This document shows, one piece after another, positions 1-43,841 of a stretch of DNA of 43,841 nucleotides. Each line of letters opens with the position of its first letter. The first letter of the stretch is position 1. Below the pieces are notes generated by a model that worked only from the letters and a program-made list of their open reading frames with translations, made no database searches and was not told where the DNA came from. The position numbers and the translations under genes were made by a program. The stretch lies in NCBI GenBank assembly GCA_017453485.1, contig JAFTEW010000045.1, positions 1 to 43,841 on the forward strand, in the 5' to 3' direction. The stretch is from Alphaproteobacteria bacterium (GTDB taxonomy: Bacteria; Pseudomonadota; Alphaproteobacteria; CAAHEQ01; UBA3637).

Positions 1-270
1 ATGGGAACGCCAATCAGCCCCCCTATATCCGGGGGGCCCATTTGTTTCTTGTAAGTATTCCACCATATAATCAATTTTTTGAGCAACATCCATTTTTATC
101 TTATGTGCTTCTGCCGTCTGTACAATGGATGAAGTTCCTGGGGAATCAGACACTTGATCTTTTTCTTTATTTCCGCCCCAGAGCAAGGTAGCAGCACCTA
201 ATCCCATTAAAATAAATTTCTTTAATGTTTTGACCAACGGAATACGTTCTACTTTATTTTCCACAGGCAT
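1..270 (-). CDS. Partial small membrane-anchored protein, 5' part only
   Basis: An open frame runs from an ATG at 270 to the window edge without a stop, giving about 90 residues. The protein starts MPVENKVERIPLVKTLKKF, followed by one hydrophobic segment near residues 19-33 and then a polar region with a Gly/Pro-rich stretch (NGPPGYRGADW). An AGGGA ribosome site lies about 8 nt before the ATG, and a good sigma70 promoter lies at 294-321. The family is not recognised. It is likely an inner-membrane protein with most of its chain on one side. The C-terminus lies outside the window. Confidence 0.6.
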   Translation of the reverse strand, partial: MPVENKVERIPLVKTLKKFILMGLGAATLLWGGNKEKDQVSDSPGTSSIVQTAEAHKIKMDVAQKIDYMVEYLQETNGPPGYRGADWRSH

Positions 271-293
271 ATCTGTTCCCTACCCTCACTTTA

Positions 294-321
294 ATTATAC
301 AACAACAAGCAGGAATGTCAA
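294..321 (-). promoter_or_regulatory. sigma70-type promoter for the partial gene at 270
   Basis: On the minus strand TTGACA (321-316) and TATAAT (299-294) are separated by 16 nt, placing the start of transcription about 20 nt before the ATG at 270. Confidence 0.65.
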
Positions 322-328
322 GATATTC

Positions 329-362
329 ATTTTTATGAAAAAAATTGAATATTCATAAAAAT
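329..362. repeat. AT-only inverted repeat between divergent genes
   Basis: Perfect 11-bp arms, ATTTTTATGAA (329-339) and TTCATAAAAAT (352-362), are separated by 12 nt. They lie between the minus-strand promoter at 294-321 and the plus-strand gene at 485. It could be an operator or simply AT-rich sequence. Confidence 0.4.
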
Positions 363-448
363 AGATTAGGTATCTCTGATTGACTTTTGGACATTTATCC
401 AGTATTGAAAACTATTCTCCGTATCAACGGAAAAAGCCCCTTAATCAC

Positions 449-477
449 TTGACTTTTGGTTTAAAATATGATATAGT
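449..477 (+). promoter_or_regulatory. Promoter placing +1 at the ATG of the GNAT-like gene
   Basis: TTGACT (449-454) and TATAGT (472-477) are separated by 17 nt. The expected start of transcription is about 484, immediately before the ATG at 485, so the message should be leaderless. Confidence 0.6.
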
Positions 478-484
478 GGTGGGC

Positions 485-1087
485 ATGGCGATTGATGCTT
501 ATATGTGGCAAACGGACGCGGATATGGCGCGGGATAATGCCACGGAAAAACATTATCAGTTTTTTTCTGACGGGATGCCGGTCGGACGAGCGGCCACTCG
601 GGTTTTGCGTCATGCCTTTGCTTTCCGGGAGCAACAGCAATTTTTTCCGGCTTCCTGGTTTCAGGGAAATGCAGGCGTCATCGGCGGTTATTATTCTGTC
701 GCCAGGTTGAAGCCGATATTGAACATTACGTGTTATAATTTTAAAAATTATCGTGGCGTAGGCTATGGTCGAGCCGGGTTGCAAAAACTGTATTTACTAT
801 CCCGCCGCTTGGGATGTGATGGGCGAATAGTCTTGACGGCCACAAATAACGCCGGCGGCTTTTATGAACATTGCGGTTTTCAAGGTCTAAAAGCCGGAAA
901 TGACGGAGAAAAGTATTTTGATCCCCAATGTCAAACGCTGAAAAAACTGTTTCAAAGAAATCATATCCGAAATTTTACAATACAGGAAATTCCATCGGCT
1001 GATCAAATACGGAAGGTCCCTCTCTCTGATAAGACAGGTATTTACGCTCGATTACAAAAGGTTATAGCCTGTATGGAAAGAATTTAA
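485..1087 (+). CDS. GNAT-like acetyltransferase domain protein
   Basis: The protein has 200 residues from the ATG at 485. The central part, NYRGVGYGRAGLQKLYLLSRR followed by a NNAGGFYEHCGF segment, resembles acetyl-CoA-binding motif A and the following strand-helix of GNAT N-acetyltransferases. This is a family-level assignment only; the substrate is unknown. The frame can be extended upstream to a TTG at 380, but that would place a clean promoter (449-477) inside the gene and add a low-complexity start, so the ATG is preferred. There is no Shine-Dalgarno sequence. The gene stands alone between a divergent membrane-protein gene and tRNA-Ser. Confidence 0.6.
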   Translation: MAIDAYMWQTDADMARDNATEKHYQFFSDGMPVGRAATRVLRHAFAFREQQQFFPASWFQGNAGVIGGYYSVARLKPILNITCYNFKNYRGVGYGRAGLQKLYLLSRRLGCDGRIVLTATNNAGGFYEHCGFQGLKAGNDGEKYFDPQCQTLKKLFQRNHIRNFTIQEIPSADQIRKVPLSDKTGIYARLQKVIACMERI

Positions 1088-1202
1088 TTATCCCAAACAA
1101 CAATCATTTAATCTGACGAGTACTGCCGCGCTTTGTGAACGAACCCCATATCCGGTTTTCTCCGCCATTAATCATATAAAATCTATGCTCATGCAACTAT
1201 TT

Positions 1203-1293
1203 TGGCGGGAAGATGGGGATTCGAACCCCAGATAGAGACAAGCCCTATAACAGATTTCGAGTCTGCCGCATTCGACCACTCTGCCATCTTCCC
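1203..1293 (-). tRNA. tRNA-Ser (anticodon CGA)
   Basis: This is a class II tRNA with a long variable arm, 91 nt including an encoded CCA (1203-1205). The acceptor strands GGGAAGA and TCTTCCC pair perfectly. The anticodon loop CTCGAAA gives anticodon CGA, reading UCG codons. The T arm contains GGTTCGAATCC. The first 36 nt are duplicated upstream (see 1404-1447), so the gene sits about 200 nt behind its only clear promoter (1494-1522). Confidence 0.95.
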
Positions 1294-1301
1294 TATTTAC
1301 T
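1258..1301. repeat. 44-bp direct repeat, copy 1 (inside tRNA-Ser)
   Basis: This 44-bp sequence is identical to 1404-1447. It holds nucleotides 1-36 of tRNA-Ser plus 8 nt of its 5' flank. Confidence 0.95.
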
Positions 1302-1403
1302 CTCAATCTGTTATAACGGTCTGCTGACGCATCCCTGACAGATATTGTCCGCTTCGCGCTGTTAAAGGTCGCGCTCCGCGTTCTCTCACCTTCGGTTCGG
1401 TAG
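1302..1403. other. GC-rich spacer between the two tRNA-Ser repeat copies
   Basis: This 102-nt segment is richer in G and C than its surroundings and has no credible ORF. It contains GCTGACGC; its complement GCGTCAGC also occurs in the GC-rich segment beside tRNA-Gln, at 38590-38597, near the second tRNA fragment. It is probably an inserted unit that duplicated part of the tRNA gene. Confidence 0.5.
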
Positions 1404-1447
1404 CGAGTCTGCCGCATTCGACCACTCTGCCATCTTCCCTATTTACT
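1404..1447. repeat. 44-bp direct repeat, copy 2 (tRNA-Ser 5'-half pseudo-copy)
   Basis: This is an exact copy of 1258-1301. On the minus strand it gives an unaccompanied tRNA-Ser 5' half (D arm and half of the anticodon arm) located between the promoter and the intact tRNA gene. It cannot form a full tRNA. Confidence 0.95.
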
Positions 1448-1493
1448 GTCCTGCCATTCCAACCTGCTAATGCTTTCCTGACAGTTCACCCCT

Positions 1494-1522
1494 TCTATAT
1501 CCTATTTTTCAAAAAAATGCAA
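1494..1522 (-). promoter_or_regulatory. Promoter for tRNA-Ser transcript
   Basis: TTGCAT (1522-1517) and TATAGA (1499-1494) are separated by 17 nt. Transcription from here would cross the 5'-half copy and the spacer before reaching the intact tRNA-Ser. Confidence 0.55.
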
Positions 1523-1593
1523 CCTTAAACACATTTTTTTCTGTCTTTTTTTATTTTTTTGAATTATGATACGAACAAAGAAAGGATGAAAAA

Positions 1594-3660
1594 ATGAGAT
1601 TTAGAGACGTTGTATATTATTCTAGAAGATATAAAAATTGGTTGATAATGCTGTTTATTTTCAGCATATCCTTCTTTTTATCCGAATATTTAGTCTATCA
1701 GTGGACGGACTGGTCTTTACAAATGTCCAGCACGGATCAAATCTTTACGTCGGTTTTGTATGATTCGGTTATCCAGGCTTTGCTGCTGTATATCAGTATT
1801 GTTATTTCCTCTCTGTTTTTTATTGTTTTATTCAAAATTTTCGGATTTTTCAAAAGACGGGAAATCGAAATCTTATTAGAACAAACAACTAAGGAACTAC
1901 GGCACGAAAATCGGGAACTGTATCATAAACTCTCATCCTATTATTCCATTATGAATCAAGCTCCGGCCGGCATTTTTGTGACCCGAAACAATCGCATTCA
2001 ATTGTGCAATAAAGCCATGAGTCCTTTTTGGTCAGAAAAACCGACAGACGCCCTGGGGAAAAACGTTTTTTCACTTTTTGCCAAACCGGTAGAAATTGAA
2101 AAAATTTTTGATAAGTGCCTGGCCATGTTGGATAAAAAATCAAGTTGGTCAGTTCAAACACAAATTACTCGCCGGGACGGGGAGAAAATGCTTTATCAGG
2201 TATCCGCATTTCCGATGGATAAAAATAATATTAAACAAGGTGTTATTTGGCTTTTTCAGGATTTTTCCGCCGAAGCCTGGAACATAGAACTGGAAAAGTA
2301 TTATCAAACCGTTTTTCGGGCTTTAACCTTACTTCATAATTTCAGTGATAATGATAACGAATATGATTTATTGAAACAAATACTGAATGAAATTATCGGT
2401 ATATATGGTTTAAAAACAGCGTTCTTTTTAACTTATCACGATCGGCATTTAAAGGTAAACTTTATCGTTGGTGACGATCAAGATTTCCCGGATATCAAGC
2501 GAGATATTGATTTAGATGATAAAAAACTCCAAAACATCGCCGTTGTTCAGGCCTTTATGACACAACGCGCCATCGGTTTCAGCGATATTCGTAATATCTC
2601 CTACTATAAAGAATCATTCCGCCGTCGTAATAAGAAAACAGTTCTTTCCACCTATGCTTTCCCGATTATTATTGAAGGGAAAGTTGAAGGAATTATCAGT
2701 CTATACGGACATAAAGTTGGCTTTTTCTCGGACAGTTTAATTTTCCGCCTGCATCAGTTGTTATCCGAAATTTCGGAAAATATCGGGCTTATTCGGTTGC
2801 GGCGACGGTCGCAATTAGCGATTCATCAATATGAAGAACGGTTGCGTTTGCAAATTCACCAATTGGAAGAAAATAGACAAACCATGCAAGAGCAGGCAAT
2901 CATTTTGAAAGAAGCCCGAGAAACGGCCGAAAACGACAATAAAGCCAAATCTGATTTTATTGCAAATATGAGCCACGAATTGCGCACGCCACTTAATGCC
3001 ATTTTGGGATTTTCCGAAGCGATGGTCAGTGAAACTTTCGGTCCATTGCCTCCCCAATATCGGGAATATGTTCAATATGTTTATTCCAGTGGCCGTTATC
3101 TTTTATCCTTAATCAATGATATCTTGGATTTATCCGGTTTGGAAGGAAACCATGTCAAATTAAAGGATGCCGATATTGAGTTAATACCCTTTGTTAACAC
3201 AATTTTAGAAGTCGTCAAGCACTATCCCGGCGGTATGAAGCGAAATATGACATATCATATTAAACCGAAAAATATCGGCATCCGATTGGACGAACGCTCT
3301 TTAAAACAAATCTTTTTGAATGTCTTATCAAATGCTATTAAATTTACGGATGATGGTGGAAAAATTGATATTGATATCCGCCTGACCCGGCAAAAAGAAC
3401 TGCAAATGACTATCAGCGATAACGGCATCGGTATTCCGAAAGATAAAATCGGTTTATTGTTTCAACCGTTCAGTCAAGTTGAAAATGTTATGACCCGCAA
3501 ACACAAGGGAACAGGATTAGGATTGGTTCTGGTTAAACGTTTAACGGAATTACAGCAAGGAACCATTCGAATGGAAAGTGAAGAAGAAAAAGGAACAAAA
3601 ATTATTATCACTTTCCCGGCAGAACGTGTCATAACCATTAAACAGGAGGCAAAATCATGA
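1594..3660 (+). CDS. Membrane sensor histidine kinase with PAS and GAF-like domains
   Basis: The protein has 688 residues. Two membrane segments (about 15-36 and 58-84) are followed by a linker helix, a PAS domain (about 113-228), a GAF-like domain (about 240-400), a coiled coil (405-450), a HisKA domain with the phospho-acceptor His461 in SHELRTPLNAILGFSE, and an ATPase domain with N box (N576/N580), DNGIGIP (609-615) and GTGLGL (639-644). No receiver domain or response-regulator gene is adjacent, so its partner must lie elsewhere. An AAAGGATG ribosome site precedes the ATG. The stop overlaps the ATG of a periplasmic binding-protein gene, suggesting a shared sensing task. The ligand is unknown. 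Confidence 0.92.
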   Translation: MRFRDVVYYSRRYKNWLIMLFIFSISFFLSEYLVYQWTDWSLQMSSTDQIFTSVLYDSVIQALLLYISIVISSLFFIVLFKIFGFFKRREIEILLEQTTKELRHENRELYHKLSSYYSIMNQAPAGIFVTRNNRIQLCNKAMSPFWSEKPTDALGKNVFSLFAKPVEIEKIFDKCLAMLDKKSSWSVQTQITRRDGEKMLYQVSAFPMDKNNIKQGVIWLFQDFSAEAWNIELEKYYQTVFRALTLLHNFSDNDNEYDLLKQILNEIIGIYGLKTAFFLTYHDRHLKVNFIVGDDQDFPDIKRDIDLDDKKLQNIAVVQAFMTQRAIGFSDIRNISYYKESFRRRNKKTVLSTYAFPIIIEGKVEGIISLYGHKVGFFSDSLIFRLHQLLSEISENIGLIRLRRRSQLAIHQYEERLRLQIHQLEENRQTMQEQAIILKEARETAENDNKAKSDFIANMSHELRTPLNAILGFSEAMVSETFGPLPPQYREYVQYVYSSGRYLLSLINDILDLSGLEGNHVKLKDADIELIPFVNTILEVVKHYPGGMKRNMTYHIKPKNIGIRLDERSLKQIFLNVLSNAIKFTDDGGKIDIDIRLTRQKELQMTISDNGIGIPKDKIGLLFQPFSQVENVMTRKHKGTGLGLVLVKRLTELQQGTIRMESEEEKGTKIIITFPAERVITIKQEAKS

Positions 3661-4628
3661 GATTAATATCTATCACATTATGCGTTTGTCTTTGCCTGAT
3701 ATCCGTATGCGGTCGGGCCGATCGAACGTATATTCAAACGCAAAGAAAAGAACAGATCCAACGAGATGGTAAAGTTCACCTAACCGGTTGCGGTAAACCG
3801 ACAGAGCCATTAAAAGTATCTACTTTTTCAACAAATCCCCCGTTTGGTTGGACAGAAATTGTACCGGAAACAGGTCGTTATACCAGCAAAGGTTTTGGCG
3901 TTGATAAAATCAAAGAAATTACGAAAGACTTAAACATTTATACCCGGGCTGTCGGTTTTCAAACGGATGAAGAGGCCTTTAAAGCATTTCAATCCGGCAA
4001 AATTGATATTTTAGTCGGACAATACTATAACCCGAAATTACGGGGAGATGGACACACCTATCTGACACCTTCCCTATTTCAAAATGTGATTTCGGTTGTT
4101 TTTATGAAAGGAAAGGAAAAAGAAGTCCGTAAATTCAAAGAATTAATCGGATTAAAAGGTGTCGTTCGAAAGGATGAATTATTCTACTCTTATATTTATC
4201 CCCTGTTGCCCAAAGAATTACAGATTGAACAGGTTATTGACTCCAAAGAGGCTTTCTCAAAACTCATAACCGGGGAGGCAGATTATTTATTAGCCAGTCC
4301 CTATTCGGCCGAAGCGGAAGCCCGTCGTTTTAAAATTAATCAAGACATTGTGATGACGCCCGTTCCCTTGTTAGGACAGGAATTGTTTGTGCTGTATTCC
4401 AAAAATTCCATGTGCCCCGAATATCGAAAATCAATCGCAAAAAAATTAAAAGAGAAAAAACAGGATACAAAAGCTTTATCCAGAGAATTAATAAATTACA
4501 TTGATGTTTGGGGACAACGTTTTCGGGATGATCCGCCTTTGACACAAGAACTATATCCGAATGCCCAAGAAGAATCACCCATCCCAGAAAACAATGAAAT
4601 ATCAAAAGCAACCGAAGAAGTAAAATGA
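3657..4628 (+). CDS. Periplasmic solute-binding protein, family 3-like
   Basis: The protein has 323 residues with a signal peptide (about 1-21, cleaved near CGRA/DRT). The mature part resembles amino-acid-type extracellular binding proteins: a first-lobe strand PLKVSTFSTNPPFGW, a turn into GFGVDKIKEI, and the hinge-like region FQSGKIDILVGQYYNPK. The gene overlaps the histidine-kinase gene by ATGA, and its own stop overlaps queA by ATGA. No ABC permease or ATPase is nearby, so it probably feeds a signal to the kinase rather than serving uptake. That role is inference. The C-terminal 35 residues are Glu/Pro-rich and probably disordered. Confidence 0.75.
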   Translation: MRLISITLCVCLCLISVCGRADRTYIQTQRKEQIQRDGKVHLTGCGKPTEPLKVSTFSTNPPFGWTEIVPETGRYTSKGFGVDKIKEITKDLNIYTRAVGFQTDEEAFKAFQSGKIDILVGQYYNPKLRGDGHTYLTPSLFQNVISVVFMKGKEKEVRKFKELIGLKGVVRKDELFYSYIYPLLPKELQIEQVIDSKEAFSKLITGEADYLLASPYSAEAEARRFKINQDIVMTPVPLLGQELFVLYSKNSMCPEYRKSIAKKLKEKKQDTKALSRELINYIDVWGQRFRDDPPLTQELYPNAQEESPIPENNEISKATEEVK

Positions 4629-5668
4629 GAACGGATATTTTCACATTTGATATGCCGGCGGAACTGATTGCCGATTATCCGGTCGAACCGCGAGATTCTG
4701 CCCGATTGATGCATATTTTATCGGATGGTTCCACCGAAGACAAAATCGTATCAGATTTGGTTGATTTATTAAGGCCGGATGATATTTTGGTTTTTAATGA
4801 TACCAAGGTTATCCCGGCTCGCTTATACGGCTTACGCGGTCAGGCAAAAATTGAACTAACCCTTTTTAAGCAGGAAAATTTAAGTGATTGGGTCACGTTG
4901 ATAAAAAATGCACGTCGATTAAAAATCGGTGATTTAATCACTTTTGATTCTGATTTAACGGCATCGGTTTTAAGAAAAACAGATACCGGGGCCGTCATCG
5001 TACATTTCAACAAATCCGGTGCTGATTTAATGGCAGCCCTGCATCAAATCGGAACAATGCCCCTACCACCCTATATCAAACGGGAACGGGGCGGGAAAGA
5101 GTCGGATAAAGCCGATTATCAAACAATTTATGCCAAGCATGAAGGCGCCGTGGCCGCCCCAACAGCCGGTTTACATTTTACCGATGATTTGTTTCATCGG
5201 TTGGATGAAAAAGGCATTGAAAAATTATTTGTGACTTTGCATGTCGGCGGCGGCACATTTTTACCGGTTAAAGTTGATGATACGGATAATCATAAAATGC
5301 ACGCCGAATATGGTGTCATCACACCGGAAGTTGCCGAAAAAATAAATCGGGCCAAACAGGCCGGACGACGGATTATTCCGATCGGGACAACCTCATTAAG
5401 GTTGCTGGAATCGGCAACCGATGAAAACGGAATTATTCACCCCTTTGCTCAGGAAACAAGCATTTTTATTACGCCCGGTTATCGTTTTAAAATTATTGAT
5501 GCTTTGTTTACCAATTTTCATTTGTCCGGTTCAACCTTGTTTATGTTGGTTTGCGCTTTTGCCGGAATTGACACCATGAAAAAAGCTTATCAAACAGCCA
5601 TCCGTAAGAAATATCGTTTTTTTTCTTACGGGGATGCCTGCTTGATTGAAAAGCCGAACGCTCAATGA
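4625..5668 (+). CDS. queA: S-adenosylmethionine:tRNA ribosyltransferase-isomerase
   Basis: The enzyme transfers and isomerises the ribosyl part of SAM onto 7-aminomethyl-7-deazaguanine at tRNA position 34, making epoxyqueuosine. The protein has 347 residues, the usual family length. Conserved blocks include LVFNDTKVIPARL (55-67), GAVAAPTAGLHFT (174-186), LHVGGGTFLPV (205-215) and a C-terminal NFHLSGSTLFMLV. The start codon overlaps the previous gene by ATGA, so translation is probably coupled. Linkage to the kinase and binding protein has no obvious functional reason. Confidence 0.97.
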   Translation: MRTDIFTFDMPAELIADYPVEPRDSARLMHILSDGSTEDKIVSDLVDLLRPDDILVFNDTKVIPARLYGLRGQAKIELTLFKQENLSDWVTLIKNARRLKIGDLITFDSDLTASVLRKTDTGAVIVHFNKSGADLMAALHQIGTMPLPPYIKRERGGKESDKADYQTIYAKHEGAVAAPTAGLHFTDDLFHRLDEKGIEKLFVTLHVGGGTFLPVKVDDTDNHKMHAEYGVITPEVAEKINRAKQAGRRIIPIGTTSLRLLESATDENGIIHPFAQETSIFITPGYRFKIIDALFTNFHLSGSTLFMLVCAFAGIDTMKKAYQTAIRKKYRFFSYGDACLIEKPNAQ

Positions 5669-6357
5669 GTATCCTCTAACTGCAAGAGGCAAAAAATCGC
5701 GATAATTGTCGCCAGAAATAAACTACCCACCCAGGAAAATGACGTTCGGCACAATAAAAAAATGATATCCAATCCGATAACGGCCCACCAACCAATCCAG
5801 GCACTACGGCGTATCTGTTGTTCGTCTTTATCTTTTTTTAAAAGCCGAAAAATAAATATGGATAATCCAACCGTTCCCCAATATCCGACAAATAGAAAAA
5901 TGAAAGCCATCCCCCCTATCATTATTCCGATTTGGATTGTCATTTGTTTTAAAATTTTCTGGATAACCGCTTGATCAATCTTTACACTTTCCATCGGCAA
6001 AGTATAGCGCATTACTTGTCCCCGCAACGCTATCGTTAAAAAACGACGCCCTAAAAATAAGCCGGAAGCGGAATCCGGAGTCAGTGAATCCTGATTGGTA
6101 TCTAATTTAATAACAATATCCGTATTCGGTATTTTTCTCTCCCAAATCGTGCGAAGCGGTGTTTGCACCTGCTCTTGACCAATTTCGATAATCGGAACCT
6201 CACGGATAACCGTTTGGATAGTGTCTTGACGGATAAGAGTGTGAAAAAAGAAGCCGACCAATCCCCCAATAATAACCCCGATTATGCCCATCAGGCAAGC
6301 ACTTTTAGAGCCCGTCAACTCTTTTCCCCGCTCAATATAATTCTCCAAATATGCCAT
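5662..6357 (-). CDS. Hypothetical inner-membrane protein
   Basis: The protein has 231 residues from ATG 6357. The upstream in-frame ATG at 6363 directly abuts the GGGGG ribosome-site sequence, so the second ATG fits better. One membrane segment lies near 20-38. A soluble loop of about 100 residues contains RFLTIALRG and MRYTLPMESV, and three more membrane segments lie near 140-165, 188-207 and 209-226. The family is not recognised. The 3' end overlaps the end of queA by 7 nt on the opposite strand. Confidence 0.7.
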   Translation of the reverse strand: MAYLENYIERGKELTGSKSACLMGIIGVIIGGLVGFFFHTLIRQDTIQTVIREVPIIEIGQEQVQTPLRTIWERKIPNTDIVIKLDTNQDSLTPDSASGLFLGRRFLTIALRGQVMRYTLPMESVKIDQAVIQKILKQMTIQIGIMIGGMAFIFLFVGYWGTVGLSIFIFRLLKKDKDEQQIRRSAWIGWWAVIGLDIIFLLCRTSFSWVGSLFLATIIAIFCLLQLEDTH

Positions 6358-6375
6358 CTTCATCCCCCAAATTTA

Positions 6376-6407
6376 CACAAAAAAAGGGATAGTCAGACTA
6401 TCCCTTT
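6376..6407 (-). terminator. Rho-independent terminator after the DUF2934 gene
   Basis: An 11-bp perfect stem (AAAGGGATAGT, loop CAG, ACTATCCCTTT; 6383-6407) is followed on the minus strand by seven T residues. Confidence 0.85.
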
Positions 6408-6424
6408 AAAATAAAAACAGGCAA

Positions 6425-6712
6425 TTATTTTTTAACACCATAAAACGGTTTAGCAACAACAGCCGGCTTTACATTAGCGTTTTTTTTTACAACCGGTTTG
6501 GCAACGACTTTCTTCGTATTTAATTTAACACTGGAAGCCTTGCTTTTTACGTTGTTTTTCACATTGTTCTTAGAAGCGACATTGCCGCAACCGCAAACTT
6601 TGTTGCAAGCCAAATACCAAAATTCCTGGTCACGACCGCTGGGGCAACCGGCATTTTGCCATTCATAATAAGCAGCAACACGAATGTGTTCTTGATTTAA
6701 TTGTTTTGTCAT
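6425..6712 (-). CDS. DUF2934 protein with Lys/Val/Ala-rich tail
   Basis: The protein has 95 residues from ATG 6712. AAAGGAG lies 7 nt upstream; two earlier in-frame ATGs are too close to it or precede it. The N-terminal 40 residues (QEHIRVAAYYEWQNAGCPSG then RDQEFWYLA) match the DUF2934 pattern of a short helical unit. The rest is a basic low-complexity tail rich in VKK/VAKP repeats, which suggests nucleic-acid or polyanion binding, as in other basic-tailed small proteins. Function is unknown. The gene is flanked by its own promoter and a strong terminator, so it is a monocistronic unit. Confidence 0.75.
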   Translation of the reverse strand: MTKQLNQEHIRVAAYYEWQNAGCPSGRDQEFWYLACNKVCGCGNVASKNNVKNNVKSKASSVKLNTKKVVAKPVVKKNANVKPAVVAKPFYGVKK

Positions 6713-6744
6713 GGTCATACTCCTTTTTATTAAAGACAAGGTTC

Positions 6745-6773
6745 AATATAATACCATTTTTTTTAAATTGCAA
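6745..6773 (-). promoter_or_regulatory. Promoter of the DUF2934 gene
   Basis: TTGCAA (6773-6768) and TATATT (6750-6745) are separated by 17 nt, about 30 nt upstream of the ATG. Confidence 0.6.
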
Positions 6774-6800
6774 CACTTTATTTTATGTTTTTTCAAAAAG

Positions 6801-8108
6801 TTATTCCGGGCTATTTAGGCACTTTAAACGCAGAACAGACAGATTTGGCAGTAATGATAATATATCATTTTTTACTTCAATTTCAATCATTTGTCCAATA
6901 CGGCCCGCCGATATACTATCAACCGTCAGGCCCGTATGCACATCATATAAAGCCTGAATCGGCAATCGTATCGGTTCAAATTGATAGGGTGATAAAGCCT
7001 CTAAAACCATACCCGTTTCAATTTTATCTTTCACTTCGACAATCAGGCGATTCGTTTTTTGCCCCCGCACCACACCGGCATAATGCCAATTTCCAAAGCT
7101 GCCGGATACATCGTAACTTTGCGCTTCTGGGCCGGCATTACCATCCAAAAAACCGACCGTATATCCTCGGGACTGTAGGGTCATCAATTCGGCCATATAT
7201 GAATCCGGCTGCCATGATTCGGGGGATTTAAACCAGTCATCAATTGCCCGACGATAGGCCCGCGCCGTGACAGCCGTATAGTATTCGGATTTATTACGGC
7301 CTTCTATTTTAAACGAATCGATTCCGATCGGCAAAATATCATTCAATCGAGGTAATAAACATAAATCCCGTGAGTTCATCACATAAGTGCCGTGTTCATC
7401 CTCATCAATCGGGAAAAATTGACCGGGCCGATTCTCTTCCTCTAAATAATAATTTATATCCTTTTGGGGATGTTCGGGACGATTTGCATACACCCGATAC
7501 CGCCAACGACAGGTATGGGCACAATTACCCTTATTGGCGCTGCGCCCCGTCATAAAATTAGAAAGCAAACAACGACCGGAATAACTGATACACAGGGCCC
7601 CATGAATAAACATTTCAAGCCTGATATCCGGACATTTTCGGCGAATTTCCGTTAACTCGGGCAAGGAAACTTCACGTCCCAGGACACAAAGCGAAGCCCC
7701 TTGCTTTTGCCAAAAACCGACCGTTAAAGAGGAACAAACATTGGCCTGTGTTGAAATATGGCGCGGTAAATCCGGCAACCGCTGTTTGAACAATTCAAAG
7801 ACACCGGGATCTGCTACGATAACACCATCCGGTTTCAAATCCGACAGATGATTGATAAAGGCATCTAATTTAGGAATATCCGAATCGTGCGTAAATAAAT
7901 TGACCGTCAAATAAACCTTCTTACCCAACCGATGCGCATAATCAATACCTGCTTTCATTTCATCCGTTGTAAACGATGTTTTGTTGCGCAAAGACACCGC
8001 CGGCATTCCGGCATAAACCGCATCGGCTCCATACAAAAAAGCCGTTTTTAATCGTTCCAACGATCCGGCTGGCAATAACAATTCCGGCTTTTTGGATGAA
8101 TCAATCAT
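6801..8108 (-). CDS. trhP: U32-family protein, TrhP/YegQ-like
   Basis: The protein has 435 residues, the usual length of the TrhP (YegQ) branch of the U32 family. It starts KPELLLPAGSLERLKTAF and contains the U32 signature EMFIHGALCISYSGRCLLSN with Cys residues, then NKGNCAHTCRW. In E. coli TrhP supports prephenate-dependent 5-hydroxyuridine formation at tRNA U34. That role is transferred from the family, not shown here. The start overlaps the end of the upstream EAL gene by 8 nt, so the two are probably co-transcribed and coupled. Confidence 0.85.
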   Translation of the reverse strand: MIDSSKKPELLLPAGSLERLKTAFLYGADAVYAGMPAVSLRNKTSFTTDEMKAGIDYAHRLGKKVYLTVNLFTHDSDIPKLDAFINHLSDLKPDGVIVADPGVFELFKQRLPDLPRHISTQANVCSSLTVGFWQKQGASLCVLGREVSLPELTEIRRKCPDIRLEMFIHGALCISYSGRCLLSNFMTGRSANKGNCAHTCRWRYRVYANRPEHPQKDINYYLEEENRPGQFFPIDEDEHGTYVMNSRDLCLLPRLNDILPIGIDSFKIEGRNKSEYYTAVTARAYRRAIDDWFKSPESWQPDSYMAELMTLQSRGYTVGFLDGNAGPEAQSYDVSGSFGNWHYAGVVRGQKTNRLIVEVKDKIETGMVLEALSPYQFEPIRLPIQALYDVHTGLTVDSISAGRIGQMIEIEVKNDILSLLPNLSVLRLKCLNSPE

Positions 8109-8940
8109 TTTTCGGGGACAATCCGAATTTTACCGCATTTGCTCGCAAAAAAGAAATCAACATCGGAAGCGGCAACGGACGGGATAGTAAGAAGCCTTGG
8201 GCATAATCGCATCCGTTATCTTTCAACCACTTTTCCTGCTCGGGTGTTTCAATTCCTTCGGCCAAAACAATCAGCCCCAGAGAATGCCCCAATTCAATAA
8301 TCATACGCATAATGGTCTGATTAGCCGGCTTGTCAAATAAATCTTTAACAAATTCCCGATCAATTTTTAATTTATGCGTATTTAAGTTTTTAACATAGTT
8401 AAGGGAGGCATGACCCGTTCCAAAATCATCAATGGAGACCTTAATACCCATCTTCCGCAATTTTTGAAGCGTTTCCATCTCAAGGCCATCTGTGCTGAAT
8501 GAGCGGCTTTCTGTCACTTCACATTCTAATTTTTCCGGCAGGATTGAGTATTGATTCAGGCTGTTTTCAATCGTTTCCAACAAAACCGGATCCTGTAATT
8601 GAACAACAGACAGATTAACAGACATAAACAAATCTTCAAAACCGACCGCATACAGTTCACGTAGATCGTGCAGGGTCTGATTAAATAAAAATGGCGTAAA
8701 CGAGTTAATCAATCCTGTTTCTTCCAAGACAGGGATGAAGTCATTTGGCGGAATAATACCGTTCGGACTTTCCCAACGAATCAGTGCTTCTAATCCCGTC
8801 ACTTGCCCTGTTTTTAAATCCCATTCCGGTTGATAGTAAAATGTGAATTCATCATGGGTCAGTGCCCGACGCAAATCGGTAGCTCCAATGACCCGTTTTC
8901 GGGAAGCAAACAAATTTTGAAGCGATTGAAAAAAACTCAT
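8101..8940 (-). CDS. EAL-domain cyclic-di-GMP phosphodiesterase
   Basis: The protein has 279 residues and is almost entirely one EAL domain, with only a 20-residue N-terminal helix and no transmembrane, PAS or GGDEF part. The catalytic set is intact: E51 in LEALIRW, N109 in SVNLS, E141 in CEVTES, D171-D172 in DDFGTG, K192 in KLKIDREFV, E229 in LAEGIET and Q248. It should hydrolyse c-di-GMP to pGpG. It is the first gene of a two-gene unit with the TrhP-like gene. No other c-di-GMP enzyme is visible in the window. Confidence 0.93.
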   Translation of the reverse strand: MSFFQSLQNLFASRKRVIGATDLRRALTHDEFTFYYQPEWDLKTGQVTGLEALIRWESPNGIIPPNDFIPVLEETGLINSFTPFLFNQTLHDLRELYAVGFEDLFMSVNLSVVQLQDPVLLETIENSLNQYSILPEKLECEVTESRSFSTDGLEMETLQKLRKMGIKVSIDDFGTGHASLNYVKNLNTHKLKIDREFVKDLFDKPANQTIMRMIIELGHSLGLIVLAEGIETPEQEKWLKDNGCDYAQGFLLSRPLPLPMLISFLRANAVKFGLSPKND

Positions 8941-9021
8941 TTTAAACCTCTTAATTTAAGTTGATTTACTTTCCTTATACACAATCTTTTTGGAAAAAGC
9001 ACGCTTTTTTTAAAAAAACAA

Positions 9022-9050
9022 TACACTTTTTTTATTTTTTTGGTTATAAT
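9022..9050 (+). promoter_or_regulatory. Promoter of the gpmI operon
   Basis: A weak -35 TACACT (9022-9027) and perfect TATAAT (9045-9050) are separated by 17 nt, about 50 nt before gpmI. Confidence 0.5.
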
Positions 9051-9102
9051 AGCCCTCAAACGAAACGCAAAATAAAGTCAGAAATGAAAGGAAAAGGAAA
9101 TT

Positions 9103-10638
9103 ATGACAAGACAAAAACCTGTTGTCCTATGTATCTTAGACGGTTGGGGTTATCGTAAAGAAGTGGAAAATAACGCTATTGAAATGGCAAATACGCCCGT
9201 TTGGCATCAGTTGGTTCAACAATATCCGACAGCCATGATTCAAACATCCGGTCTGAATGTCGGATTACCGGACGGACAGATGGGAAACTCGGAAGTCGGA
9301 CATACAAATTTAGGGGCCGGTCGCGTTGTGATGCAGGATTTGCCCCGAATTGATGCCGCCATTTCAGATGGAACACTGGCCAAAAACCCGGTTTTACTGG
9401 ATTTGATTCAAGCTTTAAAGAAAACAAACGGGACCTGTCATTTAATGGGATTGCTGGGCCCGGGTGGCGTTCACGCCAAACAAAATCACATTGTGGCCTT
9501 AGCCCAAATTTTGGATAAAGCCGGCATTCCGGTCGTCATACATGGTTTCTTGGACGGTCGGGATACACCGCCCGATTCGGCTCGCGGTTTCGTAGCTGAA
9601 TTAGAAAAAGATATTACTGATTTACACCATGTCAGTATCGGGACACTCGGCGGACGGTATTATGCCATGGATCGGGATAACCGCTGGGAACGGGTTGATT
9701 TGGCCTATCGGGCCCTAGTGACAGCTGATGCTCCGCGATTCGCCACGGCCGATTCGGCAATTGCGGCTTCATACAGTAATAAAGTTTTCGATGAATTTAT
9801 GATTCCGGCCGTTATCGGGAACTACCAGGGGATGAAAGACGGTGACGGATTGATTATGGCGAATTATCGTTCCGACCGGGCCCGTGAAATTACCCGAATG
9901 CTGTTGCAACCGGATTTTTCTTTGGCAGACAGGGGACAAGTCGTGCACTTCGCAGCAGCGGTTGCCATGACGGAATATTCAACGGAACATACGCAATGGA
10001 TGAAGATTTTATTCCCGCCGGAAGATTTAAAGAACATTTTTGGAGAGGTCGTTTCAAATGCCGGTTTAAAGCAATTGCGAATCGCGGAAACGGAAAAATA
10101 TGCCCATGTCACATTCTTTTTTAACGGCGGGAAAGAGACTCTTTTCCCGTTAGAGGAACGTATTCTGGTCCCAAGTCCCAAGGTTGCAACCTATGATTTA
10201 AAACCGGAAATGTCGGCATATGAAGTGACGGATAAATTGGTGGACGTCATTAATCGCGATTTATTTGATGTTATTATCGTTAACTATGCCAACGGAGATA
10301 TGGTGGGTCACACCGGTGTTTTAAAAGCTGCCATTCAAGCAGCAGAAGCCGTCGATTCTTGTATTGGTCGGGTCATTGATTCCGTTAAGGCCAAGGGCGG
10401 TGTTATGTTCATTACGGCTGACCATGGGAATGCCGAACAAATGGTAGATCCTAAAACGGGTGCTCCATGGACAGCCCATACCGCTACACCGGTCAAAGCT
10501 GTATTGGTAAATGCTCCGGCTGATGTCACGGGCTTGGCTGACGGACGGTTATGCGATGTAGCACCGACCCTGTTGGCTTTGTTGAATTTACCGCAACCGG
10601 CAGAAATGACGGGGCATTCTCTGTTAAAAAAGGGGTAG
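9103..10638 (+). CDS. gpmI: Cofactor-independent phosphoglycerate mutase
   Basis: The enzyme interconverts 3- and 2-phosphoglycerate in glycolysis using two metal ions. The protein has 511 residues, the normal length. Visible metal and active-site residues include D13 in ILDGWG, S63 in MGNSEVGH (the phosphoserine), the HGFLDGRDTPP block, and ADHGN near 439-443. AAAGGAAAAGGAAATT precedes the ATG. It heads a four-gene operon with envC, ctpA and rppH, an order common in alphaproteobacteria. Confidence 0.97.
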   Translation: MTRQKPVVLCILDGWGYRKEVENNAIEMANTPVWHQLVQQYPTAMIQTSGLNVGLPDGQMGNSEVGHTNLGAGRVVMQDLPRIDAAISDGTLAKNPVLLDLIQALKKTNGTCHLMGLLGPGGVHAKQNHIVALAQILDKAGIPVVIHGFLDGRDTPPDSARGFVAELEKDITDLHHVSIGTLGGRYYAMDRDNRWERVDLAYRALVTADAPRFATADSAIAASYSNKVFDEFMIPAVIGNYQGMKDGDGLIMANYRSDRAREITRMLLQPDFSLADRGQVVHFAAAVAMTEYSTEHTQWMKILFPPEDLKNIFGEVVSNAGLKQLRIAETEKYAHVTFFFNGGKETLFPLEERILVPSPKVATYDLKPEMSAYEVTDKLVDVINRDLFDVIIVNYANGDMVGHTGVLKAAIQAAEAVDSCIGRVIDSVKAKGGVMFITADHGNAEQMVDPKTGAPWTAHTATPVKAVLVNAPADVTGLADGRLCDVAPTLLALLNLPQPAEMTGHSLLKKG

Positions 10639-10639
10639 A

Positions 10640-11806
10640 ATGAAACAGTTTGTATTCTTGATATGCTTATTGTCTGTCGCGCCGGTTTGGGCCGCCCAAC
10701 CGACACAGGCAGATTTACGGCATATCGAGAATCAAATTCGTCAGGAGCAACGGGCCAGTGAAATCAGTGGCCGAAAGGCTGCCGAATTATCCGGTGAAGT
10801 CAAGTCTGTTCAAAAACAAATGGTACGTTTGGCTAAAAGCGTTCAGGAAAAAGAAGATGACCTGACCCGATTGGAAAATCGCTTTCAACAAATGACAGTG
10901 CGCCAAAAAGAACTGGAAGAACGGTTGGCTTTGACGGACAAACAAATCGTTCAGGTCGTCACCGGCTTTCAAACATTGGCCTTACGCCCCCCGGAATTGG
11001 CTTTATTACACGTTAAGACTCCTTTGGATACCCTACGCAGCCGAATGTTGATGGGATACAGTTTACCGATTGTGCAAAGTTCCAATCGTCAGATTCGTTC
11101 GGATCTGGCTGAACTGTCACGATTAAAATCCGATATTCAGGCTCAAATGGTCCGAATTAAATCAACCCGCACGCAATTAACCGAACAATCTTCCCAAATG
11201 GATCGCTTGTTGCAGCAAAAATCAATGCTACAAGCCCAATACCAGGTATCACAAGCCCAATCACGGGAACGCGTCAAAAATTTAGCAACTCAGGCCAAGG
11301 ATTTAAAGGACCTGTTGGATAAATTGGAACGGGAAAAAAAACAAGCTACACAAGCAGCCTTACAACGAGCTCAGGATAATCGGCCGAGCATCCGACGTCC
11401 CATTTCTCAATCAACCGCTTCATTTGCCAAAGCCCATGGTCGATTACCCTACCCGATTCGCGGCCGAATAACGGGGGCTTTTGGGGCCGAAATGATTGGC
11501 GGAGCGCATGCCAAAGGTATTACAATCACCGGCCGACCGGCAGCCCGTGTCATTGCACCGTTTGATGGAACGGTCCTGTTTGCGGGACCTTTTAAAGATT
11601 ATGGACAGTTGATTATTTTAGATCATGGGGATAATTACTTGACATTACTGGCTGGAATGGATACGATTAATCCTACCGTCGGGCAACAGGTTTTAGCCGG
11701 TGAACCGATCGGGCGGATTAAGGAATCCAAACCGAACCTATACATTGAGATTCGACAGGACGGTCAGGCTATTGATCCGACGTCTTGGTTTTCGGGGAAT
11801 AGTTAA
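10640..11806 (+). CDS. envC: EnvC-like murein hydrolase activator
   Basis: The protein has 388 residues: signal peptide (1-18), long coiled coil (about 24-245), then an M23/LytM domain (about 275-385). The LytM zinc ligands are not intact. The usual HxxxD is replaced by an AHAKGITI segment, and the usual HxH is replaced by LYIEIRQ. It is therefore probably a non-catalytic activator of amidases during cell separation, as in the EnvC family. It starts 1 nt after the gpmI stop and is followed by ctpA 15 nt later. Confidence 0.85.
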   Translation: MKQFVFLICLLSVAPVWAAQPTQADLRHIENQIRQEQRASEISGRKAAELSGEVKSVQKQMVRLAKSVQEKEDDLTRLENRFQQMTVRQKELEERLALTDKQIVQVVTGFQTLALRPPELALLHVKTPLDTLRSRMLMGYSLPIVQSSNRQIRSDLAELSRLKSDIQAQMVRIKSTRTQLTEQSSQMDRLLQQKSMLQAQYQVSQAQSRERVKNLATQAKDLKDLLDKLEREKKQATQAALQRAQDNRPSIRRPISQSTASFAKAHGRLPYPIRGRITGAFGAEMIGGAHAKGITITGRPAARVIAPFDGTVLFAGPFKDYGQLIILDHGDNYLTLLAGMDTINPTVGQQVLAGEPIGRIKESKPNLYIEIRQDGQAIDPTSWFSGNS

Positions 11807-11821
11807 AAAGGAGAACAGATA

Positions 11822-13165
11822 ATGCATTATCAAAAAATTATATTCGGTTTCTTAGGCCTTTGCCTGATGTCTTGCTCAGCGATGGCAACATCGGCCGGAG
11901 TTAAAGAATCGGATAAGCCGAAAAAAGACCCCTATGTCTTAATGGAACTGTTCGGTGCTGTTTTTAATGAGGTAAAATCCGAATATGTGGAAGAAACAGA
12001 CGATCAAAAATTAATTGAAACAGCCATTGACGGAATGTTAACATCACTGGATCCGCATTCCGGATTTATGGATGCCGATTCCTTTGCCGATATGGAAACA
12101 CAGACAAAGGGAGAATTCGGAGGATTGGGGATTGAGGTTAGTTCCGAAGACGGCTTTGTGCGTGTAATGTCGCCGATTGATGATACCCCAGCCTTTAAAG
12201 CGGGGCTTCAAACAGGTGATTATATCACGCATATTGATGGGTTATCCGTTGTAGGGTTATCCCTGAACGAAGCGGTTAAAAAAATGCGGGGTAAAGTCGG
12301 AACAAAGGTGACTCTGACTATTTCACGAAAAGATTCCGATTCGTTTGATGTGACGATTACCCGGGATATCATAAAAGTCAAGCCCGTCAAATTTGAAGCC
12401 AAGGGTGATGTCGGCTATGTACGGATTGTTTCGTTCAGCGAAAAAACGGAGGAAATGACCCGGCAGGCCATTGAAAAATTGATAAAAGATATCGGTTCAG
12501 ATAAAATTCACGGTTTGATTTTTGATTTACGCAACAACCCCGGCGGATTGTTGGATCAGGCCATCGGTGTTTGCGATCTGGTTTTGGATAGCGGCGAAAT
12601 TGTTTCTACGCGTTCTCGGCGACCGGAAGATACAACACGGTTTTCCGCCCACAAGGGAGATATTACGAACGGCCTGCCGATTGTGGTTATGATTAACGAA
12701 GGTTCCGCCTCGGCTTCTGAAATTGTGGCCGGTGCCTTACAAGACCATCATCGGGCTCTGATTGTCGGATTAAAATCCTTTGGAAAAGGGTCGGTTCAAA
12801 CCATCCGGTCTGTTCCCGGTTTTGGCGGTATTCGTTTAACAACCGCACGGTATTATACACCATCCGGCACCTCTATTCAGGCAAAAGGAATCACACCGGA
12901 CATTACCATACCGCGGGCCGAAATTGAAGAACAACCCATCATTACCGGCTTCGGCGAACAAAATCTGCCAAAAGCCATTTCTTCACAAGTCGGTAAAAAG
13001 GCCAGTGAAACAGATAAAATTAAATCAACCAAGGTGGCAGACACCTTAAAGCACAAGAAAAAAGAAAATGATAAAGATGATAAAGATAAACCGAAAACAG
13101 ATTATCAGTTGGACCGGGCCATTGATATCCTACATGCGGTTTATTTAACTCAAAAACGAGATTAA
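11822..13165 (+). CDS. ctpA: Carboxy-terminal processing protease (S41)
   Basis: The protein has 447 residues and acts in the periplasm. It has a signal sequence ending near LCLMSCSAMA; the LMSC could also act as an imperfect lipobox. A PDZ domain lies at about 97-185, with GFGGLG-type carboxylate loop EFGGLGIEV. The S41 core has nucleophile Ser297 in GSASASEIVAG and the general base Lys322 in SFGKGSVQT, 25 residues apart as in CtpA/CtpB. The C-terminal 60 residues are Lys/Asp-rich and low in complexity. It probably trims murein hydrolases or lipoproteins together with the adjacent EnvC. The substrate is inference. Confidence 0.95.
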   Translation: MHYQKIIFGFLGLCLMSCSAMATSAGVKESDKPKKDPYVLMELFGAVFNEVKSEYVEETDDQKLIETAIDGMLTSLDPHSGFMDADSFADMETQTKGEFGGLGIEVSSEDGFVRVMSPIDDTPAFKAGLQTGDYITHIDGLSVVGLSLNEAVKKMRGKVGTKVTLTISRKDSDSFDVTITRDIIKVKPVKFEAKGDVGYVRIVSFSEKTEEMTRQAIEKLIKDIGSDKIHGLIFDLRNNPGGLLDQAIGVCDLVLDSGEIVSTRSRRPEDTTRFSAHKGDITNGLPIVVMINEGSASASEIVAGALQDHHRALIVGLKSFGKGSVQTIRSVPGFGGIRLTTARYYTPSGTSIQAKGITPDITIPRAEIEEQPIITGFGEQNLPKAISSQVGKKASETDKIKSTKVADTLKHKKKENDKDDKDKPKTDYQLDRAIDILHAVYLTQKRD

Positions 13166-13177
13166 AGGAGTATCAGA

Positions 13178-13660
13178 GTGACAAAAGGTTATCGTCCTAA
13201 TGTAGGCATGATGATTATCAATTCGGATAAAAAGGTTTTGATGTGCACCCGAATCCATTCCGAAGGTCAAGCCTATCGTTTGCAAATGCCGCAAGGCGGT
13301 ATTGATAAAGGGGAGACTCCGGTTCAGGCCGTTTACCGTGAAATGCGGGAAGAAATCGGACTACACCCGGAGGATGTGCGTTTTATGGCTTCAACCCGCA
13401 AATGGTATAAATACGATTTGCCCGAATCGGTTCGCAAGAAAAAATCCATTCGGGGGCAACGACAAAAATGGTTTTTGTTTTTGTTGGCCGCTGCCGAAGA
13501 TAAAATTGATTTTACAACTGATAAATTTCAAGAATTTGTCGGCTATGAATGGGTCGATTTAGAGATGGTCTCCTCATCCGTCATTCCGTTTAAAAAGCCC
13601 GTCTATGATCAGGTTGTCAATGATTTCAGGCCCTTTATCGAACGGTTAAAAACGGCCTGA
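13178..13660 (+). CDS. rppH: RNA pyrophosphohydrolase (Nudix)
   Basis: The protein has 160 residues, read from a GTG start with AAAGGAG 8 nt upstream. It removes pyrophosphate from 5'-triphosphorylated mRNA or di-adenosine polyphosphates. GYRPNVG (4-10) is the RppH start signature. The Nudix box runs from G40 to L62 with R54-E55 and E58-E59 intact. It is the last gene of the gpmI operon and ends 1 nt from a convergent gene. Confidence 0.95.
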   Translation: MTKGYRPNVGMMIINSDKKVLMCTRIHSEGQAYRLQMPQGGIDKGETPVQAVYREMREEIGLHPEDVRFMASTRKWYKYDLPESVRKKKSIRGQRQKWFLFLLAAAEDKIDFTTDKFQEFVGYEWVDLEMVSSSVIPFKKPVYDQVVNDFRPFIERLKTA

Positions 13661-13661
13661 T

Positions 13662-14366
13662 CTACATACCATAGGCTGCACCGCGTAAGCGTTTCATTTG
13701 TTCAACCGTCATTTGCTTGGCAGTCGAATCTTTTTGCCGTTTTTCTTCCAGGTTGCGATCGGCTTTATCCTGCCGTTTTTGTTCATGAATGGTATCGGCC
13801 GGAGTTGAATTTTCCCTTAATTTTTTCTGCATAATCGAATCGACATGCTTACCGCTTTCCTTAGACAACGTCTTCAAATTTTGTGCCATATCGGAACTGT
13901 TGGTCGCAATTTCATTTCCCAGAGCACCGTCCATACCATTTTCTTTTAACTCACGCATCGCCTGAACAGTGTGCCCTGTTTCCATTTTCCGAACGGCATC
14001 TTTTTCCGTCACCGAAGATTGATGCGATTTCATTTTACGGATATTTTCTTTCAAGCGTTCTGTCGCTTTTTCCATTTTTTTTAGGCGTTCAGCATCTTTT
14101 TGAGAAACAGCCACCCCCAACTTTTCAGCCTGATTCACCTTTTCTCTTAATTTTTCGGGATTTCGTTCTTTGGTGATTTCGGCCGTTATTTTTTTGCGTT
14201 CTGCTTCTTTCAGACGCGTTTGTTCGGGCCGCCGGAAAGAACGCCGCATCTGTCCTGCCCGATGACGCATTTGTTCCCGTGTTTGAGTTTGAGAACGATC
14301 CAGTCGTGCTGCATATTTTTTGCGACTGAGTTCACGATTGATTCTGCTTTTATCAATAGTCACCAT
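13662..14366 (-). CDS. Basic coiled-coil protein of unknown function
   Basis: The protein has 234 residues, no signal peptide and no membrane segment, and is very rich in Lys, Arg, Glu and Gln. Heptad-like stretches suggest long helices. The N-terminal 60 residues are strongly Arg/Gln-rich and could bind nucleic acid. AGGAGG precedes the ATG by 7 nt and a strong promoter lies just upstream, divergent from the MoxR operon. No family is recognised. Confidence 0.7.
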   Translation of the reverse strand: MVTIDKSRINRELSRKKYAARLDRSQTQTREQMRHRAGQMRRSFRRPEQTRLKEAERKKITAEITKERNPEKLREKVNQAEKLGVAVSQKDAERLKKMEKATERLKENIRKMKSHQSSVTEKDAVRKMETGHTVQAMRELKENGMDGALGNEIATNSSDMAQNLKTLSKESGKHVDSIMQKKLRENSTPADTIHEQKRQDKADRNLEEKRQKDSTAKQMTVEQMKRLRGAAYGM

Positions 14367-14389
14367 ACTCGTTCCTCCTCTCTACTTTT

Positions 14390-14418
14390 ATTATATCGCT
14401 TTTTTCAATTTTTGTCCA
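14390..14418 (-). promoter_or_regulatory. Promoter of the basic coiled-coil gene
   Basis: TGGACA (14418-14413) and TATAAT (14395-14390) are separated by 17 nt. It is back-to-back with the MoxR promoter at 14428. Confidence 0.7.
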
Positions 14419-14427
14419 GAAAAAGAT

Positions 14428-14456
14428 TTGCAATTCATCTAAAAACGCGATATATT
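14428..14456 (+). promoter_or_regulatory. Promoter of the MoxR operon
   Basis: TTGCAA (14428-14433) and TATATT (14451-14456) are separated by 17 nt, about 30 nt before the chosen start codon. Confidence 0.65.
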
Positions 14457-14486
14457 GGTGGAAAACTTTTTATGGGGAGAATTAAA

Positions 14487-15449
14487 ATGAGTTCAATCAA
14501 AGAACGTTTCATCGAATTACAAAACTATTTAAACACGCAAATTGTCGGCCAAAGTGATCTAATTCAGAAATTGTTGTTGGCGTTATTAAGTGACGGTCAC
14601 TTGCTTGTGGAAGGATTGCCCGGGTTAGCAAAAACAAAAGCGGTTAAGGTATTATCCGGCACATTGGATTCCGGCTTTCAACGCATTCAGTTTACACCTG
14701 ATTTATTGCCGTCCGATGTGACGGGCAGTGATGTTTATCGGCCGGAAACAGGCTCGTTTACCTTTAAAAAAGGACCTATTTTTAATAATTTGATTTTGGC
14801 TGATGAAATTAACCGGGCGCCGGCTAAGGTTCAATCTGCCCTGTTGGAAGCTATGGGTGAACGGCAAGTGACGGTCGGAAATGAAACATACCGTCTGCCG
14901 GATTTATTTATGGTCTTGGCCACGCAAAACCCCATTGAACAGGAAGGAACCTATAATCTGCCGGAAGCGCAATTAGATCGTTTTTTAATGTATGTAAAAG
15001 TTTCCTATCCCGATATTGAGGCGGAACGTAAAATTTTAAAACTCATCCAAGGCGAAGAGAAAAAAATCGCTCCACCGCATTTTGATAAAATCACGCAAGA
15101 TCAAATTTTTCAGGCCCGGCAAGAAGTTTTGGATATCTATATGTCCCCGGAAATGGAAGAATACTTGGTTCAATTCATTATGGCCACCCGGCATCCGGAA
15201 GTTTATGGCGAAGACGTAGCCAAATTATTGCAATACGGTGTCAGTCCCCGTGGCACGATTGCTTTGGATTTGATTGCCCGTGCTTCGGCATGGTTAAGCG
15301 GACGGGACTTTGTCATTCCTCGTGATATTCAAGGAGCCATTCCCGATGTTCTGCGGCACCGCATTATTTTGTCCTTTGAGGCAAAATCGGCCCGCATGAC
15401 CGCCGATGATGTTTTGAAAAAATTATTGGAACGTGTACCCCTGCCGTAA
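14487..15449 (+). CDS. MoxR-family AAA+ ATPase
   Basis: The protein has 320 residues from ATG 14487, behind a GGGGAGA site; longer in-frame starts run through the promoter. Walker A is GLPGLAKT (43-50) and Walker B is LILADE (102-107), with sensor-1 ATQNP and the MoxR-typical QLDRFL. MoxR ATPases act as chaperones that mature or insert protein complexes, usually together with DUF58 and vWA partners. It is the first gene of a four-gene operon with DUF58, DUF4381 and a TerB-like protein. Confidence 0.93.
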   Translation: MSSIKERFIELQNYLNTQIVGQSDLIQKLLLALLSDGHLLVEGLPGLAKTKAVKVLSGTLDSGFQRIQFTPDLLPSDVTGSDVYRPETGSFTFKKGPIFNNLILADEINRAPAKVQSALLEAMGERQVTVGNETYRLPDLFMVLATQNPIEQEGTYNLPEAQLDRFLMYVKVSYPDIEAERKILKLIQGEEKKIAPPHFDKITQDQIFQARQEVLDIYMSPEMEEYLVQFIMATRHPEVYGEDVAKLLQYGVSPRGTIALDLIARASAWLSGRDFVIPRDIQGAIPDVLRHRIILSFEAKSARMTADDVLKKLLERVPLP

Positions 15450-15458
15450 AGGAGAAAT

Positions 15459-16364
15459 ATGGATTACAGTCCCGTAACCGTCGATGAAGCCAGTTTACGT
15501 GCATTGCGTTCTTTGACGCATGAGGTAATCATGCGGGATTCAAAAAAGTTAGCCTACACCGGCAACGGCACGTCAAACTCTCCGTTTCGCACCCGGGGGC
15601 TGGATTTTCAGGAAATTCGAGCCTATCAACCCGGTGATGACGTGCGCCAGATTGATTGGCGAACAACGGCTAAACACGGCAAACCCTTTACCAAACTTTA
15701 TACAGATGAAAAAGAACGGCCGATTTACTTCATTTGCGACATGAGATCCCGCATGAAATTTGCCAGTCATGGCGATTTTAAGTCTGTTGTAGCCGCCCGC
15801 ATTACCATGTTTTTAGCATGGTTGATTGAGCGAAAAAAAGACCGAATCGGTTCCATTATCCTGACACCTGACCAAATTAAAAGTGTTGATTTGCGGGGAA
15901 ATGGGGGCATCAATGCCTTAATTGCCGATTTGGTTGACAGTGGTTCCCCCTATCCCGACAAGCAGGATACAACGACATTGGAACAGGCGTGTTTATTCTT
16001 GGCCCGAGAAGCAAAAAATGGAGCAACCATTTTTATATGCAGTGATTTCAGTGACCTGACACCCGAAGTTTTACATGTTTTAAATCGGCTGAGTGCCCGA
16101 CGCACCCTGGCTTTTTTTCACATTTACGACGAAATGGAAGCACAACTGCCTTACGGTTTTTGGACCATGACCGACGGAACAAAATCCGTGACAGTTGATA
16201 TGACGAATAAATCAGCCAGAGAAGCCTTTGAAAAGCCTTTTCAAGAGCACCTGCAAACCGTTAAAAAGACGATTGAGCAAAATGGTTGGGAGTATATATC
16301 TGTCAAAACAACAGATGATTATTTGGGCATTTTGGCAACTTATCTGAAAGAGGGAGGCCTATAA
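15459..16364 (+). CDS. DUF58 protein, MoxR partner
   Basis: The protein has 301 residues. The conserved DUF58 block lies near 47-90: a DFQEIRAYQPGDDVRQIDW stretch followed by TTAKHGKPFTKLY. The following part has a vWA-like Rossmann fold beginning YFICDMRSRM, with a second strand IFICSDFSDL. DUF58 proteins are thought to work with MoxR ATPases in assembling or activating envelope complexes. It lies 9 nt after moxR and 4 nt before the DUF4381 gene. Confidence 0.9.
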   Translation: MDYSPVTVDEASLRALRSLTHEVIMRDSKKLAYTGNGTSNSPFRTRGLDFQEIRAYQPGDDVRQIDWRTTAKHGKPFTKLYTDEKERPIYFICDMRSRMKFASHGDFKSVVAARITMFLAWLIERKKDRIGSIILTPDQIKSVDLRGNGGINALIADLVDSGSPYPDKQDTTTLEQACLFLAREAKNGATIFICSDFSDLTPEVLHVLNRLSARRTLAFFHIYDEMEAQLPYGFWTMTDGTKSVTVDMTNKSAREAFEKPFQEHLQTVKKTIEQNGWEYISVKTTDDYLGILATYLKEGGL

Positions 16365-16368
16365 AAGC

Positions 16369-16860
16369 ATGGATTTATCGGAATTACGTGATATCCATTT
16401 ACCAACCGAGCCTTCCTGGTGGCCGCCAGCCGTAGGATGGTGGTATTTGTTGGGAATCATCATCGGCGGGCTGATTGTGTTCGGGGCCGGTTATATGTAT
16501 TGGTGGACGCGTCCCAAACAATATGCGGTGCGAGAACTAGAAGGAATTTGTTCCAACCAAAAAAATGCGGTTTTGGCAGCGCGTCGCATTTCTGTTTTGT
16601 TAAAACGAATCGCCTTGCTGATTTATCCGCGGTCCAAAGTAGCAACTTTATCCGATGAAAAATGGATTGACTTTTTGATCTCAAAAATCGGGCAGGTATA
16701 TTCAGAGGCAGAATTGAATTTGTTGGCATCGGCCCCCTATATGCCGGAAGATGCCGTGATTTCAGTCGATTCACGTCTTTTATGCCAAAATACCCGAAAG
16801 GCCATATTAAAATTATTTAAGCGAGGAAAACATGAACATAAAAGCAGAAAACATAAATGA
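16369..16860 (+). CDS. DUF4381 single-pass membrane protein
   Basis: The protein has 163 residues. The N-terminal LRDIHLPTEPSWWPPAVGWW is the DUF4381 signature. It is followed by one membrane segment (about 23-46) and a cytosolic helical domain with a basic tail. DUF4381 genes usually sit between DUF58 and vWA (BatA-like) genes. Here the next gene is TerB-like instead, and it overlaps this gene by 29 nt. Confidence 0.88.
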   Translation: MDLSELRDIHLPTEPSWWPPAVGWWYLLGIIIGGLIVFGAGYMYWWTRPKQYAVRELEGICSNQKNAVLAARRISVLLKRIALLIYPRSKVATLSDEKWIDFLISKIGQVYSEAELNLLASAPYMPEDAVISVDSRLLCQNTRKAILKLFKRGKHEHKSRKHK

Positions 16861-17626
16861 AGCCATTGCTTTACTCAACCAAAATCGGGTGGCACCCTCT
16901 CCGATTGCGGCCCCACCACCGCCGAGCATTCAAAAAATCACCACCGATTCCAAAGAAAAAAACGCCGGAATTTCATTGTTGGTCTTTATGATTTATCAGT
17001 CTTTATCCGGAAATTTAAAACAACGGGATATCCTGATTCGGCGGGTTATTCAATCGCACGGGGAATTATACATTGACGGTATCGCCATGGACAAACGCGT
17101 GCCCCGATTGATAAAGGCATCCAGCATTCGGGAAATTCGGGATATTTCGTCCGGCAGGATTTATACAAACCCTTATGACTTTATTCAAAATCGTCTGTCT
17201 GTTGCTGTGGACCAAAATAAATTAAGTCCGCAGGCACAGGCACAACCAAACGATTTTGTCCGGGTCATTGAGCGAACCGGGGCGGAAATGACGGCTTTGA
17301 TGTATTTGGTTGCCATTGACGGCCACCGGGATAAAGTTGAACGGGAAAAAGTTTTTCAATATGTTAAGTCCCGCACAACGGATTTAACCTATGACGATTC
17401 GGAACTGTCGGACTATCTGATTTCTTTGGCACCGGATCAGGAATGTTTTGCAACGGCGTTGACCAAGGTCTTATCCCAAACGCAAGAGATTATTCAAAAG
17501 TTTATTGAGGCCGTCCTAGATGTCATTACCGCCGACGGTCAGATTGATAAACGGGAAAAAGACTTTTTGGTCCGAATTATGGATTTCCTGGAAGAAGAAG
17601 GATATAATATCGTTGTTCCGATATAA
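16832..17626 (+). CDS. TerB-like domain protein with WYL-like N-terminal half
   Basis: The protein has 264 residues with a GAGGAAAAC site before the ATG. After a Pro-rich linker (20-35), residues about 55-125 (GELYIDGIAMDKRVPRLIKA, then REIRDISSGRIYTNPYDFI) resemble the small beta-rich WYL-type domain that often accompanies TerB. The C-terminal 50 residues (VLDVITADGQIDKREKDFLV) match the acidic helical TerB repeat that binds metal at the membrane face. It completes the MoxR operon in the place where vWA proteins normally occur. Function is unknown. Confidence 0.65.
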   Translation: MNIKAENINEAIALLNQNRVAPSPIAAPPPPSIQKITTDSKEKNAGISLLVFMIYQSLSGNLKQRDILIRRVIQSHGELYIDGIAMDKRVPRLIKASSIREIRDISSGRIYTNPYDFIQNRLSVAVDQNKLSPQAQAQPNDFVRVIERTGAEMTALMYLVAIDGHRDKVEREKVFQYVKSRTTDLTYDDSELSDYLISLAPDQECFATALTKVLSQTQEIIQKFIEAVLDVITADGQIDKREKDFLVRIMDFLEEEGYNIVVPI

Positions 17627-17661
17627 GCCCTTAAAAATTCGCCTGTTTCCCATTTTTTTAC

Positions 17662-17690
17662 TTGACTTTCGACAAAAAAGTATTTATAAT
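17662..17690 (+). promoter_or_regulatory. Strong promoter of rpmG
   Basis: TTGACT (17662-17667) and perfect TATAAT (17685-17690) are separated by 17 nt. Confidence 0.85.
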
Positions 17691-17726
17691 TCCCCACAGT
17701 TTAACCAAAAGTAAAGGAATAAAGTT

Positions 17727-17894
17727 ATGGCAAAACCGACAACAATTAAAATTAAATTGGAAAGCAAAGCCGGCACCGGCACGTTCTATACCGCCAAAAA
17801 AAATCCGCGGACAAAGACGGAAAAATTGTCTTTCCGTAAATATGACAAGAAAACCCGGAAACATGAAGTATTCGGGGAAAAGAAGATTAAATAA
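17727..17894 (+). CDS. rpmG: 50S ribosomal protein L33
   Basis: The protein has 55 residues, [13 protein letters not shown] through the [15 protein letters not shown] block typical of L33. It lacks the CxxC zinc pairs, so it is the zinc-independent form. AAAGGAAT precedes the ATG. The gene has its own strong promoter and a strong terminator. Confidence 0.95.
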
Positions 17895-17912
17895 CTTGTC
17901 CGAAAGAGTTTT

Positions 17913-17938
17913 AAAGCCCACCGTTCGGTGGGCTTTTT
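17913..17938 (+). terminator. Rho-independent terminator of rpmG
   Basis: AAAGCCCACCG pairs with CGGTGGGCTTT around a TT loop and is followed by a T run. Confidence 0.9.
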
Positions 17939-17974
17939 TCGGGCACCAAGCAAACGCATAATGCCAATTATCTG

Positions 17975-19258
17975 CTATTTTCGGCATGTTCCCGTAAACC
18001 AATTTTCGCCCGTCCATGTGCCACCGCATATGCGGCATTGGCTTTCCAACCGAATGGTAGAAATATCCACATCGGCACAATCATAGCAAAAGCCGTAACT
18101 GCTATCGGGAACGGATGATCCGTCCTTTAATTTAAATTCATAACTATGTCTAGATGTTCCGATTTTTCCGGCGGGACAGGGGTTCGTATATCCCCCACCA
18201 CAATGATGATTCCCGCAGAACAGGGCCTGTCGGCAAACATCCGTTTTCACACCGGAATTTCGCAGGGCCAGAGTTGATACGCCCCATACACCGCCTTTGC
18301 CGCTGTCACAAGGATAACAATGTCCATATTGATCCATAATCGGTTTATCATCCGGGCACCAACAGTGACCATCCTGAACAACCTGATCCGAATCCGGACA
18401 CGTTGTCACACATTGCCATGCAGCCAAACTTCTTTGCGGACAAACGGCACAAATGGTATTGGTATCAAAGACGGTCCTTAATACTGCGGGATCATCACAG
18501 GAATAGCATTTATTATCAATCCTGAAATATCCCTCGGGACAACAGGCTTTACTTGCGTTTGTCCCGACACAACATAATTTTTGCCCCGTATTACTGTCAT
18601 ACGTGACCGAAGAACAACAAATGCCGTTCATAATTTGATTATCTGGGCAACAAATTGTCTTGTCGGTTGCCTTTTGACGACCGTTAGTGCGGTAAACACA
18701 ACTTTGTCCGGCGGCACAATTTTCCACACATAATCCATTTATACAGGCATCACAGGCCGATGAACAATCCGATGTTCTTTGACAATGTTCGGGTTTATCC
18801 TTGCCCGTCAAGGTGTCGGTAAAAACAAAATCCATCGTGTTTTCTGATTGGCATAAATCCAAATTTTCCACCGTTGCCGGTTGATTTTGAACGGCTATTT
18901 CCACCGGTTGGCGCCAATTCATCCTTAAAATTTGACGGCAAATATCGGCCGGAATTTGTGATACCCGAATGGCAAACAATGGCCCGTTGCCATAGGTTTC
19001 TAATCCTTCCACCGGGTAAGCCCCCATGATTTGGGCATCAAACTCTGACAACGAAAACGTATTTGTTGTCGTTAATTGTGTGCTGGCCGATACCGCCATC
19101 AGGGAAACAGATTGAATAACCTCTTGTGCACTCTGCTTTACAATAGCATAGCGGTATCCGGCCACGCCCCCGATAGTCAATACCCCCATAATGGCCAGGG
19201 TCCCCAACATTTCCACCATACTCCGCCCCGATTGTTTGAATTGTTCATGGCTATCCAT
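17975..19258 (-). CDS. Type IV pilin-like protein with Cys-rich ectodomain
   Basis: The protein has 427 residues. The N-terminus carries a class III prepilin motif: Gly11 followed by RSMVE (Glu at +5) and a hydrophobic helix (LGTLAIMGVLTIGGVAGYRYA, about 19-39). A pilin-like globular part (about 40-160) is followed by a Cys-rich region of roughly 260 residues with many CC and CxxC pairs (I count about 36 Cys overall). Such disulfide-rich tails suit an exposed adhesin or surface structure. Prepilin peptidase and pilus motor genes are not in the window. A good promoter overlaps a palindrome next to a divergent XRE regulator gene, so control by that regulator is likely. Confidence 0.8.
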   Translation of the reverse strand: MDSHEQFKQSGRSMVEMLGTLAIMGVLTIGGVAGYRYAIVKQSAQEVIQSVSLMAVSASTQLTTTNTFSLSEFDAQIMGAYPVEGLETYGNGPLFAIRVSQIPADICRQILRMNWRQPVEIAVQNQPATVENLDLCQSENTMDFVFTDTLTGKDKPEHCQRTSDCSSACDACINGLCVENCAAGQSCVYRTNGRQKATDKTICCPDNQIMNGICCSSVTYDSNTGQKLCCVGTNASKACCPEGYFRIDNKCYSCDDPAVLRTVFDTNTICAVCPQRSLAAWQCVTTCPDSDQVVQDGHCWCPDDKPIMDQYGHCYPCDSGKGGVWGVSTLALRNSGVKTDVCRQALFCGNHHCGGGYTNPCPAGKIGTSRHSYEFKLKDGSSVPDSSYGFCYDCADVDISTIRLESQCRICGGTWTGENWFTGTCRK

Positions 19259-19301
19259 CGTTTATACCCCCATTGAAATGATTACTTTAATCTTTACATA
19301 A

Positions 19302-19321
19302 TAGTTCATTATACAGAACTA
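19302..19321. promoter_or_regulatory. Palindromic operator candidate between pilin and XRE genes
   Basis: TAGTTC (19302-19307) and GAACTA (19316-19321) form a perfect 6-bp dyad with an 8-nt centre. The dyad covers the -10 box of the pilin promoter and abuts the expected -35 region of the XRE promoter, the expected layout for an autoregulating XRE repressor. Confidence 0.6.
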
Positions 19322-19335
19322 ACCTACCAAGTCAA
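19308..19335 (-). promoter_or_regulatory. Promoter of the Cys-rich pilin gene
   Basis: TTGACT (19335-19330) and TATAAT (19313-19308) are separated by 16 nt. The -10 box lies inside the palindrome 19302-19321. Confidence 0.65.
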
Positions 19336-19342
19336 GTTATTT

Positions 19343-19348
19343 TATAAT
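19343..19348 (+). promoter_or_regulatory. -10 box of the XRE gene, leaderless arrangement
   Basis: A perfect TATAAT ends 6 nt before the ATG at 19355, so transcription should start at the A of the ATG. The -35 is poor (TAACCT, 19320-19325). Confidence 0.55.
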
Positions 19349-19354
19349 TGCCCC

Positions 19355-19576
19355 ATGATTAATAAAAGAACGGCACAAGAAATCAGCGATTCCGTCATTT
19401 TAAAATTAAAAGAAGAACGGATGAAGCAAGGGATATCTCAATACCGAATCGCCAAGGATACCGGTATGAGCAAAAGTTCCATTCTCTATATTGAAAATTT
19501 GACACAACGGCCAACGCTATATACCGTCATTCTGTTGGCCAATTATTTAAAAATTGATTTAAAAAAGATATTATAA
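19355..19576 (+). CDS. Small XRE-family HTH regulator
   Basis: The protein has 73 residues and is essentially one Cro/C1-type helix-turn-helix: KQGISQYRIAKDTGMSKSSI holds the recognition helices, followed by IENLTQRPTLYTVILLANYL. There is no effector or dimerisation domain. No Shine-Dalgarno is present, and a -10 box directly upstream suggests a leaderless mRNA. It is divergent from the Cys-rich pilin gene across a palindromic operator and probably represses both. Confidence 0.9.
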   Translation: MINKRTAQEISDSVILKLKEERMKQGISQYRIAKDTGMSKSSILYIENLTQRPTLYTVILLANYLKIDLKKIL

Positions 19577-19607
19577 AAAATCCCCGACGTTAATCGGGGC
19601 TTTTTTT
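19576..19607. terminator. Bidirectional terminator between XRE and the LptM-like gene
   Basis: TCCCCGA and TCGGGG pair around a CGTTAA loop, with A and T runs on both sides. It serves the XRE gene on plus and the small lipoprotein gene on minus, whose stop codon it touches. Confidence 0.85.
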
Positions 19608-19734
19608 ATTCCTGTGTGACAACATACGTCCGGGGATAGGTGCTGCCCTCGGGCGGAATCGGTTTTGATACCCGACCACACGCCGACAATAAGCAGCACA
19701 ACCCCAAAAATAACGTCAAGACCTTAATCGGCAT
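19606..19734 (-). CDS. LptM-like small lipoprotein (42 residues)
   Basis: A short frame from ATG 19734 encodes MPIKVLTLFLGLCCLLSACG followed by a short Pro-rich tail (KPIPPEGSTYPRTY). It has a signal sequence with lipobox LSAC. The CGxxxxPxPPxGxxYPRTY layout resembles the LptM/YifL family of tiny lipoproteins that assist LptD maturation. The start codon overlaps the end of the ppiA-like gene by 11 nt, so translation is probably coupled, and a terminator follows directly. Confidence 0.65.
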   Translation of the reverse strand: MPIKVLTLFLGLCCLLSACGRVSKPIPPEGSTYPRTYVVTQE

Positions 19735-20263
19735 CCGCGGCAACCTGCATTTTCACAATGATATCCGGTCTGGCAACCGCACCGTTGTTAGCCGACGTTC
19801 CAGCCTTAATCATATCAACGTATTCCATACCGGAAGTGACTTTACCAAATGCCGTATATTGACCGTCCAAAAAGCGGGCATCATCAAAGCAGATAAAAAA
19901 TTGACTGTCGGCACTGTTCGGATCCATGGCACGTGCCATTGACACTGTTCCCCGCACATGCGGTGTTTTATTAAATTCGGCCTTTAACTTTTTGCCGGAT
20001 CCGCCCATACCGGTTCCGGTCGGATCACCCGTTTGGGCCATAAATCCCGGGATAACGCGGTGAAATTTAACGCCGTTATAAAATCCCTGGCGAGTCAATT
20101 CCTTAATCCGTGCCACATGATTCGGAGCCACCGACGGATCCAATTCAATCACGACACGTCCATAATCCAAATCCATATACAGTGTGTTTTCTTTATCCAT
20201 AGCATAAACCTTTCCTGTTATTGTTAAACATAAAGCCATTATCAAAGCATAAAATTTTTTCAT
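19724..20263 (-). CDS. ppiA: Periplasmic cyclophilin-type peptidyl-prolyl isomerase
   Basis: The protein has 179 residues with a signal peptide (1-21, cleaved after VYA) and a complete cyclophilin fold. The active-site blocks VKFHRVIPGFMAQTGDP and MARAMDPNSADSQFFI are present, with the conserved FHR, Q and F residues. It catalyses proline isomerisation in the periplasm. GAGAGGAG precedes the ATG, and its own promoter lies at 20287-20315. The coupled downstream lipoprotein gene suggests a link to outer-membrane biogenesis. Confidence 0.93.
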   Translation of the reverse strand: MKKFYALIMALCLTITGKVYAMDKENTLYMDLDYGRVVIELDPSVAPNHVARIKELTRQGFYNGVKFHRVIPGFMAQTGDPTGTGMGGSGKKLKAEFNKTPHVRGTVSMARAMDPNSADSQFFICFDDARFLDGQYTAFGKVTSGMEYVDMIKAGTSANNGAVARPDIIVKMQVAADAD

Positions 20264-20286
20264 AATGTTTCTCCTCTCGTTTAAAA

Positions 20287-20315
20287 AGCATAAAATAAAT
20301 TGAACAGAAAGTCAA
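20287..20315 (-). promoter_or_regulatory. Promoter of the ppiA-like gene
   Basis: TTGACT (20315-20310) and TATGCT (20292-20287) are separated by 17 nt. Confidence 0.6.
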
Positions 20316-20318
20316 AAA

Positions 20319-20480
20319 TTATTTTGACGATTCTGTCGCAATCGGTTTTTGTTGGTTTTGAGGGGCGGTTTCCGACGGCATCGGTTGCCGCAAGCCGATA
20401 ACAACCCCCACCAATAATCCGGCCAAAAACAGCCAGAAAATATTCATCTTTGTTTTTCGGATACCGAATTTGTGTTTCAT
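20319..20480 (-). CDS. 53-residue single-pass membrane protein
   Basis: From ATG 20480 (GAGGAAG site) a short frame encodes a basic N-terminus (MKHKFGIRKTKM), one membrane helix (about 13-29, ending in VVIGLRQP) and a polar Gln/Ser-rich tail. Its start overlaps the stop of the preceding gene by ATGA, so it is the last member of the gyrA-led operon. No family is recognised. Confidence 0.6.
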   Translation of the reverse strand: MKHKFGIRKTKMNIFWLFLAGLLVGVVIGLRQPMPSETAPQNQQKPIATESSK

Positions 20481-20746
20481 GACTTCCTCTTTCTTGATTT
20501 TTGTTGGGTCTTTTTATGGTGTTTGCCACTATTTTTAGAGGCAACCATTGCTTTGGCTTTGCACACCCTACAATGACAGGGTGTATGATCATGCATATGC
20601 TGTTCGTGCTCTGCATGCTGACAAACCTCACAAGAGCGATGGTGACGGTTGATTATTTTTGATTTTAACCATTTCCGTGACCGTTTGAACAATAATAACG
20701 GACAAAACAAAATGGCAATTGTTGTGCAAAATGGACAGGGGCACAT
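20477..20746 (-). CDS. Small Cys/His-rich protein, possible metal binder
   Basis: The protein has 89 residues from ATG 20746, with AAAGGAG 7-8 nt upstream. The N-terminus is hydrophobic and Cys-rich (MCPCPFCTTIAILFCPLLLF). The middle has a dense Cys/His cluster (CEVCQHAEHEQHMHDHTPCH, then CRVC at 59-62), and the end is Lys-rich. The spacing of two CxxC pairs around six His residues suggests zinc, nickel or copper binding. That is inference from composition. It sits between a Cys-rich membrane protein and a small membrane protein. Confidence 0.6.
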   Translation of the reverse strand: MCPCPFCTTIAILFCPLLLFKRSRKWLKSKIINRHHRSCEVCQHAEHEQHMHDHTPCHCRVCKAKAMVASKNSGKHHKKTQQKSRKRKS

Positions 20747-20747
20747 A

Positions 20748-21494
20748 TTATTTATTCTCCTTTTTTTGGTGACTATTAAGTAAAATTGCCGTATAGAGCG
20801 GAATAAAGATAAGTAGGAACAAACCTGATACAAAAGGTTTCATTCCCCATAAACATAAAGCGAAACATCCGCCTAATAAGGCAATAAAATGTGTGGGATG
20901 AAATTTTTTTATATCTCTTATTCCTAAAAGTTCTTTTATTTGTCGATAACATAGAATCATAAAGTATCCGCAAGAAAACGGAACCGTCAATGCGACACAC
21001 ATTATTAACGGAATACAACGCAATGGAATATTTACCATTAAGAATGCAATCCAAATCAATGTTGACCATACTTTATTTTTCGGTAATATCTTGGAAAACA
21101 AAAAGGCAAATGGAAAAACAAAAAACAAAAGCAAGCCACCATACTGCAACGGCAAATTATCATAAAAATCCAAAAAATGATTCCAAGATGTATCCAAAAC
21201 GCACGCTTTTGCTTGATTAACATACCGGTTAGGACATTGCTGAGAACAAGATTGATTGCTCCCATATTGCGGGATTGAAACAGCCGAATCACATGCATGA
21301 CAAGTTTTCTTCCAGGAAACACCTTCCACACGCCCCGGTAAACACCCTTCTTCGGATGGCTGACACATGATCCAATGAAGCAGGGGCTTATCCGGTGAAC
21401 AGTATTCCGTGGAGGAATCAGGAGGAAGCCTGGTTGATAATGCCATGGCATTTACGGATAAAAACAAGAACAGAATCCCTGCTATAATCCTCAT
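20748..21494 (-). CDS. Membrane protein with Cys-rich periplasmic N-terminal part
   Basis: The protein has 248 residues with a signal peptide (1-18, ending NAMA), a 90-residue extracytoplasmic part with about 8 Cys (for example KKTCHACD and CSQQCPNRY), then about four or five membrane segments (about 118-137, 143-180, 203-220, 223-241). No family is recognised. Its ATG overlaps the gyrA stop by ATGA, making it part of the gyrA transcript. It may anchor disulfide-linked surface material, perhaps related to the Cys-rich pilin found 1.5 kb away. Confidence 0.65.
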
Positions 21495-24268
21495 TTATCT
21501 TCCGATTCCTTCGCCGTCACTATTGATGTGTTTTCTTGTTCCAAATCTGAGGATACTTCTGTATCGGTTTCATCTTCCCCGATATCGGTGATACAGGTGG
21601 CCGAAACGACTTTTTCGTTTTTACCCAAACGGAATAAAATCACACCCATGGTTGACCGACCGGCAATCCGAATATCATCAGTGCGCATCCGAATCAGTTG
21701 TCCGCCGTCCGTTACCAACATAATGTGTGAGCCGACCGGAACAGGCATAGATGCCACCACATCGGCCGCCCGCTTACCTTCATCGGTTTTGATATTTGTC
21801 ACCCCTTGTGTGCCACGCGAAGTAATCCGGTATTCATAAGCACTGGACCGCTTTCCGTAGCCGGCCGAAGTCAGCGTCAAAATAAATTCTTCATCTGCGG
21901 CCATTTTTTCGAATTCTTCGGGTGTTAAAGTCGTATTCGATACGGATTCGATTTCCGATTCGCCTTCGTCCAATCCGGCAGCCCGCCGTTTCGCAGCAGC
22001 CTCCTTCAAGTAAGCATCCCGCTTATCCGTATCGGCCTTGGCGTGCTTAATCACGGACATTGAAATAACCGAATCACCGGCGGCCAATTTCATACCGCGC
22101 ACGCCCGTTGATGCCCGCGATTCAAAGACCCGCACATCCGATACCGGGAATCGGACGCATTTTCCACCCTTGGCAGCCAATAAAATATCATCTTCATCCG
22201 TACAAATACTGACACCAATCAAACGATCGCCTTCATCCAATTTCATGGCGATTTTACCGTTTTGATTGACACGCCAAAAGTCTGATAAACGATTCCGGCG
22301 GACACCACCGCTGGATGTCGCAAACATAACGGTTAAGTTTTGGCATTCTTCTTCCGTTTCCGGTAAAGTCAGAATCGTTGTAATCGTTTCCCCCTGCTCC
22401 AACGGAAGCAGGTTAATCATGGCTTTACCTAAGGACTGCGGTGTTCCCTCGGGCAAGCGGTAAGTTTTCATCTTATACACGATACCGCGGCTGGAAAAGA
22501 ATAACAACGGGCTGTGCGTGCAGGCAACAAACAGGTTTGCGACCGAATCTTCTTCACGCGTGCTCATCCCCGAACGGCCTTTACCGCCCCGATTTTGGGC
22601 ACGGTATGTATTCAATGCTACCCGCTTGATATAGCCGGTATTCGTCACCGTTACAACCATATTTTCACGGGGGATTAAATCCTCCATATCCTGTTCAAAT
22701 TCGGCATCCTCAATCGTGGTGCGCCGTTCATCCGGGTATTGGGCTTTCAAGGTTTCAAATTCTTCCCGAATAATAGCCATAATTTTTTCACGGCTGGACA
22801 GTGTGGACAGATAGCCTTTAATCAAGCCGGCTAATTCATTAACTTCTGCATGAATTTTGTCCCGTTCCAATCCGGTCAAACGGTTTAATTTTAAATCCAA
22901 AATAGCCTTGGATTGTGCTTCGGACAGCATATAAACGCCATTTTCAACTTTGCGATCCGGCTCATCAATCAATTGAATCAACGATTCGACATCCTGGGCT
23001 TCCCACCGCGTTTCCATCAATCGCATTTTGGCCGTTTGCGGGTCCGGAGCCGTCTTAATCATTTCAATGACCCGATCCAAATTGGCAACGGCAATGGCCA
23101 ATCCCACCAATACATGGGCTCTATCACGGGCCTTATTCAATTCGAACACCGTGCGACGACGGACAACTTCTTCACGGAAGGCCACAAAAGCGTCTATCAT
23201 TTGCTTCAAAGTCATCAGTTCCGGCCGACCGTTATTTAAGGCCAGCATATTCATCCCGAAACTGGTTTGAAGCGGTGTATATTTATACAATTGATTAAGG
23301 ACAACCTCAGGGAACGCATCTTTTTTCAATTCAATCACAACGCGAACCCCTTGACGATCCGATTCGTCACGCAGATCCGAAATACCGTCAATTACTTTAT
23401 CCTTGACCAATTGCGCGATTTTAACAATCATTTCGGCTTTATTGACCTGATATGGAATTTCAGATACGATAATCGCCATCTTATCTTTTTTGATTTCCTC
23501 AATTGTGCAACGACCCCGCATAATCACGGATCCGCGACCCGTCGTATAAGCAGACCGAGCCCCGCCACGACCCAAAATAATACCGCCTGTCGGAAAATCA
23601 GGAGCCGGAACGTATGTCATTAACTCTTCATTGGTAATTTCCGGCTTATCAATCGTAGCAATACAAGCCGATAAAACTTCTCCCAAATTATGGGGTGGAA
23701 TATTGGTCGCCATACCGACGGCAATACCCCCGGAACCGTTGACAAGCAGATTGGGAAACTTAGCCGGTAAGACATCCGGTTCCTGGCACGTTTCATCATA
23801 GTTCGGTCGAAAATCAACCGTATCCCGATCAATATCCTCCAAAAGCCAGTGGGCCGTTTGAGCCAAACGTGCCTCGGTATATCGCATGGCGGCGGCTTTA
23901 TCGCCATCCATAGATCCGAAATTTCCCTGCGAATCGATTAAAGGCACACGCATAGAGAAAGTTTGCGCCATCCGGACCATAGCTTCATAAATAGAACTGT
24001 CACCGTGGGGGTGATATTTACCCATGACATCACCGACGATACGGGCAGATTTACGGAACGGTTTGTTATAATCATAGCCATTCTCGTTCATTGAAAATAA
24101 AATCCGCCGATGAACGGGTTTTAAACCGTCCCGTACATCCGGTAAAGCACGCGAGACAATAACGCTCATTGCATAATCCAGATAGGATTTCCTCATTTCC
24201 TCTTCAATGGCGGTCGGCATCACATCAACGGTGCCTGTTGTAATCGCTGTATCGTTTAATTCTGTCAT
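21491..24268 (-). CDS. gyrA: DNA gyrase subunit A
   Basis: This is the breakage-reunion subunit of the type II topoisomerase that introduces negative supercoils. The protein has 925 residues from ATG 24268, which has AAGGAT 6 nt upstream; an in-frame ATG at 24289 has no ribosome site. The catalytic Tyr130 lies in [10 protein letters not shown]. The quinolone-determining stretch [10 protein letters not shown] keeps Ser at E. coli position 83 and an acidic residue at 87, so no classical resistance change is seen. The GyrA-box is QNRGGKG. The C-terminal domain carries a charged insertion of about 60 residues, as in other alphaproteobacteria. Confidence 0.98.
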
Positions 24269-24307
24269 ATTTTTATCCTTATCACACATTAAAAAAACAA
24301 TGAAAAC

Positions 24308-24336
24308 ACCCTAGCATTTTTTCATCTGCCAAGCAA
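24308..24336 (-). promoter_or_regulatory. Promoter of gyrA operon
   Basis: TTGCTT (24336-24331) and a weak -10 TAGGGT (24313-24308) are separated by 17 nt, about 40 nt before the chosen start. Confidence 0.45.
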
Positions 24337-24443
24337 GAAAAAAAAGCATATTCAGATAAAAAAAGACGGGCTTTTTCGGATTATTTTTCTTTCCGTTTAC
24401 CGACTGCCTGAACACATTCGGACCAAGCAATAAAAAGAAAAAA

Positions 24444-24472
24444 TTGACAAAATAAAAAATCTATGATAAAAT
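24444..24472 (+). promoter_or_regulatory. Promoter of the gene at 24504
   Basis: A perfect -35 TTGACA (24444-24449) and TAAAAT (24467-24472) are separated by 17 nt. Confidence 0.7.
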
Positions 24473-24503
24473 AGCATTTATCGACAAAAAGGAGGATATG
24501 CCG

Positions 24504-25349
24504 ATGACCCCGGAAGAAATCAAAAAAGCAAAATTCAAACGGCAACTGTTTGAAAAAATCCGTTTTGAGGAAAATGTCTTTTTGGTGTTTGCATTAAAAT
24601 TATTATATCGGCATAAACAAAAACCCCTACCCGTTCAGAATCGCATACAAAATCTTCAAACGGAAATTGCCCTAGCCTGTAAGGGTCGCCGGAAACGAAT
24701 ACGGGGAAAATCCATTCGGTATGGGAAAAAGTTAATCGCCGCTACATTGTTAAAGCGTCCCGATGACAGGTATCAGGCCGAAGCAGAACATGTTTTCCCT
24801 TTATCCGGTTTAATCAATCAATATGTCCGTTGGTATGCGGAAAATAATTATGAATACACAGCTAAGCGAGCGAATGCAGCGGTCAAAAACGCTTTGGCCA
24901 TCCAAGGACAATATCCGACTTTATCCGTTCCGGTCAATACAGAAGCAAAATTCGCCGATGCTGTTCAGGAAAAATCAAAGACGACTATCCCAACCGTTGA
25001 TAAAAATAAGGACAAATCTTTTGAGAATCAATCCATAGTATCGGACAGTTTATCAGAATCCGATGAAGAATTACAAAATACAACCGGTTGGGAACGGCCG
25101 TCCGAAGAAGAATTGGCCGCTTTGCTAAAAAACAAATGTGATGACAATTTCGATTCGGAGGAAGATGAAATGACAGACGACAGGCAACAAAATACATCCG
25201 CACCCGTCGTGACAATGATTCAACCGGATTTATTTGACCGGAATATAACCCACCCTTTGTCCTCCAAAAAGAAAAATGAAACACAAAAAATAGCCCATCA
25301 GGATATCAATTATCCGAGTCTGTTTGATTTTCAAAATACGCATCAATAA
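24504..25349 (+). CDS. Unknown protein with C-terminal clamp-binding-like motif
   Basis: The protein has 281 residues from ATG 24504. AGGAGG is 8 nt upstream; the ATG at 24498 is too close to it. The N-terminal 140 residues are basic and helical, with a short Arg/Lys stretch KGRRKRIRGK. The middle is acidic and Ser-rich, probably disordered. The tail holds QPDLFDRN (about 240-247), an exact match to the bacterial sliding-clamp binding pattern Qx[SD]LF, and a second similar YPSLFDFQN near the end. Together with the basic front this suggests a DNA-metabolism factor, but no known family is recognised. Confidence 0.6.
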   Translation: MTPEEIKKAKFKRQLFEKIRFEENVFLVFALKLLYRHKQKPLPVQNRIQNLQTEIALACKGRRKRIRGKSIRYGKKLIAATLLKRPDDRYQAEAEHVFPLSGLINQYVRWYAENNYEYTAKRANAAVKNALAIQGQYPTLSVPVNTEAKFADAVQEKSKTTIPTVDKNKDKSFENQSIVSDSLSESDEELQNTTGWERPSEEELAALLKNKCDDNFDSEEDEMTDDRQQNTSAPVVTMIQPDLFDRNITHPLSSKKKNETQKIAHQDINYPSLFDFQNTHQ

Positions 25350-25356
25350 ATTTTCC

Positions 25357-25385
25357 TTGCATTTTAACAGGGACACGGATATATT
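25357..25385 (+). promoter_or_regulatory. Promoter of the gene at 25413
   Basis: TTGCAT (25357-25362) and TATATT (25380-25385) are separated by 17 nt. Confidence 0.65.
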
Positions 25386-25386
25386 G

Positions 25387-25398
25387 AAACAGCTGTTT
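25387..25398. promoter_or_regulatory. 12-bp palindrome at the transcription start
   Basis: AAACAGCTGTTT is a perfect palindrome directly after the -10 box, covering the expected +1 near 25392. It is a candidate operator. Confidence 0.35.
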
Positions 25399-25412
25399 AA
25401 AAGGAGTTATCT

Positions 25413-25937
25413 ATGTTTCGTTTATTATCTTTCTTATCTGTTTTCGGGTTATCGGTTAAAGCCATGGCTAATCCTGCCTGTGCTGTTTGCACGGTTGCCA
25501 TCGGGGCTTCCCTGTCCATCGCCAGGAAGATGGGAGTGGCCGATGAAGTTGTCGGTGTTTGGGCTGGTGCCATGCTGGCCATCATCGGATATTGGGTTAT
25601 CCGGTGGTTTGACAAACGGCACTGGACGTTTCGGTATCGCGATTCCCTGTTGATGATTTTATCCATAGCTTCGGTCGGCTTTATGTATTTGGGGGATCTG
25701 GACTATAATCCCAAATTGTTTTTAGGTTTTTTATATTTGGATTCTTTTTTATTTTCAACCTTGGCCGGAGCAGCAGTCTTTATCGTTGCCATGAACTTTT
25801 ATGAATGGATGAAAGCCCACAACGGTGGACATGCCCACTTTCCTTTTGAAAAAGTGGTTGTACCGGTTGCTTCTGTTTTTATTTTAAGTTTACTATTCCA
25901 TTACTTCCCGACATTCGGATGTTTGGGCGGGTTATAA
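25413..25937 (+). CDS. Multi-pass membrane protein with CAVCTVAIGA motif
   Basis: The protein has 174 residues. After a short hydrophobic leader ending in KAMA it has NPACAVCTVAIGASLSIARK, a CxxC motif leading into a Gly-rich helix, then about four or five membrane helices (about 45-62, 78-95, 102-126, 147-163) and a C-terminal FGCLGG. Proteins with a CPxCTVAVGAG-type start occur scattered among bacteria without known function. A redox or metal role for the CxxC is a guess. It is monocistronic, with its own promoter and terminator. Confidence 0.65.
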   Translation: MFRLLSFLSVFGLSVKAMANPACAVCTVAIGASLSIARKMGVADEVVGVWAGAMLAIIGYWVIRWFDKRHWTFRYRDSLLMILSIASVGFMYLGDLDYNPKLFLGFLYLDSFLFSTLAGAAVFIVAMNFYEWMKAHNGGHAHFPFEKVVVPVASVFILSLLFHYFPTFGCLGGL

Positions 25938-25938
25938 A

Positions 25939-25970
25939 AAAAGAGGCTGATTTAAGCCTCTTTTTTGTTC
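25939..25970. terminator. Bidirectional terminator at the end of the envelope operon
   Basis: AAAAGAGGCT (25939-25948) pairs with AGCCTCTTTT (25955-25964) with T/A runs on both sides. The last codons of the minus-strand dehydrogenase lie in the stem. Confidence 0.88.
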
Positions 25971-26713
25971 CGATAATAATCGTTCTGCTTGGCGACAAGT
26001 TTCAATAAATCACCCAACAATCGCGTATGATTGTATTCAGCAAAAGCATTCACATCTTTCGGGAAACATTTTCCGCCGTATCCCGTCTTGCCATCCGGTC
26101 CCGGCACATGCGTATGTGTCGGTGCGATATACCCGCTGAGCAAGAAGCCCTCACGCACTTTTTCGTAATCAGCACCGACCTGCCCACACAATTCATAAAT
26201 ACCGTTAAAATAGGTCACAGCAACCGCCCCGAAAACGTTGTGAGCATATTTAGTAATTTCGGCTTCTATATTACTCATATATAAACGTTTTTTCGAAGCA
26301 AAAATCGAATCCAAAATATCCCTGGCACCGGCGATAACAACATCTTGACTGCAAAAATCGGCATAGGCTGTCCGTTCGGTTAAAAACTCCGGCATAAAAA
26401 TAACTTCCCGACCGAGTTCTTTGGTCAACCCGTCACATGTTCCCGGCAACATTGTTGTCCGAATCACAACAGGTCCCGGCGGCAACCCCCGAATAATTGA
26501 TTTCAATAACGTTAAGTCTTGGCTACCATCGGCTTCCGTCGGGATATGAATACCGATAAAAAAGATAGAGCATCCCGTCAAATCATCGTTAATTCCTTTG
26601 GGCGGGTCCGAAACAGCAACCTGACATTTTGTATGCTCTTTCAACCAACGGCCAAAAGTTGAACCGATAACACCGTAACCGATAATACCAACCTTAATTT
26701 GTTCTTGTTCCAT
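25952..26713 (-). CDS. Short UDP-glucose/GDP-mannose dehydrogenase-like protein
   Basis: The protein has 253 residues, far below the roughly 430 of normal family members. An NAD-binding Rossmann start (VGIIGYGVIGSTFG, 8-21) and the central domain are present with the catalytic set: E109 in FMPEF, K155 and N159 in ITKYAHNVF, and Cys216 in GYGGKCFPKD. The C-terminal UDP-sugar-binding domain is missing, with no sign of a frameshift after it; a terminator follows at once. It may be a naturally short dehydrogenase acting on another activated sugar, or a partner-dependent one. It is the last gene of the long envelope operon and overlaps the previous gene by 20 nt. Confidence 0.78.
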   Translation of the reverse strand: MEQEQIKVGIIGYGVIGSTFGRWLKEHTKCQVAVSDPPKGINDDLTGCSIFFIGIHIPTEADGSQDLTLLKSIIRGLPPGPVVIRTTMLPGTCDGLTKELGREVIFMPEFLTERTAYADFCSQDVVIAGARDILDSIFASKKRLYMSNIEAEITKYAHNVFGAVAVTYFNGIYELCGQVGADYEKVREGFLLSGYIAPTHTHVPGPDGKTGYGGKCFPKDVNAFAEYNHTRLLGDLLKLVAKQNDYYRNKKEA

Positions 26714-27122
26714 TACGCAATCCTCTCTTTTCCTGAATAATGACCTCTACCGGTTTGCCGGTTTCTTCCGATTCGATCACAGCACTGACCTTTCCCAAGC
26801 CTGGTGTTGTTTTGACAACCTGAACCACATTTTGTAAAGCATCCGTCAGATACGGAATGTTCAATTTAATCAAAGCAATACAAATTTTGACCAAAATAAA
26901 AATGACCAGAGTCGCCCCAATCGTTAATCCGACACCACGGGCAATCCCACCAATCAGATTCATATATAAAACCCGCCAAGGACGATTAAAGTTATTGACA
27001 TAGTCCCCCAGACGCATCCGTTCAAACAGATAGGCCAATTTTTCAATTTGAGTCTGCCGTTCTGCCGGTGTCATTTCTGCAAATGTTTTCACCGGTTCTT
27101 TTTTACGCTTTTTGAATTTCAT
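26694..27122 (-). CDS. DUF5665 membrane protein
   Basis: The protein has 142 residues. The stretch EKLAYLFERMRLGDYVNNFN, followed by LYMNLIGGIARGVGLTIGAT, fits the DUF5665 pattern, with one main membrane segment (about 64-86) and an amphipathic helix after it. Function is unknown; family members are common in alphaproteobacteria and Firmicutes. AAAGGAG precedes the ATG. The next gene overlaps its 3' end. Confidence 0.8.
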   Translation of the reverse strand: MKFKKRKKEPVKTFAEMTPAERQTQIEKLAYLFERMRLGDYVNNFNRPWRVLYMNLIGGIARGVGLTIGATLVIFILVKICIALIKLNIPYLTDALQNVVQVVKTTPGLGKVSAVIESEETGKPVEVIIQEKRGLRNGTRTN

Positions 27123-27135
27123 GATACTCCTTTAA

Positions 27136-27546
27136 CTATTGATAAAACACCTGACGATTTTGGGTGGCCGGTTTACGTTGCACGTAGTCCCGAGCCTCCA
27201 TACATTCTTCATAATCATCATAAGACATAGACCAATCACCGGCCACAGAATTGACATAAACCGGTTGAGCACCCGGCATCGGTTGAAATTGAGCCCAAAT
27301 ACCACTTTCCGAATCATTATCGAATCGCAATTCCAAATCCGGATCCTTTCCCCAGCCCCATGGCATACCCGGCCAACGGAACGGCCAGTAATCGGCCTGT
27401 TTCAAACAATAATTATGATCTCGGGCAAACCAAATAGCTCCCGTATTGGGGCGTTCCCAGTAAAACACTTTCTGACCGCCGCTGTCGCAAGCTGACAACA
27501 TTGATAGACACACCCCCATCACAAGCATTAAAAAGATTCGTTTCAT
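27136..27546 (-). CDS. Hypothetical lipoprotein
   Basis: The protein has 136 residues with a signal sequence and lipobox LSAC (Cys20). The mature part is rich in Trp, Pro and Asp (for example PFRWPGMPWGWGKDP) and ends with YDDYEECMEARDY, a motif seen at the end of other small proteobacterial lipoproteins. AAAGGAG precedes the ATG. It lies 11 nt after fzlA and 13 nt before the DUF5665 gene, inside the envelope operon. No function is assigned. Confidence 0.7.
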   Translation of the reverse strand: MKRIFLMLVMGVCLSMLSACDSGGQKVFYWERPNTGAIWFARDHNYCLKQADYWPFRWPGMPWGWGKDPDLELRFDNDSESGIWAQFQPMPGAQPVYVNSVAGDWSMSYDDYEECMEARDYVQRKPATQNRQVFYQ

Positions 27547-27557
27547 ATCAGGCTCCT

Positions 27558-28238
27558 TTAAAAATCCAAATTGGTGTACATCTCTGATGGCATTATACCA
27601 GCGATTTTATCTTGAAGTAAAGAAGAAAATGCAGGTCGCGACTTAATTTTTGAATACCAAAGTTTCATTTCCGGATAATTTTCCCATGAAATTTCCCCTA
27701 AATAATCCAATACGGACAAGTGGGCCGCCACCGCCAGATCTGCCATAGACAGACTTTTTCCACCCAAATACGGCCGGTGAGCCGCCATCCATTCAATATA
27801 CTTCAAATAACTTTTTAAATTATCCCGGGCCGCCCGAATCATCATGGAATTTGGCATAAGACCGGTCCGCAAAGCCTTCACGACCCGTTCACCGACCAGA
27901 GGTTTAAACACATCCATATAAAAAGATGAATCAAACCATCCGGTAATCCGCCGAATTTCGGCCCGCCACTTCGGGGTATCCCCCAACAAATTATTCACTG
28001 GGGTTAACTCATTCAAATACTCACAAATCGCATTATGTTGTGTTATTACCGATCCATCCGGTTCCACCAAAATCGGTAAATCACCGATCGGATTTAATTT
28101 TAAAACTCCTTCTCTCCTTTGCCAGGGCAATTCATGAACCAACCCGAACGGAATGCCTTTTTCATATAAAAACAAACGTACCTTTCGGGAAAACGGGCAT
28201 AAAGGAAAATGGTATAATGTCCGGCGTTCCAGGGTCAT
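27558..28238 (-). CDS. fzlA: FzlA-type GST-fold division protein
   Basis: The protein has 226 residues. The N-terminal thioredoxin-like domain starts LYHFPLCPFSRKVRLFLYEK and has the loop KLNPIGDLPILVE. The C-terminal helical domain contains SMADLAVAAHLSVLDYLGEI and ends with YTNLDF, matching the LDF tail of FzlA proteins. In Caulobacter FzlA binds FtsZ, curves its filaments and is needed for constriction. A general glutathione S-transferase is the alternative. It overlaps lpxB by 4 nt, tying division to lipid A genes. Confidence 0.75.
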   Translation of the reverse strand: MTLERRTLYHFPLCPFSRKVRLFLYEKGIPFGLVHELPWQRREGVLKLNPIGDLPILVEPDGSVITQHNAICEYLNELTPVNNLLGDTPKWRAEIRRITGWFDSSFYMDVFKPLVGERVVKALRTGLMPNSMMIRAARDNLKSYLKYIEWMAAHRPYLGGKSLSMADLAVAAHLSVLDYLGEISWENYPEMKLWYSKIKSRPAFSSLLQDKIAGIMPSEMYTNLDF

Positions 28239-29389
28239 TTCTTTCTCCTTTTGGCAATTTTTTGTAATTCCTCGGCTAATTTATCGGACGGAGAACTGGG
28301 ATTACCCAAACCTAATTTGCGTAAGCTGTCCCGGGTAGCCTGTTCGGGATGAGCCAGCAACTGGCGTAGTGTTTCGACCACTTTATCAACAGTGCAATTT
28401 TCCTGCAACAATTCGGGAATAATTTCCTCATCCGCCAATATGTTCAATAAATTTACAAAGCGAATTTTTAACAACCGGCGGGCAATCGCTCCGGTCAAGG
28501 GGCTAACCTTATAAGCAATCAAATGCGGAACGCCGGCCATAGCTAATTCAACGCTGACCGTCCCGGAAGCCGCCAACGCTAAATCAGCCGCCCCAAAAGC
28601 GTCATAGCGTTCCTTTTCCCCGGTAATAATTAAATGCGGTACAGACCAATTTTTTAATTGTTCCAATAATCGGTCAGATACTGTTTTAACCGTCGGAATC
28701 ACAACAAATAAATTAGGGACATACTTTCGTAATTGTTCCACCGATTCCCGAAAAACAGGCAGCAAGTATTTAATTTCATTCTTGCGACTGCCGGGTAATA
28801 AGCACAAAACGGTTGCATCCCGGCTAATACCGTATCTTTGACGAAAGGCGTCACCTTTTCCCCGATCAGCGCCACCTTCCACCACCGGATGCCCGATGAA
28901 TGTCGTTTCCATCCCGTATGGTTCAAAATACTTGGCTTCATTCGGCAACAAGCAAAACAGGTGATCAACAAATTGACCAATTTTTTTAGCCCGTCCTTTT
29001 TTCCAAGCCCAAACCTGCGGTGCCACACAATGAACATGCGGTTTTTCATAGCCGGCTGATTTTAATTTTTTATGAACCCGTGCAGAGAAACTATAACTGT
29101 CAATCGTCATGACGATATCGGGATCTTTTAATTGAATATCGGCAACAATTTCATCCAAATGTTTTAAGATTTTTGGGATACTGGGAACTACTTCAAAAAA
29201 GCCCATAACAGCCAAATCCCGAATATCAAACAGACTCTCCAAGCCTTCGGCAATCATGGTTTCCCCACCGACACCGAAAAACTGAACACGGCCCTGTGTT
29301 TGTTTTTTTAAAGCCCGCATTAAACGAGAGCCCAGCAAATCCCCCGATGGTTCACCGGCAATTAAATAAACCTTTAATGTTTCCGACAT
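28235..29389 (-). CDS. lpxB: Lipid-A-disaccharide synthase
   Basis: The protein has 384 residues (GT19 family). It joins UDP-2,3-diacylglucosamine and lipid X to form the lipid A disaccharide at the inner membrane. The start YLIAGEPSGDLLGSRLM is the family signature, and HCVAPQVWAWKKGRAKKI and LLPGSRKNEI are conserved blocks. It overlaps lpxI upstream by 16 nt and fzlA downstream by 4 nt. Confidence 0.97.
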   Translation of the reverse strand: MSETLKVYLIAGEPSGDLLGSRLMRALKKQTQGRVQFFGVGGETMIAEGLESLFDIRDLAVMGFFEVVPSIPKILKHLDEIVADIQLKDPDIVMTIDSYSFSARVHKKLKSAGYEKPHVHCVAPQVWAWKKGRAKKIGQFVDHLFCLLPNEAKYFEPYGMETTFIGHPVVEGGADRGKGDAFRQRYGISRDATVLCLLPGSRKNEIKYLLPVFRESVEQLRKYVPNLFVVIPTVKTVSDRLLEQLKNWSVPHLIITGEKERYDAFGAADLALAASGTVSVELAMAGVPHLIAYKVSPLTGAIARRLLKIRFVNLLNILADEEIIPELLQENCTVDKVVETLRQLLAHPEQATRDSLRKLGLGNPSSPSDKLAEELQKIAKRRKK

Positions 29390-30207
29390 GAAACCCCCAC
29401 GATAAAGATGCCTAATTTATCCGCCAAAGCAACCATTTGTTCTACTTCAACCAATAGGGCCGAACCACTTTCAACCGCAATTCCTTTCAACCCGGAATCC
29501 GCGATTGATTGGACGGTCTTAGGGCCGATGGTCGGCAAATCAATCCGCCGATCCTGTTGGGGTTTGGCAACTTTAACCAACACACCGCCGCCACCCTTTC
29601 GTTTCAAAGAGGCCGTTCGTTCTATCAACTTTGCTGTTCCTTCAATGCCCTCAACCGACAGAACAAGGCCCTGTTGCACAATAGCCCCCTGACCGACGTC
29701 TACCCGCCCCAGAGCTTTGGCAACTTCTATACCCCGTTCAATATCGGCATAATCCCGTTTCGTTGGGATGATCTGACCGTAAACACCTTCGGTTGCCAAT
29801 AATTTCGGTAATAACTCATCAATACCCCAAACATGAAAACCTAATTTTTCGGCCTCTGACAAAATAATTCGTAATAAATTATCATCCCCCAATAGGCGAA
29901 AGCCAACTCGAACAAGCATTGTAAAGGCTTTCCAATCCGGCCGGATTTCAGCCACCGACGGCCGCCGAACCCCACCAATGAACGTGATATCACGGATACC
30001 TTGCCTACGAAATAGTCGAATGGCCCGTCCAACGGACCCCAGGCGAATAAAAGCACCCGGCACATCGTTTAAAATATCCGGGGCAGCCTGACCGGACAAA
30101 GCCAATACAAACACCGGCCTGTGTTGAGCCTGACAGGTCGCAATCAAAGCCCGAGGCAATGCCCCGCTACCGGCTATAATTCCTAATGGTGTTTGTTCTT
30201 TCTTCAT
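29374..30207 (-). CDS. lpxI: UDP-2,3-diacylglucosamine pyrophosphatase, LpxI type
   Basis: The protein has 277 residues from ATG 30207, which fits just after the lpxA stop; a longer frame starting at 30345 would run inside lpxA. It cleaves UDP-2,3-diacylglucosamine to lipid X. LGIIAGSGALPRALI starts the N-terminal domain and the C-terminal DUF1009 domain contains the GGGGVLVKVAKPQQDRRIDL and PTIGPKTV motifs. LpxI replaces LpxH in alphaproteobacteria, and no lpxH is seen here. Confidence 0.95.
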   Translation of the reverse strand: MKKEQTPLGIIAGSGALPRALIATCQAQHRPVFVLALSGQAAPDILNDVPGAFIRLGSVGRAIRLFRRQGIRDITFIGGVRRPSVAEIRPDWKAFTMLVRVGFRLLGDDNLLRIILSEAEKLGFHVWGIDELLPKLLATEGVYGQIIPTKRDYADIERGIEVAKALGRVDVGQGAIVQQGLVLSVEGIEGTAKLIERTASLKRKGGGGVLVKVAKPQQDRRIDLPTIGPKTVQSIADSGLKGIAVESGSALLVEVEQMVALADKLGIFIVGVSCRKH

Positions 30208-30208
30208 A

Positions 30209-31009
30209 TCATTCCGGTTGCAAAATATTATTTTTTGATGGATTCTTAACAAATTCAATAACCTGTTGCACCAACGGATTTTGGGCAAAAGTTTCATCCT
30301 TTTCCAAATCCGATAAACGCTCAGCGAATAAGCGAGAATCCTCATGATTAAATAGGGCTTTATAGGCCTGTTGTAAAGTCAAAATCTGTTCTTTGGGGAC
30401 ACCCGCCCGTTGCAGACCGATTAAGTTCAATCCCGACAAAACAGAACGGCCGCCGCCCATAACTAAACCATAGGGAATCACATCTCGTGTAATACCGGCC
30501 ATACCACCGATCATAGCACCATCCCCGATTCGGGTAAACTGTAAAACAGCCGCCAACCCGCCGATAATGGCTTTATTGCCAACGTGAACGTGACCGGCTA
30601 ATGTCGCATTATTACTCATCACAATATCATCACCCAACACACAATCGTGTGCAATGTGGCTGGCAACCAAGAATAAATTACGATTGCCGATCGTTGTTAT
30701 TTTATGGTCAACTTCTGATCCGACATGAGCCGTCACATGTTCCCGGAACGTATTATCATCACCGATTGTTAAAATTGCATCGGGTGCATTGCTGCGCTTG
30801 TGTTGTGCCAACAGACCCAAAGCCGCAAACGGATAAACCGTATTGCGTGCCCCCATTGTGGTATAACCGTCCACAACAACATGCGAAATTAAGTGCGTTC
30901 CGGCACCGATTTTGACATGCGGACCAACCGTGCAATAAGGGCCAATCACGACATCATCGGCCAATTCGGCCTTGGGATCAACAACAGCAGAGGGATGAAC
31001 TGTAATCAT
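30209..31009 (-). CDS. lpxA: UDP-N-acetylglucosamine acyltransferase
   Basis: The protein has 266 residues. A left-handed beta helix of hexapeptide repeats begins VHPSAVVDPKAELADDVVIG, followed by a C-terminal helical domain. It catalyses the first lipid A step, 3-O-acylation of UDP-GlcNAc. The catalytic-His region (ASHIAHDCVLGDD) is present. It lies between fabZ and lpxI in the conserved order. Confidence 0.97.
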   Translation of the reverse strand: MITVHPSAVVDPKAELADDVVIGPYCTVGPHVKIGAGTHLISHVVVDGYTTMGARNTVYPFAALGLLAQHKRSNAPDAILTIGDDNTFREHVTAHVGSEVDHKITTIGNRNLFLVASHIAHDCVLGDDIVMSNNATLAGHVHVGNKAIIGGLAAVLQFTRIGDGAMIGGMAGITRDVIPYGLVMGGGRSVLSGLNLIGLQRAGVPKEQILTLQQAYKALFNHEDSRLFAERLSDLEKDETFAQNPLVQQVIEFVKNPSKNNILQPE

Positions 31010-31031
31010 AGAGGGAAGACTCCTTAATCCT

Positions 31032-31505
31032 TTATTTTTTCTTTAAAATCATAGCACTGAATACGGCCTGGGAAACCAGTTTTCCATCAACAAATGCTTC
31101 ACCGCGAAACTTAAATACATTTCGGACTGTCTGTTCCTTTTTGACATGAAATTCCAAAACGTCACCCGGTAAAACAGGCTTACGAAACTTCACGTCATTA
31201 ATGGTCATAAAATACACACTGTTACCGGCTCGTTCTTCTTCGGGAAAGGAGGTCAGAACAATAATTCCGGCTGTTTGAGCCATGGCTTCAACCTGCAAAA
31301 CACCGGGCATAATCGGATTTTCCGGAAAGTGGCCCTGAAAAAACGGTTCATTAAACGTAATATTTTTAATACCGATTCCCGATTCACCGGGGATAACATC
31401 TTTTAGCCGATCAACCAATAAGAATGGTGCCCGATGGGGCAACATCTTCATAATTTCCCCAATACGAATTTCGGGAATCTTTTGTTCTGTCTTAACTTCA
31501 TCCAT
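31032..31505 (-). CDS. fabZ: 3-hydroxyacyl-ACP dehydratase
   Basis: The protein has 157 residues from ATG 31505, 2 nt past the lpxD stop with a GGAG about 10 nt upstream; longer frames (31520, 31544) would run into lpxD. It is a hot-dog-fold enzyme with MLPHRAPFLLVDRL and the active-site FFQGHFPENPIMPGVLQVE (His and Glu intact). It makes trans-2-enoyl-ACP in fatty acid synthesis and competes with LpxA/LpxD for hydroxyacyl-ACP. Confidence 0.97.
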   Translation of the reverse strand: MDEVKTEQKIPEIRIGEIMKMLPHRAPFLLVDRLKDVIPGESGIGIKNITFNEPFFQGHFPENPIMPGVLQVEAMAQTAGIIVLTSFPEEERAGNSVYFMTINDVKFRKPVLPGDVLEFHVKKEQTVRNVFKFRGEAFVDGKLVSQAVFSAMILKKK

Positions 31506-31507
31506 TG

Positions 31508-32587
31508 TTATTTTCTCCATTTTCTCATCAATTCGTAAAACCATACTTTCATCGAAAACTTTGGCTTACCTTCCTTGGTTTGTGTCAGTTTTTTAATTGC
31601 CAAAACCTGACGGAGGAAATCTTTGTGCGGTACAGCCGGAGCCCCCAACAAGACACTGCCCGGTGCAACTTCATTCATCACACCGGATTGGGCGCCGATT
31701 TGAGCTCCCGTCCCGATTTTTAAATGGCCCGCAAAACCGGCCTGACCGCCCGCAACAACAAAGTCACCAAATTCACAACTGCCGGCAATACCGACTTGGG
31801 AAACCATAACACAACACCGACCTAATTTTACATTATGAGCAACCTGTACCAAGTTATCAATACGGGTACCGCTGGCGATAACGGTGTCTCCCATCGCCCC
31901 GCGATCCACACAAGTGGATGATCCTATTTCCACATCATCGCCGATAACAACTCGTCCCAGTTGCGGAACCTTTTGCGGCCCTGTTGCCGGTGACATAGCA
32001 AAACCAAAGCCGTCCTGCCCGACATGACATCCCGGATAGATATACACTTTATTACCGGCTATACAATGGGATACGGTTGCATTGGCCCCAACTGTGCACA
32101 AGGCCCCCATTTCAACCCCCCGTTCAATCACGGCATTTGGACCGATAGAACATCCCATTCCCAAAATGACATTCGGGCCGATAAATGCACCGGCCTCTAT
32201 CCGGCAACCGTCCCCGATTTTAGCGGTCGGGTCAATATAGGCTTTATCAGAAATAAAGGGGACAACTTTATTGGGATAAAAGGCACTGGCCACCAAACCG
32301 TATGAACGATGCGGATCCTTGGATATCAGGGGAATGCATCCCTGAGGCACAAAGGACAAAAATTTTTCCGGAACAATAACTGCCCCCGCTTTTGTATTTT
32401 TTAAATCTTCACGCGCCTTAGGAATAAAAGCCCAGGAAACATCCTCCGGCCCAGCTTCCGCTAAACCGGCGACATTTTGAAAAACACGTGTTTTATCGGT
32501 CGTATCCGAAACAGTCACTTCACCGACAGCGATAATCTGTTCTAATGTCAGAGATTCAACTTTATCAAAAAAGCGGGGATCAGCCAT
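31508..32587 (-). CDS. lpxD: UDP-3-O-acylglucosamine N-acyltransferase
   Basis: The protein has 359 residues: an N-terminal LpxD uridine-binding domain (about 1-110), then a long series of hexapeptide repeats (from IDPTAKIGDGCRIEAG) and a short C-terminal helix. It adds the N-linked hydroxyacyl chain to UDP-3-O-acylglucosamine. The catalytic His lies in DNLVQVAHNVKLG. It follows skp by 2 nt. Confidence 0.97.
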   Translation of the reverse strand: MADPRFFDKVESLTLEQIIAVGEVTVSDTTDKTRVFQNVAGLAEAGPEDVSWAFIPKAREDLKNTKAGAVIVPEKFLSFVPQGCIPLISKDPHRSYGLVASAFYPNKVVPFISDKAYIDPTAKIGDGCRIEAGAFIGPNVILGMGCSIGPNAVIERGVEMGALCTVGANATVSHCIAGNKVYIYPGCHVGQDGFGFAMSPATGPQKVPQLGRVVIGDDVEIGSSTCVDRGAMGDTVIASGTRIDNLVQVAHNVKLGRCCVMVSQVGIAGSCEFGDFVVAGGQAGFAGHLKIGTGAQIGAQSGVMNEVAPGSVLLGAPAVPHKDFLRQVLAIKKLTQTKEGKPKFSMKVWFYELMRKWRK

Positions 32588-32589
32588 AA

Positions 32590-33210
32590 TTATTGACCTC
32601 CTGCAACAGGGGCAATACTTTCCGGATTGGGATAAGTCACCGGTTGAACGGATTTATTCAAAGCTTTAATAAACGCATCCGTCAAATCGTTACAATCGCT
32701 GACATGAACGGTCACGGCTTTATTTAAGACAACACCGGCACCGGCTTTTTCAGCAACATTTTGCAATGTCGTTTCAACAGAATCCTGAATTTGTGTGGCC
32801 GCTGTCTGGGAAGCCAACAAAATCTGTTGAAATTGGAATCTGTATTTATTTTGTAATTCCATGGCCTCTTTTTGCAAAGCCAACGTTTTTTTCTTAAATT
32901 CCGTTTCGCTGATTTTGCCTTTTTTAGCAACCAAATCTTTTTCTTTCTGTTCCAAAGCACCGGCCTCTAATCCGAATTGAGCCTGAACCTTTTCTTCATA
33001 ATTTTTCTGTTGATCAATAATTGACTTATAAGCGACCGCTTCCCGTTGAACTCGGTCAAAATCAATAACCATTGTCTTACTGCCGCAGCAAGCCAACCGA
33101 CAGGCCCCGAAAGCCAGCAACGCCGCCACAATAACGGCACCGCCCAAAATGGCTGCTTTTTTCTTACAAGAACAATCACACTGAATCATTTTCTTTATTT
33201 CGTTCGTCAT
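32590..33210 (-). CDS. skp: Skp/OmpH-like chaperone with membrane anchor
   Basis: The protein has 206 residues. Position after bamA and before lpxD, the VIDFDRVQREAVAYK start and the long Lys/Gln/Glu helical tentacle region (about 60-160) fit Skp, the trimeric periplasmic chaperone for outer-membrane proteins. Unlike ordinary Skp it lacks a cleavable signal. It has a 17-residue cytosolic front with CDCSCKKK, one membrane helix (about 18-37), and ACRLACC just outside. It may be a tethered Skp. The Cys pairs near the membrane are unexplained. Confidence 0.82.
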   Translation of the reverse strand: MTNEIKKMIQCDCSCKKKAAILGGAVIVAALLAFGACRLACCGSKTMVIDFDRVQREAVAYKSIIDQQKNYEEKVQAQFGLEAGALEQKEKDLVAKKGKISETEFKKKTLALQKEAMELQNKYRFQFQQILLASQTAATQIQDSVETTLQNVAEKAGAGVVLNKAVTVHVSDCNDLTDAFIKALNKSVQPVTYPNPESIAPVAGGQ

Positions 33211-33213
33211 TTT

Positions 33214-35472
33214 TTAAAATCCTTTCCCAAAGTTTAAACGAAAAACTCTTGTTTTATCATAATCCGCTTTCATAATGGGGTATGAGAAATCCAAATTAAT
33301 CATCCCCATCGGCGATTGCCACAGAATACCTGTTCCGACCGCCAATCGCGTCTTATCCGAATACACCATGGTATGACTATCATAGTTATCCGGTTTTCCA
33401 ATCCATCCGGCATCCGAAAAGACTTTACCCTTTATCCCCATCTCTTTCGGAAGCCCGATAGGAAAGACCAACTCAGCCGTTGCAGTCGCATACCAAAGCC
33501 CGCCCAAAGCGTCATCCGTTGCCCGGTCACGCGCACCGACACCACCGTATTCAAAACCGCGCAGTGATACATCACCCAAGAAATAGCGATCATTAATCCG
33601 TACGTCTTTACCGCCAATACCCCAAATTCGACCGGCATCACCCCGGACGGATAACACAACATCTTCCGCCACGGAAAAATATTGAATACCTGTGACATTA
33701 ACCCGTACAAATTTGGAATCACCGCCAACACCTGCCAAATCCGTTCCAAGTGATGTATAATAACCGGTCGTCGGATTGATGCGACTGTCCCGCCGATCAT
33801 AAATCAATTCCTGACCAATCAGAGATACCACATTTTTACCTTTTTGTTCCTTAATGTAAATAGATGCGTCACTATCAATATCATTCACATCGTCCTGACG
33901 CAGTGTATAGCGGGCCGATTGGCGGAAGTGTTCCGTATAATCCCAACCAAATCGGACTGTGCCGCCGGTCGAATCATAACTGTAAGAACTGGAATCACTG
34001 TTATCCCGTGTGGTATGGAATAAATCAATCCCGGCGGTTAAGTTCCTATCCATAAAATACGGATTAGTCAAACCGACGGTGTATTGTGTTTCTTTTTGTG
34101 ATAACATAGCATTCACACCGATAATATTACCGGTTCCCAAGATATTCCGTTCCTGAACCCCCGTTTCAAACATCATCCCGTCATAGGAAGACCAACCAAC
34201 CCCGATACTGAACGCACCGGTTGATTTCTCTGCCACATCTAAAACGGCATTGACTTTGGACGGATCACGTGTCGGTTCGGTTTGTAAATCAACACGACCA
34301 AAATAGTCCAAATCCTCTATCCGTTGTTTAGAACGACGGAGTTTGGCCGCATTGAACGCATCACCTTCTTTTATCCGAAATTCACGTCGAATAACCTTAT
34401 CCAATGTTCGGGAATTACCCTTGATTTGAATTTGATTGATGTAAACCTTGGGACCTTCGGCAATACGGAATACAACGGCAACCGTTTTATCGGCCTCATT
34501 CTTTTGAAAATCCGGGGTCACTTCAACAAACGCATAGCCTTGATTTTCAATAGCCTGAGTCAAAGCATCAACAGTTTCATTCACCAACGAAATATCAAAA
34601 TACTGACCGTTTTCAAATTCAATCAAATCGGATAATTTATCCCGATCTTTATATTCGGGCAATAAAACTGCAATTGATGGTTCGGCAAAACGATATCTGT
34701 TCCCTTCGGTCACATCAATCGAAATTACAAATCCGGACTTGTCCGGCATCAATTCGGAGACAGCCTCATTAACACGGAAATCCACATACCCCTGTTGCAT
34801 ATAAAACCGACGTAATAATTCCTGATCATAATTCAAACGATCCGGATCATAAGTGTCTGTTGATGATAAGAACCGATACCAAGCACTTTCCTTTGTCATC
34901 ATTTTATCTTTCAGAGTTGATTCCGAAAAAGCCTGATTGCCCGTGATATTGATTGTTTTGACTAATGTTTTTTCGCCTTCATCAATTTCAAAAACAATAT
35001 CGACCCGGTTCTGATCCTTTTCAATAATCTTGGGTGTCACCGTTGCCCCAAAACGACCGTTACGCTTATAAACCTCTACTAACCGAGCCGCATCATTTTG
35101 CAGTTTACGTTGCGTATAGACCATACGCGGCTTCAATAAAACTTCTGTTTTCAGAATATCATCATCCAGAGCTTTATTCCCCTCAAAATAAATCGTATGG
35201 ACCTGAGGATTTTCAGTCACTTTAATTTGAGCAATTCCCTTTTTTAATTGGATATCCACATCGGAAAACAGACCGGTAGCAAACAATGTTTTGGTTGCGG
35301 CATCCAAATCAGCCGGCGAAACGTCCTGGCCCGTTTTTAACCGCAGGTAATTCATCACCGCACTGTCTTCAATACGACGAGTTCCCTCAATTTTAATATC
35401 CTTTAGCACTTCTGCCATGACAGGTGTGGCAAAAACAGAACACATAAGTAAGCATAATAATTGTTTTTTCAT
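33214..35472 (-). CDS. bamA: Outer-membrane protein assembly factor BamA
   Basis: The protein has 752 residues with a signal peptide (1-20), five POTRA domains (about 21-420), and a 16-strand Omp85 barrel. The barrel loop 6 motif appears as SLRGFEYGG, and the protein ends in a C-terminal aromatic beta-signal (VFRLNFGKGF). It is the core of the BAM machinery that folds proteins into the outer membrane. It overlaps rseP by 4 nt and precedes skp by 3 nt. Confidence 0.98.
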   Translation of the reverse strand: MKKQLLCLLMCSVFATPVMAEVLKDIKIEGTRRIEDSAVMNYLRLKTGQDVSPADLDAATKTLFATGLFSDVDIQLKKGIAQIKVTENPQVHTIYFEGNKALDDDILKTEVLLKPRMVYTQRKLQNDAARLVEVYKRNGRFGATVTPKIIEKDQNRVDIVFEIDEGEKTLVKTINITGNQAFSESTLKDKMMTKESAWYRFLSSTDTYDPDRLNYDQELLRRFYMQQGYVDFRVNEAVSELMPDKSGFVISIDVTEGNRYRFAEPSIAVLLPEYKDRDKLSDLIEFENGQYFDISLVNETVDALTQAIENQGYAFVEVTPDFQKNEADKTVAVVFRIAEGPKVYINQIQIKGNSRTLDKVIRREFRIKEGDAFNAAKLRRSKQRIEDLDYFGRVDLQTEPTRDPSKVNAVLDVAEKSTGAFSIGVGWSSYDGMMFETGVQERNILGTGNIIGVNAMLSQKETQYTVGLTNPYFMDRNLTAGIDLFHTTRDNSDSSSYSYDSTGGTVRFGWDYTEHFRQSARYTLRQDDVNDIDSDASIYIKEQKGKNVVSLIGQELIYDRRDSRINPTTGYYTSLGTDLAGVGGDSKFVRVNVTGIQYFSVAEDVVLSVRGDAGRIWGIGGKDVRINDRYFLGDVSLRGFEYGGVGARDRATDDALGGLWYATATAELVFPIGLPKEMGIKGKVFSDAGWIGKPDNYDSHTMVYSDKTRLAVGTGILWQSPMGMINLDFSYPIMKADYDKTRVFRLNFGKGF

Positions 35473-36563
35473 CCGATGATCCTTTGCACAATGCGGGGAA
35501 TATCCAAAAAGAATGTATAGCCGACAAGCCCCATTAAAATACTAAAACCGACCCACATAACGGCATTTTGGACTTTTTCCGTCAAGGGTTTACGCCGAAC
35601 AGCCTCAATCGCATACAAGGCCAAATGCCCTCCATCCAGCAACGGAATGGGCAATAAATTCATCAACCCGACCGCAACTGATATATTGGCAATAAAAACC
35701 AATAACACAACAATACCGTCCAAGAAAGCGTCACCGGATGCCTCCGCAATACCCAAAGGTCCCCGCATTTCTTTCGGCGGACGATGATGGAATAATACTT
35801 GTCCGATATAATTTAACGTATCCGCTGTCATGGTATAGGCCTGTTTAACGGCAAGGCCATAGGCTTCGAAAAAGCCAACATCCTGTTCTTCCATATAGGT
35901 ATGTGATGTCCGAACCCCCAAGCGCGGATAATCATAGCCATCCATATATTTCGGCCGCCCCGTCGCGGATAGGACCTGCCCTTCCCGTTCAAATGTCAAG
36001 GTTATGTCTTTACCGAAATCCGTCAAACGAACAGCCCGCTGAATATCGGAAAAATCTTCCACTGTTTTACCATTAACACTTAAAATTTTATCACCGGCCA
36101 ATAATCCGATTTCTTCGGCAACAGAACCTTCCTCAACCTCAGAAATAATGGCAGGCAAAACACCTTTACCCGAACAGAACAGAACCGTTCCCAAAACCAA
36201 AACGGCAAAAATATAGTTTGTAGCCGGTCCGGCAAAAATGATCAATGCCCGTTTCCACAATTTTTGTGCCAAAAACGTATAAGGTTTCAATTCCTCCGGC
36301 ACATGCTCCGTTGAAGATTTGGCACTGGCCGCATCCATATCTCCCAACATTTTGACATAGCCGCCCAACGGCAACAGGCAAATTTTCCAACGCGTTCCTT
36401 TTTTATCATTCCATCCGAATAACTCTTTCCCGAAACCGAGGGAAAATTCTTCAACCCGGACGCCGCAACAGCGAGCGACGAAAAAATGGCCGCCTTCATG
36501 CACGATAACAACAAAAGACAACACAAAAACAAATGCAAAAATATAAAAACACGCCATTATCAT
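35469..36563 (-). CDS. rseP: Site-2 intramembrane metalloprotease RseP
   Basis: The protein has 364 residues. Zinc-binding HEGGH lies at 22-26 in the first membrane helix and the second active-site motif LLDGGHL in a later one. A single PDZ domain is seen around 130-200 (E. coli RseP has two). It cuts anti-sigma factors and remnant signal peptides. It begins 1 nt after the cdsA stop. Confidence 0.96.
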   Translation of the reverse strand: MIMACFYIFAFVFVLSFVVIVHEGGHFFVARCCGVRVEEFSLGFGKELFGWNDKKGTRWKICLLPLGGYVKMLGDMDAASAKSSTEHVPEELKPYTFLAQKLWKRALIIFAGPATNYIFAVLVLGTVLFCSGKGVLPAIISEVEEGSVAEEIGLLAGDKILSVNGKTVEDFSDIQRAVRLTDFGKDITLTFEREGQVLSATGRPKYMDGYDYPRLGVRTSHTYMEEQDVGFFEAYGLAVKQAYTMTADTLNYIGQVLFHHRPPKEMRGPLGIAEASGDAFLDGIVVLLVFIANISVAVGLMNLLPIPLLDGGHLALYAIEAVRRKPLTEKVQNAVMWVGFSILMGLVGYTFFLDIPRIVQRIIG

Positions 36564-36564
36564 T

Positions 36565-37389
36565 TCAAGAAATCCACCCGTTATTCATAATTGCCAAAAC
36601 CAACGCAGATGCCATAGCCGCGAACAACAAACCGTCCACGCGATCAAATAAGCCGCCATGTCCCGGGATCAATTGACTTGAATCTTTCAGGCCCAATTTG
36701 CGTTTAATTGCCGATTCAAAAAAGTCACCGGCTTGCGCAATCACAGCCAACATACCGGCAGAAAAAATCAACCGATTGCGATACACTTCATCAGGCAATA
36801 AATCATGCGCTTTTAGATACAAACCAAATACCCAGGCAACCCCCATGGCAAACGCGATAGCCCCCAGCAAACCCGACCATGTTTTTTTGGCACTGATTTT
36901 CGGGGCCAACTTCGGTCCACCAACAGTCTTCCCAATAACGAAACCGCCGACATCCGTTGCCCAGACCACAAAAAACAACCATAGAACAACTTCACGGCTA
37001 ACGCTTTCATTAATGTAGTATATATACCCGAGAGATAGAATCGGCAAACAAATATAAAAACATCCCAAAGCAAACCTAAAATGACCCGAAATACCATACA
37101 CACAGGCCGTCCCCAATAAAATAATCCACAAGCAAAAGGCCGGATTTCCCTCGGTCATAAAAGCCGTTAAAACCACTGTGAGAGCCATAATTAATTGATT
37201 GGCACTTCCTTTTTTTTGAAACATTGTTCCCCATTCCCAGGCCAACCCTGTTCCCAAAACGGCTAAGAAAATCGGATACAGGGGAACGTTATATATTTCA
37301 TAAACCGTCTGTCCATACCAAACAGCGCAAATAACCGCCGGAGCCAATATAAAAGCCGACAGAACCCGCAAAGCCAAATTTGAATTCAT
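36565..37389 (-). CDS. cdsA: Phosphatidate cytidylyltransferase
   Basis: The protein has 274 residues with about 7-8 membrane helices. The complete CDS signature is near the C-terminus: KRKLGLKDSSQLIPGHGGLF followed by DRVDG. It makes CDP-diacylglycerol from phosphatidate and CTP. It is the first gene of the 13-gene envelope operon. The usual upstream uppS and frr are not in front of it. Confidence 0.97.
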   Translation of the reverse strand: MNSNLALRVLSAFILAPAVICAVWYGQTVYEIYNVPLYPIFLAVLGTGLAWEWGTMFQKKGSANQLIMALTVVLTAFMTEGNPAFCLWIILLGTACVYGISGHFRFALGCFYICLPILSLGYIYYINESVSREVVLWLFFVVWATDVGGFVIGKTVGGPKLAPKISAKKTWSGLLGAIAFAMGVAWVFGLYLKAHDLLPDEVYRNRLIFSAGMLAVIAQAGDFFESAIKRKLGLKDSSQLIPGHGGLFDRVDGLLFAAMASALVLAIMNNGWIS

Positions 37390-37415
37390 TGTTCATCCTT
37401 TCTTTTTTGGAAATT

Positions 37416-37444
37416 ACTATTGCAGATTTTTTCCGCCCTGTCAA
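37416..37444 (-). promoter_or_regulatory. Promoter of the cdsA-led envelope operon
   Basis: Perfect TTGACA (37444-37439) and AATAGT (37421-37416) are separated by 17 nt, about 25 nt before the ATG. Confidence 0.5.
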
Positions 37445-37499
37445 GAGCAATCACATCCCTTTTGTCAGAAACATAGGGAAATATGAATTTGTTCCGAAC

Positions 37500-38219
37500 T
37501 TATCTATGCCGGGATGAAGGAACGTTATTTAAAATTTGCGCCTGTCGCATGATATACGCCCGAAACAAATCGGAACGATAATCAAAATCAGGATGGTGAT
37601 CTCGGTATTGTTCCACATCCTGTCTGAATTGGTCTTTAAACCGTAACCATTCATCCAGTTGAAACAAAAAACCGGCACCGGAAAAGGTATTTTCTTCGGC
37701 CATCAATGCACTGACAAAAAATTTATCCTTATCCTCCAAAAAAGATTTCTTTTGATTTTCGGGAACTGCATAGAAATCAATAAAGGCCCCCAGCCGTTTC
37801 ATACCGCATTGTTTGGCCACAAAACCGATTTTACATTGATTCGACGGAATTGTTTTTAACAAAAGGCCGAAGTCTGCCAATTCCAGAACGGACGACTTTT
37901 CCTCCGACCACGCTCCATCGGAACAGGGTGACAAGTCATACCGAACCGCATCCATAAACAAATTCCGGTTAAAACGACGCATCAGTTTTTCCTGTAAAAT
38001 CATACGACTATCAAAATCCAAATGAGAAAAAGAACGCATAACGGCCGACATCTGACAGGTATTTCCTGCGCGTAAAAATTTATCGTCCCGCAAAGACCGA
38101 CTATTGTCACCCAACACACGGGCAGCAGTTGCCGAAGAGGACTTATCCGCCGCACCGGCCATCAGAGCACCCATGGCACAAAGAAAAAAAATTATTTGTT
38201 TTAGATTTAAATTTTTCAT
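37500..38219 (-). CDS. Secreted protein of unknown function
   Basis: The protein has 239 residues with a signal peptide (1-23, ending GALMAGAA). The mature part is mixed helical with about 4 Cys (for example NQCKIGFVAKQCGMKRL) and many Asp/Phe. No family is recognised. A promoter at 38229-38257 starts the message at or next to the ATG, and there is no Shine-Dalgarno, so it is probably leaderless. It lies upstream of cdsA with a 110-nt gap carrying the cdsA promoter. Confidence 0.65.
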   Translation of the reverse strand: MKNLNLKQIIFFLCAMGALMAGAADKSSSATAARVLGDNSRSLRDDKFLRAGNTCQMSAVMRSFSHLDFDSRMILQEKLMRRFNRNLFMDAVRYDLSPCSDGAWSEEKSSVLELADFGLLLKTIPSNQCKIGFVAKQCGMKRLGAFIDFYAVPENQKKSFLEDKDKFFVSALMAEENTFSGAGFLFQLDEWLRFKDQFRQDVEQYRDHHPDFDYRSDLFRAYIMRQAQILNNVPSSRHR

Positions 38220-38228
38220 TATTGTGTA

Positions 38229-38257
38229 AATATATCACATTGTTATTTTTATGTCAA
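38229..38257 (-). promoter_or_regulatory. Promoter of the secreted-protein gene, near-leaderless
   Basis: TTGACA (38257-38252) and TATATT (38234-38229) are separated by 17 nt. The -10 box ends 9 nt before the ATG, leaving about 0-3 nt of leader. Confidence 0.65.
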
Positions 38258-38298
38258 TAATTTCTAAAAATTATAATTTATGTTTTCCAAAAAAAGAC

Positions 38299-38327
38299 TT
38301 GCTTTTTTAAAAAAAGTCTGTTATAGT
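38299..38327 (+). promoter_or_regulatory. Promoter of tRNA-Gln
   Basis: TTGCTT (38299-38304) and TATAGT (38322-38327) are separated by 17 nt. Confidence 0.7.
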
Positions 38328-38367
38328 GGCGCCGTTCCATTTCAAGAAAGTGGATTATTTTCGAAAA

Positions 38368-38442
38368 TGGGGTGTCGCCAAGTGGTAAGGCAACGGTTTT
38401 TGATACCGTCATTCGTTGGTTCGAATCCAGCCACCCCAACCA
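38368..38442 (+). tRNA. tRNA-Gln (anticodon TTG)
   Basis: This tRNA is 75 nt with encoded CCA. Acceptor TGGGGTG pairs with CACCCCA. The anticodon stem ACGGT/ACCGT holds loop TTTTGAT, giving anticodon TTG (Gln). The T arm contains GGTTCGAATCC. Its last 15 nt recur at 38608-38622. Confidence 0.96.
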
Positions 38443-38444
38443 AG
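38428..38444. repeat. 17-bp direct repeat, copy 1 (tRNA-Gln 3' end)
   Basis: CAGCCACCCCAACCAAG covers the tRNA 3' end plus 2 nt and is identical to 38608-38624. Confidence 0.9.
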
Positions 38445-38448
38445 AAAA

Positions 38449-38474
38449 ATCCCCCGTTTATCGGGGGTATTTTT
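38449..38474 (+). terminator. Terminator after tRNA-Gln
   Basis: CCCCCG (38451-38456) and CGGGGG (38462-38467) pair around TTTAT and are followed by a T-rich run. Confidence 0.8.
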
Positions 38475-38607
38475 ATTGATTGAGATGGTTAGGTGGACTG
38501 AGCAATGTTCGGCGAACGAGGACGCAGGGTGTCCGAGCGAGAGACGCCCCATTGGGGCGGTCGCAAGCGTTAGCGCGCGATGAAATGTGCGTCAGCCATT
38601 TCACAAT
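38475..38607. other. GC-rich, hairpin-rich segment between tRNA-Gln end copies
   Basis: There is no credible ORF. It contains CGCCCC-ATT-GGGGCG (about 38544-38558) and GAAATG...CATTTC hairpins and runs such as GGCGAACGAGGACGC. Composition differs from the AT-rich flanks. It resembles the GC-rich spacer beside tRNA-Ser in style and shares GCGTCAGC (38590-38597). Confidence 0.45.
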
Positions 38608-38624
38608 CAGCCACCCCAACCAAG
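38608..38624. repeat. 17-bp direct repeat, copy 2 (detached tRNA-Gln 3' end)
   Basis: This is an exact copy of 38428-38444, 180 nt downstream and followed by its own terminator. Confidence 0.9.
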
Positions 38625-38630
38625 TCAGAT

Positions 38631-38655
38631 AAGTCGCTAGAAATAGCGACTTTTT
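38631..38655 (+). terminator. Terminator after the detached tRNA-Gln end
   Basis: AAGTCGCTA (38631-38639), a GAAA tetraloop and TAGCGACTT (38644-38652) are followed by T residues. The sequence GCGACTTTTTCTTTT after it also follows tRNA-Lys. Confidence 0.9.
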
Positions 38656-38680
38656 CTTTTAATTACATACGCTTACAAAA

Positions 38681-38729
38681 GTCCGTGTGTGAAGGTGTAA
38701 AAAATGCTAAATTTTCCACCTACACGGAC
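38681..38729. repeat. Structured hairpin element, copy 1 (tRNA-Gln side)
   Basis: The outer stem is GTCCGTGT/ACACGGAC (38681-38688 and 38722-38729). The inner stem is AGGTG/CACCT (38693-38697 and 38717-38721), with an A-run, TGCTAAA and T-run loop. It has the same plan as the copies at 42659-42708 and 43389-43438, with different stem bases. Confidence 0.6.
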
Positions 38730-38822
38730 CAGTTACAACAAAATTTCCTTTGTTTTTTATACCGGTCTATTTGAAAAATTTATCAAACTAAAGATGATAA
38801 AATATTAGAACATAAAAATATA

Positions 38823-38851
38823 TTGACTTTATTTTTTTATTTGTCTACGAT
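38823..38851 (+). promoter_or_regulatory. Promoter of the PH-domain gene
   Basis: TTGACT (38823-38828) and TACGAT (38846-38851) are separated by 17 nt. Confidence 0.5.
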
Positions 38852-38892
38852 GACTTTGTGTTAGTTTTAGACAGAAAATGAATGGAGGAATT

Positions 38893-39333
38893 ATGTCAAA
38901 AGAAATTACTTATTTAAATAGAACTCTTTCAAAAGGAGAAGACGTTGTAGGGGTAGCAGAAAATCATTGGATGGTTTATTTTTGCGATGCAATATGGGTT
39001 ATTTTAGCAATCTTGCTTATACCGGCAGGCGTTGGTATTTTTATTTTACTCTTCGCTATATTATCTATACTTGGACACTATAAAATCGAAATGATTGCTA
39101 CAAATAAACGTGTAATTATAAAGAAAGGAATTATCGCAGTTAATACATCGGAACTTTTAAATTCTAAAATAGAATCAGTGTCTTTTGATCAAGGGATTTT
39201 TGGCAGCTTATTTGGATATGGAGATATTTATTTTAGTGGAACTGGAACAACGAAGATGAAATTTGATTGCATAAAGGATCCTTTGTTTATCAAATCAAAG
39301 TTTGAGGATATTATTGAGAATTCAAAAAAATAA
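38893..39333 (+). CDS. Bacterial PH-domain membrane protein (bPH2/DUF304-like)
   Basis: The protein has 146 residues from ATG 38893 with GGAGG upstream; the ATG at 38878 has no ribosome site. A hydrophobic hairpin of two membrane segments (about 28-60) is followed by the PH-like part: MIATNKRVIIKKGII, then SELLNSKIESVSFDQG and a terminal GYGDIYFSGTGTTKMKF. Such proteins are common, mostly unassigned envelope proteins. Codon use is markedly more A/T-rich than in the neighbouring envelope operon, which together with the tRNA-Gln fragment next door suggests acquisition. Confidence 0.82.
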   Translation: MSKEITYLNRTLSKGEDVVGVAENHWMVYFCDAIWVILAILLIPAGVGIFILLFAILSILGHYKIEMIATNKRVIIKKGIIAVNTSELLNSKIESVSFDQGIFGSLFGYGDIYFSGTGTTKMKFDCIKDPLFIKSKFEDIIENSKK

Positions 39334-39425
39334 ATGATCGCAAAATTGGTGGTTTAAATCATTTTTGGTCCGTACCATGCAAGATGACCCTCAGCCAAAT
39401 CACTCCAACTCTCGATGGGGAGGTT

Positions 39426-40856
39426 TTAATTGTTGACCTTTTTATCAGACCGCTTTCGGCTCCGCAAGAAACGATGAGCCAATATCAAAAATCCGATAAA
39501 CGCCAAAGCGGCAGCCCCAATCCCGACCCGATGGGCCGTTGAAACAGACAGATTCAAAAACAACGGATCATAAGCAATATAGGCCATACAAACCCCGGTC
39601 ATAAAGACAGCCGGAACAAAGGACACCCAATAGAGCTTGCCGCTTTGATACAAATAAACCGTCACCAACCAAAGCGTCAACATGGCCAAGGTCTGATTAA
39701 ACCAACCGAAATACTGCCAAATCGTGGCCACATTAATGACGGACAACAGAACACCGCCCCCCAAAACCACCAGTGTCAAAATCAATCGGCGGGGCAATTT
39801 ATCCTGGGATATTTTAAAGAAATCTGCCAAAGATAACCGGACCGACCGAAAACAGGTATCGCCCGTGGTAATAGCCAAAATAACAACCGAAGCAATCGTC
39901 ACAACGCCACCGACGGGGCCCAACAATCCTTTGGCTATTTCGGAAACAGCACCACCGGCACTATTTTGGTTAATCGTCGTCAATAATTCGGCACTGTCCG
40001 AATAAAAGCACATCCCGAGCGTTGCCCAAATCAGGGCGACAATTCCTTCCACAATCATGGCACCATAAAAGACCGGCCGACCATATTTTTCATCTGTCAG
40101 GCATCGGGCTATCATCGGGGATTGGGTTGCGTGAAAACCGCTGATGGCACCGCAGGCAATTGTCACAAATAAGAGGGGAAATAAGGGCTTACCGGCCGGA
40201 TGATGATTGGCTAAATCAAAATTCAGAAATGCCGGAACATCCCGTGTAAATAATGCAATAATCAAGGCAATACTACTTCCCAACAGACACAGTGCAAACA
40301 GCGGATAAAATCGCCCGATTAACTTGTCAATCGGCAACAAAGTTGCAATAAAGTAATAACCGAAAATAACAGTCAGCCAAATCCATACCGGCATATCTGT
40401 TAACTGCCCGATCATTTGGGCAGGGCTTTTGGCAAAAATAGTCCCGACTAACAACAACATAGCCGTTAAAACCAGCAAGGCCACATACTTAAACGGTTTC
40501 CCAAAATAAGTTTCCATCAGGTAAACCAGTGACTTTCCGTCATGTTTTAAGAATAACATCCCGGACAGGTAATCATGAACCGCACCGGCGAAAATACTGC
40601 CAAACACGATCCAAAGCAAGCACACGGGGCCGTAAACCGCCCCCAGTAAAGCCCCAAACACCGGTCCCAGTCCGGCGATGTTTAAAAATTGAACCAAAAA
40701 AGCTTTATAGGTCGGAAACGGCACATAATCTACCCCGTCCGGATGTCGCATAGCCGGCGTAGGATTATGGCTGATGCCCCAAATTTTTTCCACAAAAGTA
40801 CCATAGATAAAATATCCCGAAATCAAACACAAACAAGCCACTAAAAACAAAACCAT
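39426..40856 (-). CDS. cstA: CstA-family carbon starvation/peptide transporter
   Basis: The protein has about 476 residues from ATG 40856 (a TTG directly before it is also in frame) with about 13 membrane helices. The CstA core is visible: HPDGVDYVPFPTYKAFLVQF near the start, FLNIAGLGPVFGALLGAVYG, and GFHATQSPMIARCL. Family members import peptides or pyruvate. The length matches the shorter CstA branch. The ribosome site is weak, and a small hairpin (CGGC/GCCG) lies in the leader. It is monocistronic. Confidence 0.9.
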   Translation of the reverse strand: MVLFLVACLCLISGYFIYGTFVEKIWGISHNPTPAMRHPDGVDYVPFPTYKAFLVQFLNIAGLGPVFGALLGAVYGPVCLLWIVFGSIFAGAVHDYLSGMLFLKHDGKSLVYLMETYFGKPFKYVALLVLTAMLLLVGTIFAKSPAQMIGQLTDMPVWIWLTVIFGYYFIATLLPIDKLIGRFYPLFALCLLGSSIALIIALFTRDVPAFLNFDLANHHPAGKPLFPLLFVTIACGAISGFHATQSPMIARCLTDEKYGRPVFYGAMIVEGIVALIWATLGMCFYSDSAELLTTINQNSAGGAVSEIAKGLLGPVGGVVTIASVVILAITTGDTCFRSVRLSLADFFKISQDKLPRRLILTLVVLGGGVLLSVINVATIWQYFGWFNQTLAMLTLWLVTVYLYQSGKLYWVSFVPAVFMTGVCMAYIAYDPLFLNLSVSTAHRVGIGAAALAFIGFLILAHRFLRSRKRSDKKVNN

Positions 40857-40909
40857 CAACTATTCGGCGTTTTTGCCGCCGCCTCACCTAACTAAATAAA
40901 GACGTATGC

Positions 40910-40938
40910 ACTGTATCAAAATTGTGGCAATTTGTCAA
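40910..40938 (-). promoter_or_regulatory. Promoter of cstA
   Basis: Perfect TTGACA (40938-40933) and TACAGT (40915-40910) are separated by 17 nt. Confidence 0.6.
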
Positions 40939-41110
40939 TGTGATTATTCAATTATATTAAACTTTGCTAAAAAACTCACAGATAAAAGTGTAGCATTATT
41001 CATCCGAGTGAATACGGCAAGAGCCATATTCCATATTGAACAGAATAAACAATTATAAATTTGATTGTTGGTAAGGTGTGCTGGGTTTGTGAATTGCAGA
41101 GCGATTTACC

Positions 41111-41139
41111 TTGACATTCGGCGAGGCATTTTGTAGCAT
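41111..41139 (+). promoter_or_regulatory. Promoter of the Mur ligase gene
   Basis: Perfect TTGACA (41111-41116) and TAGCAT (41134-41139) are separated by 17 nt. Confidence 0.55.
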
Positions 41140-41168
41140 ACAAAAATTACCCTTTAAAAGGAGTTCAA

Positions 41169-42533
41169 ATGAAATATTATTTTTGCGGTATCGGTGGAAT
41201 TGGTATGAGCTCTATTGCCCAATATGTCCGTTTGAAAGGTCATGATGTTGCCGGATCTGATCGGGCTTTTGATTTGGGAGATAATGAAAGTATGCGCCGA
41301 AAATTAGAAAATTTAGGCGTTCGGATTTTTCCCCAGAATGGTTCGGCTGTCACGGTGGATACGGACATCTTTGTCGTCTCTACGGCAGTGGAATCACAAA
41401 TCCCGGATGTGAAACGCGCCAGGGAGTTAGGGTTAAAGATTCAAAAACGGGCCGAAATTTTGGCCGAAATTTTACATACTCATACCGGCATTGCCATTGC
41501 CGGAACGAGTGGTAAAACAACCATTACGGCTATGGTGGGGCATATTTTGACCACTTGCGGTTTGTCGCCAATCGTGATCAATGGTGGCATTTTTATCAAT
41601 ACCTATGATGTGTCGCAGGAACCTTCTAATTTTTTAATGGGGCAGAAGGATTTTTGTGTGGTTGAAGCCGATGAATCCGACGGCAGTATTGAACTGTATC
41701 ACCCCGCAATTTCAGTCATTTCCAATATTTCTTTGGACCATAAATCACTGACTGAACTGCGCCCCCTGTTTAGGGACTTCGTAAAACGAACCGAAAAAGG
41801 AGTTATCCTGAATGCAGATTGTGACGAAACACGGGCTCTTGTGGGGATTCACCCTCAGACGCTGACTTTTTCATGTCGGCCGGATCAGGCAGCAGACCTG
41901 AAAGCAACGGATATCATACCGACAGATTCAGGGATTGATTTTAAGGTGAACGGTATCTCAACCCATTTGCAAGTTTTAGGAAAACATAATGTTGAAAATG
42001 CGTTGGCTGCTATTGGTGCAGCTCTCTTGGCGGGAGTTCCGGTGGAACAGGCCGTGCAGGCACTTTCTTCCTTTTTGGGCACCAAACGGCGCTTGGAAAA
42101 AATAGGGGTGGCTCGGGGAATTACCGTTTACGATGACTATGCGCACAACCCAGAAAAAGTGGCTGCTTCTTTATGCACACTTCATCAAGAAAACCATGCC
42201 TTGTATGTCATTTTTCAACCGCACGGATTTGCACCAACACGATTGATGAAAGAGGGGTATGTTGAGGCTTTTTCTCGATATACGGGTCCGAAGGATGTGC
42301 TGCTCTTTCCCGAAATTTTTTATCAAGGAGGAACTGTGGTCAAAGATATCTCTGCACAGGATCTGGTAGAGGACCTGATAGTCCGAGGAAAACAGGCGTT
42401 CTTTTTTGAAAATCGGGCAGCGATCCCTGCCTTTGTAGCCGAACGCATACAACCCGGTGACCGTGTTGTGGTGATGGGAGCGCGTGATTGCACCCTAACC
42501 GATTTGGCGAAGGATATCCTAAAATCAATTTAA
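41169..42533 (+). CDS. MurC-related Mur ligase
   Basis: The protein has 454 residues with a full three-domain Mur ligase layout: N-terminal YFCGIGGIGMSSIAQY, ATP-binding GTSGKTT (112-118), EADESDGSIELYHP, NISLDHKS, and a C-terminal YDDYAHNPEKV then FQPHGFAPTRLMK. Typical MurC has GTHGKTT and FQPHRYTRT, so this is a MurC-like paralogue, or possibly a ligase for a recycled or alternative UDP-MurNAc substrate (Mpl-type). It lies away from the division cluster. AAAAGGAG precedes the ATG. Confidence 0.75.
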   Translation: MKYYFCGIGGIGMSSIAQYVRLKGHDVAGSDRAFDLGDNESMRRKLENLGVRIFPQNGSAVTVDTDIFVVSTAVESQIPDVKRARELGLKIQKRAEILAEILHTHTGIAIAGTSGKTTITAMVGHILTTCGLSPIVINGGIFINTYDVSQEPSNFLMGQKDFCVVEADESDGSIELYHPAISVISNISLDHKSLTELRPLFRDFVKRTEKGVILNADCDETRALVGIHPQTLTFSCRPDQAADLKATDIIPTDSGIDFKVNGISTHLQVLGKHNVENALAAIGAALLAGVPVEQAVQALSSFLGTKRRLEKIGVARGITVYDDYAHNPEKVAASLCTLHQENHALYVIFQPHGFAPTRLMKEGYVEAFSRYTGPKDVLLFPEIFYQGGTVVKDISAQDLVEDLIVRGKQAFFFENRAAIPAFVAERIQPGDRVVVMGARDCTLTDLAKDILKSI

Positions 42534-42658
42534 ACATTTGTTGGCATACTTTTCTCCATTTGGGTAAGGCGTTATGGAGTAAAGCCAATATATAAAATGT
42601 TATTGAATAGTAAAAAGTATGTGAAACATAATAAAATCAGCTACTTTTGTGATGATGA

Positions 42659-42708
42659 GTTCGATTGTTGATGAAAATATATGCTTTTCATCCACACTCC
42701 AATCGAAC
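42659..42708. repeat. Structured hairpin element, copy 2
   Basis: The outer stem is GTTCGATTG/CAATCGAAC (42659-42667 and 42700-42708). The inner stem is GATGAAAA/TTTTCATC (42670-42677 and 42685-42692) with loop TATATGC. The flanks also align with those of copy 3 over about 120 nt (from about 42614 and 43347). Confidence 0.8.
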
Positions 42709-42742
42709 AAGCTTAAATGATTGAAAATAAACTGCGCAAAAT

Positions 42743-42767
42743 AAAAAGTGTCCAGTGGACAATTTTT
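42743..42767. terminator. Bidirectional terminator between Mur ligase and pyrophosphatase genes
   Basis: AAAAAGTGTCCA and TGGACAATTTTT form a nearly perfect 12-bp stem with T runs in both directions. Confidence 0.75.
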
Positions 42768-42842
42768 ATGCGTAAAGCAATGAAACACAATGAATTCAAG
42801 TGGTAACGCAGAATGAATTGATGTTGGAATTGAAAAAGTTGA

Positions 42843-42872
42843 CTTTTCAGACGACTTGTTAAAAATGGTAAG
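42843..42872. repeat. 30-bp direct repeat, copy 1 (tRNA-Lys 3' flank remnant)
   Basis: It matches 43473-43502 at 28 of 30 positions, including the complement of the CCA end and discriminator (TGGT) and 3 nt of the acceptor stem region. The adjacent terminator stem has decayed here. Confidence 0.85.
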
Positions 42873-42915
42873 GAGTATTTTGCAAAACGAGGGGCAAGCT
42901 TGTTTATTTTTGTAA

Positions 42916-43251
42916 TTATCGAATTATAATATGCTTAAACCATTTTTCTTGATAACTAACCATTTTTTCAATTTCATCATCTGTTAAATTAACCCCATTT
43001 GGAACAACAATCAATTTATCATCATCATCGTTTGTCCTGTGTATTATCGCTATACAGGTTCCTTGGAATTCTGTCAGAGGCCTATCCACACCTAAAACAT
43101 AAGCATCCAATTCCTCTCCATCCCCAGATATTGTATCAGGTATATAACCATAATTAGTCAAATACTCAAAACCATGCTTTGGATGCTTTGATCCCAGAGG
43201 TCTGTCCATAATCACACGCACATTTTTAGTCAAATAATCCTTTGTAAGCAT
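42916..43251 (-). CDS. Short inorganic-pyrophosphatase-like protein
   Basis: The protein has 111 residues from ATG 43251 with GGAAAG upstream; earlier in-frame starts lie at or before the promoter's +1. The layout VRVIMDRPLGSKHPKHG, then YLTNYGYIPD and GDGEELDAYVLGVDRPL, follows the family I soluble pyrophosphatase fold with the metal-binding DGxxLD motif, in the short form common in gut Firmicutes. The gene is more A/T-rich than the core genes, lies between two copies of the tRNA-Lys 3' flank and has its own promoter and terminator, so it looks like acquired cargo. Enzyme activity is inference. Confidence 0.8.
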   Translation of the reverse strand: MLTKDYLTKNVRVIMDRPLGSKHPKHGFEYLTNYGYIPDTISGDGEELDAYVLGVDRPLTEFQGTCIAIIHRTNDDDDKLIVVPNGVNLTDDEIEKMVSYQEKWFKHIIIR

Positions 43252-43275
43252 ATCGTAATTCTTTCCTTTTCCTAT

Positions 43276-43304
43276 ACCATACAAAATTATTCTTTTTAAT
43301 GCAA
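43276..43304 (-). promoter_or_regulatory. Promoter of the pyrophosphatase-like gene
   Basis: TTGCAT (43304-43299) and TATGGT (43281-43276) are separated by 17 nt. Confidence 0.55.
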
Positions 43305-43388
43305 CCAAAAAGTTCGAATGTCTCAGAGCCTATTAAATAGCACTAAAAATGTGAAATGTAATAAAATCAAGCATTTTAAAGCATATGA

Positions 43389-43438
43389 GTTCGATTGCCC
43401 ACGAAAATTGATGCTTTTTGTATGAAGTCCAATCGAAC
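43389..43438. repeat. Structured hairpin element, copy 3 (tRNA-Lys side)
   Basis: The outer stem is GTTCGATTG/CAATCGAAC (43389-43397 and 43430-43438). The inner stem is ACGAAAA pairing with TTTTTGT (43401-43407 and 43415-43421) around TTGATGC. An extra enclosing stem is AAGCATTT/AAATGCTT (43369-43376 and 43445-43452). Confidence 0.8.
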
Positions 43439-43462
43439 CGACTTAAATGCTTGTAATAAAAG

Positions 43463-43487
43463 AAAAAGTCGCCTTTTCAGACGACTT
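43463..43487 (-). terminator. Terminator after tRNA-Lys
   Basis: On the minus strand AAGTCGTC pairs with GGCGACTT around TGAAAA, followed by TTTCTTTT. The tail sequence is shared with the terminator at 38631-38655. Confidence 0.82.
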
Positions 43488-43502
43488 GTTCAAAATGGTG
43501 AG
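43473..43502. repeat. 30-bp direct repeat, copy 2 (intact tRNA-Lys 3' flank)
   Basis: This is the partner of 42843-42872. It covers the tRNA-Lys 3' end and part of the terminator. Confidence 0.85.
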
Positions 43503-43571
43503 CGTGCTGGGATTCGAACCCAGGGCCACCTGATTAAAAGTCAGGTGCTCTACCAGCTGAGCTACACACTC
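43496..43571 (-). tRNA. tRNA-Lys (anticodon TTT)
   Basis: This tRNA is 76 nt with encoded CCA (43496-43498). Acceptor GAGTGTG pairs with CACGCTC (one G-T pair). The anticodon loop CTTTTAA gives anticodon TTT. The D arm AGCTCAGCTGGTAGAGC and T arm GGGTTCGAATCCC are standard. Confidence 0.97.
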
Positions 43572-43592
43572 ATCGTGCGGCGAACGGGGGGA

Positions 43593-43621
43593 AGTATAAC
43601 AAATTGTTTTTTGAATGTCAA
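43593..43621 (-). promoter_or_regulatory. Promoter of tRNA-Lys
   Basis: Perfect TTGACA (43621-43616) and TATACT (43598-43593) are separated by 17 nt. Confidence 0.8.
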
Positions 43622-43650
43622 GCCCTTTTTTACGCTTTTTTAAAAAAGAG

Positions 43651-43679
43651 TTGCCTAAATTCGATTTTCGTGATATAAT
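43651..43679 (+). promoter_or_regulatory. Promoter of the last, partial gene
   Basis: TTGCCT (43651-43656) and perfect TATAAT (43674-43679) are separated by 17 nt. Confidence 0.75.
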
Positions 43680-43704
43680 GTGAATATATAAGGAGGATTA
43701 TTCC

Positions 43705-43841
43705 ATGCAAGAGATGGTTGGCACCTATGAAGATATTCTGTTTGACCTAGACCAAATTAAAAGGCTCAGCCAAGAAGAAGTAAGTCTGCCGCGCGAACTG
43801 CGGGAACGATTGGAACGTTTGCCCAAAAAGCAACGGGAAAA
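43705..43841 (+). CDS. Partial protein of unknown function, N-terminal 45 residues
   Basis: An ATG at 43705 with AGGAGG about 9 nt upstream opens a frame that runs off the window: MQEMVGTYEDILFDLDQIKR, then a charged helical stretch (LPRELRERLERLPKKQRE). It is soluble so far and no family is recognised. It has its own promoter. Confidence 0.6.
   Translation, partial: MQEMVGTYEDILFDLDQIKRLSQEEVSLPRELRERLERLPKKQRE

Follow-up and report, generated by a model that had tools for sequence, protein, structure and literature searches.

tRNA-linked repeats (TLRs) have been known in Escherichia coli since 1978. They number 22 copies at ten loci, and the last 18–19 bp of a TLR are identical to the tRNA or rRNA upstream of it (PMC8144298). 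Their function was not known before a 2021 study of three copies; three E. coli TLRs, RrA, RrB and RrF, bind Hfq and CsrA, and CsrA binding is predicted for only three of the 22 (PMC8144298). For RtT, a tandem GA motif has been reported (PMC7657543). In the tyrT/tyrV locus of E. coli K-12, every repeat is built from GGGGAAGGATGAGAAGCTTCGACC, AAGGTTCG, a core and AATCCTTCCCCCACCACCA, an arrangement that we refer to below as the 3'-type layout, and the Rfam RtT model scores 133–138 bits on these repeats. The 5S-linked rrB repeat of rrnB likewise contains a split 5S 3' end, as far as can be read by eye.

The locus described here lies in a 43,841-nt stretch of alphaproteobacterial DNA, the whole of which is called the window, and carries a partial tRNA copy of the opposite polarity. 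The half of tRNA-Ser(CGA) that is duplicated there belongs to a conserved repeat, rich in hairpins, of which further copies occur at serine tRNA genes across a family of gut bacteria. We refer to this repeat as the 5' type.

The tRNA-Ser(CGA) locus and the 5'-type unit

The original prediction had described a duplication of the 5' half of tRNA-Ser(CGA) and a GC-rich spacer of 102 nt between the copy and the intact gene, and both were confirmed (Table 1). The direct repeat 1258–1304/1404–1450 comprises 47 nt with 98% identity (one mismatch), of which 44 nt are exact; these correspond to nt 1–36 of the tRNA plus AGTAAATA and occupy 1404–1447 in the copy. The spacer, 1302–1403, has a G+C content above that of its AT-rich flanks. 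The copy had further been placed between the gene and its only clear promoter. Our analysis agrees, in that the sole plausible promoter is the TTGCAT-N17-TATAGA motif upstream of the copy. This motif falls below the rule of a strict promoter scan, which reported zero promoters between the copy and tRNA-Ser(CGA). All four genomes of the genus (the window species and three sisters) have a TTGC(A/T)T...TAT block in this position, ahead of the first copy.

Table 1. Features of the tRNA-Ser(CGA) and tRNA-Gln(TTG) loci in the window
Feature	Position	Strand	Remarks
Intact tRNA-Ser(CGA)	1203..1293	(-)	ARAGORN; Rfam RF00005, 58.8 bits
5'-half copy, tRNA nt 1–36	1404..1439	(-)	Ends between anticodon bases 2 and 3
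8 nt, AGTAAATA	1440..1447	(-)	Same 8 nt directly upstream of the intact gene, 1294–1301
GC-rich hairpin core, following nt 36 of the copied half	1344..1403	(-)	
3' anticodon strand copy (ATCTGT), variable hairpin HP3 and inverted anticodon arm (TTATAACAGATTGAGAG)	1300..1343	(-)	
Promoter-like TTGCAT-N17-TATAGA, upstream of the copy	1493..1522	(-)	By reading the sequence
tRNA-Gln(TTG), host of a 3'-type element	38368..38442	(+)	
Terminator-like hairpin between tRNA-Gln and the 3'-type element	38445..38477	(+)	By reading the sequence
3'-type element of tRNA-Gln	38487..38622	(+)	R2, 45.1 bits (in training set)
Inverted T-arm of the tRNA-Gln element	38487–38503	(+)	
Direct T-arm 5' strand, to TTCG, of the tRNA-Gln element	38506–38511	(+)	Core follows
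Copy of the tRNA-Gln 3' end	38605–38622	(+)	CAGCCACCCCAACCAAG
Second terminator-like hairpin, after the 3'-end copy	38631..38656	(+)	By reading the sequence

When every tRNA of the window genome was scored against every tRNA flank, an upstream 5'-half copy was found only at Ser(CGA) and Ser(UGA), with scores of 36 and 33.5. The 99th percentile of the other tRNA/flank pairs is 10, so that for a score of 36 chance is excluded. R1, a covariance model made from 17 5'-type elements, matches the window element at 1300–1413 with 70.2 bits, this element being part of its training set. A dispersed repeat was considered and rejected: the spacer has no second occurrence in its own genome, and beyond chance-looking matches the core pattern occurs there at the Ser(UGA) locus alone. 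An Rfam search of the spacer returned no family at gathering score; relaxed matches were overlaps with tRNAs or weak RtT matches on the 3'-type elements described below.

Read in the sense of the tRNA, a 5'-type unit consists of nt 1–36, a hairpin core of about 30–60 nt (often GAACGA-hairpin-GGAC), a copy of the 3' anticodon-stem strand (AAATCTGTT), a variable hairpin and an inverted anticodon arm (AACAGATTGAGAG, extending to TCTGTCG in some species), followed by a short linker and the intact tRNA. The structured spacer measures 80–110 nt and recurs in many genera. The spacer is itself the conserved object, composed of a hairpin core and an inverted anticodon arm, which the earlier reading had missed. 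The HP3 helix is made up of both arm copies together with the variable hairpin; 85.5% of its cells are paired, compared with 32–46% in slid controls (17 elements). Double changes were found in five of five inner HP3 pairs across the same elements, and the covariation is significant. Where the anticodon stem of the host tRNA differs, the arms of the element match it: they read AAATCAGA in L072 and AAATCATG in L096–L098, as in the respective host, and those of the Ser(UGA) elements follow their host with AAAACCG. Beyond these tRNA-derived arms the sequence is highly variable. At three loci (L041, L043 and L047), the D-arm sequence is missing from some 5'-half copies, which have gained GATAA(G); this motif is able to pair with (C)TTATC, the sequence with which the core begins, and possibly reflects a template-switch change.

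Distribution and age of the 5' type

A 5'-type element is present upstream of tRNA-Ser(CGA) or tRNA-Ser(UGA) in 21 of 43 family genomes (R1, E ≤ 0.001), which are mostly drafts in many contigs and for which the E-values of both covariance models used here, R1 and R2, are rough. Units are often arranged in tandem, commonly two to three and at most three. Two further Ser(UGA) elements score more weakly, one of them in a genome outside the 21. R1 matches that score below about 23 bits and do not lie at tRNA-Ser look chance-like and fall in open reading frames. A DNA search with tRNA-Ser(CGA) and its 8 upstream nucleotides as query yielded second partial matches in 12 of the 43 genomes. In all 15 of these the copy ends at query position 44, equivalent to tRNA nt 36, so that the break falls behind the second anticodon base (NG^A, where the caret marks the breakpoint); this constant end point had also escaped the earlier reading.

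The sensor-kinase-like gene at 1594–3660 adjoins the locus in species of six genera, and the locus is therefore ancestral. Two syntenic pairs differ in the presence of the element, and between L051 and L054 the insertion amounts to exactly nt 1–36 plus 77 nt. This syntenic empty site bears out the proposal that an insertion bearing the 5' half has separated the gene from its promoter. The comparison with sister genomes that had been suggested revealed the same arrangement in other species and genera; as these are independent assemblies, a misassembly, the concern raised alongside, is very unlikely. The assumption of a recent event, on the other hand, does not hold. Since the structure is common to several genera with conserved gene order, the exact identity of the copies in the window genome probably results from homogenisation of tandem repeats and not from recency. 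In all, the earlier interpretation of the locus is partly supported.

Outside the family, one more case was found among 385 genomes of the class. In this genome (G207), tRNA-Ser(CGA) carries three tandem 5'-half units (L123) with the same breakpoint and an unrelated core; 5'-half units are absent from G080, the one family relative of G207 examined. A scan of genome contigs gave one clear relative, from sheep rumen (L121). A viral origin was rejected, as viral contigs contained no match to the core and none of 15 loop-split pattern matches in that search was associated with tRNA-Ser.

3'-type elements and the relation to tRNA-linked repeats

The duplicated 3' end of tRNA-Gln, also noted in the original prediction, proved genuine, whereas no copy was found for tRNA-Lys, for which the same had been claimed. 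What had escaped notice is that, in its layout, the tRNA-Gln case is a mirror-image form of the same design. In such 3'-type elements the tRNA is followed by a terminator, an inverted T-arm, a small hairpin, the T-arm 5' strand up to TTCG, a GC-rich core and the sequence from AATC to the tRNA 3' end, so that the T-arm is split in its loop at TTCG^AATC. A second terminator often lies behind the element, and several tRNAs of G010 (L158–L187) have duplicated terminators.

The flanks of all or most tRNAs were surveyed in two genomes. In the window genome (37 tRNA flanks), 3'-end copies lie downstream of Arg(CCG), Gln, Ser(GGA) and Leu(CAA), and a degraded one is found at one tRNA-Met. In G010, 14 of 30 tRNAs score above the 99th percentile, compared with 0.3 expected, and more are recognisable by eye; about half of the tRNA genes in this genome (L158–L187) carry a 3'-type element on their own T-arm. 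The copy starts exactly at A58 in 12 of 17 elements, and in 9 of 17 the T-stem that precedes the core agrees better with the element's own tRNA than with any other (Fisher p = 8e-6). For the inverted T-arm, an ungapped test over all elements was not significant (p = 0.06), and the arm is clear by eye in several.

Covariance models connect the 3' type with the E. coli repeats. R2, built from 13 alphaproteobacterial 3'-type elements and no E. coli sequence, finds elements outside its training set at Lys (L159), Ser(UGA) (L035) and Pro (L178) and recovers four of four E. coli tyrT (RtT) repeats with E-values of 1.1e-5 to 6e-3 in 106 kb; the 5S-linked rrB repeat of rrnB was not found with it. In the reverse direction, the RtT model (RF00391) gives 24.8–27.6 bits on 3'-type elements, below its gathering score of 45. 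The 5' type is set apart in these searches: RtT has no match on 5'-type elements, R2 has no significant match on the 5'-type element, and R1 has none on 3'-type loci or on E. coli tyrT.

The definition of a TLR covers the 3'-type elements. The tRNA-Gln element ends in the 3' copy by which TLRs are defined, whereas the unit at 1302–1447 contains a 5' half and lies upstream. TLRs form one to five tandem units in tRNA operons, which agrees with the single unit here and the up to three in relatives. A feature taken from tyrT, namely an inverted arm together with a direct arm whose loop is interrupted by a hairpin core, is shared throughout, in tyrT order in the 3' type and in mirror order in the 5' type. 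Like the E. coli repeats of tyrT/tyrV (RtT, RF00391, rttR), the 5' type is adjacent to a tRNA, contains a partial tRNA copy with a fixed loop breakpoint at G^A, places inverted and direct arms around a GC-rich hairpin core, forms tandem units and has a G-A-rich hairpin motif; the CGAG-hairpin-CGAG cores found here also permit a tandem GA motif, by eye. Unlike the E. coli TLRs, which lie downstream of the tRNA and copy its last 18–19 bp, the 5' type lies upstream within the predicted transcription unit and copies nt 1–36, with its breakpoint in the anticodon loop of tRNA-Ser(NGA). The 3'-type elements mirror the 5' type in layout and resemble it in the kind of core; they differ in using the T-loop, in usually lying past the terminator and in copying nt 58–76.

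Because it copies the 5' half, lies upstream and is not linked by R1 to 3'-type loci or tyrT, the 5' type is classed here as a mirror-type variant of the same logic and not as a TLR, and earlier descriptions of it may exist beyond the open-access literature. Given the lack of R1 matches to 3'-type or E. coli repeats, it is the layout and the G-A-rich hairpin motif, seen by eye, that link the two types. We infer as their common rule that the core is placed in a tRNA loop at a G^A step (TTCG^AATC, or NG^A in serine anticodons); such a rule would explain why the 5' type occurs only at Ser(CGA) and Ser(UGA). More tentatively, and with rather more doubt than confidence on our part, the 5' type, the 3' type and the E. 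coli TLRs could represent one Proteobacteria-wide class of elements. Members of this class would install themselves at the fixed G^A step of a tRNA hairpin loop, either TTCG^AATC in any tRNA or NG^A in a tRNA-Ser anticodon, and would flank a hairpin core with direct and inverted copies of the host arm, by a mechanism new to description.

With TLR anatomy present in Alphaproteobacteria, at about half of the tRNAs in one genome, and with a fixed breakpoint and a mirror-type 5' form, what had been a curiosity of enterobacteria becomes a subject for comparison, in which gain, loss and copy number of elements can be traced across species. The loop-split rule provides a search pattern. It also follows as a warning that tRNA-half reads in such genomes may derive from repeat units and not from mature tRNA.

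Several further structures were seen beside tRNA genes. Just downstream of tRNA-Ser(CGA), 1067..1173 (-) may be a decayed 3'-type element, with GGGGTTCG followed by a GC-rich stretch (R2 14 bits, E 0.18; weak). Two copies of a palindrome-like stretch, GTTCGAATGTCC...ACGAACTTTT, lie downstream of tRNA-Pro(GGG) in L028 (about 1578–2400), both of them behind a similar terminator-like hairpin. A palindrome like that of L028 also lies downstream of tRNA-Leu(CAA), and GTTCGAATGTC is found near tRNA-Lys at about 43312 in the window.

Origin of the repeat and alternative explanations

On balance, we favour the view that 1300–1447 is one unit of a tRNA-Ser-anchored non-coding repeat that is ancient and tolerated, has been expanded and lost by recombination, and is probably not a dedicated regulator. 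The unit would have originated in an event that copied one tRNA arm, in direct and inverted form, around a hairpin core that sits at the G^A step of the loop. Units could then be multiplied, homogenised or cleanly deleted when the repeated tRNA halves undergo homologous recombination, which explains the tandem arrays, the identity within a genome and the patchy presence. The intact tRNA would remain functional. As the unit forms part of the leader, it should be transcribed, and an RNase P cut at the true 5' end of the tRNA should free it as a structured RNA.

That released RNA, a 5' half with a hairpin leader, might act in trans as a small regulatory RNA by analogy with RrA, RrB and RrF, an alternative that we regard as rather unlikely. 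The element always lies in what should be the transcribed leader, its structure is conserved with covariation, and the binding of Hfq and CsrA by E. coli TLRs sets a precedent (PMC8144298). However, about half of the family genomes lack the element with no trace left, the sequence outside the tRNA-derived arms varies strongly, and 3'-type elements mostly lie behind a terminator; even the precedent is narrow, given the prediction of CsrA binding for only three of 22 E. coli TLRs (PMC8144298). The covariation in HP3 would also fit a selected RNA function, or a template-switch correction of DNA palindromes.

The leader could instead act in cis, with the 5' copy and inverted arm pairing with the intact tRNA so that the precursor is misfolded until processed. 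For the window genome and the sister genome G001, folding leader and tRNA together is predicted to gain 16–18 kcal/mol over folding them separately, with the inverted arm paired to the anticodon arm. In about half of 20 folded loci, however, the predicted gain is about 3 kcal/mol or less, and most of these have few or no leader–tRNA pairs. Precursor misfolding is therefore not conserved in these models, conserved control of tRNA folding is unlikely, and the cis-acting leader as a whole appears improbable.

tRNA-targeting integrases leave a duplicate part of the tRNA, with the gene restored, at a symmetric arm. The direct repeat pair at tRNA-Ser(CGA) fits such a trace, and the locus could be the scar of an integrative element that has lost its cargo, with the att site of a tyrosine recombinase located in the anticodon arm. 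We consider this highly improbable. Neither an integrase gene nor cargo was found at the locus, where the two copies are only 102 nt apart, and a structured spacer of 80–110 nt that recurs across many genera does not resemble random remnants; tandem units and a core within the loop of the copy also argue against a scar. That the insertion or duplication arose recently and by chance in this genome alone, as the identity over 44 nt might suggest, is refuted by relatives in other species and genera with the same structure, breakpoint and synteny, and we give this reading practically no credence.

Other known systems resemble the repeat in single features. Group I introns of tRNA anticodon loops share the insertion point; the insert of the 5' type is far too small in comparison, and its functional tRNA is the uninterrupted copy. 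No Rfam group I or group II family matched, and the copy lacks a 3' half. Similar to REP/BIME repeats with their RAYT (Y1) transposases, the elements found here are small, GC-rich, hairpin-forming, non-coding and patchy. They differ in being tied to tRNA loops and tRNA-specific sequence, and G010, the genome richest in 3'-type elements among those surveyed, lacks the Y1 transposase (PF01797); no recombinase was identified. Y1 transposase scores above cut-off in five of 43 genomes. G007, an assembly of many contigs, is unlike its relatives in having 28 matches to Y1 (IS200-like) transposase, many of them broken.
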